From the NCBI GenBank assembly GCA_001600175.1, contig BCJC01000007.1, positions 620,001 to 684,000 on the forward strand: a stretch of 64,000 bases of DNA, read 5' to 3'. Origin of the DNA: Erythrobasidium yunnanense. Lineage: Eukaryota; Basidiomycota; Cystobasidiomycetes; Erythrobasidiales; Erythrobasidiaceae. Each line of letters starts with the position of its first letter. The stretch's first letter is position 1. A program made the position numbers and the translations under genes. Below, one piece after another: positions 1-64,000 of this stretch. The notes below the pieces were generated by a model. That model saw nothing but the letters and a program-made list of their open reading frames with translations, did no database searches and was not told the origin of the DNA.

Positions 1-1193
1 GAGATGCTCTTATACGCCGTGCGACAGCGAGGCCCTATGTTCTGTATCAGTAAAGAGTCCCCGATCGTGTTCTGACAACACCTACTTCTTCGTATGTGAC
101 GGCTTTCTCACCCCGCGACCGTAGTTTCTGCTCTGTCTCGCTATCTTCGCGTAGATCGCACTTAAGAGCTGGATAGATCGCTAAAGTGATCAGCTCGATA
201 CTGACAAAATCTATGTGCTACCTACCAACGAGACAGAGCTTGACACCCGGACATTGCTCATGGCTGTAGAAGGATCAGCTTTACTCCGCACGCGTTGCAA
301 GCGTACTACGCACATCTCTTCCAGCCATTTCGTTTCCACGTTGTCCAACGACACCCTGTAGTCTCGTCAGCTTTGCTGTACCTCGACCAGCGGTATCCAC
401 AACTCACGGCTGGTCCACCTGTTTTGTCGATAAAAGCTCATCGTCAGCGTCTGTAGACGTCTAATGCAAAGAATAAACGCACGGAAAAGCAGACTAGGAT
501 GACCTGCACATACAATATCAGCGGAGACTTACCAAAGCAGAGGAAGAAGGCCATACGTGCGTGTCGGTGTATGATAGTGACCGTAAGCGATCAAATTCCT
601 CTGTAGAGTTGTCAGCTTGGTACATTGCTGGAGATTTATTAACGGGCCTTACCTTGTCCTGCGGTATCCCACAACGCCAGCTCGACTAGCTGGTCATCGC
701 TGGTGTCCATAGTCAATGTCAGTGAAGTTATTAGAGCGAGAAAGCGACCGGCGCCTGCTACCGGTAGTTCACTTACACGACTACGTCTTTCTGGAGGACA
801 TATATAGGACAGAGTAAATCAGCTCCAGCAGGGAAGAAAGAGTCCACATGGTTCGCACGGTATGGTTCTCAAAGACAGTAGGTTCGTATGTCGACTGTTG
901 ATAGTGGAAACTCGGGTTAGGTCCAGGTTGCCATGCGGTGTTGATCGTCCAAGGCCTACAGGAAACCGACCGCTAACATAGACATTCAGGCTGCGAGTGA
1001 TGGATCAGTAGAGACAACCGGAGCATAGAAGAACGGTACAGAGCTCACAGCGACGTCTTTCCGCACGCGCCGTCTCCAATCACGACACATTTCCGATAGA
1101 CCTGGCGTAGAGAGCTTCAATACGGATGCTTCTAGATTCGAAGAAGATTGCTCTTCATAGTTCGAGTCTACTGACTGGCTTTCTGCTTGACAT
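1..1193 (-). CDS. RHO3: Rho3-like small GTPase, C-terminus beyond the left edge
   Basis: Rho-family GTPase acting at the plasma membrane in polarity and secretion. The start at 1193 gives MSSRKPVYRKCVV followed by the P-loop IGDGACGKTSL. Further exons give the effector segment YEPTVFENH, then VELALWDTAGQEEFDRLRSL (switch II), SYTDTH, VILVCFS, DNVETKWLEE and the nucleotide-specificity motif ALKCDL. The last visible exon reads GLAVARRIRA at the window edge, so the CAAX end is missing. ALKCDL and CPGVKL resemble Rho3 more than Rho1, which is an inference from remembered family sequences. The gene is cut by about ten introns of 40-90 nt, so exon joins rest on GT/AG signals and reading phase. No stop occurs inside the joined frame. 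The Rho call is secure; the Rho3 subclass is likely. Confidence 0.85.
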
Positions 1194-1699
1194 GCGTGCC
1201 TCACTGCCTCGTATCGAAGGTGTTGAAGTATGACAAACGATGACGATAAAGTCAAGCAGCAAACGACAAGGCCAGGCCTTGTGCTTGACAGCAGACGTTT
1301 CACATACGTACTGACTCGTATGATGTAGATAACAGACTGTGCAATTATCGCGTCTACTACCGAAGTACGAGAAATGCGGATTCGACTCGCAAATGTCCGT
1401 TAAGTATCTCTAGCCTCCTGTTCTATCGTGTCAGTGGACTTCTTTGCTGCTTTTGCTGTAGCATCGCAGGAATTCAACAAGGCTCCTTTCGCTCTTCATC
1501 GCGGCGAAATAGCTTCTTGGAGAGCGTAAGGTAGTGCGGTCTTGAGTGAACGAGCCCGGCAGTGCATACCTCGAAAGGCGTTTGCAACGTTGCTGATCGT
1601 GGTGCTATCGTTGCTGTTGGACTGGACCTGAATAAGCCGACCTAGCCTCACGAGCTTGCTCGAAAGCAATTCTGCCAGTGATTGCCAGAGTATTTCTGC
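1194..1699. other. Intergenic, Rho3-like/DUF3431 A
   Basis: It holds the promoter and leader of the Rho3-like gene and the 3' end of DUF3431 paralogue A. A 79-codon minus-strand frame here overlaps the last exon of paralogue A in the wrong phase. I see no convincing independent gene or RNA. Confidence 0.4.
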
Positions 1700-4361
1700 C
1701 TAGTCGAAGCACTGGCATTTGTCTGGATCGCCCTCTGTTGCTCCCTGGCATGCATCCGCAATCGCTGGATCTTCGCAGCCGAACATGACAGTCCAGAAGC
1801 GCTCGAGCATGTGGCCTGATCAGCAGCAGAACTGTAAGCATCAAGCTTGTACTAAATGAAGTGCAGTCACCTAGGTATGGATTGGTTGGCCCCGGCTCCT
1901 AAGTATAGGCCATCAGGATGCGCAAAATTATAGGCAAATTAGTGTGACCACGCACCCCGTGATACTTCCACCATGTACCTTCGCCGTAGATCCAGTGACC
2001 TTCAGGGGCCTATTATATCTGTCAGTCAACGCGGCGAGGCGTTCTTCTAGAACCGACCTCGTATATATCGTCCCAGCCTTGATACTTGCTGTATGAGTTG
2101 GCGACTATAAAGTCAACTTCAGCGATTTGCTATGCTATAGGGAGGCGATCTCAAGCTTACGAATTCTCTTTCTGGAGACGAAAAATTGCGCTGCGTAGCT
2201 TGCCAATTGATGTGTGGGCGGGCAGAACTACGAAGGCCAAAAGACATCAGCAAGGACAAGGGCGTCTCGAAGCGAATGTGCCAACCGTGTCGCGGAAGAG
2301 GGCATAAATCTGCGGATATCGGTCGAAGTCGCCTATCCGAGCAAGGAACATGTTAACAAGTCCGGAGCCAGCTTGACAATCAGTTACGTACCGTTGCCTG
2401 CCATGTCTTTTGCGCAGTCCATCGTAATGTAAGGGCCCTATGAACATGTTCAGCAAGATTCACCCAGGTACCTATCGGCAAGACTTACGAGGGCCATGAA
2501 GCCAGTGTTGTCTCGGTACGAATCAATTCGCTGTCGTGCAATCCAGTCCCAGGCCAGATGCTGCATGTGCACAGATCAGCTTGTGAGCTGTATATGCACG
2601 GCCCAGCTTCACTTACAGGCTGAACAAAGAGCGTCTTGTCGGCCAAGCCTTTATGAATGTCTGTCCTCATGGATGGATTGATAGTAGCATTGTAATTCAG
2701 GAGAATATGCTTCAGGTAAGTCCCGCCTTCTCTGCCAGTATTCGGTAGGCGGATGATCTGCTGCACTCCGGTGTCCCTTCGAAGAGTTTCGACGTCCGTC
2801 TCGTTGTTCTTGAGATACAGTATCCAGTTTATGTCAACATTGCGATTCTGTAAGCGAGAGGAGATCTCGTTCTTGAGCTGATGGAAGCCTTCCATGGGCT
2901 CGTTGTAGTAGCTTATAACTACGTCGAGCGTTCTGCCTTCTGCGATCGATTGCTGCTGTGGGATCCAGGAAGTAGGGGATTGATAGCTGAAGCAGCTGCG
3001 AGCAAGCCATGCTAGCCAAGGAACGAAAGAGATGAGCAAGGCACGCTTGAAAGACTTGCTAGCCATCGAGACAGATATAGTATCGGTGTCGGCTTCTGTA
3101 TCACTGTCGAGTGACAGATACTTGCTGCGAAAGGCGAACCTGAAGTCGCGACCTTCGGCAACCATTGAAGCCAGCACGACGAGCGTGATGAGAGCGATGA
3201 TGCACACTTCGAGATTTGACGAAGACCATCCTAGAAGAAGCGTGAAACAGCATTTGGCTATAATGACGAGCCCGAAAGCTGGCAGCGACGGCATTGTTCG
3301 CAGAGCGTTGAGGGCTGACCAATCCCTTGCAACGGCTAGCATAATATAGGCGGCGAAATATGCGGCGCTGTAGCGGTCCAGATGCTTGAAAGCGCCTCCA
3401 AAGCCAGCCACCGGCAGGACAGTCGTCAGTTGCAGCAGGGCAACAATCTGAACGATCGAGTCAGCAAGTGATCGGCTAACCTAATAGTAGCGAGCTTACT
3501 GGCGAACATGCAGCTATCAGTCCGAGCTCAGTCATTCCATTCTGTAGAGGCGTTCTCGCCCAAATCCACCGGAAGGCTTCGCTAACCGCCAGTACAGTAA
3601 CAGTAAGGGCTCCAGACCGTATAGTTGTAATGTCCAACAAGGAAGTTGCAAGCAAGGCCGGTACCAAGACTATACAGCAAGCTGCTGAAAGATCTATGCT
3701 ACCTGGAACATCCTTGTCGAGATACTGCGCTGCCAGGAGAAGGACTGGAGCTGCATATGTCTGCATAGGTATACGTCAGAATGCCTTGGCACAATCGACC
3801 ACCTTGCAATGCTCGTACCAAAATACTCTGGCCAACCAAGTGATCGGTCCAGAAAGCTTGATAGACGTATGTCACTGAAGCCACGAAAGAGAAGACTGCC
3901 AGTAGAGCGAATTGAAGCCATGCAGTAGAAGGTAGAAGGGTGTAGTTGTCGCCAAGGTGTGCCGACAAATCCTGTACGCGTCCGCTTGCGCCCAGCACCC
4001 GCACAAGAACGACAGCGATAAGGACTACCAGTGCCTGACCAGGTAAAAAGAGGACCAGACTGCTTGGATTGCGTATACTTAGGCGGTTGAGCAAAAGATC
4101 ATATGCACAATTGATGACCAGAAATAATACGACAGCTCTGGGCTGCGTAGACGTAGCATTGTCGTTCGCAGTCAATGTATAGGTATTGTATAATTCATTG
4201 GTGCCGTTTGCGACTTCGTCTTGTACTGAATCTTGCGACGTTCGCAGACTGCCCGCTTCTGCTTCTGCAAGAAATTGGTCGACCAACTCGAGTTCGTCTG
4301 CGCCTTTGTCATTACGTCTATTGCTACTAGGACCAGCGTTTGGCCCTTCTTTCTCGCTCAT
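1700..4361 (-). CDS. Multi-span membrane protein with C-terminal DUF3431 domain, paralogue A
   Basis: Predicted protein of about 700 residues. A polar N-terminus (MSEKEGPNAGPSS) leads into roughly eight hydrophobic segments, such as AVVLFLVINCAYDLL and AWLQFALLAVFSFVASVTYV. The C-terminal half is a DUF3431 domain: VVISYYNEP, INWILYLKN, then NTGREGGTYLKHIL, followed through short introns by HLAWDWIARQRID, GPYITMDCAKD, RYPQIYALFRD, FFVSRKRILANSY and GHMLERFWTVMFGCED. It ends with CQCFD and TAG. DUF3431 is a fungal family of unknown function that looks glycosyltransferase-like; fusion to a polytopic membrane domain is what the sequence shows here. About nine introns were joined by phase and by comparison with the tandem copy at 4683-7044. 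The start ATG is clear. Boundaries are good, function unknown. Confidence 0.75.
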
Positions 4362-4682
4362 CGCTGCATGTTGAGACTCTTTGGGCGGAGCTCAAGCCAA
4401 GGTACAGGATTTACGACACGTGCCTCGTTCAGTCGACACCGGTAGGTATTGCGTCTAGAACGCTGGAGTACTATAATGAGAATCTCCTGGCTGTCCTCAT
4501 TCTGACCATGAAGCTCCCCCTTGCAGTCTGCCTCTAGCGCCTTTGGTCGGGACAGGCTGTGAGATCAGGCTATTGTCGCCTTGTCGCGCCTGCTAGTGCT
4601 AGCTGTCTGGCGTATATCCTACGAGTATATCATAGGGCGGCGAAGGAGTTGTTGCTAAAGCAAAGCCTTTGCGAGGCTTACT

Positions 4683-7044
4683 TTAGCCGCTATCAAGGCA
4701 TTGACACCCCGCGCCTAGAGGGAAGTTATCGTCGCCTTTGCAGATATCTGCAATCTCTTCATGGTCGCAGTCGAATATGACTGGCCAAGAGCGCTCGAGA
4801 GCGTGTCCTAGAAAAGGGTTGGCCGGACCAAGAGGTCTATGATAGGCAGAAGTCAGCTTGCTGAGCACAAAAAATAAGGATGGTAGTACACCCACACGCC
4901 ATGGAAGTTGTCCCACTCGGAGTCTGAGTGTATCCAATGACTGCGGTCGGCCTGTCCAGAGACTGCGGTGAGCTAGGGAGGATTACCTTAGGGAGCAGGA
5001 CATTCGTACCTCGAGCGTATCATCTAGCATCTTGTACTTCGCATAAGAGTTTTGTACTGCATGAGAAGAGTCAGCTCAGTAAGAGCGAAAAACGGATTGG
5101 TCCTACGAATGCGCTTCTTCGAAACGACAAATTGGCCAGCATACGCAGACAAGCGGTATCCATGGGGGCAGAACTTTCAATGAAGCGTGAGCACCACTCC
5201 TTGCCAAGCTAGGTTCAGACTGCTCACCTGCTCGCGAAAGATCGAATAGATCTGCGGGTATCGCACAAAGTGGCCGTTTCCTTCCAAGTCTCTGCCATCA
5301 CAGTTCATCTTGATGTATGGAGCTAGATGTAGGTATCCCGTATCATCTTGAAACAGCCAGAGCCGTTCTTGCGCTATCCAAAACCAAGACATGTGGCCTT
5401 GGAAGAAGAGCGTATGATCTGCCAACCCTGTCCTGTATCCTTTGCTGAGGGAGGGATCGACGGTCTCGTTGTACCTCGACAAGATGTGCCGTAGGTAGCT
5501 GCCTGCCTCTCGACCTTTGTTCTCCAGCCTGTACACCTCGTCGAATTTGACTTCTTTTTGTAGAGCTTCTGCATCTATTGCATCATTCTTGACATATAGG
5601 ATGAAACGAGGATCTCTGTGTCGGATCCAGGGGTAGTATAGCAGGTTCTGAGTGAAATTGTATAGCTGGTCCACCGGTTCGTCATAATAAGACACGACGA
5701 TGTCTACCGTATTCAGTCTCGGCGTCTGTGCTCGGAAAGCGGCTGTCACAGTGTCGAGGCTGACAGGGAAGGTGTATGCCTGGAGATACAGCCATAAAGC
5801 AAACGGAAGCATAGATGCGCCAAGCAATAAGCGCTGCGATGGCTGTGCTCGCTCGGCTTGTCCGTTTGGAGACGTGACTCCCACTATCGCTGTTATCCTT
5901 GAAAGTCGTAGCTTGTCTCGCACTTCAGGCGTGACGATCGCAAGCGCGGCCATTGCGCAAGCGAAAGTAAGATATATCTGCCGAGTAGCACCCAAGCTCA
6001 CTGCTCCAAACACTCCTCCATGTAGAAGAGTTGTCAGGAGACCCCTGGGGACGCTCAATGAGGCCACCGATACAGGTGATTCCGTAAGCTGGATAGCTTG
6101 ATGCTGGAAGTACTGGTTCGCAAAGGAAGATATCGAGTAGAAGAGGATGTAGAACTGATATAGGAACGGTTTATGCATGCCGGCACCGTAGTGTAACGAG
6201 ATGGGGAGGATCGTCAAACTCGTGATAGCCAGACCTACCTGAGGCAGCTTGATCAGCGAAACTCTGGCTAATGGATCAGATACTCCTCACCGGTGCAGAG
6301 TGGATTACAGTCTCGATAGGCGAGCTGTTCTTTGCGACCGACCATTGCTTACCGAGGCTCAGCTTGAAAGCCTCTGCAAACACGCATATGACCAAGAAAA
6401 GTCCGCCTCTTGCCGCGACAGTAAAGTTTAGGAGTCCAAGAGCGAGTGTGAAAGGAATAATATACGCCAGTGCAATGATCAAGCTGTTTGACGGGACCAA
6501 GAGCGGTAAATGGACAATCGATAAGGCCAGCAGGACCACCGGAACGATATACGGCTATTTCACGTAGGAAGATTAGCGACGCAGCATTGTATCAGTGGCA
6601 TGGTCTACTTACAGCTACTGTGGCCGTAACAGCCATTTGCAAGTATCCAGCTTGCAACAAATAGGCTGCTGTCGAGATGATGGTACAGAGGGCCAGCGGA
6701 ACAGCATCTCTCCAAGCCGGCGATGGCCTCAGAGAATCTTGACTTCCCACGTACGGCTGCAAGAACTTGATGCCTTGCTTCCTAGCGAGATATCCCAAAA
6801 TCGCGAAGAAAGCCATTTGCATGCTTGCATCGATAGGCAGAAGTATAAGAGCATTTGGCCATGTTGTCCTCTGTGCGATCTTGTATAGAAGTAGCTCATG
6901 GAAAGTACTTGCTAGGAAATGATAAGCCAGAGCACGGGTCTTGGTGATGCTGCTTCCTGTATAGGCGGACGAAGAGCCTTGGCCTAGCATGTATGAAGAT
7001 CCATTTGCTTTGATAGAGAGACCACGACGAGAAGATCCGTCCAT
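4683..7044 (-). CDS. Multi-span membrane protein with C-terminal DUF3431 domain, paralogue B
   Basis: Tandem paralogue of the next gene downstream, with the same layout. A Ser-rich N-terminus starting MDGSSRRGLSIK is followed by several membrane segments (NALILLPIDASMQMAFFAIL, YIVPVVLLALSIVHLPLLV), then DUF3431 with DIVVSYYDEP, FILYVKND and NKGREAGSYLRHIL. FFQGHMSWFWIAQERLW, RYPQIYSIFRE, FVVSKKRILQNSY and NPFLGHALERSWPVIFDC follow. The end is CQCLDSG and TAA. Intron positions largely match paralogue A, which supports both models and a gene duplication. The frame runs open upstream to about 7128 without an ATG, so the first ATG at 7044 is used; an extra 5' exon is possible. Function is unknown; the product probably sits in an endomembrane or the plasma membrane. 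Confidence 0.72.
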
Positions 7045-7480
7045 AATGCTGCGGAAGTCACGAGAAATATCGATAGAGCCAGAAAATCCTGAAGGTGTAT
7101 CGCTTTCGGCGGGAGGAGCCTGCTTCACGGAGAACTATTGACGTTCTGAATATCGCTTGCTGCCTGGCAGCGGCGTCTGCTTCCAAAGAGCCCCCGAGCT
7201 ATCCAACGAGGCTTCTTGGTGCTTAGACGGTCCCTTAGATTCGCAACGCTTGCGGTAGTATGTAGAAATCTAGATGTATAAAGAGTGTGCGAATGCCATT
7301 GTGCGTAGTTGTGTGTGTCTATGGACAAGTTGTGCAAAGCCGGAGAGTGTCATCGGAATATGCATGTTTGCTGATCTAAAGCTACAGAAATGACGATGCT
7401 AGATATAACGGAAGATACAGAGTCGAATGATCCGCCAACAAGCTCAATTCCTTCAATATTGGCCTCGTATTCGCAGGAAG
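7045..7480. other. Intergenic, DUF3431 B/F-box-like
   Basis: Upstream region and leader of DUF3431 paralogue B, then the 3' end of the F-box-like gene. The frame of paralogue B stays open to about 7128, so part could be coding if an upstream exon exists. Nothing else is recognised. Confidence 0.4.
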
Positions 7481-8786
7481 CTAAGTCGTCGCGACTGTAT
7501 GCGGCACCTCATCCACATATATCCCTCTTTTCCTACACACCTTCGCGACTGAGTTATTGAACCACTTCCCTCTTTTCTGAAATCTCGCATTGCTCGGAAA
7601 CGTGATTTTCTTAAGCTGGTCTAGCTTTCCACCAATCTGGACTTCCTGCATGAACGACGTCGATGATATCGGTATATCTACGTGTTCTTCGGCAGATAGG
7701 ATGGGTGCGCCGCCATAGCGGGGGGTCTGGTTGTGGAAAGCCAAGGAGGTCAAAGATGATGGATGGGGCAGATCGCTGAGCAGTTCAGAAGATAGGCCGA
7801 ACGTGCCGTGTAGATCTAAGGTTTGTAGCTTTGATGTAGTTTGCTGTAGGATCTGGCTCGTCTGCCCCTTGCGAAGGCCTTGCAAGTCGAGATGTGCCAG
7901 ATTCACAGCCAGAGGCGCCAGAGTCGCGCCCAACCCTTTGAGGCCCATGTCCTCCTTAACATCTTCGGCGAAATCTCCCTTGTCATTCATTTTCGTACCC
8001 AGGTGCACCACCAGTCTGCGACATGACTTCTGCTCGATTGTGTTTTTCAATATCCAGGAAAGAGTCTGCATGTTGATCATCCGTGCGCGGTCTAGCTTCA
8101 TGCTGAATGACCTGAGTGCGAAGGCAGGTGACTCCAAGCTGAGCGTTGCAGGGATATCTAGGGGAATGTTGTAGAGGTCCAGATGCCGTAAAAGGGGACA
8201 GAGGCTGAGAATGATGGCTATCGTTTGAAACTCCTCCTTTTTCTGTGTCGAAATAACATTGGTGAAGTGCAAGGTACGCAAGTTGCTGAGTGCGCCTGTG
8301 CTAGCTAAAGTACCATGCTGCAAGTCTTCCAATCTTGGATAGGGTAAGCAGACCATGTCCAACTGCCTCAATGAGGGAAAAGCAGTAAGGAGATCGAGAA
8401 AGTCTTTTATTGTGACGACTGCCTTCCGCCGTGTCTTGTATGCGCCCTGGTCAGGCCATGCAAGGCCTAGAGACTGGACCCGGCTGGCGAAGGTGTGGTC
8501 TGATGCGCATAATGACAGTATGAACTGCGCTTTTGCACTAGAAGCGATGGGAATGTAGCGAGCCAGATGAAGCCTGTCGGAGTAAGCAACGTCAGCGGTC
8601 TCTTCGCATAAAGCATGGAGTCAGTAGCCACCTCGCTACGCTGCTCCATTGCTTGTTGACGAGACAGAATGACAGGAGATCTTGCTGGGCATCATAGTAG
8701 GATCTTTGGGCGGATTGTTGAGTTGAGAAGGTCAGAATGAGGTCGAGTATCTCATGACTGAGTGATCCAGCAGCGCCTTGGGACAT
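7481..8786 (-). CDS. F-box-like protein with leucine-rich C-terminus
   Basis: Two exons (8632-8786 and 7481-8573) joined across a 58-nt intron. Residues 8-50 look like a fungal F-box: LSHEILDLILTF, then DLLSFCLVNKQWSSVARWLL-type residues. The remainder is rich in short Leu-containing segments, for example LRTLHFTNV, LLRHLDLYNI, NLAHLDLQGL and LQTLDLHGTF, as in degenerate leucine-rich repeats. Such proteins usually recruit substrates to SCF ubiquitin ligases; that role is inferred from architecture. The frame continues upstream without an ATG, so the start is set at MSQGAAGS. No orthologue is recognised by name. Confidence 0.7.
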
Positions 8787-9273
8787 GTATATGCGATGTA
8801 CGAGGGTTAGGAAAGGTAAGGCAGGGCAGGGCAATTCAGGGTAACACTTTGGGTAAGCGAGGTTTCAAGATCGTCACTCCTTCAAGGAATTTCAAGACTT
8901 TCAACACTTTGGCTTTGACTTAGTTCAAACATCGTCTTAATCGCTGTTTAACGAGTCGGTTACAGACTCCGACGTCAACGCTGTCTTACGCTCTCCACAC
9001 TCCCTTAAACAAGCAATTAGACTTGCTCGACCCGAGCTTGGCGGACGTAGCGTCAAGGTCATTTCTAGACGACCTTACAAGCTGCCTTAACATTGATATA
9101 AGACTCGTTCCCTGCTCGTTCAATACAGTACACAATCAAACTTCAAAGGATTATACAGCCCTTTACTGGTGTGTCCAGACGCCCTTTCAAGAGCGCTCAG
9201 TCAACGAGCAGACCCGCGAGCGACGATACATGGTCAGCGAGATAGCAGCGGGAGTTCAACAAGTTGCAGTATC
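8787..9273. other. Divergent promoter, F-box-like gene/RVxF gene
   Basis: AT- and CT-rich stretch between two divergently transcribed genes, with several CTTAAC/CTTCAA runs. No open frame beginning with ATG and no RNA gene is evident. It probably holds both promoters and 5' leaders. Confidence 0.4.
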
Positions 9274-11008
9274 ATGGCAGGACCATCAGCAACGTATTCA
9301 GCGACCCTGAATGCTCCCAACACCCTCCAACAACCCGTTCATCGACGCGCTGGATCCGTGTCGAAATCAGATGCCTTTTTCTGCAGCAATCCAAGCAGCA
9401 GCCTGCTCCCTCTGCCGCCGCAAGCTATAGCTCGTAGAGCAAGTGACTCGTGTCTACCTCCTCCATGTGCTTCGACATTCTCAACCTCACCGACTGCGAC
9501 TTCGACGCTCATTCCTCGGATTTCAGCGCCATCCGCCACTACGACGACCACGCATGATCGGCAAGGGACAGTGACAAAGAAGAGGAGGAGCTCACTTACA
9601 GAGGCAAGGGAGGAGTATGCAAAGACGAGCGGGCCATCCAGTTTGGGCTCAATAGAAAAACGGCTCGAAGAGGCCATACAGCATTTGAGCGAGAAGCAGG
9701 CGCAGCAAGCTGAGAACAACAGCCAAGAGCAGGACGATGATGACGATGATGAGGATATGTACAACGATATGCCCTCGTCTTCAGACCGATACTCAGCACC
9801 CTTTCTTCCTCAATTTCCGCTGGAACCCCTCGAGATGCTCTTTACGCCAAGGCATCGCTCTATAGATGTGCTTGCTGTCAGACGTGCACTCAGCCGGTCC
9901 ACGCGAAACGCTCCTATATCTAGTCGGAGAGTCAGCTTCGCAAATATGGTCTCGGTCGTGGATGTCTTTGCGGCTGCAGACTATCCTGGTCGGTAAGCAA
10001 CTTACATTTCTGAATATAGTTAATAGGCATTGACTGACACATTATCACATTAGACGCGGTCCACCGCCAGTCGAAAAGCTTTCTATGCGCGATATACTAG
10101 AACTACGCGAAGTCAAGATCGAATTGGGTACATACCAGCCTCTGAGCGACAGTATCCAATCCACCTCATTCTCCAAAGTCAGTAATATTGAAAGTGGAAG
10201 CGTCACCAGCCCTACTTCACCCACGGCATCGCATTTCTCCGATATCAGCATCGAAGACGAAGAGGAAGTAGAAGCAGGCTATGACGCAGGCGAGGGGACA
10301 TGTGATGAATACTCGCCATCACCACCTATGACTGGACCAAGCAGCCAGGAAAGCGCATCTTTACCGAGCTCAGTGGAGATCTCGTTATCGTCTTCAGCTT
10401 CTTCGCTCGATTCGAGCCCTTCTACGGCACCTACTACAGCTTCCTCATCCTACTCCGTCTCATATACACATCGACAATATGTGAACCCTACAATCAAGTC
10501 TCTGCGCGAGCAATCGCCAGACTCGATGTCGAACATGGGCAGTGCGCTATCTTCGCCTGCTCTGAGCATCTCGGGCTCGCCTTCAGCTTCAGAGAGCGAT
10601 TTTGCGGTATTCGATGAGGAGGATGAGGACGTGCAGCCTATCAAACTTGTGATCACGCCTGAAACGCCAGCCGAGGAGAAATCCAGCATGGACATGCACG
10701 AAGGAGGGAACAAGACACCCACGCAGGCATCTCGCTTCGACATACCTACTTCTTCTACTGTATCTGGTCTGTCAAGCTACATTATGCAACCTTCTTCCGT
10801 CAACTCGCAAGCAGATCAAGGCTACTTCAAGATCCCCATCAAAAACGCAGCGACATTAGCTACTCCTACTTCCTTATTGCAAAGGAGGAGAGTTTCGGAA
10901 CCTGCACTGCCTTTCTCGTCTAGAAAAGGATCAGTAACATCTGGCAAAATGAACCTCTTCGACACACCTATTGCGCCCTTGAGCGGACCTTGGGGCCTCG
11001 GTCGATAA
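9274..11008 (+). CDS. Ser-rich protein with RVxF (PP1-docking) motif, Bni4/Afr1-like region
   Basis: Two exons (9274-9992, 10054-11008) give 557 residues starting MAGPSATYSATLNAP. Most of the protein is Ser/Thr/Pro-rich and probably disordered, with an acidic QEQDDDDDDEDMYND stretch. The notable core lies near residues 218-260: SSRRVSFANMVSVVDVF, then AAADYPGRRGPPPVEK and MRDILELREVKIELGTYQ, which spans the intron. RVSF fits the [RK]VxF docking motif of type 1 protein phosphatase subunits. The following acidic-tyrosine, Pro and helical pieces recall the conserved C-terminal block of yeast Bni4 and Afr1, which bring Glc7/PP1 to the neck or septin cortex. The Bni4/Afr1 link is from memory of the motif order and is tentative. 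The first ATG in frame was chosen. Confidence 0.6.
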
Positions 11009-11327
11009 CAAACCATTTTCTTCCTATTATCTACTTTGGCACTTCGTAGTTTTCGCAATCTTCTGCAAGCATACATGCTCTATCTTTATTTCGTCCTACT
11101 TTTCAAGCTGGTTCAGTTGAGTATCCTGTTGTTTGCTATCACACACCCGCTTTCGCAGCTTTCTATGGACGTTCCCCTTTGACAGTCTGTGCTCAACTTA
11201 GTCCTATAGTCCCATGCATAATGTTCAGCAGTAATACTACCTCTCTCAAACGCTTCCGCTAGTGACAGCTAGATTTGCAATCGCGGGGCTGAGTCGGTCT
11301 TTGTACATCAACAAACGACGGTGTATG

Positions 11328-12068
11328 CTACAAGAGGAAGGCAATGGTAGAGTAGCTTCCTATCACGACGACTAGGCGGCGTTACGACCTCGTCAGTCCT
11401 GGTAAGGTATGCCTGGCAGTTCTTGTGCTTACCTAAAGTCTGAGCAGTCGCCCACAGAAATGGGACCCATGTAGACATACGCAGGTATGCAGCATTATAG
11501 CATGCCGCTAACATAATCACGAACCCGTCAGTGCTGAACGAGGTCGCTAGCCTCAGCCAGCTTACCGAGTGCGAAGCCTGTCAACACGCAAAAATCAGCA
11601 GGGTCGCCATGAAGCATATATGCTGTCCACCTACCCATGACGGTGCCCGTAACGAAGCTGATGATTCCACCCAAGATGGCATACCCGACCGGTAGCCAAA
11701 TCGCAAATCTGATATGTTTTTTGCTCTTTCTCGCAAAGATGAGGAAAGCCCATGATCCACAGAGCGTAAATGCCAATCCGGTTAAGAGAAGCGTCCAGTA
11801 GATCGTATACCGCCAGATGGCTGCAGTGACCCTAAAACATTAGGACTGGTTCGCACGGGAGGGCGGAGATCAAGGGGATGATGATTCACAGCTAGGATAG
11901 TAGAGGTAGTTTGGTTCGCGCCATGGGAGGTAGAGGCCAGGCCATGATGGGATGGTATAGCCGTCAGGAGGGGTCAGGTAGTAGCCTCCGCCGGCTTTCG
12001 AGTATCATAATCATTGTCAGCATCAACTATACGTGCTGTTTGCGTTGTTCCCTACGGATTGCGCTCAT
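11328..12068 (-). CDS. Small polytopic membrane protein, TMEM170-like
   Basis: Six exons (12056-12068, 11890-11994, 11635-11820, 11566-11577, 11433-11507, 11328-11371) join in phase to 144 residues. The N-terminus is MSAIPGGGYYLTPPDGYTIP followed by SWPGLYLP. Three or four membrane segments follow: IWRYTIYWTLLLTGLAFTLC, FAIWLPVGYAILGGIISFV, a small-residue segment ending AACYNAAYLRMSTWVPFLW, and a hydrophobic tail VVVIGSYSTIAFLL. Length, the small-residue TM3 and the terminal W/T-rich segment resemble the TMEM170 family (ER/nuclear-envelope shaping in animals). The assignment is moderate and the role in fungi is unknown. Exon 4 is only 12 nt and exon 1 only 13 nt. The gene diverges from LUC7 with 157 bp between start codons. 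Confidence 0.65.
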
Positions 12069-12225
12069 ATCGCGGTCATTTGGGTCAGCTTTAGCCTTGA
12101 GCAAAGGCAACGGTTCATTCTCATAGCGACTTCAAGTAAATCTGCAAAGATGGGTAAGGCTTGAAGCTCTGAAATGGTTTATACATCAAGCTTAATGAAT
12201 GCTGAATGCAGGGTATATCGCGGAA

Positions 12226-13484
12226 ATGCAGAGAAAGAGTAAGGCAAGACAAGGGCGAAAGCAACGCCAAAAGCTGACCTTCATGCTGGCTTTAAACAGA
12301 TCTGGAGACCCTGTAAGACTTTCTGTAGAGTATATACTGATGTATAAAGCTGCTGAAACGTCTTAATGACCGCCAGGATGGGCGCAGAAGCGATGGGCAC
12401 CATTCCCGAAGACACAAAGTTCACAGACGCCAAAGTATGCAAGAACCACATCTGCGGGACATGTCCACACGATCTATTCACCAACACGGCGAGCCTCTAA
12501 CCCGCCTTAGAATCAACGAAAGACCGGGCTAATACTCGAATTACAGAAAATGGACCTTGGACAATGTCCCAAGCTGCATTCGCAGAAGCTCAAAGACGAC
12601 TATGAATCAGCTGTGAAGGCAGCCGTCAAATCAATGAGTGCGAATGGCGATTCTGGCAAAGATGCACGACCCGAATACTCTGTCAAAGAGCTCGAAGGCC
12701 TCAAGCGAGAGTACGAGAGAAACATCATGGCTTTCGTGGATGAGTGCGATAGAAGGATAAGAGCTGCTCAGAGAAGACTGGAGAAGACGCCGGAAGAGAA
12801 TAACAAGACGACTGCCCTCATGCGAGAAATCGGAGAAGTCGAGGGAGCATATCAGTCTGCGATGGCAGCTGTCGAGTCGCTCGGTCAGCACAATCAACGC
12901 AAAGGGCGTGTCCTCACAAGCTGACATCCCTCTTTCGTGCCTTCTAGGTGAATCTGGCCAGATTGACGAATCCATGGCAGAACTGGCGAAAGCGGAAGCC
13001 TTGAAAGCCGAGAAGCAAGACAAAGAAAGAGAGCTGCAACAGCTCACAGATACATCTGGTGCCTCTGGCCATCAGAAATTGCGTGTCTGCGATATCTGTG
13101 GTGCCTATCTGTCCATCCTCGACTCGGACAGACGTTTGGCAGATCACTTCGGAGGAAAGGTGCGCAAACCCATGCTTTCATTACATGACCAAGTACATCA
13201 CTGACAATGCCTTGGTACAGATGCACCTCGGTTATCTACAACTCAGGCAGACGATCGAAGACTGGCGTTCACGCGGACCAGACAGTGTGCGCTTAGCAGC
13301 TGCGCCAGAAAGCATGAAGCCACCACCTGTGCCTTCAGACAATCCTGCATACGCTGGTATCTCAGCCATCTCAGGAACGGCAGAACCGAATGGCACGAAT
13401 GGGTCACCTACGAATGTGAAGAGGGAGAACGAGGACCCGTCGCTTGGAAACAGGGAGCGCGAGAAGAGACGGCGTTACGATTGA
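12226..13484 (+). CDS. LUC7: LUC7 family U1 snRNP component
   Basis: Component of the U1 snRNP that helps select 5' splice sites. Six exons (12226-12238, 12300-12312, 12377-12488, 12547-12907, 12948-13159, 13221-13484) give 324 residues: MQRKNLETLMGAEAMG, then VCKNHICGTCPHDLF (first zinc finger) and MDLGQCPKLHS. A long helical region follows (YERNIMAFVDECDRRI), then a second zinc finger RVCDICGAYLS to HFGGK and MHLGYLQLR. The tail ends REREKRRRYD, as in other LUC7 proteins. Exon 2 is a 13-nt micro-exon needed to keep phase. The intron 12489-12546 begins GC rather than GT. Family identity is certain; the first two exons are less so. Confidence 0.88.
12489..12546 (+). other. GC-AG intron inside LUC7
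   Basis: The exon ends ...TTCACCAACACG and the next exon starts AAAATGGACC, giving the expected LUC7 peptide FTNTKMDLG with no other in-frame solution seen. The intervening 58 nt start GCGAGC and end TTACAG, so the 5' splice site is GC. The +3 to +6 bases also depart from the usual AAGT. Confidence 0.75.
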
Positions 13485-14045
13485 TCAGGCAAATTCAGGC
13501 AAGACTCCGGTTTGCGGAGACAATTGCTCGATGTGTACATTCTATTGCGTGCTGCAGGGTAGCAGAAGCATGGCAGAACTTGTAACAACATGTAAAATGA
13601 GTAAAAGTAGCAGATGTAGAATGAAAGAGTCGGCAGACTATACTAGGTTGAGAAAAGCTAATGATGCTGCGATGTACAGATACAGGCGTCGTTGCCAGCT
13701 AGCTGTCCCAACACAACCCGCGGTCCAGAAACAGAAATGCTAAGTTGATGCTGAGGATACATTGTTGAATGATGTTGATTTGACAGAATATGCGATTTTG
13801 CTCGTCTTCATGACCCGATTAAGATTGTCCGGCTGAAGAGCTCTTGTTGAGGTCATCCATGATCGTGTCTGCTGACCACATTTGAAAGCTGTCTTGGACC
13901 GTTTCCTCACGATCTGGAGAAGGGCAAACGATTCGAAATGGGACCCGTCATGTCGAGACTTGTTTAAGCCAAAAGAGAAGTAGCGGCGGCGGCAGCTATT
14001 GGTGCGGTACCGGGCTCAGCCCTAGCGAAGGTAAGCTTGATGCGC
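13485..14045. other. Convergent 3' region, LUC7/KDM5
   Basis: 3' UTR of LUC7 and 3' end of the demethylase gene, transcribed toward each other. It may contain a last small exon of the demethylase at about 13964-14036 (see that gene). I see no other gene. Confidence 0.45.
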
Positions 14046-17000
14046 TTATCGGGGCTTTGCACTTCTCCTGCGGAGGCTTGACGCTACAGATCCATCTCGT
14101 ATAAGTTGAATGTCTGTATCAACATTAGGCCTCGGTTTGCTCACCTTGTGACCTGTGCCGTTGCTACGGGCTATAGCAGCCTCCGCTACGCCCGCCCGCT
14201 TCTGAAGCGTCTTGAGCATATCTAAGATTTCGAGGTCTGTCTGCCTTGTAACGAGGAGCAGTTCTGTATCTCCAAGAGTTTCGTAATGCTCTACGCATGT
14301 AACGATGGTCGAAGTCTTGGTTGTGATTTGGGACAGGTAGCAATACGAGTTGTCAACCTTGCACTGGCAAGGTCCGTCTGGTCCAGACCTCTGATCCACG
14401 ATCTCCACCAAGCTAGGTATGTCACTGCGAGCTTGCATACGATCTGACAGCTCCCGGATGACCATTTCTTCGAAGAGAGGCAGAAGCCATTTGGCTGTGG
14501 TTTGGCTCTTCTCGGTGAGGAAGATCGTCATCAAAAGCTCGTCGTGTGAGAAGACTGGCGGCTTGCTCATTTCGCGATATCTTCGAACGCAGCTGAGGTC
14601 CTCTTTCAGCCAGTCGGGAAGGCAGAAGTTGACTGCTTCATTGTAGTTCATGTCGTGACTATGAGCATTATAGATCAGTCATGTCCTCCTGATGAGTACT
14701 GTTTTACTTACTTGAACCCGGCATGGTATGCTTTCGGAAAAGTAATGACAAACTCGTTTGGTCTTTGATCGCACACGCTTACTCGTACGCCGGCCTTCTT
14801 GAGTCGACCAGGGCTCATCAGAGTGACGAGCTGGAACATCAGATCTGGTTGTTGTTGGAAAAGCTCGGGAGCAGCTGCTTTCATCGCATCTTCCAGCAGT
14901 TGATCGTCTTCGCCCGGAACGCCGTACCAGGTCTTGGTCCCGCCCCAGTGATGGTAGTTGACGCTGTATGCCATCTGAGTTCACGCGTACTGCCTGGTGA
15001 CGAGTTGAGCTTACGAGTATGTGTAATGATCCTCTTTGTGCCAAGCGAACGTCGAGAAGAGCATCCCGACGTATCCCTGGAACAACGTATGAGCACTTCT
15101 CGTCTTCTCGAGATAAGCATACTCGCCCAAGGAACGGTCATGCCGCAGATGTCAGACTTGACGTATCGTAGTAACGATCCAGGAATGATTGGGCTGTTGT
15201 TCTAAGTCAGCATCATATAAAGGCATGCGGAATTCTTCTCACAGGTTGTTGAGATTCCACCCATCTCTGGCGTACGGGTTGTCCGGGAATTTCGGTAGCG
15301 AGGGTATCGCACTGTAGACGTCGAAGCAATGTTAGTTTCGTTACGTCGATAAGAGACGTAAGAGGCTTACCTTCCGCAAGTCGAAGTATGCAAGTCTGCT
15401 CCGTACTCAACCTCAATATCTTCTTGGGGCTTCTCGATCAGTCTCCAGAACTCTCGCTCGAGATGTTCCTCAATGGCAAGCTCCTTGACCCAGTCTTCGC
15501 CTTGGCCTCTCCACTCCGCAAAAGGCACTTCTCGTTCAGGTAGAGGATGTCGTTCGAGCCAATCTTGACGAAAGGCAGTGGCCATTTTGTGAAAACTACC
15601 AAAGGTATGCTCGTTGCCTTCTTCGAAGCCGTAGTCTGCGCCAGTGGTTACGATGCATGTATCACAGATCCAATCGCCCTTTGGCACGGTCTCGAGAGGT
15701 GGTTCGAGGCATGTCAGGTGATATCCCTAATGTAGCAGTCGGCAGCTGTATCTGGCACAGAGTAACATTCCACACTCACTCGATCACAATCATCGCAAAG
15801 CAGAATGGACTCCTGCAGAATATGGTCAGGTCAATTGGGCAAAGTCGGTCTCTTCACTGCAGGGACTTACCTCATCTTCATCGCTCTGGCAGATCTCGCA
15901 AGCCTACGAATGTATGAGATCAGCATCTCGCTATCGAGCACCGCAGCTCCGTTACCCACGTCACCGGGCTTTGATGTTGGAGACGGTTCAGATTCCTCGT
16001 TGCCGCCCTCAATTTGTGATGCTGCTATAGGAGCGGGCTCAATAGAAGATAGATAGGAGAGGGCCATTCTTTGCAACTCATCGGCTGGAGAACCCTTATT
16101 TTGGGCTGGCGATGCGTTGAGAGCGGCGTTCAGCTTATCCGAAGCTGCTTGCACTTTCTGTAGTGTGACGGGTGATGCGCTCGAAGGACCAGCAGCTGCG
16201 TCCGAGGCCTTTAGACGGTCCTGAGGCGTGCTTCTCATACCTCCAGTCATTGATCCAGGCGTCTCATGCGGTGTTACGTTTGCCATGATCCTAACTCGAT
16301 AATCTTCGAACGGCTGAATTATGTTGCAGTAAGCATGCTTGATTTGTGCTGGGATGGAGGGGTCGCTTCTCAGGTCGAAACGCATTAACGTTGCGATGCC
16401 CGTCCAATTTCGCGCTTCAGAGACCTGCAGACGAGAGATTAGACCGTGAGAATGCAGTCCGAGACATTACTCACAGCCTGAAAGCCACCCAAGGCTGTGA
16501 CCTCCTTGCGTAGTCGCCACAGGTCGACAGGCTTTCCTCCGATGATGGGGATGGAGATCTTCATCTTCTGCTGCTGCTTGTGAAAGAGATACAGTTGTTC
16601 TAAGAAGTTGAGATTGGCCCGTGCGGATGCCTCCATCGAATTGAGGCGTTGCAAGCGCGTCGTGAACCGGAAGGTCTGCAGACACACTCAGCCTGGGATG
16701 AGTGCAAGATGGAACACTACATACCTCAGTATCGTGCGCAAACGGCGGCTGCCATCCCTCGGGCGGTATAACCTTGCACATGCCAAAGCCTCGGACTTTG
16801 GAGTCTTTCGTCACTTTGTCGATATATTGGAGAGGTTGAGCGAACTCTTCTACGGAAGGAGAGAAGATGGGACAGTGTTCCAATCCAAAGAGTCTGGCTG
16901 TGGAGCGGGGAGGAAGACGAGAGGGAGCGGAGGTGCGGATGTCTGAGAAATCCAGCGGAGGGCAAGAAGGCTTTCCATTGCTCGATTCTCCTGTATTCGA

Positions 17001-17156
17001 TGCTATTGTCGCTTTGCCGGGAGCCAGATGCGCAGAAGCGCTCACGGCTGTCGAAGATAAAGTCGCCTTGGCTGCTACCCCACCACGCCTTTGTGGACTG
17101 GCGATGGCAGCATCTCCTATCTTCTGCATATCGACGGGCTGCTCTGCTTGATTCAT
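14046..17156 (-). CDS. KDM5: KDM5/Jhd2-type JmjC histone H3K4 demethylase
   Basis: Fe(II)/2-oxoglutarate-dependent demethylase of methylated H3K4 in chromatin. Domain order: JmjN ([33 protein letters not shown]), ARID ([33 protein letters not shown]), and a linker. One PHD finger follows ([34 protein letters not shown]). Then comes JmjC with the metal-binding HKED in [14 protein letters not shown] and the later His in [14 protein letters not shown], and a C5HC2-type zinc region around [12 protein letters not shown]. Iron ligands look intact. About ten short introns were joined. There is no PLU-1 extension or second PHD, so size and layout are Jhd2-like. The ATG at 17156 is the first in frame. 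The C-terminus is uncertain: a GTGAGC donor at 14144 could splice to AAG|CTTACC and end at 13964. Confidence 0.85.
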
Positions 17157-17726
17157 CGTAGAAGAAGATCTTTGGATCCAGCTCGAGTCGCCGCGGGAGA
17201 TGGTCTTCAAAGGTTGCACGAGCTCGAATTCGGCAAGGCAACTTAACACTTTCCTTGATCCTTTCGATGCTTCTACGTGTCTTCAGCAAGCCTGGATCAA
17301 TCTGGCCATCATACTCTGGTCGGGACGATTGAATCGGGACACGGTGACAGGCGATGTCTGGCTCAGACTCGAAATTGACACATCGGATAACGGCTCAAAC
17401 AACATCCATGCCTCATACCTTTGTTATGTCGACTCAAACACGCTCCATGCGGCCGCTTCCCGTACAGCTTAGTGACAAATGAATCCTGGAGAGTCAGCGG
17501 GAACGATTGTCAGACAACCATCACGTCACTGTTCGGCTTCAGAAGTACACCAGGCTCTTGCTGAGAATATAGTGACTTTGATGGCAAAGACCGGCATTTG
17601 ATTCATCCAGCTTCGACTTCGCAATCAGAGTGGATACTAAAGCGAGTCTGGGAATGGAAAAGACAACGACCATGATGAGAACTTGAACGGCTGCCGAGCC
17701 TCGTTATACCTCCTGCTCCTACTGCC
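17157..17726. other. Intergenic, KDM5/Cys-rich gene 1
   Basis: Promoter side of the demethylase (to about 17.5 kb) and the 3' side of the first Cys-rich gene. Only short frames without family features are present. Confidence 0.4.
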
Positions 17727-18116
17727 CTAGACATCGAGCCACTCCCCTGTGAACTCAACCTTCTTGAGTTTTGTCGGACAGACAGTGCAGTAACGTCTGG
17801 TAACTTCGGTGACGGGTCTCATGCCTAAGACCTCCTCTCCATACTCGCGAGATACTACAGTGAGCCAAGGATGTTGCGGTATCTCCTTGTTGCAGAAATG
17901 ACCCGCCTCGTAACGAGGATGATTCTGCAGCACGCATGTCCATAACAGCGATCCGGCACCCAGACATAGGTCCATGTCGCAAGCCCTCCCTCGTCGAGTT
18001 CCACCTCTACCTACATAAGCACAGCGAATGGGCGGCACTACAGCATCTCGATTGCCTTGGCTACGAGCGGCCGATCCGGGCTGGATCTTTGCAGCTCTCC
18101 TACGCGGGCCAGGCAT
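17727..18116 (-). CDS. Small Cys/His-rich protein, array member 1
   Basis: Unrecognised 129-residue protein. It shares with members 2-5 the order C-x(n)-C-x-M-D-x-x-L, W-x-C, H-F-C, H-P, then Y/C-C-x2-C: here RACDMDLCLG, LLWTCVL, AGHFCNKEI, QHPWLT and RYCTVCPTKL, ending EFTGEWLDV. The N-terminus is Arg-rich with no obvious signal peptide. The spaced Cys and His could bind zinc or form disulfides; the sequence alone does not decide. A related module lies upstream at 18240-18495, so an upstream exon is possible. Expression and function are unknown. Confidence 0.55.
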   Translation of the reverse strand: MPGPRRRAAKIQPGSAARSQGNRDAVVPPIRCAYVGRGGTRRGRACDMDLCLGAGSLLWTCVLQNHPRYEAGHFCNKEIPQHPWLTVVSREYGEEVLGMRPVTEVTRRYCTVCPTKLKKVEFTGEWLDV

Positions 18117-18943
18117 TGCGACTGTGACTGCCGAGTAAGTTAGCTAGGAGCCTGAGTAAGCCAAGAAGCTCGCATGAACCTGATGCAGACTTCCGCGCTT
18201 GGAAAGATGCGAATGCTGTATGCGAAATGGTAGTAAGAGTCGGTCTTGCGAGGGGATGAAGCCAAGGACAGAGCACGTCGCGCCCAACAGCTAGCCCGCG
18301 CCCAACAGCTGGCCCATCCAAAGCAGCGCCTTCTGACGGCAGTGCAAATGGTCCAGCGGAGCGATCTACGCCCGGTGGAGTCAGTCTCGTACCTCCAGCG
18401 AGCGCGAAGGTGTCCGCAAGGCCATGTAAACGTTGTGACGGTCGAGGATGAGTGAAGCGGGCGTCAGCCTGGTGAAAGCGGAAAGTGAGATAGCATACAG
18501 ACTGGCCCAATGATGCTCTGTTAGAGATCTTACTCGCTTCGGAGCCAATAGGAGTCCTGTGCAAGGTATTGACTGACTCTACGTCAGCGTTGTATTGACT
18601 GGCTCCGGTCGAGATGCCGATCTGTCAGTATATTCTGTGATAAGCTTCGGCGATCCCCTCAACCGGATGCAATACACCGCATTGCAGCATTCTGAGAGTA
18701 TAAGAAGTTGGAAGAGAGCGGGTTGCTCTACATGCTTGGAGAGGCAGGGCTTGCAAACAGAAGTGAGTTTAAAGAGCAGATAGAATAACGGTAGTATCTA
18801 GCGTGTCGTGTAAGTGAAGTGAAGTGGATAGGAGGTTTCTTCGGTTCGCGGAGGGTATAACTTGTTTTCTTGGTGAGGGCAGACCACAGTACTGGAAGTA
18901 GGACTGCAAGCTGCGCTTCGAGATGAGAGGAGTGCATCACTCT
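18117..18943. other. Intergenic with array module, Cys-rich 1/2
   Basis: Contains the module described separately at 18240-18495 and a further 450 nt, up to the stop of member 2, in which I see nothing defined. Confidence 0.4.
18240..18495 (-). repeat. Array-associated upstream module, copy 1
   Basis: Aligns by eye with 19480-19725: shared blocks include GGATGAAGC...GAGAGCA, CAACAGCTAGCCC, GCAGCGCC...CTGACGGCA, and GGCCATGTAAxCGTTGTGA. Copy 1 carries a short internal tandem duplication of CGCGCCCAACAGCTxGCC near 18289-18325 that copy 2 lacks. It may be a promoter element or a diverged first exon. Confidence 0.6.
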
Positions 18944-19357
18944 TCACTCATATGCAGGCCCTCCGTTACCCCTCCTTGGGACGCTGACCCAACGGCCCGT
19001 ATCTATTTCATCGGTCATCTTTGTAGAGCAGACAGCGCAGTAATGCTCGGTGACTTCTATGATGGGTGCTCTGCCTGAGACCTCCTTGCCGCGTTTGTAA
19101 GAGATCTTGAATAAGCAGGGGTGGTCGTCGCGCTTGCAGAAATAATCGGCTTGGTGTGTAGTATGGGAACGCCGGATACAAGCCCATCTCTCCGACCCGG
19201 CCATCAGGTACATATCCTTACCGCAGATGCGTTCACCCCGTCCAGATCGATACTGACAGGTCTTGTGCGGCACTGAGAAATCTCGATAACCACGGCTATA
19301 TGCGAACGATGTACGAAGAGCGGTCGCAACTTCGAGGCGTTGGCTTGAGCTAGCCAT
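18944..19357 (-). CDS. Small Cys/His-rich protein, array member 2
   Basis: Unrecognised protein of 137 residues starting MASSSQRLEVAT (first ATG in frame). It carries SRGYRDFSVPHKTC, RICGKDMYLMAG, ERWACIR, ADYFCKRDDHPCLF, and EHYCAVCSTKM, then a W-V terminal segment. The RGYR-x4-P-x-KTC motif is shared with member 3, and CG-x-DM-x-L and W-x-C with members 3 and 4. This is the clearest representative of the family. No signal peptide or membrane segment is seen. The upstream module at 19480-19725 lies about 120 bp before the start. Confidence 0.6.
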   Translation of the reverse strand: MASSSQRLEVATALRTSFAYSRGYRDFSVPHKTCQYRSGRGERICGKDMYLMAGSERWACIRRSHTTHQADYFCKRDDHPCLFKISYKRGKEVSGRAPIIEVTEHYCAVCSTKMTDEIDTGRWVSVPRRGNGGPAYE

Positions 19358-19948
19358 TGCGGGACAGGATATCTGGTGATGAGGTGTTGTAGGCTGGGTA
19401 GATAGCAAGACCAGGTTACGATCTTAGGTAGTTGTTTGAGAGGCCAAGCGATATCTGTGAGGTGATTGTGGGATTTGGTCCTGCTCGAGGATGAAGCAGA
19501 GGAGAGAGCACCCCGCGTCCAACAGCTAGCCCACTCCGGAGCAGCGCCTACTGACGGCAATGCAAGTGGTCGGGCGGAGAGATCTACGCACAACAGGGCT
19601 CGTCTCTTGCTTTCAGCGTGCGCGGACGTGTGCGCAAGGCCATGTAAGCGTTGTGATTGTATGGACTGAGCGAAGCGGATGTCAGCCTGGGAAGAACATG
19701 AAGAGTGAGATGGCATACATATCGCTTGAAGTACAGCATCGCCGGCCTTCGCGAGGTGGAGAGTCATAGTCGAGGAAATTGCAATTGAAACGAGGCATCT
19801 TCTACTACAAGGCGAAGATCGAGAGTCAGGTTCGGGGCATCATTTGGCACAGAGAGGAAAGATGGCTGCAGGTGCTCGCGAGATAGATGGGTACGGAGAG
19901 TGGGGATGAGACAGGACCAGACAACGACTGACTTGAGTATGGGCTTTC
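19358..19948. other. Intergenic with array module, Cys-rich 2/3
   Basis: Contains the second module copy (19480-19725) and the 3' side of member 3. A minus-strand open frame from the ATG at 19767 crosses the module and could be an upstream exon, but I cannot place splice sites with confidence. Confidence 0.4.
19480..19725 (-). repeat. Array-associated upstream module, copy 2
   Basis: Diverged direct repeat of 18240-18495, in the same orientation and the same position relative to its gene. Read on the minus strand, both copies keep the peptide-like series SQRLHGLA, VDxSAxP and ALPSxGAA in one frame, which hints at coding but is not proof. Confidence 0.6.
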
Positions 19949-20362
19949 CTAATGACCCCAGCGGACGAATTCGTTCCTTTCGGTCATCCCCCCGTCGTAC
20001 GGACAGATGGTGCAGCACTTGTATAGCTGTCTTCGAGTAGCTACCGCATTGTAGCCGGGAGCCAAGATAGTGTAGTACACCCACCTTTTTACGAAGGCGT
20101 GTTCGTCATCGTCATCCTCGCAGAAGTCCACAAAGTCCCGATGATGCCTTTTGTTGCCGGGACATCTCCACATGATTGTGAGTGGCTGGTGAACATCTTG
20201 CATCAGGTGTATATCTTGACCGCATGGGTGACCACTAGAACTCCTGCCACGTCCTGATGTCTGCACGCTCATCGTGCAGGTTTTCTTTGGTACAAGGCCA
20301 CGGTACCCCCGCAGAGACGCCGCAGAAGTCGCCAGAGCATTACTATATTCGTAGATTGGCAT
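19949..20362 (-). CDS. Small Cys/His-rich protein, array member 3
   Basis: Unrecognised 137-residue protein starting MPIYEYSNALAT. It carries LRGYRGLVPKKTC, HPCGQDIHLMQD, IMWRCPGNKRHH, DFCEDDDDEHAF and a C-terminal KCCTICPYDGG ending VRWGH. The order of Cys motifs matches members 2 and 5. The acidic run after the third motif replaces the HPC of member 2. No signal peptide is visible. Its upstream region (20363-21072) has no clear module copy. Confidence 0.58.
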   Translation of the reverse strand: MPIYEYSNALATSAASLRGYRGLVPKKTCTMSVQTSGRGRSSSGHPCGQDIHLMQDVHQPLTIMWRCPGNKRHHRDFVDFCEDDDDEHAFVKRWVYYTILAPGYNAVATRRQLYKCCTICPYDGGMTERNEFVRWGH

Positions 20363-21072
20363 GGTTGCCAGAATTGACCTCTAAGTACATGAAGCATTGT
20401 CATCAGCCCAGGAACATTGGATCTGGGCTGATAGACTTACGTTGTCGCCTGCACAGTCGGGCGATGTCGCTCCAATGTACAAGGAGCTGAGACGCCCAGG
20501 CGCTTGATCTGTATCTGTCGTATGACGAGAGGGAATGGACTCCTTGCCGTCCTCAACGAAAACATGGCGTACGGCTGGCGGTGCGTAGGCGCTGCAGAAG
20601 GATCTTGCTCGACAAGAGGTAATCGACAGGAGCTCATCTGTTGACTTGAGTGAGAGTCAACTTGTCGATTTCAGACAAATCAATCGATGCTGCAGCGCCA
20701 TCGTTGAAGTGCTCCGACAACCGTAGATTGCGTGGAGGTCTGACTTTGATAGGATCAAATTACGATCTTGTTAACGAAAGGTATGCATGAAAGCAAAGGC
20801 AAGACTTTATGGCTTCCGCCACTTGGTCCCTAATATGGGTTGTCGAAGTGAACGATGATGAACAGACAAGGTGGGACTTCGGACATGAGAGTACCCAAGA
20901 TGTGCCGAGTTGCTGCTTGTGATGATCAGGTCACGTCGGGGACCATTACAGAGGGCTTGCGGACTGCTGGGACATTAAGTGAAGGAAGAGGACAACGGTA
21001 GGGAGGCAGTAAGATGAGAGAGGCCAGACAACATTGACAATCATACGCAGTCAAATCTGGCTCACCAATTCT
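20363..21072. other. Intergenic, Cys-rich 3/4
   Basis: About 700 nt between members 3 and 4. I could not find a clear copy of the upstream module here, and no other gene, RNA or mobile element is recognised. Confidence 0.4.
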
Positions 21073-21273
21073 TTAAGGCGGGCAGTGAAACTTGTTGTTC
21101 TCCCCCAGATTACATCGCCATTTCTCATTTGCCTGTAGTGTCATGTCCTTGTGACCGCAGTATTGCGATTTGTGAATGTGCCAATGATTGCAAGTCTTTG
21201 CAGGTACCATTTGCGTGCATGACGGGTCACGTATGCGAGCTGCTGAGCCCTCTCGAACCGTCGCACGACCCAT
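21073..21273 (-). CDS. Short Cys/His-rich protein, array member 4
   Basis: Only 66 residues, starting MGRATVREGSAA. It keeps the first half of the family pattern: MVPAKTCNHWHIH, QYCGHKDMTLQANE and KWRCNLGE, then ends FHCPP. The DFC/HPC and terminal C-C-x2-C parts are absent from this frame. It may be a decayed copy, a natural short form, or have an unseen 3' exon. It has a module upstream (21400-21560). Confidence 0.45.
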   Translation of the reverse strand: MGRATVREGSAARIRDPSCTQMVPAKTCNHWHIHKSQYCGHKDMTLQANEKWRCNLGENNKFHCPP

Positions 21274-21874
21274 CTACATCACTGCGACATTAGGATGTGT
21301 ATTGGAGCTCTGCATGCCGCGCTCGCGCTCACTATTGCTTCTTCTGATGCGGTCGTGAATGGGCTCCTTTGCGCTGTGGGTGTAACGCTTTGGCGGTTAG
21401 GTGAAAGCGGAGGAGAGAGCAGCTCCCACCGTCGCTCCGAGTTTTGCCCACGACTGGGCGGTGCATTGGAGTGAAAGGCAGGGACTCACTCCTAGCATTG
21501 AGAGGAGTCCAACGAGATCACAAGGTGATGCACTCTCGACTGTGAACCTGTACTTGCAGAGTCCGCCCAGCTGCTCCATACAAGGTGCTGATCCTAGTTC
21601 GTATGTGAGAGCATGGAACATATGCCGAGGTGCAGCGAGGTGCGTTCGTGCTGACAGTCCGACCGCCTTCGCTTTTCCACTTTCAAGGCAGCAGAAGTGA
21701 AGGTTTAAGTGATTCCAGCGGCGATTCCGTAGAGTAGTGCACATTGGCTTAATGTTCGGCTCAAGCTTGAATTGGTTGAAGTTATCATTTAGAGAGCGGG
21801 ATGACGGAAGCAGACAGTACGAGAATGTGAGAACAGGCAGAATGATGTATATGCTTGATCCAAGCTTTAAGCGC
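21274..21874. other. Intergenic with array module, Cys-rich 4/5
   Basis: Contains module copy 3 (21400-21560). A long minus-strand frame (21397-21939) overlaps both the module and the end of member 5; its coding status is unclear. Confidence 0.4.
21400..21560 (-). repeat. Array-associated upstream module, copy 3
   Basis: Shares with 22432-22560 a near-identical block of about 45 nt, from GCGGAGGAGAGAGCAGCTCC through CACCGTCGCTCxGAG to TTTTGCCCACG, then drifts. The AAGCxGAGGAGAGAGCA core is also in copy 2, linking all copies. Confidence 0.65.
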
Positions 21875-22297
21875 TCAAGCGGTGAAATAATCAGCGGGTA
21901 ACGGATCGTTGGGCCCGCACCATTTGCCACACCACTCACGGACTAGGTCTCTCGTCTCGTAATCGCACAACGTGCAGCATTTCCAGGTGCTCAGTAAGAC
22001 GGAATATGAACTAGAGATCTCATGCCCACGTATATGTTTATTGAAAGTTACGCAAGGGTGCTTTCCTTGATCACAGAAGTGCCCTGGATCCAGGATTTGA
22101 TGTCGTCTCTTGGTATCGCACGCCCAGAGAGCAGGTCTCCCAGTAGGTCGGTCGTACAGTCTCGCGTGTTGTGGGCACTGTTTCTGCTTCCGGTGACGCC
22201 CGATGCTGATTATGTGTTCGCAAGGGACGCCTGCCACTGGGCCAGAATAGCGCCTTTGATAAGCGGCGGATTCTTCTGGGCACTGTGAAAGACCCAT
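21875..22297 (-). CDS. Small Cys/His-rich protein, array member 5
   Basis: Unrecognised 140-residue protein starting MGLSQCPEESAAY. Motifs: AGVPCEHI, KQCPQHARLYD, ALWACDTKRRH, GHFCDQGKHPCVTF, STWKCCTLCDYE and a terminal EWCGKWCG. It has the most Cys of the five, and HFC-x4-HPC matches member 2 closely. Just upstream a GTAAGA donor and a TTTCACAG acceptor within the first codons suggest an alternative model with an upstream exon. No hydrophobic leader is apparent. Confidence 0.58.
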   Translation of the reverse strand: MGLSQCPEESAAYQRRYSGPVAGVPCEHIISIGRHRKQKQCPQHARLYDRPTGRPALWACDTKRRHQILDPGHFCDQGKHPCVTFNKHIRGHEISSSYSVLLSTWKCCTLCDYETRDLVREWCGKWCGPNDPLPADYFTA

Positions 22298-23113
22298 ATG
22301 TCTAACTCAAATAGTCAGCGAGTGTGGAGCCGCAGACGGAGCAGCTCTTACAGCTATCAGACCAGTGGTAATATGACTTTGTTATATTGCAAGTGTTGTC
22401 TGGGGAGTCCAAGGCGTGTGACGATGTAGTGTGAAGCGGAGGAGAGAGCAGCTCCCACCGTCGCTCAGAGTTTTGCCCACGCTGGGCGGTGCCTTACAGT
22501 CAAAGGGTCGAGATCTGCCCCCGTATCTAGAGCAATTCCAACAAGCTGACTCTGCTCGTAGTGTTTCGTACGCAGCCGCATATCTTGCACATGTAGCGAG
22601 CACTGTTGATCGCAACGAGTTGCTGTTGTAAGCTTCATGAAAGGGTCGCAGAGGCACAAAGGGCAGGTATATTGACTGGACAGATACCCAAGGACGGCGT
22701 GCTTGTTCTGCATCGAGCTGAAACGTGTCACTCAGCCAGGCAGGCATCCTGAATCAGCGCGACTTCCGAGAGTCAAGCGCCGATGTGCGTGATGTAAAGA
22801 GCGAGCGAGGAAGATGTGTCATGATGGGGATTTGGTGACTATATTCGCGCGGCATGAGTCTGTTCGAGTTGTGATTACTCGAGCATGGGAGAAGGTCAGG
22901 GCGGCAGATCAGAGTGGGAGCAATGACTTGTGTGTCAGTGTAGCAGTAGCAGTCACACTTGTACGAGCTTTGTGAGTTAAACGCTTCTCCTTTTCTGACT
23001 TCTCTCTTTCGTTGCCACTTTTTGGGAAAAATTCCATCTTCTGCGCCGAAGTCAAGGGAGAAGAGCTTGCCTGCTGAGTCCCGATCCAGAGCATCAAGAC
23101 AGCAAGAACGACG
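22298..23113. other. Divergent region, Cys-rich 5/RPL19
   Basis: Contains module copy 4 close to member 5, then about 550 nt leading to RPL19 that should hold the ribosomal-protein promoter. I could not assign defined elements. Confidence 0.4.
22432..22560 (-). repeat. Array-associated upstream module, copy 4
   Basis: Closest partner of copy 3 (about 45 near-identical nucleotides). It lies roughly 135 bp upstream of member 5, the same relative position as copy 3 before member 4, so gene and module seem to have duplicated together. Confidence 0.65.
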
Positions 23114-24153
23114 ATGAATCTCAGACAGCAAAAGGTGAGGAATACAGTAGATAGCACAGCGAGAAGCCAGCCAGCCAGCAAGAAAGCAGCGAGATCCAGC
23201 GTCGATGTTGGGATCTACCGTCAAGAGCTAGGATGGAAGGAGCAGGAGCTGGCTGGGATGGAAGAATCAGAGGATAGAGCGAAACAAACAGCAACGCTGA
23301 CATGGATGTATCGTCGTCTCTCTCCAGCGACTAGCAGCGGCCGTCTCTGGCGGCGGCAAGCGTCGTGTATTCCTCGACCCAAACCAGTGAGCGGGAGTCT
23401 ATAGCGACAGAGTACAAGAGTATACTGACTATACATGTTACTCTCCAGCTTGAGCGTCATCGCCAATGCCAACTCTCGACGCAACATGTGAGGCTGACTC
23501 TAGATTCTGCGATGCTCAAGATTGGCCAGCTGACCTTATCCCGTCCCCGCGAATCACAGCAAGAAGCTCTTCAGCGACAACATCATCGTCCTCAAGCCTG
23601 AAGTAGTACACTCGAGAGCCCGCACGCGCGACATGCAGGCCGCAAAGGCAAACGGACGACACACCGGAACCGGTAAAAGAAAGGGTACATCAGAGGCTAG
23701 AATGCCTACCAAGGTCCTATGGATGCGAAGACAGAGAGTACTCAGGAGACTATTGAGGAAGTACAGAGAGCAAGGAAAGATCGACAACCATCTGTGCGCC
23801 CAACCCCGGTTTGAGTGGTATTAGCGATCGCTCATCTACGATTCTACCCACGTTCGCAGCTACCACGATCTGTACATGAAGAGCAAGGGTAACGTATTCA
23901 AGAACAAGCGTGTCCTCATGGACTACATCCACAAGGTTCGTCAATTCGTCCTCAGTTCATCCCGAACCCTGCTAACATATCCTCCTTCGTGAATAACCAG
24001 GCCAAGGCTGAGAAGACCCGAGCAAAGACACTCACCGACCAGATGGAGGCTCGTCGTGCAAAGAACCAGGCTGCCCGCGCTCGTCGTGCAGACAGGATCG
24101 CAGAGAAGAGAAGCGCCATCCTCGAGGTCGAGAAAGAGGAGGCAAAGGAGTAG
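23114..24153 (+). CDS. RPL19: 60S ribosomal protein L19 (eL19)
   Basis: Six exons (23114-23134, 23328-23386, 23449-23487, 23560-23793, 23860-23935, 24001-24153) give 193 residues: [115 protein letters not shown] and a basic helical tail ending EEAKE. This matches eL19 end to end; the protein is part of the large subunit near the exit tunnel and intersubunit bridges. The first exon is only 21 nt. Intron 1 (193 nt) is the longest, as is common in ribosomal-protein genes; I saw no convincing snoRNA boxes in it. Confidence 0.95.
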
Positions 24154-24593
24154 ATGCGTTCCTATCTTGCAAGATATCATTAACATCTTTGCTGCGAGCT
24201 ATCTGCTGTCTTCCTACTACCTTTTCTCTCCTTCATTCTGCAGTTTCATCAACGATGAATACTGCCTCTCATCGGAGTTGGCATCACTGCTTCCTCCACG
24301 CGCTCATGAGTGCATGATCACCTCTCTATCTCTCTCGTGTTCGCACTGATACTCGTTATCGGTTTTCCCTTTCTTTTTTGTCTGCAAAAGCCAAAATGTG
24401 CAATGTACTTCGGCTTCTTCTCTCATTCTCCCGGGCCTCGTTCGCTTTGCTGCAGGACACTGACGAATCGCTTTGCAATCGTTGAATGCTGATAGGCGTC
24501 ACCGTTTATTGACGCTTGGTATTTTGCCCTTTTTCATTTTCTACTTGTTACAGTGTCTGCTTCTACACAATCACCCTCCCGTCTTTATTGTGC
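24154..24593. other. Convergent 3' region, RPL19/mitochondrial repeat protein
   Basis: T- and CT-rich sequence forming the 3' UTRs of two convergent genes. No open frame of interest. Confidence 0.45.
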
Positions 24594-26284
24594 TTACTTG
24601 CTAACCTTGCTCTTTGCATCAGAAGCAGCTTCCCCACCTAGATCCTTGGCCTCCTTCGCTCTCTTCTCGAGGATTTCCTTAATCTCATCGTATGTCTTAT
24701 TTAGCAGCTTCTCGAAATCACCTCCCTTCTCTTGTGCTAGTTCGCGAAGCTGGTGGATGTCTTTCAAGTTGGGAATAGACTCGAAGAGCTGTAGAAGTAC
24801 AGGAAATCAGCCTGGGCGATGAGGGAGATTGAGGAGGATGGACTGACCTTATCGACGCCGGGGATGGAGGCAATACCGGGAACTGCAGCGGATGCTTTGT
24901 TGGCAAGCTCGGGTCCCTTCTCCTTGGCGAGCTTCTGGAGCTGCTCAATGCGTTCCTTGACGATGTTAGCGAGGGCTTTGGCTGTACCGCAACTTTGTCA
25001 GCCAGTGAACTGGGTAAGAAAAGAGTATGGCTCACTGTCTCCCTTCTTTCCAGCCTTCTCGAGGTCTGCATATGTATCATTGATGAGTTTAACACCATCA
25101 TCTCCTACATATTCTTTCAAGGATCCAATGCTCTCCTCCAGGTATTTCTTTACATCTGGTGCTTTATCAAGGTATGGTCTTGCACCTTCTGCCGCTTTCG
25201 AGTATGCCTCACTTCCCGCTTTCGCACCTAAGTCCTGGATTTGCTTAAGCTTTTCCTTCGCTAATGCCGATGCTTTCATAATAGACTCTCCAGTGAGACC
25301 TTTGTCCGCAATCTTCTTGATCTCGTTGATGGTGTCTTCGGCGATCTTCTTGGCCTCAGGTCCATATTTACCGCTGAAATCCTCTAGTTGAGACAGGGAG
25401 TCGTTGATCGCGGACTTTAGCTGGGGATTCTTCTCGAGATATGGCTGGAGAACACTGCCTGAGAGCTGGCTGGAAAGCTTCTGCACTTTGTTGGACGCCT
25501 CTTGGATGGCCGCAAGTACTTTGTCCGTAACATTGTCGCCGCCTGATTGGACAGCCTTCTGGATGTCCGCGTAGACCTCCCTGGAGATGATGTCAGCTGT
25601 GTCACGAGGACCGGTGACTAATGCGAGCGTACTTTACGATCTTCTCGACTTCGGGGCCGTTCTTCTCGGCAATCTGGTCAATCTGGTCGAACTGGCAGAG
25701 ATGTTAGCGTTGATTAATGCTACAGTCCTCAGCTGTGTATGCTCACTGTCTGGTTGACGATGTATGCGGCACCAGGGAAAGCAGCTATAAACCACCAAGT
25801 TCAGCAATATAATCTTCCACACCTAAAGATAGCCGACTCACATCCATACGAAAGAGCAGCGCTTCTGATGAATCCAAGCATAGCCTTCGGGGAAGGTGTG
25901 GATGCGACTGCTTTCTCTTTGAGATCCTGCGCAGTCTGCGTCATCTGGCGGACGGAGTTGACTGCCGTCTTCGCGCCGGAGAAGTGGTAGTATCCATAGA
26001 CTGTCAGAAATCTCAGTCATATTCAGTATAACAGGACTTCTGCGACGCACTTCCGAGAAGAACGACGCTTCCACCGGCCAGACCCGAGACGACATGAGAG
26101 CTTCCAGCAGCAGGTTGGTCGTTTGTCTGTGGTTCCAATCAGTATGTGTAATAAGAGTATTATCATGGAAATATAAGCGCACTGCTGTCTGGTAGCTGCG
26201 CTTAATGGGCTTTGTAGCAAACTGCCTTCTGACGCCAGCCGAGCGGAGAGCTGGCCTGAAAGCCATCATAGGTGTACGCTGCAT
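24594..26284 (-). CDS. Predicted mitochondrial protein with helical repeats
   Basis: Start MQRTPMMAFRPALRSAGVRR begins a basic, Ser/Arg/Ala-rich presequence typical of mitochondrial import. After a 56-nt intron comes a Gly-rich segment SGLAGGSVVLLG and YHFSGAKTAVNSVRQM, a block I recall from fungal mitochondrial proteins of unknown function. The rest, over several exons, is highly charged and helical. It repeats a unit of about 50 residues: YLEKNPQLKSAINDSLSQLE, then KYGPEAKKIAEDTINEIKKI; YLDKAPDVKKYLEESIGSLK, then GVKLINDTYADLEK; IPNLKDIHQLRELAQEKGGD, then KLLNKTYDEIKEI. About 440 residues. It resembles apolipoprotein- or LEA-like amphipathic helices, perhaps at the inner membrane. Function is unknown; exon joins were done by phase. 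Confidence 0.7.
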
Positions 26285-26667
26285 TGTGGTCGTCTTCAAA
26301 GGCTTTAAAATGTAAAACTTGAAGAGGTTGAGTAAAGCAAAGAAGCAAAGCTGAGACTTGACAAACTTTCAACGACGTGGACAATCAATCTCAGGCACCA
26401 GCGAGAAGTGACGTCGCCCGCCCTTTTCCGGGCCGTGCAAGTGAGAACACAGCCTTCTATCAGCAGCAGAAGCATAGTGTGAGAGCAAGTATTTGAGCAT
26501 ACTGGTCATCCGGTATAGTAGAGCTGCTTGCGCTGGTGGATGTGTGCGCTTTCAACGCGTATTGCCTCCAGATTGGGAATATGTACAGACTTGCAACGAG
26601 GTGTTTCTACAATAACATTGTCCTTGCTATCCCTATGCAACATATATGCTTGAGTGTCTGACAGCTC
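26285..26667. other. Intergenic, mitochondrial protein/mannosyltransferase
   Basis: Promoter of the mitochondrial repeat-protein gene and 3' UTR of the mannosyltransferase gene. No gene seen. Confidence 0.4.
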
Positions 26668-28893
26668 TTAAAAGCCGCCAGCTTTGCCTCCTTCGGCATA
26701 GAACCTGAGAAGAACAAGCTATCAGCGACAAGTCACTGACGATAGTGTATAGCTGTGTTACTCACATGCTCTCAAACCCTTTCAAAGCTCCTCCAAACGC
26801 CTCATCGCTGTTCTCCGTAATCACATCCCCATTATCGAAAGTCGGCTTGATTTCTTGCCCTTCCGCGTCAGTCTCAACGTGTTCCCTCGGATTTATATCA
26901 TCGAATGCATCCCAGAGATCTACACACATGCCTTGCCAGGAATGATAGACATTCGTGCGCGGTCTATCCATCTCTTCTGAAACATTATCGTATTTGAAGC
27001 GCTTGACAGTCGTGAATGTCTGTCCGGGTAGATAGCCGCTGGAGTGCTTGAGCAAATTGGCGTGCGCGAAGAGAGGAGGTGCGTGTATGCTCTTGAAATC
27101 CGAGGAAGGTGTCGCTTGCGGGAAATGCTTCCAGTCGGCAGGTGATAGACCATATTGGAACATGGCTAAACCGCAGAAGCGATGTCCATCCTTCTCATAG
27201 TTGTGCATGTTACTAACATCGAGATGCGCTTAGTTATTGCACTCGTTTTGCTGGGTCTAGAACGCCGACTGCTTACCCATACGAGGACAGCCAATGAGGT
27301 GCTGGAGTCCAAGGAAGATCAAGAGCATAGAATCCGTAGCGCTGTCAGATAAATCAGTACTCAGGATCGCTGGGATGCAGTTAGTAAGAATCTGCGTCTG
27401 CTCACGAAAGTATCCTTGTCCTGTAATCAAGCGAAGAAATAAACGTCAGTGTGACGTCTAGATACGTGTAGAGCTGATGAGACGCACTCCACCCGAGATC
27501 TTAAACCAGAACTCGTGGTCTTTCTGCATCATAGACGCTACGACGAGCGCAGCAAGATTCAATCCCTTCTGAGCGCCTTTATCGACCAACATCTGCCCAG
27601 AATCGATCTGCCAGTCGTTGCGCCGACATTGCTGGCCTAGTATCCGCCAGATCGGATTCGCTGGGCCCTGTAAGAATTATGTTAGGAGAGATGAGGTGTA
27701 GGAGGAGAGGAGGACCGTACGTCTTTGGTGATGTCAGGCCAGAAGACAGCGCCGTTCTCTTTATAGAGGGGGTGGTCGAAGAGATACGTAGGGTCCGCCA
27801 AGAGGATATTATCGGAGTCGAGATACAGCACTTCCGCGAAGCTGTCGATTGAAATAGAAGTTAGCTATAAGCTGAGAAAGGATAGTTGCACCTTTCGACT
27901 TGCGATGATTCGACTACAGCTTCGCCTTTCTGAAAAAGGTATTGGCACCATGAATCAGCTTGCTGTTCCCCCTACAGTTGCAAGTCTTGACACCCACTAT
28001 TTGGAAATTCTTGATTGAGACAGGGTGGCATTGTAGCGTTAGCCAGTTGATCGAGACTGTTATACGCGTTGCGATCTTACCTTCCACATCTTCAGCTTTG
28101 GGCTAGAATGCAGCTAGAAGCGCGACATGATACAAGTTAGTATAGAGGGCAGACCATCTGCGACAGCAAGCCAACAAACCTCCTTGAAGGTCACACCGCC
28201 TAATGCTTCAATCTCCGTTCGCAAGCCTTGCGAGCTTTCCATCTCTTCCGGGAAACAGAACACTTCGACTGGAAGCTTGCATTTATGTCTATTGCGTAAT
28301 ATACGGAGTGAGGTGTGCAGCCGTTGCATTGTGTCCTAGTACCGAGACAGATGGATCAGCGGACAGAAGGCAGCCAAGTAATATACGAGGCCCACCGCAT
28401 TGCCTCCAGTATATACTATCCCTCTCCCTTTGCCCCACATATTAGGATACATGGTATGTGCATCCTCTGCCCGCAGCGCTTCAGGCAATCCGAAAGCCGC
28501 TCTCACGCCTTCGACCAGAGCATGTCGCTTCTCCTGTATGATCTCTGGAGTAAGGCTTCTCCAGAAAGCGACTTCTCCCTTGACTTGGTCTGGATTGCTC
28601 TGAATCCCTCTTCCGGCACACGTCTGTTCGTTGTATTTCAAGGCTTCTGCATAGGGCAACACTGTGGTATTGTCGAGTCTATCCAGAGTCTGCGACAGGA
28701 TCGCAAGGGGACTGCGCTCCTTCTTCTGTATACTTTGCGCAGCAGAATACGTGAAATCGGACTCCCAGCTGGCTCTTGTACGGCGGCCTTTTCCAGAATT
28801 ATCGAACATCACGACGAGCAGGAGGATGCAGCATAGTAGGGACAGGTGGACGGCGTGGACGCGCAGACGGCGCCGGTGTATCGACGCGGACAT
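26668..28893 (-). CDS. Alpha-mannosyltransferase, MNN1/MNN2/MNN5-like (GT71)
   Basis: Type II Golgi glycosyltransferase adding alpha-linked mannose to N- or O-glycans, using GDP-mannose. The N-terminus MSASIHRRRLR is followed by a signal anchor VHAVHLSLLCCILLLVVMF. Then come GRGIVYTGGN joined to DTMQRLHTSLRILR, KLPVEVFCFPEEM, and SFAEVLYLDSDNILLADPTY with the DxD motif as DSD. FDHPLYKENGAVFWPDI, NPIWRILGQQCR, WQIDSGQMLVDK and a C-terminal region with FCGLAMFQYGLSPADW follow. It ends FYAEGGKAGGF and TAA. Nine or so short introns; the join just before SFAEVLYL leaves a few extra residues and could use another acceptor. The family is clear; the exact linkage is not predictable. Confidence 0.82.
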
Positions 28894-29099
28894 CAACGAG
28901 ATTCAAGCATTTGGTGGTGGTCAGATCATGGAAGTGTTGAAAGTGTTGAAATGGGATTCAAGACTGCTTTATATCTAGTCTTATACAGCTTGTAGACTCT
29001 ATCTATATACGCTCCAAGCATCTGTTGTTCCTCAATTCATCGTAATCTGATACATATGCATCTCCTCCCTCTGATCCGTATCAATTTCAAGGCGCAAAG

Positions 29100-31857
29100 A
29101 TGCCCGCTATCTTCGCACATCCGCCTTTTATCGCAAGCTGCGACGACAATGCCAGCAGTATTGACGCTGGATTGCTCGCAAGCATCGCCAGAATTGCGCC
29201 TATCGTCGTTTCAAGCAGCGCTATCGAGTCACTGGAGAAATCGCTGGATTCCTGCGAATACTGGGTCCAGCTGGATGCATTAGCAACTGTGGAGCAAGCT
29301 GTGAAATACCTCGACAACGGTGCATCGAGAATCATCACAAAAAGTACCGATTTCGTCAAAGAATTGCCTGCAGAACGGCTACTTCTCGAGATCGATGCAT
29401 CGACATCCACGAGCTTGGCAGATAGCGATACTATAAACAACATAGCAGGAGTAGTGGTGGATCTGCCCGGCGCAGAAGCACAGCAACTCCTAGCTAGCTT
29501 CAGACAGGCTCTCGGCGGAAAGTCCAGCAGAGATACAAAGTTTCTGTTCTTTAGACCTGCATCTTCAAGCATCGAAGAAGCTATCACTCTATCAAAATTC
29601 GATGCCAAAGCCTTACCTTGCCTTTCCATATCCTCCCTCAACTCTTCTTCAGTCGCCGACCTCTTCACTTCTTCCCTCAAGACAGATCGCACAGATGGTC
29701 TATATACGACTGTCGTTGCATCGCAATCTGGCGACTCTCTTGGCCTGGTCTACTCTTCCTCAGCTTCCTTGGCTATGTCAGTGCAGACGGGAGATGCGAC
29801 GTACTACTCGAGGAGTAGGAACGGTTTGTGGAAGAAGGGAGAGACGAGTGGTGCGACCCAGAAAGTATCAAGGATACGACTCGACTGCGATGGAGATGCC
29901 ATCCAGTTTGAGGTCGAGCAGAAGCAGGGTACCGGATTCTGCCAGTGCGTGCTATCACTTTCGTCATAGGCGCAAGAACATGACTGACACTGCGTATTGT
30001 AGTACTCTGCGGTCCTCGTCCTGCTTCGGTCCAGCGTCTGGTTTGCCTCACTTAGAAGAGACGATTCAATCGCGGATAGCCTCATCGCCAAGCGGGTCCT
30101 ACACTGCTCGTCTACTCAAAGATCCCGCAATGCTGAATGCCAAGATCCGCGAAGAAGCGGACGAGCTCTGTCGCGCACAAAGCAAAGAAGAGATCGCTTC
30201 CGAAGCCGCCGACTTGCTCTATTTCGCTTTAGTCAAATGCTTGAACAATGGTGTTTCGCTGAAGGACGTCTCGAATGTATTGGATAAGAGAGCGGGCAAA
30301 GTCACGAGGAGACCGGGACATGCCAAGGCTGCTTTCGTAGCGGAAGAAGCTGCTGCCTCTTCTTCCACGTCGAAAGTGAACGGCACAGCAACACAGCCGA
30401 TTGGAGATAGGCAGCAAGCTATGATCAACGGTATACAAGCGACTACGAAACCTCTTCCTGCCAAAGAAGTTGCGAAACCAGAACATACCCACGTCAACGG
30501 TACATTGAGCACAGAGAAGATCGTACCTTTGAAATACTCCCTAGGTGGTGTTGATAAGAAGGGACGTGATGCACTACTTCAGCGTCCTCTGGCCTCTTCA
30601 GCAGATATGATAGGCCGGGTGCAGCCTATCGTCAACGCTATCCGAAGCCAGGGTGATACTGCTCTGCGTGGCTACATCAAGAACTTCGATCGCTGCAATC
30701 AGATGGACGACTCCTCGTATCCTCACGTCCTCACTGCTCCTTTCGATCAAAGCTTGATGGCTATCGACGATATCACCAAGAAGAACATCGACCGAGCTTT
30801 CGCAAATATATACGCTTTCCACGATGCTCAGATGGACAAAGAACGCACGCCTATGGTGGTAGAGACTATGCCAGGTGTAGTATGCACGCGCTTCATCCGC
30901 CCTATCGACCGTGTGGGGTTATACGTGCCAGGCGGGACTGCCGTTCTTCCAAGTACAGCATTGATGCTGGGTGTCCCGGCATTGATAGCAGGCTGTAAAT
31001 TCATCTCACTAGCATCTCCACCTGGGCCAGACGGGAACATCCGACCTGAGATCGTATACATTGCCAACAAGTGCGGTGTTAAGCAGATTGTTAAAGCGGG
31101 AGGAGCACAAGCAGTAGCTGCTATGGCATACGGTACGGAGACTGTAGGGAAAGTTGATAAGGTCTTTGGGCCGGGCAATCAGTGGGTCACTGCTGCTAAG
31201 ATGGCTGTCTCCATGGACTCCCTTGCGGGAGTGGCTATCGATATGCCTGCTGGCCCGAGTGAAGTTCTCGTCATCGCGGACGCCAACTCAAACCCATCAT
31301 ATGTCGCGGCCGACCTGCTGTCACAGGCAGAGCACGGCCCAGATTCGCAAGTCGTCCTACTGGCAGTCGATATCTCAGAGTCTCATATGGCCGCTATCGA
31401 ACAAGAGATCAACGACCAAGCATATGCTCTACCCCGAGTCGAAATCGCAAGGATAGCTATCTCGAAGTCGCTCATCGTGCAGTGCAGCAGTCTGAAGGAG
31501 GCAATGGACTTCAGCAATGACTACGCCCCTGAGCACCTCATTCTGCACTTGGAGAACGCAAGAGATTCGCTCAAAGACGTCAGGAATGCAGGCTCCGTCT
31601 TCGTTGGCGCATACAGTCCAGAAAGCTGTGGTGACTATGCATCCGGCACGAACCACACCCTTCCAACAGCCGGATACGCAAGACAGTACTCTGGCGTCTC
31701 GACACTCAGCTTCTGCAAGCATATCACCAGTCAGGAATTAACGCCTGATGGCTTGAAGGATCTGGGACCTGTAGTGGAACAGCTTGCAGAGCTGGAAGGT
31801 TTACAGGCACATAGAAATGCGGTCACTGTCCGACTACAAGGGATGGGTATGAAATGA
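29100..31857 (+). CDS. HIS4: Trifunctional histidine biosynthesis enzyme
   Basis: Catalyses steps 2, 3, 9 and 10 of histidine synthesis: phosphoribosyl-ATP pyrophosphatase, phosphoribosyl-AMP cyclohydrolase and histidinol dehydrogenase. Two exons (29100-29944, 30003-31857), 899 residues. The N-terminal domain has YYSRSRNGLWKKGETSG, RIRLDCDGDA and GFCH across the intron. The pyrophosphatase has EEADELCRAQ and EAADLLYFALVK. Histidinol dehydrogenase follows from about residue 440, with VGLYVPGGTAVLPSTALMLG, GGAQAVAAMAYGTETVGKVD, GPGNQWVTAAK, DMPAGPSEVLVIAD, SQAEHGPDSQ, YAPEHLIL, SYSPESCGDY-type and GTNHTLPT motifs. It is about 100 residues longer than yeast His4, with the extra in a Lys/Ala/Ser-rich linker. 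It shares a 206-bp divergent promoter with the mannosyltransferase gene. Confidence 0.96.
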
Positions 31858-31913
31858 GCGAGTCTATTTACTACGAGATATGTATACTAGAATCCTTAGA
31901 CCGATATAGAAGC

Positions 31914-32984
31914 TTATAATGCGATTGTTCCCACTTCTCTCGCAAGCGATGATCGTGTGCTCGTTGGGCCACTCCTACTGGCGCTTGTGCTAGCCATGAG
32001 CGGAGCTGCCCATGGAAAGTTGCTGTTTCGCGCAAAGCTAGCTTGACCTTCATCTCCGTATCGCAGCTGCTGAGCAGCCAGGAACGAGACATCTGGGAGT
32101 AGGGTATTCTCTACTGCTGCTCGTACGCGATCAGAGGAAGGGAAAGTACCAGATAGTGAAGGTGCGAGGGGAGTGAGAGTGGATAGAGGGTTGAAAGCTA
32201 GATCTGCCCAGGCATCGGCGTCTTTGTAGAGTACTCTGAAGGCATCTGGAGCACCTGTCACGGCTTTACTAACGCGCGCAGAGTCGGGCAGGAAAGGTGT
32301 AGGCTGCGGGTACATCCAATCTGACGCTTCCAGCTCGAGGACTCCCTCAAGTAGGGCCGCTTGGATAGCTTTGACATCGTCTGTCATGCATGATCAGTGA
32401 TCACTCGCCGACGTCGGGCGTTTCAGCTCACCGTTTTCAGGTGTCCCAGCTTGCTGATGTGCGGGACCAATCGTTTTCCAGCGCTCCAGATTCATGACCG
32501 GCAGCTCTTTGTCCTGCCCTATGCTATCCCACTCGAGGTTCTCCATCGCCCTAGCTTCTACTTCTGCTGGATCAGCATCTGCTAGCGAATCTACTTCGAG
32601 ATTTGCCGAGTTGTAGTTGTTGTCGTCATTGTCCTCATCGCCTATCAGATTGGATGCATTGGTATATGATCTCGAAGGTGTCTGCTGAGCTTCTGCTTCT
32701 TCGTCTTCGTCTGCAACTCCACTGAGCCCAGCTCTCGTCGCGTAGCTCTCAGCTTCGCTCAATTCTTCGCGTGAACTCGCAGGAGGGGATGTAAAGGACA
32801 CGCTGGATGTGCTGGCTGTATTGCTGTTGTTGGCAGCCCTCGTCGCTCTCGAGCGAGACCGCGTAGTCCACATGGAGTTCGACGACGATTCTGCCGCGAC
32901 ATGATTGCTACTCTCCTGAGCTTGTGCTTGCTGTTCTTGCGCCAGAAGTGCAGCTGCCTGAGACGTCCGCGACGTTCGTGGCAT
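31914..32984 (-). CDS. Unknown acidic Ser-rich protein
   Basis: Two exons (32432-32984, 31914-32380) give 339 residues. The N-terminal half (MPRTSRTSQAAALLAQEQQA onward) is Gln/Ser-rich, contains TRSRSRATRA, then a long acidic region with DEDEEAEAQQ and DEDNDDNNYN. The C-terminal half looks folded: DDVKAIQAALLEGVLELEAS, DWMYPQPTPFLPD, FRVLYKDADAWADLAFNPLS and VENTLLPDVSFLAAQQLRYG. I do not recognise the family. The acidic, low-complexity N-terminus suggests a nuclear protein, which is only an inference. The stop lies 56 bp from that of HIS4 on the other strand. Confidence 0.72.
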
Positions 32985-33150
32985 TTCTCGAGACTTTCAG
33001 CTCTCCGACATATTCGTTGAATCTTGACAGCTCAAACGGCAAGAACTTAGAGCATTTAGAGCCAAACTACACAAGACATCGACTAACAAGACAGAAGATT
33101 GATACTAATGTACAATCAAAGAGACTACGATGTGCTATGCGTGCGAAGAT

Positions 33151-34344
33151 CTAGACATCCTCCTCTTCCTGCTTGATGCGGATTGGCATCCCGCTGCTAT
33201 CTGGCGTGGGAGGCATAGCTGGCCGGGAAGACGTGGAAGAAGCGGATGTACGACTATATCCCTGGGTTGGTGGATGGAAAGGCGGCATGGGCTGGCTTGA
33301 CGAAGCATACGGTTGATAGTGGTACGGGTAATGCGGCCCCGCCTGACGATGCTGATAATGCGGCTGATGGGGCTGCTGATAGTGAGGAGGTTGATGATGC
33401 TGTACTGGCTGATGCCTCTGCTTCGCAGCTTCAGCCGCGATGAAGGCCATCAACTCTCCCTCGAAGTACCTAGCCCGATTCTTCCAGTATGGCAGTTCTC
33501 CTACGTGCATATTCAGCTCTACAGCTTGAGCCGAAAGCCTCGCGATCTCTGCATCTTTGGCCTTCAAGGCACCTTCATGCTCCTTAAGACGCTCAGCGGC
33601 CGTGACAAGCTGGCACGTCCAAACAACGTTGTCAAATACGCGTTCTTCAGCTTTACATGCATCAGGGACATGCACAAATCAAGGAAACTCACGAGATCGG
33701 CTTTCGTCAAACGCGCATACTGCTTAGGCAAGGCCTGACGGAGTTTCTGAAGACCCTCCTCATTGTTGGCTCTACGTTTTCGCTCGCTGTCGAGCTTCTT
33801 CTCCATTCGATGCGACGATGGCGCTGTTGCTGTTGCCTCCGAATCGATCTTGTTGATAGCAGCCTCCTTCCTGAGCCGGCTGGATGTCCGCCTGGTAGTC
33901 ATTGTCGACTTGACTTCAGGCTGGCAAATAGCGTAAGCATGCTGCACCACGTTTCTTCAGGGTATCGCTTACCTCCTGATCATCTTTTGCAGTCGCGATG
34001 CTGCCCTCGTCGTCCTCAAAATCGTCAAGTCCGTCGGCTTCCTCATCCTCTTCATCCTGTACTTCGCCAGGCTCTTCGCCATTCTCTGACACTTCAGAAG
34101 ATGAAGATACATCCTCATAGTCTATGTTGACTGTGCGATTACTTCTGGGACGTTTTGCAAGTCTTTCCCCTATTCCTTCTTGGCCGACTGACGCTTCGCA
34201 GGCAGCTTCATGCTTACGTCCGTTGGTTCGCTCATGCGAAGCATTATCCTGCGAATCGTCTTGAGGCATAGTAGCAACGCTGGACGCCCCATTCTGTCGT
34301 TTTCGCGAAACGACTTGTTTCCCATTTTTCGCAAGGCCCGACAT
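33151..34344 (-). CDS. bHLH transcription factor
   Basis: Three exons (33973-34344, 33693-33920, 33151-33609), 352 residues. Residues 1-125 are acidic/basic low complexity with a KRQ/KRPRSNR nuclear-localisation-like motif and an EDEEADGLDDFEDDEG tract. A basic helix-loop-helix follows: SERKRRANNEEGLQKLRQAL, a short PKQYARLTK loop, then ADL joined across the 83-nt intron to LVTAAERLKEHE. The basic ERKRR motif fits E-box binding. A Leu-containing helix follows, then a His/Gln/Pro/Tyr-rich tail (HYQQPHQPHYQHRQ) and a terminal KQEEEDV. The intron between helix 2 halves is phase 0, which supports the join. Target genes are unknown; it is not clearly Ino2/Ino4 or Cbf1. Confidence 0.8.
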
Positions 34345-35020
34345 CGAAAGAGGTTCTGAAGGATCCAGCTATGTTCGCAAGACTTTTCAAAAGTCTGAAG
34401 AATTGCAAGAAGGTGTTCAAACCGAGTGCGAACGAAGATAAGAGCGAAAACTCAGCGATCGCGAAGGTGTCTCAGCGTCTGACGATGTCCAAGTCTGTTT
34501 GGCGAGGCAGTGATATAGTTCTGTCTGACGAAAGCCACGATATGACCGCGGACACACTGACAAGTCAATAACATACACGAAGTAAATAAATCTATCAATC
34601 CAGCTCCGCCTGTCTCGAGAACCCTTTGCTCTCCGATGCTGTCCACGATACCTTCCCTCCTTACTCAGAGCCTCCTGCTGCGAGAAGACTTTTCGATGGA
34701 AATCAGAAGACACGCGAGTGCAGCAAGGCAGCCGGAACGGCTCCGAAGGACCGTGAGACAGGAGGTCGCGAACGACATCGACCTGATAGTCGACTCGTGC
34801 ATTGCTCATTCCATAAACGATTACATAAATTGCCAACATATTGTGTCTGTCCTGCTATGCCTCTGTCTTGACGATGAAAGGCCTTGGAGGACGATTAAAG
34901 GCAGCTGGACTAAGGAGTGAACCCTTTCTGAAGAGGTGGACCTAGACTGAGTAGCAGGGCAGTAGACAATCCAGTTACCGTTGCCGTCTGCAACATAGTA
35001 TAGGAGCCTTGTAAGGGCTG
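34345..35020. other. Divergent region, bHLH/unknown repeat protein
   Basis: Holds the upstream regions of two divergent genes. A 94-codon ATG-started plus-strand frame (34636-34920) has no recognised homology and no clear splice context; I leave it uncalled. Confidence 0.4.
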
Positions 35021-37012
35021 ATGGCTACGACAACCATGACGATGTCAGGAGCACCCAGCAGGTACGCTCAGAGCAGAAGTCGCCCTGCAGGTGCGTCTTG
35101 TCGCTGCGTATGGTCCACAAGGGTACTGACTCTACAGTCATCACAGCTTCATCCAGACGGTCAAGCTGTACCTCCATAGGTCTAGTACAATCGACGCCTG
35201 CACGTCGCAGCAGCACGACTTCCATCATCAATCCACAAGGCACACAAGCCCCCTCTACGTACCTGCTCAGCGATCAAGAAGCCTTTGCAGCAGCAAAGAC
35301 GAAAGATAGCATCTGGTCACGCCATGGAGCCAAGGACGCTCAGCATGAAAGTCAATCAGACCTGCTCGTGAAGCGAGTGACGGCTTTGAAATCGTCTCTG
35401 CAGGCGATTCGTACGGAGTATCAATTATGGCAGGCAAGAGTTGAAACCAATAATGCAGACACTATAACTACGAAGATCGATAAACTGGCGGTACAATTCG
35501 ACACCAGGAAGCTCACAGCCTTGGGGAGGCAAGCCCACACTGAGAGCGTGGCTTGCGCAAGATTGGCTGCTCAGTGGCTGATCGGCCGTACGAACCCTCA
35601 GAAGCAGAACTGGTACGCGAAGATAGGCCGCGTGCAGTCGGATTATCCCATATTGAAAGATGACGTAGAGGTCCTCCTCAAGGAGATACAGACTCATACA
35701 GCAGCGCGAGCTGCTCAACAAACAGGCCTAAAGCTGTTGAAGCCTGTGGTTGACCTGAAGGCATCTCTGCAAGCTATTCGAGAGGAGTATCAACTATGGC
35801 AAGTGACGGCTGTGCCAGACGAGGCCGACCCTCGGGTCAAGAAGATCGAGAAGCTGGCTATGCGGTTCGACATGAGCAAACTCGTAGCCATACACAAGCA
35901 AGGCAATGCCGAAAGTGCGGGGAAATCAGGTCGTGTACAAGCTGAGTATGCCAGCTTGAAGAAAGATACAGAGGTTTTGCTGAAGGAGATGCAGACATAT
36001 GCCATGGCGAGGCTAGTAAAGCAAACCGAATTAGAGAGGGTAAGCATTCTACCACCATTCCCGCTCCCAACCGCAAATATCCGCTGATCGAGCTACCTGA
36101 CCGACATGACAGCAAGAGCGACTGGAGCATATTAGGAAGAACATGCCACGGCCAGCCTTTCTGCCAGGGAAACCCAAATATAAGGCGCGCGACGGTAGCA
36201 GCAAGTACAAGCGACTGACTCACGAGCAGCTCTATGAACGTTTGGCATCCGATGACAAGCGTATCTACGTCAAAGGCGGCCTGTTCTACTTGTATACATC
36301 TCCTACAGCAGATCCAAATGACAACAGACTGGATTCAGATTCGCCCTGGCATGTTCGGATGGTGAAAGCCGGTACCACTATACAGATCAAGCAGGGTGAT
36401 TCTGGCTATACCCTGGATCTTTTGCGTAACGGTCAATGGTGTGTGCGTTACATCGAAGTCTACGACCACCAAGATCCGGGCTGGCTGGCTGAGGTCGTCC
36501 CTATCCAATCGCTGCACTACGATAACATCATCCCCAAACCTCCCCGCTGCGGTCCATATACAGATGAAGCGTATTATCGGAGAAGATGGTCCGCAACAAT
36601 GAACGAAGCACCTCCCGAATGGGCGGATAACGACGAGAACAATGAAGAGCCCCCGCCTGCTTATACTCCTGAATATACGGAAGGTCTGTATAAGAAACTT
36701 TTCGACCGCGCCAAGCGGGCACGCCTTGTGAAGTTAGGACGGCTGTGCCACCTTGAGGACGTGGTATATCCAGCACGACGCAAAGCTGCTGTAAGAAGAG
36801 TGGAGCGCATCCGCTGTAGGAAGCTAGGACGGCTTGCTCATATTGCTGATTTGGTCGACCCAGTGGTAAAACAAGACAAGATTGACCGGGAGGAGCATCA
36901 AAAGCTACAGGAGCAGTATGAGCAACTCGAGATAGAGGAATATTGGAAAAAGAAGGCTGAGAGGAAAGCTGCAAGAGAGCGCAGAACATCACAGCAATCA
37001 GGCCGAACGTAG
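35021..37012 (+). CDS. Unknown protein with two internal repeats and a charged C-terminus
   Basis: Three exons (35021-35090, 35138-36039, 36113-37012) give 623 residues, starting MATTTMTMSGAPSRYAQ. The N-terminal 80 residues are Ser/Thr-rich. Two homologous helical units follow: LKSSLQAIRTEYQLWQ, KIDKLAVQFDTRKLTALGRQ, VEVLLKEIQTHTAARAAQQT; and LKASLQAIREEYQLWQ, KIEKLAMRFDMSKLVAIHKQ, TEVLLKEMQTYAMARLVKQT. After the second intron comes MPRPAFLPGKPKY, a Tyr/Trp-containing region (LYKKLFDRAKRARLVKLG), and a basic coiled-coil end KKKAERKAARERR. I do not recognise the family. The second intron removes an in-frame stop and is well supported by GTAAGC, CTGAC and ACAG. Confidence 0.65.
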
Positions 37013-37857
37013 CCTATCGGGCGTCTGGGATCCTGCAGATCCCGCGAAACCGGACGCAAAGCAATGCCGCCTCAAGACGCTTTAACAAGCATCGGCGTAT
37101 CACACAGCCACATTGAAGCAGTGTGACTGAAACATGTCAAGATTACCTTGAGACGCTGCATCGCTGGCCATGCGAGGCGATTGGCGGCAAACCGCTAAGA
37201 TAGATAGGCTGGTTCCGGCGCATATACTGTAATACAAGTACCGAGCCAAGCCAGAATAGAATTCAGATGCTTTTTTGCCAGTAAACAGGGGCGTGTCGCG
37301 TGCCAAAACGCAGGATTTCCAAGCTGCTAGCCGACGATGTGAATACTTGTATGAAAGTAGAGTAGCTCACTCTTATCTTATCTCAGCTGATCTGTGTATT
37401 TGTCATGATTTGGAATCCTCCACTCGACATGGACAGAGCGGCTCGATCGACGTTGAACAGACAAACATGGTGTTGCGTAGGTGTGTCGTATTTGCTCGAC
37501 GGCCCCGGACGAGCGGCGGGGCGGCCTTTTGGGAAAAGCTCTCTCTGCGGTGCTGCATGGGATCGCTTGGGATTGCCCTCTCTCTCATCGCGACCCAGTT
37601 ATTGTTACGGCGGGCCTTTTTGGCTTCCAAATCATCCAAGAATCAGAGCGACATCGACGGCGATTGTCGCTAGAGTTTGAGGCCGTGTTGCGAAGCTGCC
37701 ATCTCCGGCTACCTTCTGGATCAGGTGACAGCCTTTTGAGCTGGGCCTGTCCGAAGTCGCTGCAAGAACATACTATACTCTGGACATCAACATACCTGCT
37801 CGCAGATGAGCTTGCAGTGTTTCGCGTTTAGATTGTGACAAGGCAAGAAACAGCCAG
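37013..37857. other. Intergenic and probable 5' leader before the DUF1752 gene
   Basis: 845 nt on the plus strand. Overlapping short frames exist in several phases but none has conserved features. I interpret it as promoter plus a long leader. Confidence 0.4.
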
Positions 37858-40800
37858 ATGATGGACGGATCAAAGGCCTATCCCACTACGCCGGTCCTCA
37901 AGCTCGATGTCGACAAGATAGCAGCTATCAGCACAGGAGGGCCTCAGGGCTTATCCTACATGTGGACAGGTAAGGCAATCACCGCCGTAGTCTCCATTCG
38001 ACCGCTTGCGCTAACTTCCCGGGTATATCTGGTCAGTCTTCAGCAAGTGCAGAGAGAGCATAGCAGACGGTCAACGACTAGAGAATCTGAGCTGGCGACT
38101 GTGGTATGAAGACCTTCGTGTCGGCGCTGGGTGCGTCGTGCACATGTCGCGCAAACCCCTGTTCCAGCGAGCTGACGATCTCTCGGTGATCTCTATACGT
38201 TCTTTGGACAACAGGAGACGATCACCAGCCGTCAGCGAAAGCGACAGTGAGACCGAAACCGCAGATGGAAGCGCTCTCAGCGACCTCAGCGACGTTGAAG
38301 AAGTCGACGAAGAACCGGCTGCTCAGCTATCACCTTCGCATCAGGCTCGCACAGCTCCAGAAATGCCGAATACTACCACAAACGTTCAAGATGCTGAAGA
38401 TGTCGCAATCGGAACGCCATCTGGGTGGTCAGACATCGTTGCTCAACGCGATCGACCATCGTCCAACACCTTCTCGAGCCAATCTCAAGATGCGGCGCGG
38501 ATGTCTCGGAGCAGTGCACAAGATGAGATGCAGAGTACAGGAAGCGAATCTCATCTCATGCGGCCGAAAGCCGTCGCGGCCTTAGGTGGATCCCCTCATA
38601 GATTCCCCCCAAACCAAAGGAGGTCCTCGGCACCGGCACCCAACGACCGCACAGCCTTCACTACCACTTCATCTTCATCTCAATATTCAGTCAATGGCAA
38701 TGACAAGCCGACCTCCGCATCTGCAAACAAGCGTCAGCATCGTGCTTCGACCTGCACTACAGACGCAAAGTATGGCTGTCGCATTCGCACCCACTCTTCT
38801 CTTACTCCCATCTCCCTCAAGTCCATCATAGCAGAAGTCTTGCCTATAGACTTCAAGTCAGCGCCTTCTCCTACCACAAGCTGCATAGCAAAAGCCTTCT
38901 CTTCAACCAACATCGCTCGCAAGCTGCCATCGACATCTGCAACTACGCAGTCCGCAAGACTATCTCCCGAGATCACAACTTCCCCTACCTTGCCGATATC
39001 ACCCAGACTTACAGCCATCACGGAGTCATCACAATCGACACCTCGGGCAGCTGCCGTTCCCCCGAGGAACCCTCTTGACACTTACCTTGTATCTCCACTC
39101 GTACCTCCATCGTCAACATCACCTCTGGCATCAAGCAGTATGCAAGGGCAGTCAGCCCCGCCGGAAGCTGCAGAGGCCGCTCCCTCCGCTCCTCCAGCGA
39201 GACCTATCACATCTCCTACGCAAAGCATCTTGAAACGACCTTCTTCAGCTCTATCTACCAACTCCTCGAACAAAGTCCCTTCCATCAAGTCCGAAAGGTC
39301 TTTCATCTCTTCTTCCACTTCGGCAGCGAGGTCAGATCTTGCTGTAGACCCCGTCTTCTCGCCCAATACACGGACGAGTGCGCTTGCTGTCAAGGAACCT
39401 CCGAATACTGCTTCAGCACCTCAGACTATCGTATCTCCTCCTTCTGCATCGACAATAGCTCTACCGCACAGCGAAGGTGGCGAAAAGCCTGCAGCTTCGC
39501 AACCTCCGCGAACTGCTTCCTCGTCTAAGATCAACAAAACCAGCTTGAACAGGGTAGCTTCGTCGAGCCGCTTACAGCAACGCTTAGGTGTACCGCGAAC
39601 TCAGAGCGCTAAGTCAGTCAGGATCTTGGAGAGCCCGACAAACGAGGATGGGCCGTCGTCTAGCTCATCAGCAGGGTCTGCATTCAGCAATACTGCTGCG
39701 AAGGATGACGCTGGTACAGCCAAGAAGGGTGGTCTGAAGAAGAAGGGCGGATCGAGCAGCCGCTTGGCGACCAAGGTGTTCAGGACATCTAGCAGCTCAA
39801 AGCTGTCGAAGCACCATAGGACTCATAGTAGCGGCTCTTTAGCCAACCGATCAACCGCATCTAAAGAAGCGCTGCCTGCGGAGATCATTCGTGAAGATGC
39901 TCATCAAGAGGATCAAATGCCGGATGTCAAGTCGATAGACTACGCGGAAGCAAGCAGTACTGCTTCCACTAAACCGCTCGATATCGGACGCTCAGCCTCC
40001 GCGGCTTCCATACAGACTTCCAGCCATGGCGGTAGCAGACCCATCGCAGCGCAGTCGCAGCAGCAAGAGACGGTTCCCATCACGGCAGCTTCGATGCAAG
40101 CTGCAGCCAATGCTGTGCCTCAGCCTCCTCCTTCATCTCCAGCTTCACCTGTAGTGCAGATACCGGCCTCGGTCGTTCTTCCACGCCAGCCATATCCCTC
40201 GCCTTCCGATGCCAGATACGGCAGACTATCTTCTACGCGCAGGCCCGTTTCTCCACCTTCTATCACCGAAGATCCTAACGGAGAGTCATCATCGGCTCAG
40301 GCCAAGGAGCCTGTTGCTGGACCAAGTCGAGCGGTTCAGGCATCGACTCGCGCGACACCTATTGAGCCTCCTTCTGTCACTGTACTGGGGAAGGACCCTT
40401 CGCCTCCTGCTCGTGTAGCGCCGGTAGCTCAGCAGAGGAAGAAGAACAACATGTTCTTCCTCTCTAGTCCGACCACCGACTCGGACGATGAAAGCTTCGG
40501 ACGATCTCAAGACCGTAACAGAAGAGTCAATAAACCGTCACCTATGTCGCCTACGGTCGCACCAACAGAGAAGGCAGAAGGCGTATCTAGACAGCAACGG
40601 CCCGAACAGACCCAAGCTGCTCAACCGAAGATCGTGGAGCCTCCTGAGCACAGTGATGAGGACGATGATGAAGATGACGAGTCTGACTGGTCAAGCGATA
40701 TCAGCGAGTCCTCCGAAGACCCGAAGCTTGCAGCGGTCAAGCGAGAGGACGAAAGACAGCGTGACCTATTCGCGAAACGCGTACCTTCGCAGATCAATGT

Positions 40801-41638
40801 CAGCGGCGGTCTGCTAAGTCAAATGCTTCATCCGGAAGATTATCCTCGAGGTCATGCCAATCTGCCCGCACATCTTCGCAACAATAAATCAGCAGTCGAG
40901 TTAGCTCGTGCTAGACCTTCGGGTCAGCTGCAAGGTCTAGACAAGCAAAGTGCAACCAATTCGGAACTCACAGTCACTGGCATGCATGCCTCCAAGTCAA
41001 CAGCGGTGCTGTCAGCTATGAACAGGCCTAATCTGAAGCCTACTGCTTCAGGGAATCAGCTTTCTAGGCTGAGATTGGGCGGCAAGCCTAGCGGTGTAGA
41101 GCTCGAAAGCAGTGATGAGGAAGATGACGAGAACGATGAGGGTGGGAAAGGGGAGTTTACGCCTAGTCAACGCGTCAAACTGGCCAGCTTGATGCATAAG
41201 CGTGCTCCAAACAATGTCAAGAAAGCAGCTGCATCGTCTACAAGCGTCGTTGAGGACAGCGTACAGTTTCAGCCAGCTCCACTGGCTGCCTTCTCGCCTC
41301 GGACGACAAGGAGGAACATGCTGGCTACAGAGTTGACAGAGTCGCTGCGCATCAACATGATACTGGAAAGGCAGAGTCGACAACGATTAATGGGATCGGG
41401 TGCGAATGGCAATGCTGTTGCTGCCGCCAGCAATCAGCTTCTCAGCAAGCAAGGGCAACCGGGATCGGAGCCTTCGCAAAGACCTCAAGTGCTACGCGGC
41501 TCTTCGAGGTTCAATGAGCAAAGCGTTCCGCAACACGCTGCTAGGCCATCTATAGGCGGTCAACGATCCCATAGCGACCCGCCTACACAGCAACCACCGC
41601 AACAGGAGTACTACTCTCCCGGCTTTCATCATGTGTAA
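37858..41638 (+). CDS. DUF1752 (NreA/GATA-associated) regulatory protein
   Basis: Two exons (37858-37969, 38037-41638) give 1237 residues. Residues 10-75 form a DUF1752 region: KLDVDKIAAI, then across the intron VFSKCRESIADGQRLENLSW and RLWYED. This block is found at the N-terminus of fungal nitrogen regulators and related TOR-pathway proteins. The middle is a very long Ser/Thr/Pro-rich disordered stretch. The C-terminal third has conserved short motifs typical of the companion domain (DUF3295-like): MFFLSSPTTDSDDE, acidic DEDDDEDDESDWSSD, FAKRVPSQINVSGGLLSQML, SKSTAVLSAMNR, and TRRNMLATELTESLRINMIL followed by ERQSRQRL. No GATA finger is present. A role in nitrogen/TOR signalling is inferred from the family. 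Confidence 0.78.
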
Positions 41639-42757
41639 GCCCAGTTTGTCGTCTGTCTGAATTCCAAGAGGCTGAACTATAGCTACCTTCAGCGGCTGGT
41701 AACCACCGATCTATACTATAACAAACAATGCAAATCTTGCCGTCATCTCAATACCTTGACAGGCTTGGCAAGCATACTCGATGAAAACACACATAACGTT
41801 CATCAACATGCAGAAGTTTCTATCCCCTCAAGGTGTATGTACAATAAAAAAACGCAGAAGCGCAAAAGCAAACACGCAAGATATGACAAGTCTTTACGGG
41901 GTGAAAGGTTGGGGAAGTAGGAATTGTTCCATGTAGCAGAGATCGAGATTGGATGGGGCAGACAATACCGGTGCAGGCCACCTCTTTCATCGGAAGACGG
42001 AGCTTAGGGAGTACTCGCAGCCACGTCCTAAGTCGTTCAGTGTGTAACTTCGAACATTCACGTAGGTCTGTCGTCGATCTTTGTAGTATCCATCTTATCC
42101 TGTACCATCATGGAGAAGTTCAAGCTAATAGGGTATCAAGAGGGAAATGCAGTGCATGCAAATCGTTGTGATTGATGCAATAGGAAAGTAATGGACTCTA
42201 CAACAAGATCCTTCAACGTTTCTTTGGCGCTTCTCTTCTGCTTCCTTCCACGGCTCTAATCAAGCTTTGCAGTCACGACCCTCGCGCTACACGCTATGAA
42301 CGTACATATGGGTATCGCAGAGATATCCTGCAGATGCGCTGCCTCGAATATCAAAGGCTATCGGTTCTCGAAGTCGACTGTCTCGCCAACGCAAGCTGCT
42401 TGCAGCAGGATAAAGGCAGCAATAGCGCACAAGAATCAAGATTGCTAATTCTACCCGTTGCACGATGCTCCCATGCTGACATTCCTGCTGAAAGAGCGAT
42501 TCTTGTACCGACCAGCTCGCATACTCGAGCTTGGACTGGAAGATCCGCGAGAATGCAAGCTAGCGCTGGCGATGCTCTCAAGCTCGCTCGCACGCACACC
42601 GTTCCCTTCCCTTTTGCGATGATCTACCACCCAACAGCTTAAAAGCTGAGCCTCCTAGAGCCGTGCAGTCGACCCGCCAAACCAGCATCGCAAGTCTCTG
42701 CGGCTACGATCAACTCGGCTCTCTGCCTATTCAGACTGCTCGCATTCTCGTCACACT
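41639..42757. other. Intergenic region with possible upstream open frame
   Basis: The first part is the 3' UTR of the DUF1752 gene, with AATAAAAAAA near 41845. The second part leads into the membrane-protein gene. A 102-codon ATG-started plus-strand frame (42334-42642) has no recognised features and may be an upstream open frame or chance. Confidence 0.4.
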
Positions 42758-45432
42758 ATGCAGCACGTTACTCGGCACCGTCTATGGTCGCGAATGTCAA
42801 CGGAGGACGAGGCAGCTTTCCCTACTATGACCATCAAAGTGCGCTCGAAAGCAATGAAGCTTTCTGAGGACGACAGCGACGATGAAGACGAAGACTCGGT
42901 GGATGCTGGCAGCAAGTCTTCCTCTCGTGCTGCTAAAGCGACTACCACCCGTCGGCGTAAGGTCAACTCGACTACACGTATCTCATCCTCCTTCCTATAC
43001 GCAAGTGCTGGTCCTCCTATCGCAGCAAGCGCCGTCGGCTCCACCCTTCTAGTGGAAGAGGCAGCCCAAACATCTTCAGCTACACCGATAGCAGAAGCCA
43101 GTGGCTCGACGATGTCCAAGGGCGCTGTAATGGGTATCATAGCTGGCGTTGCCGCCCTTGTGCTGGCCCTGCTACTCTCTGGGGTAATCATCTGGTACCG
43201 GAGGAAGCGCCGACAGGGTTCGCGTGGTGAAGCGAAGGTAATGAACGATGCAGGAGATATTTTCGGTGACGATATTGGATCCAGAAAGCTCCAAGGAGGC
43301 AAAGGTTCTCGTCACTCTACCACTAGCAAGAATGAGAACCCATTCTCCATCGGCGAAAAGGACGCCATGTCGACCACATCTTCCATCGTTTCGCTTAACA
43401 AGCTAGAGAAGAGCGCCCAATTGGATGCAGAGAAAACCGACCCCGCAGCTATTCGCACGCCAGTCATACCAAGCTCCTTCCCGTCGGACGACTTAAACAA
43501 AGTCCAGCTTACCCCGTCTCATCCAAACTATATACCTGCTCGCCCACCTCGCCCTCATCAGCAAAATTTGTTCGACTCGTCGCCGGTCAAGTCATTTCAG
43601 CACAATCTGCCCAATATGACGCCTAAGCATGCAAGCAAGGCGTCTGAAGCTGGCATGAGCACTTATCAGCGCAATCTCGTGGCTTTGACCTCATCTATGG
43701 CTTTCGACAGTCCGCCTGTGCTGCAAAGCACCTTCCGACCTATCCCTCGACCCGAAGATTCGCCATTCGCAGACATGCATGCCGTCAACCCAATCACTCG
43801 CAAGCCGTCCCTAGCTAGAAACATGAAGAAAGATACTATAGTCGTGCGTCAGAATACAGACTGCACAAAAGGGAAGTAGAGCTGATTAAACTTGTTCATC
43901 AGGGATTTGCCGAGAGCTACGGGGATCTGTACAGTCAGAGCGAACCCGTTCCAGTACAGCCGCTATATATACGGTCTACACAAACGGATAATGCGCGCCC
44001 GCTTGGCCTGGCGATAGATGCTGTACAAGATGATCACATCAAGGCAAGCCCTCTCAAGTCAGTGTCACCTGACCGATAGTAATGTTTATTAGATTAGCTA
44101 ACATACTCAATATTCAGGTTGGACAACAAGTACGGCATATCCCGAACACCTGAACTTCCTCCTACTCTTGAACTCGGAATGCCAGCTCGGTCTATATCCG
44201 CGAGCATGCAAGATCTCGAGAGTGCGCTGGAGGCTTTCGATTACGACGGCCGTGCACCAGCATCGAAGGCCGACTCTAACTTAAACCCAGCTTCAACTGC
44301 TGCTCACAAGACAGAAGTAGTCGCGCACTCATTACTGCCAGTCTTGGGGAATCGCGCACCCAACCGTGCCCTACACATACCAGATGTTCCGAAACGAGAT
44401 GAAGGGAAATCGGGAGCTCGCTCGAGTTATAGGATAACCCGTCCCGGAGCAGGTGTTGGAGTGGGTTCCGCCCTCGTCAGCAATGTCATGAGCATTCACT
44501 CGACTGTTGGAGACATAGGCGACATGACGAACCTTCAGCCAAAGCTTACGGCTTCCTCTACAAGTCCCAACCTTTCCACTCTCGCCTCCGTTAATGCGTA
44601 CCTGGCCGAGTCTAGAAGGGCCGGTCTGCCCAAGTCCACCAGCTCACCATCACTCTCAGACAAGAGGAAGAGCACAATACAGTCAACAAGGAAGAGCAAC
44701 AGATTTTCGATCAGCGATGAAAGTCTGGATAAATCGCGAAGAGCTAGCATTCTCACAACCACTACTACGAATGCCGACGTCGAGACACTGAATGGCACGT
44801 CGGAGCATCCCTTCTCTCTCGAAGAGGATGCGAGACTTGCGAGAGCGATCTCGCTCAACCGCATCAACAGAGACGCGTCACCCAACAAGCAGCGACAGAG
44901 AGCATCTTCCGTCAGTCAAGTGCAGGGCGGAGGACGCTCACTGCGATCAAGAACCTCGACAGCATACGGTGGCCAGCTGCCTCCTACACCACAGCCAGAC
45001 TTTATGCACGATAGGCGCTCGCGAACGATGACGACAGATAGCGAGGCCGTATTTGCTCTGGGAGCTACTATGTTGGCAGCTTTCCCAGACACTCCTCCCA
45101 GCTTTCCTTCGTACCTTCGCTCGCCAGATCTCCGAGTTCTACCGCCTAGTCCAAGCCTACATTCCAGCGCTTCGACCGACTTTAACGCAAGGCAAGAAGG
45201 GGGCCTTATGTCCGCCTCACAATTGGCGGAGAAAGGCTTCATACCACTCTCGCAGATGTCCTTGCAGGGCAACAAGCACGATAAGCGTAAGTCTGCCGTC
45301 AGCGCAAATCGATGTACGATAGCTAAGTTTCATTGAGGTTCCTCAGACTATCGTTCACCTATAGATTCTATCGTAGGTGTCTTCGAGTACGATGATAATC
45401 GACAAGGCAGCTTACATGGTCAGAAGCGCTAG
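42758..45432 (+). CDS. Single-pass membrane protein with long Ser-rich cytoplasmic tail
   Basis: Four exons (42758-43843, 43903-44057, 44118-45286, 45338-45432), 834 residues. Residues 1-120 are polar with an acidic DDSDDEDEDS run. One membrane segment at about 123-147 (MGIIAGVAALVLALLLSGVI) is followed by the stop-transfer YRRKRR. The rest is a 680-residue cytoplasmic-like tail rich in Ser, Pro and Asn with NPFSIGEKD, PPRPHQQNLF and DMPPTPxPDF-type pieces. The layout is that of fungal cortex proteins such as Skg6/Axl2/Mid2-like sensors, but no sequence family is recognised. There is no N-terminal signal peptide in this frame; the first ATG is used and a further 5' exon cannot be excluded. 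The last exon ends SLHGQKR. Confidence 0.7.
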
Positions 45433-45659
45433 GCCACTTTGACTACGGTTTCATTAGTATATTGCATTGATAGATCTGCATCACCTTTGTAAGGATTAGA
45501 CTAGTCTGCTTAGGAACCTTTCTCATCCCTAATCGTTTTCTGAACCGTACTACTCCGTCAAATAATCGCCTGCGCTGAAGCTTGCTGGGTACGATTGCCA
45601 ACCCAAGAGAGACATTGGACTTGCTCACCAAGCTTTGCGAACAGACTCAAGCTGCGTTG

Positions 45660-47528
45660 ATGCGACGCCTCTGGCTTCGTGGATTCGCTACTTCTCCTGC
45701 AATTCGCAAAGATGTAGCGGCAAAAGCAAGCCTGGGAACGGCATTCAGGGCTAGAATCAAGGAGTTCTTACGCGCAGAACAGCCCGCCGAAGCCCTCCAA
45801 GTCTTCAAGGAAAATCTCCAAAAGGCCGACCCACTTGCGCTTACAGAATGCGTCAGACTTTTCGGCGACAAGATCACGCAGGCCAAGGGCCCATACATGC
45901 TGCAAGCGTTGAGATTGCTGCTCGAGACTGGCTATAGCTTCCCCTACAAATCATTCACGAGACTCGTAAAAACCGTGCCCATCTCGACCGGACATCTTGA
46001 AAATATAGGACAAGATGCGAGGACTCCCTTGATAAGAGACGAGGCTGCGCTCATATCCGTCATGCAACTGTATGCGACCGCCGGCAACTTGCAGGCAGTC
46101 GAGGCCCTCTTCGAACGGTTTCGAGAGGCTTTGGAAAAGGATGGACGCCATATTCAGCCTAGTACGCGCGCATGGGAGATAATGATAGCAGCTGCTGGAG
46201 CTACAGGAGACATCACCGCAGCGCAAAGATGGTTTGATGCCTGGCGGCGAAGCCCAGCTCATCCGTACGGGCATATGGAAGCATTGCAAGAACGTATCAA
46301 GGCGTATAAAAAGACCAATGCGCTCAAACGGAAGGCTCGCAAGATTGGTACTCTCTTCAACCCTGAATCTGTGCCGCTCATCTCTACCGGACCCTCACTC
46401 GACTTTATTAGGGCTGCGCATCTTGTACGACCTTGCGAGACGCCAGAGCCAGGGCCATATATCGCACTTCTCAAAGCATACGCCGAGAATACTCGCCTTG
46501 GAGACAAGACAGCTATTGCCTTCATTCGATTCATGGCCGCAGAGCGGATAACTACCAATGTCCGCCTTGTGAATGGCTTGATGCACTATGAACTCAGTCG
46601 CGGAGAGTCATCCATGACTGCATCCGTGCTCGGGCTGTACGAAAGTCTACATCGCAAATCTGCGGAGCCGCAGGATGCATCGGCAACCGATCCATTGGAG
46701 AACATGCGACCCGACTCGACTACTTTTCTATACGCCTTTCGCGCATATCGGGAGAGAAAGCAACGAAAGCCGCGGGACAAAGCCCCTCTGCCTACGCAAC
46801 TGGCACGCCTTGGAAGCATCCCCACACCATCAGACGATTTATTGATCAATCCAAGGCGTCTTCTATTCGATTTCCTTTCTTCTCTCTCGGTGAATGTCCA
46901 GCCGTGCACTCAACACCTCAATGATGCTCTGAAAGCGTTTGTCGACATGCGAGACTTTGCCGGGGCCACAATCGTCCTCCAACTTTATGCGCCATTGAGC
47001 GTCGAACCATGCTCGAGGACACATGCTGTCGTAGTGCACGGCGTGCTGCGTGCTGCAGACTTCGGAGAAGCTTTTGGCACGCCCTCGGCTAGATCTTGGC
47101 TCAATTCCGAACGAGTCGCATCCCTGCTGCAGCGGATTGGCAACTTGAACGAGCTAGCAGGATACACGCTGTTCGGCCAAGCTTCGCCAAATGTCGATGT
47201 GCAGGTCATGGAAATTAAAGCAACGGAAGGGCCAGAATCTTCGTATACCATCACACACCGGAAGTCTGAGAAAGAGTCGCCGGCTTTCTGGAATGGACGC
47301 TTGGAACCACGTACGGAGGAGGAATTGAGGGAAGTACGCGGATATGAGTACGGGAGCACGGGCTACCTGGTCAGCTTGCTCGAACAAGCAGGCGCAAGCG
47401 ACTGCTCTGCCAGGAGTTGGGCATCAGGGTTGCGCGAGGCTTTTCAGGACACAGTCCCTCCAGCGCTTCAGCACGCGGTCAGCTTATCGGGAGTCTCTAC
47501 CCGAACCACCGACATGCCTGATCCGTGA
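45660..47528 (+). CDS. Mitochondrial PPR-like protein
   Basis: Single exon, 622 residues. The first ATG gives MRRLWLRGFATSPAIRKD, a good mitochondrial presequence with an R-G-F-A-T cleavage-like site. The body is all-helical with repeat units resembling pentatricopeptide repeats: ALISVMQLYATAGNLQAVEA, then LFERFREALEKDGR; TRAWEIMIAAAGATGDITAA, then QRWFDAWRRS; PYIALLKAYAENTRLGDKTA; TTFLYAFRAYRERKQ; and LNDALKAFVDMRDFAGATIV. Such proteins bind organellar RNA and support mitochondrial mRNA maturation or translation. The exact target is unknown. No introns, unlike neighbours. Confidence 0.75.
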   Translation: MRRLWLRGFATSPAIRKDVAAKASLGTAFRARIKEFLRAEQPAEALQVFKENLQKADPLALTECVRLFGDKITQAKGPYMLQALRLLLETGYSFPYKSFTRLVKTVPISTGHLENIGQDARTPLIRDEAALISVMQLYATAGNLQAVEALFERFREALEKDGRHIQPSTRAWEIMIAAAGATGDITAAQRWFDAWRRSPAHPYGHMEALQERIKAYKKTNALKRKARKIGTLFNPESVPLISTGPSLDFIRAAHLVRPCETPEPGPYIALLKAYAENTRLGDKTAIAFIRFMAAERITTNVRLVNGLMHYELSRGESSMTASVLGLYESLHRKSAEPQDASATDPLENMRPDSTTFLYAFRAYRERKQRKPRDKAPLPTQLARLGSIPTPSDDLLINPRRLLFDFLSSLSVNVQPCTQHLNDALKAFVDMRDFAGATIVLQLYAPLSVEPCSRTHAVVVHGVLRAADFGEAFGTPSARSWLNSERVASLLQRIGNLNELAGYTLFGQASPNVDVQVMEIKATEGPESSYTITHRKSEKESPAFWNGRLEPRTEEELREVRGYEYGSTGYLVSLLEQAGASDCSARSWASGLREAFQDTVPPALQHAVSLSGVSTRTTDMPDP

Positions 47529-47721
47529 GGATATCAAGTCGCAATCGATCAGCATATGTTCATAGTCCATCACCACTCGTTTCATACCCTACGCAAAGCA
47601 CTTTTGTAATATAGCCATATCTCGTTTACACTGCACTCAGCTTCTTCTTCGGTCCGACTTTCTTGATACATTCTGAACACGATGAGGCGGTGACAGAAGC
47701 CTACTGTAGATACTGGGGGAA

Positions 47722-49094
47722 ATGCCTCCATCTGCGCGAGCCCGGCGAGCTGGGAACGGTCAAGAAGCCAGCGAAACCTGGCGTGACCTCGCGAATGGTC
47801 AACAATCACCAAGCTCGCTACCTTCGCCGGCATCAGCATCAGCTACGACTGGCTTCTCACCATCTCGTCTGCTCCCGCGATACTCTTCTGGCTATCTGCA
47901 GCGAGTCTTGCGCCGGCATCCATACTTGCGAGCTTTGGCGGGCAGCTCAACCGTCTTCGTTCTCTTCTGGCTTCTCCTTCTTGCATTGGGCACACTGGAT
48001 CCAAGTCTGCATGTCGGGCCTCACATCGATTCGCGGACTTTCCAGGTCCTACCGAACGGAGATCCTAGAAGAAGGCAAGAGCCAGAGTACACGAAACCGC
48101 CAAACTATTGGCAATTCATAGCAAATTGGAATGAGCCATCTTATGATCTGTTGGCGAATGCTCCGCCGTCCAAGAGAACATGCGATAAGACCGGACCTCT
48201 GATCTTGTAAGGGCCGCTTGATAGTGATACAGAGCTGCGTTGACGCAGTCTCCTCTATAGCATCGGTATCTTTACGCATGCTGGAGCAGTTGGGCGCCGG
48301 CAAATACTTCGCAGGATATTTGAGCCAGATCTACACCCAGAAGGCTACCGGATAGACTACAAATTCATCCTTGGCCGGCCGCCGGACGATGACTGGCGAT
48401 ACTTGGTGGAAAGTGAACAGTACGTCACTCTTCAATGGTGCTCGCATACCTATCCGCTAATCAAGAGTGCAGCGCATCCTACAAGGATATAGCGATTTTG
48501 GAGGATGTCACAAAAGACAACATCGATGAGGGGAAGACTGTCGACTACTTCAAATGGCTTGTGAAGTCCTTGCCGAACCCCAAACCACAGTTTGGTAAGC
48601 CAACATCAAGCTGAGAGCGCGGTATCCGTGCTAATGCCTTACAGTCCTGAAAATGGATGATGATACGTTCCTGGTCATGCCAAATGTCATCAACAATCTT
48701 TCAAGCTTGGACTGCTCGAACTCTATCTATTGGGGCACTACTCAAGGTGCAAACGAAGGTGCGCGGCGTCCGGACGCTTGGCTGAACATATCGGCTGATG
48801 GACAATACAGGCATGTTCGGCAAATATATGCGTGGTCTCTGTTATGGAGTCTCATGGCCGCTTGCATCCTGGATTGGCTCCTCCAATGTTACCTCGGAGT
48901 GGTCAGTCGGCATCGAAGACGCTCGAATGGGCCGCATCATACAGATGTTGGATCCGAAAAGCGAGCCTGTTCAGTGGGTAGACCATGGCTGGAAGATGGG
49001 CGATTGGAACCAGCTCCAAATCGACGAGAATATAATCGCATTTCACTGGCTGAAAATGGATCATTGGGTGCCCATGGTCAAGCGTAAAATGTAG
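47722..49094 (+). CDS. GT31-like beta-1,3-galactosyltransferase
   Basis: Five exons. Type II topology: a Ser/Arg-rich N-terminus, then a signal anchor AGSSTVFVLFWLLLLALGTL. The lumenal part has IGIFTHAGAVGRRQILRRIF, GYRIDYKFILGR, then DIAILEDVTKDNIDEGKTVD, YFKWLVKSLPNPKPQF and the metal-binding DDD in VLKMDDDTFLVMPN. The last exon gives GMFGKYMRGLCYGVSWPL, EDARMGRIIQML and HWLKMDHWVPM. The order matches the galactosyltransferase family (GT31), where the DxD motif is in the same place. Sugar donor and acceptor are not predictable. The intron before GMFGKYM keeps phase (GAAG|GTGCGC...TACAG|GC). The end is KRKM and TAG. Confidence 0.8.
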
Positions 49095-49449
49095 GTCTCG
49101 CAATCGAAGCGGAGCTCTTCTTGTTTTGAGCTGATCCTCTAGGGATAGCCTAAAGGCCTTTGCAGATGCAGGGCGGCCGTATCGGTGGGATTGGGCAAAG
49201 CACCCTCTTCCGAAAGCGATCTCTGCTATCAATCGCGAGCAAGACAAGACACATGCGTAGCACTTATACCAGTTTGCAGAGTAGTAGTAGTTCGAATATT
49301 GTATATTCCATCGTTGATGTTTGTTTGTGGCGTAGAGACCAGCTCCACTATCATCTCAGTGTCAATGATAAGTATGTACAAATGTGTTGATGCTAATGCC
49401 CACCATCTGCTAAATAGGTTCAACAACAAATAGGAAAATGCGTCAAGTT
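49095..49449. other. Convergent 3' region, GT31/LST2-like
   Basis: 3' UTRs of two convergent genes; AT-rich, no gene seen. Confidence 0.4.
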
Positions 49450-51896
49450 CTATCCCAACCCTGCCACCGCTAAGAACGCCCGAGCAACAGTACACTCGTC
49501 CTCATCTTCGTCTTCTGGCCGACCTTCTGACGCTGCTAAGTAGGACCTGAGCACCTTTCGCATAAGTTTGGTATGTCGGCTTTTGTTCGCGATGCCGCTG
49601 CTGTCGGCCAGTGTTGATATCGCCCTGAAGACACTGTCCATAGATGCTGCTTCCTCTGCATGCTGCACACCAGCTGATGCAGGTGCATCGCCCACGCAGA
49701 GCCTTTGCACCAGTCTATCGAAAGTTGCTAGCCCCATAGCTTTTGTGCTATTGACAGCACTGATGGGTAGAGCACGGCACATCCTGGGCAGAAAGACTTC
49801 CAGTAAGACCTGAGACGCATTCGCCTGTGGATTATCCTGTTGTGATGATGGCCAGCTTGGGAAAGAGGATTCGCGTATTCCGAAAGCGATGGCTAATCTA
49901 GGCAGCGTGAGAATGACTCTCGGATCGTAGGCTTCGATCTCCTCGACTGTATACAAGCCTTCTCGCAGGGCTCGCTGCAGTGTGTGATCGAACAGCTCTT
50001 GCGATGACAGGAGCGCAATGTTTGTGTTGCTGACAGCTTCTCCCAGGTGACCGGTCACCACAGCCTTGTCTGTCTGCTTGCCGTATAGAGTGCTCGCCTT
50101 CTGCAGCCGAGCAGTTCGCCTGTCGATACGATGTTTGCGACGTTCCCGGCGAGCAGCATGGTGGTAATTGCGTCTATAGGTAAGCTTTGCTCAGTATCTC
50201 CGAGACAGTCGACTAGCGTGAGATTGATCTGCTCACAGCTCGCTAGCAAAGCCTCGATAAGCGCTCATAAAGGCTTGCATTCGTTCCATTACTGTACCTT
50301 CGGAAGATCCTGACTCTCCTCCGGTTGCGAATACGTCGTATGTAGCCGGAGTATCCAGCTTGCTACCGAATGATTGAACGAGGATGTGTGCGTGAGACAT
50401 ACCCGAATCTGGCAGTCCGCAAGGAAGGGGACGTTCTCGTTCCAATACGTCTGCGAAAGCCGACAGTAAAGCCTCTGCTGTCTGCTTGAGAAGCATGAAG
50501 CTGGAACTAGCGCTACCTGTAGCAGGAAACTCCAGACCAGAGACAATCGCTTGAGCCAAGAACAATACAGGCCTGCAGAAAGAGGGTGAGCAAGCTTTCT
50601 TCAGAGTCATTGAAGCCCGCCTTACTCCCTGGGGCCATACGCGACACTGTGCGGGACTTCGGAGTACTCGTATAAACATTGTAGTGCATTGAGAGTCTCC
50701 CTCTGAGCCTGCCTAACCTGCTCGACTAGATTGTTCACCCCAATCTGGGCCGCTTCTAGCTGGTCTACCATGAGTGCAGGGCTGTACTCCCGCGAGGAGG
50801 GCGAGCTGAAGATCCGAGGTAGTGTAGGAGAAGGTGATAATATAGCATGAAGGGTGGAGGACCAGGAGCGAAAGTTGGAGGGCGAATCCGGGGTACCAGG
50901 AGAAGGGAGATGGGGAGAGTCACGCCGCGAGGGGGAAGGAGAGGCACGACCCAAAGTACGAAAGAGCCTTGAACGTGTCGGCGTAGTATTGGTGGTCGGA
51001 GAGAGGTGTGAAGATGTAGGGAGCTCGGTGTTATCAAGATGGGATGGCGTGTTCGCATTGATACCATCTTGAGCAAACCCTTCAGCTACTACACCTCCTG
51101 ATGTAGGTGCCTCTAGTGCCAGCTGTCGCCTTCGAAGGTTCGCTAATGCCTTGTCCAATTTCTTGATAGAACGGTGCAATTCTAGCTGTGCTCGATCGGT
51201 CCGGCCCGTAACATGATTCAGAGGAGACCCCTCTAGCCCAGGAATGCTAACAGGGCCGAAAAGACCGCTCAGGCGTTGCGGTGAAGCTACGCTTGCAGGA
51301 ATATCTCGATCGGCCTGATTTGCTGCAAGAGTTGGGAGAGTTTCTCCCGCTGACGAGATCCTACGCCGTTCACGCTGTGGTGATGCAGCAGAGGAGCTTG
51401 CGAACGGCGGAAGTAAGGGAATAGGCAAGCTTGTGCTGCCTTCGATCGCTGAACCCAGGGAGGAGGCATCCGAGGTCTTGCGTGTTTCGCGAAGTGAAGG
51501 AGGTACTAATGTCACATTCTCTTCCAATCCCGATGACGACGCATCGGTACCCTCGTCCGCAGGATCAGGCAGGTGTGGTGATCGGTTAGCGACTCCACCT
51601 CTTCGAGCCTTCTTAGGAGATAGCCAAGCTCCGAAGCTCTTGGTAGCCTGCGTCCTCGACGAATCGGCTTTGCTGCTTGTGATTGGGGACGTGCCAGAAT
51701 CTTGAGACTTCCATTTCGAAGCGCGAGGTGACCTATCGCTTCTGGCTGCGCTTGGGCTTGTTTGCGCGTCTACGCATGTGTCGTAAGAGCTCCTCTGAGC
51801 TTGTGAACTGCCTTCTTGGCCGGGAAAAAGGCCAGGGGATGTCTTAGAAATGGGAAAACACGTCGAGTTCGCCGGAGTCGCAGGAGCAGAGGTCAT
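49450..51896 (-). CDS. LST2: LST2/ZFYVE28-like protein without FYVE finger
   Basis: Three exons (50626-51896, 50237-50572, 49450-50173) give 776 residues. The N-terminal 380 residues are Ser/Pro-rich and disordered, including LELHRSIKKLDKALANLRRR. A folded region follows: VNNLVEQVRQAQRETLNALQ then CLYEYSEVPH; VLFLAQAIVSGLEFPATGS; ALLSAFADVLERERPLP; and the diagnostic block ALLSSQELFDHTLQRALREG with EEIEAYDPRVILTLPRLAIA. The last block closely recalls lateral signalling target protein 2 (LFSETLQRAL...DYDPALMFTIPRLAI), an endosomal regulator of receptor signalling. No FYVE zinc finger is present; the protein ends AFLAVAGLG. The assignment rests on motif memory. It starts 171 bp from the divergent UPF0538 gene. 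Confidence 0.65.
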
Positions 51897-52067
51897 GTTC
51901 GCAGGGCCATGAGAGCCTTCTCGTGATGCTCAAGTATCACCTTGAGGCTTCTGCTTGCGAGAATTGTTGAAGTGAGTTGCCAGAAGAATGACCCTGGGCT
52001 TTGTGTACTTCCGTAGGTTTTCCTTTCACCAAATTGACGTAAATCAGGTTACTTTCCTGCCATATGA

Positions 52068-52883
52068 ATGAGCGACAATAACACGCAAACCACTGGCGCA
52101 CAAGCTGGCGGCGTCGACGAAACACCATTTTATGACCATCACAAGATCGAACATGAGCCGCCCACGAACACTCTGAGGCCTCTGGAGGATTCTGTGCTGA
52201 CAATCAGACTAATAAAGTGCCTCTTCTTCCGTTCCTTGTTCTCAATCTTCCTCGTTTGACTTACGCTTGCGACCAGGTCGTTCGAATATAGGACCATGAA
52301 GAATATGGTTCTGCCGCATGTCGATCTGACCTCGTGAGGCTCTTTACAGAGTCCTTGACTCTTGTGCTTATAGCGAAGCTGCAGAACCACCATCACGGGC
52401 TTGAAGGCAGAGGTTGAAGCAGGTGAGGCGTCTTGTTAGGCTCTGAGCAGACCTACTGACCCTTCATTTGCAGAGATCCAGAAGAATTCTGCGTACAAGG
52501 TCTACAGGGTCGCCAAGCTGGGCAAGCTGCTCCTTCACGTAAAGCTATCGAGCATGTATTGACTTGGCGGGACAACAGACACTCTCAAGCTATATACAAA
52601 GGCTCACGGAGCAAAGGTGGAGCCATCGATATGACGAATAGATTTAGCTTCGCTAACAAGCGCGTACAGACTACGAATCTGATCATCAACCTCGATAATG
52701 ACGATTGGATTCTGGAGAACCGAGAAGCCACATTGGCTACGCTAGGCATCGGTATGCTACAGTATGGCAGCTGCCACTGCATACGCTGAACCAGATGGAT
52801 CCGCAGAAAACGAGACGGAGATCAGCTTCTTCAACCGAGCGTTATACGAGGCCTTCAAGGCAAATCCCGAGCAGAAGTGGTAG
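52068..52883 (+). CDS. UPF0538 (C2orf76-like) protein
   Basis: Seven short exons (52068-52216, 52277-52333, 52385-52422, 52474-52521, 52579-52616, 52670-52751, 52807-52883) give 162 residues. After a polar N-terminus, SVLTIRLIK joins SFEYRTMKNMVLPHVDL, TTITGLKAEVEA, EIQKNSAYKVYRVAKL, DTLKLYTKAHGAK, TTNLIINLDNDDWILE, NREATLATLGI and ENETEISFFNRALYEAFK, ending ANPEQKW. This matches the human C2orf76 family along its length (LTIRLI...SFE, LKLYTKAH, SETEIAFF, NPxxxW). The function of the family is unknown. Intron 52522-52578 begins GCAAGC, a GC-AG intron. Confidence 0.85.
52522..52578 (+). other. GC-AG intron inside the UPF0538 gene
   Basis: The 5' site reads CTGG|GCAAGC, close to the usual GC-AG consensus, and the 3' site GACAACAG. 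Removing these 57 nt restores AKL-DTLKLYTKAHGAK in phase; using the nearest GT (GTAAAG at 52539) breaks the frame. Confidence 0.8.
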
Positions 52884-53060
52884 TCCGAGCATTTGTTTAT
52901 GTAGATACCCACTATCAGCGCACATCCGTAATCTCTATGGCCTGTCAACAGAGTTGGCATATATATCGCTTGTGATCCTGTCGCGCTACCTTTGTCTTCT
53001 GACAAGCATCCCTCCCTCATTCAGCTTGCACCTGATGATTATCTGCGACTACTGCGTATC

Positions 53061-54885
53061 ATGAAGCGTCAACGCGTCCCGGGAGCCGATTCTCGTATCG
53101 AATTTGACGCGAGCAAGCTACCGCCTTTACCACGGCTGCCCGACAAGCATGCGCAGCGACCTTTCTTGCATCCTAGCTTCGCTGCATCTCAACTAGGCAA
53201 GAAGCATCCCGAGATCACGAAGAACCTGCGATCCGAAGTCGAGTTCCGGTCGTATGAGCCATACGAATTCATTGGCGACCGCATACTGTCGACTTTCGTG
53301 ATTACCGCACTCAAGCTACTATACCCAAAGGCGACATGCGGTACTCTGCATGTGCGACCGCGTTCTGCCTGCGACTGAATTCGCGCTCACTCGGCTATGT
53401 TGTTCCTGCAGAGACTGAACCAACTCTTTACAACAAACGCCATGTTTGCGGCTTTTGGTTACGAATACGGCTTTGGAGACCGTATATTGATGGGCAATGG
53501 TACGATACCGCCGCAAAAGACGGTCGCCGATGCCTTTGAGGCCTACTTTGGCGTTCTATTCTATTCAGAGCTTGAGAGAACAGGTAAGTCGCTGCGAGCT
53601 TAGCTTTAATGATCCTTGACTTACTGTGCACGCGTCTGCCTAGCCCTTCTTGGCTTACCAGGTGCCCTCGGTTGCAATTTGACCAACACACTCTTCCCAG
53701 AAGATGCAAGCGCTGGTCCATCTATCTCGGCAAAAGCCGCAGGCAAGAAAAGGGCTCGAGAAGAATCAAAGGAGGAAGTATCCCAACCCTTCGCTTCGAT
53801 CTTGCAATATGTGATTGATCTGCTGCAAAATGCATTCCCTACGCTTTCGGCCTGGATAAGTGCAAGAGAAGCGAGGCGCAGTCTTCTGCCAGAACAGCAA
53901 TTAGCTTTACAGCGCTCCCGTAAAATCCGACCAAGTCGGCCATTCGCTCCCAATCCAATCGGTAAAGAGGCAATTCAAAGAAAGAGGAAAAAGGAGAGCT
54001 ATCGCGAGAACAAGAGAGGAAGATTACTTGACTATGATCACTCGGGCGACGTGAGCTTGTATCGCCTTTGCAGCAGTACATGTCTTGCTGACATCCCGCT
54101 TTCGCAGCCGGCCGATGCAAACACGCAGCGCAATTGGACCGACACTCCAGGTGATAGCAGATCATGTCTCTTTGTACGAGCTCGCTGACGATGCAGTAAC
54201 GAAACAGGACGCACCTACCGAACGCGATCCAATATTCCCAAGCAAGATGGAGCCAATGCGAACGGAAAGAGCAGTGCAAATGGTTGGCCTCATGGAAAAG
54301 AAATTGATATTGACGACGACGAAGATGATAGCGATAGCGATGATGATGATATCATCTTCATTGCTGTGAAAGGTCCGGCGACAGCCGAAAGCCAGGGTAA
54401 GTGCAACGCTTCGTTGACCCATGTCCATGCTGATACTTGCTGCAGCTGCCCTACGAACACCTATCCGAGTAATCGATCTGTCTGAAGATACAACCGATGA
54501 AGAGGAAGAGGAAGAAGCAGCCAACGATGAGGAGGAGGCAGACGAAGGCAGAGCTCGCAAGCGTGTCAAGTACGATTCGCGAAGTCCTACTCCTTACAAA
54601 CCACGTACTAACAACCATGATGAGAATACCGATGCGAAAGCCAGTAGCTCGAAGCCTCCGGTCATACAAGAGAGTTCCGATGAAGAGGATGAGGAGGGCA
54701 GTAGCAGTAGCAGTGGGGAAGCAGAGAACATCTCGGCGACACTGATACAGAAGCCAGCACAAAGTAGTCAAAAGAATCAGGGTACAGAAAAACTCGCTTC
54801 CCAGGATCCAATCAAGCAGGACGTCTTCGGCAGGGGCACGACAGAACAGCCATTTGAGCTGTCCGATGACGATTCTGAGAGCTAG
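53061..54885 (+). CDS. RNase III-domain protein with acidic C-terminal tail
   Basis: Six exons (53061-53351, 53412-53583, 53644-54050, 54108-54150, 54208-54396, 54446-54885) give 513 residues starting MKRQRVPGADSR. The RNase III fold covers about residues 35-150. RPFLHPSFAA comes first; the signature helix EPYEFIGDRILSTFVITALK carries the acidic pair; then RLNQLFTTNAMFAAFGYEYG and KTVADAFEAYFGVLFYSELE with the second acidic pair. Catalytic acids seem present. No double-stranded-RNA-binding domain follows. Instead there is a basic region (RKRKKESYRENKRGRLLDYD), the acidic run IDIDDDEDDSDSDDDDIIF, and a long Ser/Glu/Asp tail ending ELSDDDSES. It could be nucleolar or mitochondrial-ribosome related; I cannot choose. 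The role is unproven. Confidence 0.75.
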
Positions 54886-54971
54886 AGTGGTGCCGCATGA
54901 TGTTGTATATCTGATGCATTGCAAAGCTATCTGTTCGATGAAATCCAACCGGTCGATTCTACCATCATGAC

Positions 54972-57900
54972 ATGGCCGACGTCTCGCGCAACAGCATCAC
55001 GCCCTCTTCGACATCGTATGCCTCCTCTGTGTTCCCTATTCTGCCCAGCGGAACGGTAGCACTTCTGTCGGCCATCATCGAGCGAGTTCCGGAACAGCGC
55101 AGCGACTGGAAGCCCGTACTTTCGAGCTATCACGATGTCTTCAAGGAAATCGGCAAGGATGGCGAAGCTGATACAGAAGTCTATGGCCTGTTGCTGCGTT
55201 TGGGTATGGAAAGAGGCAGAGATTGGCGTTCGAAATGGGAGTCCGTAAAGAAGGCCCAGCAAGCAGGAAACGCGCAGCCAGATAACAAAGGACAACATCA
55301 GCAGATACAAGAATACAAGAAGTATAATCCACCGCAGACCTATGCTACACCGAAACCGAAAATGCAGGAAAAACAACAAGCACGATTAACGCGTGAAGCG
55401 CTCGAGCAATTGCAAAAGACAGCTTCGCCGTACAAGAAGATCCGAAATGCTCTGCCTATACAACGCGATGATGGTGCTGCAGACGATGCGAAGTTGCTGG
55501 CGCGACCTATGCCAGTCGTGCACTTCGCGGAGCCGGCACAGGCAGAAGATAGTCCTTACAAGCTCTCAAGCGATACGAAAGAGTTCATACATGCTCAAGC
55601 GCTACGCTTTGATAGGGTCGTAACACTGGGCAGGGTATTCGACGCATGGAGAGACAGGATGGCCATTCTTCAGCGGGTGGACAAGCACACAGCGCTCGCG
55701 CGTGATTCGCTACTCAAGAGACGCTGCTTGAGATTCTGGGCAGATCGCCTTGAAGGTCATCTTCAGCTGGAATCCTCAGCTGGAAAAGCCTATCAGTCCG
55801 GTCTCATCAGAAGATGCTTGAATAGCTGGAAAGCTAAAGCAGACAAGAAGCGCAAGAGAGAGCGAGAAGCACAAGTCGCGAGCGCTTACAAGCTTATTAC
55901 GGAACGCAAGAACCGCTTGATTCTAGAGTTCGTGATCAAGAAATGGAGGCAGGCGTCTCTGGATTCACGATGCAATCGCTTCAGGCAGACTAGCCTACTC
56001 AAGCTGGGCTTGCGCAAATGGCTCGAGAAAGCAGCTACGCTTGCTGAAAGAGAGCAGGAGGCAGAGTATCTATATACGCATAGAGAAAATGCAAGATTGC
56101 AGGACATGCTGCTGATATGGAGGGAGAAAGCAAGCCTGCTAGCGAGGGAGGACGCGATGCAACGGCATAGAAACGGTCAGCTAGCCAGTGACGCGCTGCT
56201 TTTCTGGAAAGAACAAGCGTAGGTCGAGCAGCTTTGGGCTCTACCGATCCATTCCTGATTATAGAGCCTACACAGCGACGATAGTAGAGCAGCCGAAGTC
56301 TTCTATGTCCAGAAGAGTCTATCGCATGCTATATCGAAATGGCAGAGTCGTCTTCAGAAGGTTCGACTACTCGCAACCAGATCGGACGCTCTGGCTCGCG
56401 CGAAGGAAATCGATACACTCGATCACTTCTTCTCGATCTGGCGTATCAACGAGCATGGTCGCTTGTTCCAGCAAGCAAGACAGCGCAGACTTGGCAAGGC
56501 GGTCTTGCATAGGTGGAAAGACAGGAAGGAATATGTGACGGCGGGTCTGAACGGTATGTATCAAGTCGAGTGCCCGCAACAGGCTTTACTAATCAAATTA
56601 TACAGTGCAAGCTGAAGCTTTCCGTCAAGCAAGCAATACGCGCTGCCTGACCACCGCCTTTGCTCGCTGGAAAACCTTCACTTCTACGCACTCTACAGCT
56701 CTTCGTATGTCGTCTTCTCTCAGCTCACGTCTCATTCAACAGAGGGTGTTCAAGAACTGGAAAGAAGCGCTAGCCGCCAGAAAGCTCGATGCCAGAAAAG
56801 CGAAAGTCGCACAGCAATTCTTCCTCCAACGAAGGGCGATAAGGACCTGGGCGACAGCAACGAGGATGAAGAAGGCGATGCAATGGGAGAAATCAAAAGA
56901 GATGAACATCATTGGGGACTTCTTCCATGGTGCGTGAGCTGACCGGCATACCTGCTTAGCATAGCTGATCAGTGGTCTCTTGCGCAGACTGGCTAGATCG
57001 TACAAGACAGAACAAAGCTCAAGCGATTATATTCCAAGGGGTGAAGGCCGCCATTGACCAGGTAAGCCTTTCCCGGATCTGTCTCAGTTAGCCGACTTAC
57101 TGAGTGTCTGCACAGCGCATTATGACAAACGCTCTCAAGCACTGGACGGATCGCGTGATCTCCCAGCGTTCTCAGGAGATAGAAGCCGATGCTTCGCGCG
57201 GTCTTCACCTAGCGAAACTAGCTTTCTCGAAATGGCACACCAAGCTTCACACATACGCAGAAGACCAGAGCCTCGTAGAAAGCTTCAGAGACGTGAAAGA
57301 AGAAGAGTGCATCAAGCGATATTTCAGGAAATGGAGTTCAGCAGCTCGGAAGAAGAGGGTACTGCAAGAGCGGTATGAAGATTGGAAGAGAGAAAAGCGG
57401 GAGGCGATGCTGGAAGGATGCTTCTCACAATGGTATGACAAGATGCGAGAGAGCCAGCTTGTCGAAGAAGTGCGTGTTCGAGCATATCATACGAGACCAG
57501 ATGACTTATTGCACGCTTACAGGAACATCAAGTCATCCGCTATCGTCAGCACCAACTGTTGAAGAGCTCGCTGGCTGGCTGGCAAGCGAGGACGCTTGTA
57601 CGTGCAGTATTCCGGTCAGTAAGAGCCAGGCTTATCAAGCTGATTCACACACGTTCATAGACACTTCCAGCCATACGCTTCGATGCACATCGCTTGCGAA
57701 ACACTTTCTTCGCACACTGGCGCTCCCGGCTTCCTGAAAAGGCAGACCTGAACCGAGCAGACAGCTTCAACCAAGGTCGCCTACTACGTAAGTATCCTCA
57801 CGCCCATGAATTTAAGTAATTGCACGAAGCTGACGCACAGATCTGCAGGTATCACTTTCTCTGTCTGGGAAGAAGCTCGGCGAACGCGAGTTTCGCGAAG

Positions 57901-58570
57901 GGCTGCAAAGTCAGTTAACCCTGAGATCATTCTGTGCAGGTGAATAACATGCTGATCGCCGATGTAATACAGTCGCTTCCGAGCCTTTGCTTCTCCGAGC
58001 ATCGCAAGACAGCTACCCTCTTCCGCCGGTCAAGCAGCTCGTGCTACTCCAGCTCTGCGAATGCAGGAAGCCTCGCCTAGCATCGCCAGTCCAATGATGT
58101 CGACTCCTGTGCGTCGAACACCGAGATCTGCAGACCAGGCTGGCGCAGGAACACGCCAACCGGAACTGCGTGCTTTGCAGTACGCAAATACAGGTAGAAG
58201 TCCAGTGACAGCCTCTAGCCTCCGTCGAGAGTTGCAACTGCCATCGCATCATTCTTTGGGATCTCCTGCAGTAGGACGAGCTCCTGTTCGACACACTCCT
58301 GAGAATGTCGCTTTACCTCCGTCTTTGTCTTCTGGTTCTTCCGAAGCGCGTTCTCGCGATGCCGAGCGTCGCAGGTCAGATGAAGAGACAAATCGTCAGA
58401 GGAAGAAGAGTATCAAGAAGGAAGACTTCGAAGAGAGTGTGCTTCGAGAGATGAGGGAGAAACTGGCGCAAGCTGGGCTAGGAGAGGGCGTCAGAAGTAG
58501 GAATGGGGATGTAGGGACTCCGGGTAGTGGTAGTGGTAGAAGTAGAAGTAGGAGTGTGCACAGGCTGTGA
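54972..58570 (+). CDS. SFI1: Sfi1-like spindle-pole-body half-bridge protein
   Basis: Multi-exon gene for a protein of roughly 1100 residues. The N-terminus (MADVSRNSITPSSTSYASS) is followed by helical sequence. Then come many Sfi1-type centrin-binding repeats, spaced about 30-35 residues and centred on a Trp: VFDAWRDRM, CLRFWADRL, CLNSWKAK, VIKKWRQAS, GLRKWLEKA, LLIWREKA, LLFWKEQ, AISKWQSRL, FFSIWRIN, VLHRWKDRK, AFARWKTF, VFKNWKEAL, RTWATATR, ALKHWTDRV, AFSKWHTKL, YFRKWSSAA, CFSQWYDKM. The C-terminus is Ser/Arg-rich and ends RSRSVHRL. Sfi1 forms the half-bridge with centrin/Cdc31 and controls spindle-pole duplication. Introns are short (first 56219-56266); exon joins in 57.5-58.0 kb are the least certain. 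Stop of the RNase III gene is 86 bp upstream. Confidence 0.85.
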
Positions 58571-59389
58571 TTCGACTTGGCCCCAGATTATGCGGGGACC
58601 TCTAATTCCTGAAGCACGAGCAGTATGGACAGTCATTGCGCAGTGCAGCATCAATGTCGAAGCTCCTCATTGTGTTGTTGTATCACAACTTTCCAGGTCG
58701 ATTTAGATCCTCATGCATAAATGATGTCTCTGATCACAAGGGAAATTGACGAAATGACAGAAGTCAAATAAGCTAGAGGAAGTAGAAGACTGCCTTTCTT
58801 TGCATAAGCTGTAGCGTATATATCATCAGTATATATCTACAGTGTCGATCTTCTACCATTTGCTGCTCATTCCTGCGACGACGCAGGCACACAAGCTCGA
58901 GGTCAGCTGAGCACCCAGCTCGTTGAGCGGGGACCCTTGGAGGTTAACAAAGTCTTTTACAGCTCCAACAACCACATTCAACACTTTCAAGACTTGTCTA
59001 CAGCGCCTACAGACTCGAGCTTGAACACTTTGAAAGGAAAGGTTAACCATCAGCATCAGGTCAAGCATACAGAGCACCGGCATCCAACGACAAGGAGGGC
59101 AACGTACGTTAAGGACATTGAAGGTGAGTAGAAACATACATAATACTTTGATTGAAAAGCCTTGAATCCTGATGTTTACACCCTACCTTGTTTTGGGTAC
59201 GCTCTTTGGCCAGCTGCCGACCACCGCGAACCCGCCAGCGACAACGACGACGAGAACGAGCACGAGCACAGCGACAGCGAGGCATCAGCAGAATCAGCGC
59301 GAGCATCAGCAGCCACGGCGGACAGCTTGAGCCACAGCCAGAGCGACGAGGGGGGAGACCAGGATCGTTCAGAGGAGGTCGACGACTTG
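58571..59389. other. GSK3 promoter and 5' leader with a likely UTR intron
   Basis: About 820 nt between SFI1 and the kinase ATG. A CT-rich leader is followed by a probable 5' UTR intron: donor GAAG|GTGAGT at 59124, acceptor GGCCAG| at 59214 (91 nt). The open frame that would continue upstream has no ATG, so it is treated as non-coding. Confidence 0.5.
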
Positions 59390-61152
59390 ATGTCGCAGAT
59401 CAAGATGAGTGGGTGGAGTGTGTTACCTGCGATGGTCATTACTGAATCTACAATATTACCAGGCGGCCTAGATGATCCTTCAAAGGTAGTCAAAGTCGTA
59501 GCCTCAGACGGCAAGTCGGGAGACCAGCGCGAGTTCGCCTACACAAACTGCAAGGTCATAGGCAATGGCAGCTTCGGCGTCGTGTTTCAAGCAAAGCTAG
59601 TACAAGGTGCTGCACCAGGGACAGACGATCAGATTGCTATCAAGAAGGTCCTCCAGGACAAGCGCTTCAAGGTGCGGCCAGCCTGACCCCCGCGAACGAA
59701 GGGCAGAAAGCTGATAGAACAAGCTACGCAGAACCGAGAACTGCAGATTATGAGACTCGTAGCACATCCAAATGTCGTCAACCTACACGCATTCTTCTAC
59801 TCGAACGGCGAGAAGGTGGGTTTGGGCAGCCAAAGGCCTAGGTCTGGCCAATCTCGATCTCCACAACATACATCACGCAGTCGCAGGCGCACAGACGCGC
59901 AGGAGGGAAAGAAGCAGTATACAAGCTCTATATGCACATCATATACCAACGACTGCATCTTCCTGTCTCAGCTGCCAACTTGGCCAAACAAAGCCAGCCA
60001 GCGACAGTGTCATCTCCGCGCAGACATTCACAAAAGACAAGGGCAAACACAAGAGCACATCGCTGACATGTTCTCTTCGTTATGTGTATGTCATTAGGCG
60101 AAGAAGGATGAAGTCTACCTCAATCTCGTCCTCGAGTTCGTTCCAGAAACAGTCTACCGTGCATCCCGCCATTATGCGAAGCTCAAGCAGACTATGCCTA
60201 TGAGCTACATCAAGCTCTACATGTGCGTCATACATCCATTGCAGGCGCTTGTCCTTCATCTGAACTGATTTGTTGATTTGCTCCAGGTACCAACTCCTCC
60301 GCTCTCTCGCCTACATCCACTGTCTCGGCATCTGCCACAGAGACATCAAGCCTCAGAATCTCCTCCTCAACCCACACACCGGCATCCTCAAGCTCTGCGA
60401 TTTCGGGTCTGCAAAGATTCTAGTGGCCGGAGAACCGAATGTCTCGTATATCTGCTCGCGATACTACAGAGCTCCGGAGCTCATCTTTGGTGCTACGAAC
60501 TATACCACGAACATTGGTGCGCCGCTCTCACCGTACATTGGCTATGCATGGGCTTAAAGCTGAATGATGGTGTTGTTTCGCAGACATCTGGTCAACTGGC
60601 TGTGTGATGGCGGAACTCATGCTTGGACAGCCCCTCTTCCCCGGAGAGTCCGGCATTGACCAGCTCGTAGAAATCATCAAAGTGCTCGGCACGCCCACCC
60701 GCGAGCAGATCAAGACGATGAACCCCAACTACATGGAGCACAAGTTTCCGCAGATCAAACCCCATCCTTTCAACAAAGTCTTCAGAGCTAGAACTGCGCC
60801 GGATGCCATCTCGCTCATCTCGAAACTGCTGGAATACACACCTTCTGCGAGATTGACGGCTGTCGAAGCTATGTGCCACCCTGTAGGGCTTTCTCTTCAC
60901 TGCTACATACAGTTGCTAATCACATATACTTGCCAGCTCTTCGACGAGCTCCGTCTGCCAGACGCAAAGATGCAAAGCGGCAAAGACCTTCCCGCCCTCT
61001 TCGACTTCACAGCAGAAGAATTATCGATCAGACCGGATCTCATGTCCAAGCTGGTCCCTCAACATGCAGAAGCACCTCTCTTGGAACGCGGTATCGACGT
61101 TAGGAACTTTACGCCTATTCCTGCGGAGGATATGCGAATTACGCTGGATTAA
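59390..61152 (+). CDS. GSK3: Glycogen synthase kinase-3 (GSK3 family)
   Basis: Ser/Thr kinase. Six exons (59390-59671, 59732-59815, 60098-60222, 60287-60516, 60584-60882, 60937-61152) give 411 residues. Motifs: [13 protein letters not shown] (Gly loop), [12 protein letters not shown] (catalytic Lys), [60 protein letters not shown] followed by [13 protein letters not shown] (activation loop with the GSK3 Tyr), [20 protein letters not shown] and the C-lobe [21 protein letters not shown]3-specific features: the [13 protein letters not shown] loop and the P-G-E-S-G-I-D-Q-L insert. Fungal orthologues act in stress, mitosis and nutrient signalling. Intron 2 is 282 nt, five times the usual here. The first ATG in frame is MSQIKMSGW; the acidic stretch before it is open but lacks ATG. 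Confidence 0.93.
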
Positions 61153-61865
61153 GTTGGGGAAGGATCAGTATTGCAGGCCTGCAGGAAGTTTCCATACATT
61201 TCAAGGCATTCACGACATGCGAAAGGGACCGCACTCGCACGAGCATTTTCTGGAACGCAACTAATTGCAAGAAGCTGGGAAATGCGCAGATACTGCTGTA
61301 CCAGCGTGCTGCGTCTCGCATTATCTTCCTCAACATTATCAGTGCAACTATCACGTAACCGTTCTTCCTCTATATCCGCATCTCATGGTCTCGCATACCT
61401 ACCCTCACGAAGGAAACTGTGTGTCTCTCTCAACCTCTCGAATGTAAATATGTATCAAATCAGTGTCCGTTCAAAGTTTCTCCCCTGCCTGTTCTTCCCC
61501 TTTCCTACCGGTATATATTCCTCGTTTCTCCAGTTCTACTTTTCACCTAGGCTCCCTCCTATTCAGTCATTCCTCCTCCCATCGCTGTCTTCGAATCAAA
61601 GCAATGCAGTGCAAGGCTCGCAGCATTGATTCTTCCTCGGTCTATCCCGCGTTGTGTCGAGGCTAGCTCCATCAGATAATTTTGGTCCAGAGCTCGCATG
61701 TAGTAGTAACAAGGAGAAACATCATAACTAAGCTGCAGTAGCACCTTGCTGTCATCTGCCGAGCACAGCTTCTTTGCCTACGTCGCGTCTCAGAGCATCT
61801 TACTCTCATACCCACTCGACCTACGCTCAAAATTGATTCTACTTGAATGCAACGCTTTGCCTCTC
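61153..61865. other. Intergenic, GSK3/2EXR-like 1
   Basis: CT-rich 3' UTR of GSK3 and the upstream region of the first 2EXR-like gene. No other gene recognised. Confidence 0.4.
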
Positions 61866-62965
61866 ATGCTAGCTCCTCTCAATGACGCTCAGCTCGATGC
61901 GAAGACGCACAATGTCCATCCTCAGCTGCAATCACCCCTCTTTGCCAAACTGCCGCCAGAAATAAGGACTGTCATCTGGACCTACTGCGTACTTGAATAC
62001 GACGATCTCGAGCATCCATATCTTCACAACACTAACTACTGCCGCCCGCCCGACTTCACCCATCATGGCATCCTCGACACAAGTGTATTGCAGACCTGTC
62101 GTGCCATCTACGAGGAGAGCAAAGAACTCCCTGCTTCAGTTAATACGCTAGTCTTATGGCAGTCCTACCAGAGAAGACCGCCAACGCTATACCGACGCAA
62201 CAGGCCGCGACCACCCATCCCATGGGATGCCCAGGGCGGAAACAAGTTGGATGCTATAGCCAACTCAGCAATGAGAGGAGCTCCCTCCCACCTCATCCGC
62301 CGAATGCATATCTTTGCGCAACAACTTCGTAGGTTAGGCCAGCGCGAGCAATACGGGCAATCCAGCAGCGCTGTATACAGTGAGACGCCGACACTGTAAC
62401 TACAGGTCTCTAATGGTGGCTTTCAGTCAAAGATCTCTACCTGCCCCGATATTCGAACATCGAGCATCTGACGATAACGCTAAGACGCTCAGATTGGCTC
62501 AAGTAGGCCGTGTGCTCGCGTAACCCAGTACAGCTGATGTAAAATCTGATTCGTAGATGGGAACTTGATACTCCACTGGTAATGGACCCAAGATGCGAAC
62601 CTCGCAGTTCCGTGTCTGACATGCTGGACGTTTGGCGCCGAGCAGGACAAGGAGAGAACATTCAGCACCCAGAGGAGTCGTGGGCGCGCATGATAGGCAA
62701 ATTCCGACATCTGAGACAATTCGATCTGGAGCTCGAGACCTCCAAAGAGAAGGAAAGCGAGTTGCGGGCAATCATCGCTCAGGCGCAGACATGGACATTC
62801 CTTATCGAAGGCACGTCGCGTAGCCTACAAGCAGGAGCTCGAAAGCCAGAATGGCGGTACTGGCAAGGTCCACAGTGCTTGAATACGCTTGCTGATCAGG
62901 AGAAATCAGAAGGGCCAGAGCTGGTGGTGGCCAAGGTATTCTATCGATTACGCGAGGGATCGTAG
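61866..62965 (+). CDS. 2EXR/DUF7730-like fungal protein, copy 1
   Basis: Three exons (61866-62328, 62427-62502, 62557-62965) give 315 residues. The N-terminal domain is SPLFAKLPPEIRTVIWTYCV, then DLEHPYLHNTNYCRPPDF, LDTSVLQTCRAIYEESKELP and a basic linker ending LIRRMHIFAQQL. This matches the fungal 2EXR-type (DUF7730) pattern LPxEIRxxIW and LxTCRxIYxE, of unknown function. Exon 2 encodes KDLYLPRYSNIEHLTITLRR, an LRR-like strand segment; exon 3 holds SDMLDVWRRAGQGENI and ends FYRLREGS. Intron positions match copy 2, which confirms the joins. The frame is open upstream but the first ATG is MLAPLNDA. Confidence 0.75.
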
Positions 62966-63191
62966 TACAGTATTTCACTTGAAGAAGCTCTTGCGAGACA
63001 TTATTTACGTTCTTCTCTTCCGACATGAAGCGCTGTATTGCTAGGGCTTTGACACTCTGATTGAAAGCAGCAAGCTATATACACTCCCGATGATCAGCGT
63101 AGACACGAGTCTGCTAGTTGCTTGCGGCATCTTGCTCTGCTGAAGTCGCCATAAACACGCCTGACGCGTCTTGCCTTAGCACCACGCACGC

Positions 63192-64000
63192 ATGCACGTC
63201 TTAGCGAGCCAGTCTCAAATCCGGACCTCACCACAAGTTACTTCAGACAATCCTAACGCCTCGGAGAGCGACAATAACAAAACTATCCATCCCCAACTGC
63301 AATCTCCGCTGTTCAGCAAGTTCCCTCCTGAGATCCGCACTGTCATTTGGACTTGTTGCGTCCTCGCGTACAATGATCTTAACAACCCTTATCCCATGAA
63401 CACCCTGTATTGGCGCCCTCCCGAATTCACGCACCATCGAATAATCGACACAAGCATTCTTCGGACATGTCGAGCCATCTACGAGGAAAGCAAGGACATG
63501 CCAGTCTCTGTAAACACCTACGTCTTGTACAATATCCTCAAAAGACCTCCCAAGCTTGGAAAGCCTTATCAATACACTGCCTTTGTGCGACTTTGGGAAT
63601 TAGTGCACCCTCCTGCAGATCGGGTTCGCCGGATACATCTGATCACTGATGAGAGCCGTAAGAGCAATCTATTCTGTAGTCTGTATATATGCTGACGGGC
63701 TTTGGGCTGTATTAGCACTGTACTCGTGGGACCGCAATCTAGATGAGCACCTATCGCAGTTCAGGAACGCTGAAATCCTCACAATCACATTTCCATTGGA
63801 ATATCGATACCTGTAAGTGCCCGTCCCGTGCCTGTGTTTACTTTTAAACGTCTGAATCAGCTCTGTCAGCCTCCAGCGAGAAAGCATGGACCCTAAATAT
63901 ATAAAGGGCAAATCACTGGCTGAAATGCAGGAGCTTTGGCATCGAGCCGAGCGCGGGCAGAAACTACCTTTCAAATCAGGATCGTGGGCCCTGACGATAG
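63192..64000 (+). CDS. 2EXR/DUF7730-like fungal protein, copy 2 (truncated by window)
   Basis: Tandem paralogue of the preceding gene. It starts MHVLASQSQIRTSPQVTSD. Exon 1 has SPLFSKFPPEIRTVIWTCCV, LYWRPPEFTHHRIIDTS, ILRTCRAIYEESKDMPVSVN and RVRRIHLITDES. A GTAAGA donor at about 63659 leads to exon 2, LYSWDRNLDEHLSQFRNAEI and LTITFPLEYRYL, then a GTAAGT donor. Exon 3 begins near 63870 with SLQRESMDPKY and SLAEMQELWHRAERGQKLPF, running off the right edge. Same exon layout as copy 1, so the pair comes from local duplication. Function unknown. Confidence 0.75.

Follow-up and report, generated by a model that had tools for sequence, protein, structure and literature searches.

A tandem array of diverged paralogues

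The window, i.e., the whole stretch of 64,000 nucleotides that was analysed, corresponds to positions 620001-684000 of contig C7, and the genome searched comprises 20.9 Mb in 10 contigs. Five open reading frames (ORFs) are present on the minus strand at 17727-22297, as stated in the first-pass annotation of the window, and all of them are paralogues. They are referred to as g1 (17727-18116, 129 aa), g2 (18944-19357, 137 aa), g3 (19949-20362, 137 aa), g4 (21073-21273, 66 aa), and g5 (21875-22297, 140 aa). The description as an array of five genes is correct in number, but only four are full-length genes; g4 contains the N-terminal half only, and is either a short copy or a relic. Protein searches of the same genome retrieved four other copies, also on the minus strand: m611 (C7:611300-611686), m775 (C7:774921-775328), h1 (C7:278608-278958), and h2 (C7:279865-280197). 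The family therefore has at least nine copies, all on contig C7, a number that is a lower bound as the own-genome search scores the best candidates only. Searching the genome with m611, m775, h1, h2, and g5 yielded no further copies. The nine copies occupy four places on C7, and every one is on the minus strand. We attach no meaning to the shared strand and contig; with four places, the chance is about 1 in 8.

Six of the nine copies (g1, g2, g3, g5, m611, and m775) have a full-length open frame with an ATG. The frame of h2 has an in-frame TGA just ahead of its CxxC motif, and beyond this TGA the sequence goes on to resemble the family, including CxxC and a Trp. The open frame of h1 has no ATG at its head, unless an upstream intron is spliced. 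Removal of a candidate intron, starting with GTAAGC and containing a branch-like site (CTAAC), could link this frame to an ATG further upstream, in which case the acceptor would be AAG.

Relatedness and coding constraint

Relatedness was evaluated with a leave-one-out test, in which a profile built from seven of eight members was scored on the omitted one, with g4 in no profile. The background for the profile runs was 2311 stop-to-stop ORFs of at least 30 aa from the window and five fetched stretches. The omitted member was recovered with an E-value of 1.9e-26 for g1, 4.3e-26 for g2, 3.4e-16 for g3, and 6.5e-17 for g5 in the array, and of 3.4e-15 for m611, 1.7e-13 for m775, 8.9e-14 for h1, and 7.2e-14 for h2. 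The short copy g4 scored 4e-7 when the profile comprised all eight other members, and between 5.6e-8 and 3.8e-6 with the eight leave-one-out profiles. For comparison, the top unrelated ORF among the 2311 reached 0.17 with the all-eight profile and 0.032 at best over nine runs. Between single copies, g3 matches m775 with an E-value of 1e-9. The array members are thus related beyond chance and adjacent, and form a tandem paralogous family.

When eight members are compared in all 28 pairs, identity is 42, 46, and 32% at codon positions 1, 2, and 3, respectively, against about 26% under random pairing. The closest pair is g1/g2, with 41% amino acid identity, a dN of 0.56, and a dS of 1.27; dS is saturated in most other pairs. 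The g1/g2 omega is 0.44, with a bootstrap range of 0.22-0.72 and values of at least 1 in two of the 391 defined replicates (9 of 400 were undefined). Therefore, g1 and g2 are on average under purifying selection.

Conserved Cys and His positions

Conservation was counted over eight aligned members, with g4 left out and in g2 numbering. Cys34, Cys45, Trp58, Cys60, and His79 are present in all eight. Cys74 is present in seven and replaced by Arg in h1, and Cys107 and Cys110 are present in all seven members reaching that point. By hand count, each of the seven copies having Cys74 also has a His 8 or 9 residues before it (His65 in g2). Two of the motifs named in the first-pass annotation hold in part. 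In "HPC", the His is invariant (8/8), but the Cys that follows is found only in g2 and g5; in "CCxxC", the CxxC is present in 7/7 members reaching it, but the first Cys in 4/7. The first two conserved Cys are separated by 11 to 18 residues in seven aligned copies, and form a CPRC motif in h1.

All nine proteins are basic, with a pI of 8.5-9.6. The Cys count of the six full-length open copies is always odd, being eleven in g5 and seven in the other five. No hydrophobic leader was detected: in none of the nine sequences does an 11-residue Kyte-Doolittle mean exceed 1.29 within the N-terminal 45 residues, a measure of hydropathy only, taken for h2 on a sequence without its Met and for h1 from an uncertain start. 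This agrees with the earlier statement that no signal peptide was seen. Because a hydrophobic leader is lacking and the number of Cys is odd in the six full-length open copies, zinc probably fits better than disulfides. The eight conserved positions, Cys34, Cys45, Cys60, His65, Cys74, His79, Cys107, and Cys110, would fit two zinc sites. Their order, together with the predicted strands, suggests that the two sites are successive, and the putative pairing is Cys34/Cys45/Cys60/His65 followed by Cys74/His79/Cys107/Cys110.

Structure models and searches for known relatives

AlphaFold2 models were obtained for two members that are 22% identical. Both are confident (the g2 model has a pLDDT of 87.5 and a pTM of 0.74) and mostly agree in secondary structure. 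The suggestion of a selected Cys/His fold in the first-pass annotation is supported by the codon-position pattern, the g1/g2 omega, and the secondary structure largely shared by the two models.

No known sequence family or fold was matched above threshold in the protein, Pfam, and fold searches. An alignment of eight rows compared with 5.8 billion protein sequences gave 173 candidates, none with an E-value of 1 or below, and g2 gave four candidates, none at 10 or below. As a positive control, the HIS4 of the window readily retrieved fungal proteins in the same search (at least 7999 scored, 120 of them listed). The HIS4 matches include proteins without a species name (jgi, lgn, and ena sources) at 75-78% identity. 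Of the listed matches that carry a species name and cover at least 99% of HIS4, Mixia osmundae (Pucciniomycotina) is the highest with 62%, followed at 59-60% by names such as Meredithblackwellia, Pseudohyphozyma, and Microbotryum, which belong to the Microbotryomycetes. Two named matches are at odds with this picture: Anaeromyces robustus, second by score, with 54% over 72% of the query, and Verticillium longisporum, with 65% over 52%. By this single gene, the genome is placed near Pucciniomycotina. The protein search depends on 5-residue words common to query and target; among the 36 pairs of family members, such a word exists in 6 only. Orphan status of the family is thus weakly indicated, because most paralogues within the family would themselves escape the search; the family is possibly lineage-specific. 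No description of it was found in the literature as judged from titles and the openings of abstracts.

No fold match passed the threshold either, in libraries without predicted cellular structures, so that novelty of the fold is not asserted. In the VIA comparison, the top alignment of model 1 is topoisomerase I, and model 2 has no match. Against viral models, Foldseek returned partial short matches to phage proteins of 66 and 58 residues with probabilities of 0.99 and 0.97, E-values of 0.12 and 0.13, and TM-scores on the query of 0.30 and 0.28, respectively; none of the viral fold matches reached an E-value of 0.001. A single viral-contig match (8e-5, counted over candidate stretches only) lies antisense inside a 612-aa ORF and was taken as chance.

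Upstream blocks

Three pairs of neighbouring copies share an upstream block. The block of g1 (18295..18499, minus strand) is 77% identical to its g2 counterpart (19512..19719, minus strand) over 208 alignment columns, and the block of g4 (21405..21478, minus strand) is 92% identical over 74 nt to that of g5 (22434..22506, minus strand). The block common to h1 and h2 spans 235 columns with 74% identity. None of the three paired blocks is found at g3, m611, or m775. In coding DNA, blastn at an E-value of 1e-3 aligns one 68-nt piece between g1 and g2, and nothing between g4 and g5 or between h1 and h2. Between g1 and g2, 59 of 124 third codon positions are identical versus 160 of 208 columns in the upstream block, which was chosen as the best-matching stretch (Fisher p 1e-7). 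With very common words skipped, neither the g1/g2 block (queried with 18221-18472) nor the g4/g5 block has another copy in the genome.

The pyrimidine-rich element TGCTCTCTCCTC sits some 150 nt ahead of the ATG: its start is at -153 in both g2 and g5 and at -148 in g4, and a form with two differences is located at -159 in g1, whereas g3, m611, and m775 gave no occurrence. In a comparison made to look for a coding pattern over about 400 nt upstream of g1 and g2, the mismatches by phase are 32, 42, and 50 of 125 each, a mildly uneven distribution in which phase is not kept across gaps. A constrained promoter or 5' leader would account for the blocks, and so would gene conversion. Two further features were seen upstream of array genes: upstream of g1 (18277-18316, minus strand), a unit of roughly 18 nt that includes AGCTGTTGGGCGCG is present twice, as opposed to once in g2, and g3 has a possible 5'-UTR intron of 60 nt (20381..20440, minus strand), read from the sequence as GTAAGT ... 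TTAG.

Interpretation of the family

The array belongs to a real, selected, fast-diverging family, probably of zinc type, in which some copies (g4, h2) are shortened or broken. We give a probability of about 0.5 to the explanation that these are small, basic, non-secreted proteins of about 130 residues evolving by birth and death, and acting as zinc-stabilised binding proteins in the cytosol or nucleus. In each full copy, the fold would be held by the two successive zinc sites, with a ribbon-like hairpin predicted for the N-terminal part and a sheet of long strands for the C-terminal part. The metal core would preserve the fold while the variable surface binds nucleic acid or a partner protein. 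Copies would be born by tandem duplication, several of them together with the upstream region, and their surfaces would then diverge toward different binding targets. Nucleic acid as the target is a tentative proposal, and location in the cytosol or nucleus is presumed. We regard as rather improbable a bolder version, in which an undescribed zinc fold of one basidiomycete lineage, with a core held by two metal sites and a free surface, supplies renewed nucleic-acid- or protein-binding modules in intracellular genetic or antiviral conflict.

A diverged member of a known zinc-ribbon family, of the GRF or topoisomerase C4 type, would offer another account, which we consider unlikely. The order CG-x3-L-x(n)-W-x-C recalls both ribbons, and the GRF ribbon (PF06839) has a C...C...(aromatic)xC...C order like that of the family. 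In h1 the first two Cys, as CPRC, are spaced as in known zinc ribbons. Among the VIA alignments of model 1, the one with topoisomerase I ranks first, and other zinc ribbons were matched below threshold with E-values of 0.11, 0.054, and 0.24. However, the first Cys pair of the GRF and topoisomerase C4 ribbons is CxC or CxxC, different from the spacing in seven of the eight aligned copies, and model 2 is without a match. Neither Pfam model reaches any copy at its curated cut-off. For the topoisomerase I C4 zinc ribbon (PF01396, Zn_ribbon_Top1), the only match in the genome sits outside the family (E 0.45), and in contrast to this ribbon the family proteins continue with long predicted strands and a second candidate site. 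PF06839 has no match in the array at an E-value of 10 or below; its two matches in the genome, on C8 and C1, are both outside the family, and the one on C8 is over the cut-off (3.2e-9). Small cysteine-rich secreted fungal proteins resemble the family in size, Cys content, tandem arrays, and divergence. The proteins could be unconventionally secreted effectors or competition proteins, in which the same zinc scaffold would work extracellularly on a host or rival and the surface would change in an arms race; broken copies would suit this scenario, as would the three pairs in which the coding DNA is less conserved than the upstream blocks. We judge it improbable: the tested sequences have no hydrophobic leader, the odd number of Cys and the conserved His also set the family apart from the secreted proteins, and the g1/g2 omega shows no positive selection on average. 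A secreted or competition-related role, which the first-pass annotation had considered, thus found nothing in its support.

The condition of g4, h2, and h1 would also be expected if the copies were largely decaying relics of an old family past its role, with intact ORFs left by chance. Such decay is hard to reconcile with six of nine copies being open over their full length with an ATG although dS exceeds 1 in the closest pair, and with third codon positions being the least conserved; we hold it to be quite improbable. Less credible still is an origin by domestication from a mobile element or virus, in which the element would have spread a zinc domain. Zinc modules are common in transposases, the copies lie at four separate places on one contig, and the partial phage-protein matches noted above would agree with such an origin. 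Against it, those matches stay well above an E-value of 0.001, and the g1/g2 and g4/g5 upstream blocks are not dispersed repeats. In addition, the neighbouring ORFs matched by Pfam (10 of the 35 large ORFs in the window and 6 of the 14 large ORFs in three fetched stretches were scanned) are ordinary cellular genes, namely KDM5-like, Rit1, AIP3, oxidoreductase, RhoGAP, and ornithine decarboxylase-like.

Fungal genomes commonly contain small families for which no homologue is known, and these usually remain unstudied. In the family described here, the diverged copies of a single genome sufficed for two confident models with no homologue from elsewhere, which makes its fold and putative metal sites directly testable. 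With upstream blocks that are kept and proteins that change, the family is suited to studying why sequence renewal occurs in families of this kind.

Surroundings of the array

Downstream of the array is a KDM5-like gene, pieces of which at 14046-17282 match JmjN, the KDM5 helical domain, and C5HC2, with a sub-threshold ARID match. The other flank has a gene on the plus strand, from about 23.7 kb on, which may encode ribosomal protein L19. A second diverged tandem pair in the window is represented by adjacent similar gene pieces on the minus strand at 2485-4391 and 5177-7134. The pieces share SYYNEP/SYYDEP stretches and are 34% identical over 150 aa (E 3e-27), with a second pair at 24% over 134 aa (E 8e-10); the two larger ORFs have no Pfam match at 0.01. 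The plus-strand ORF at 34999-36087 contains an internal repeat, in which SLQAIR-EYQLWQ occurs twice.
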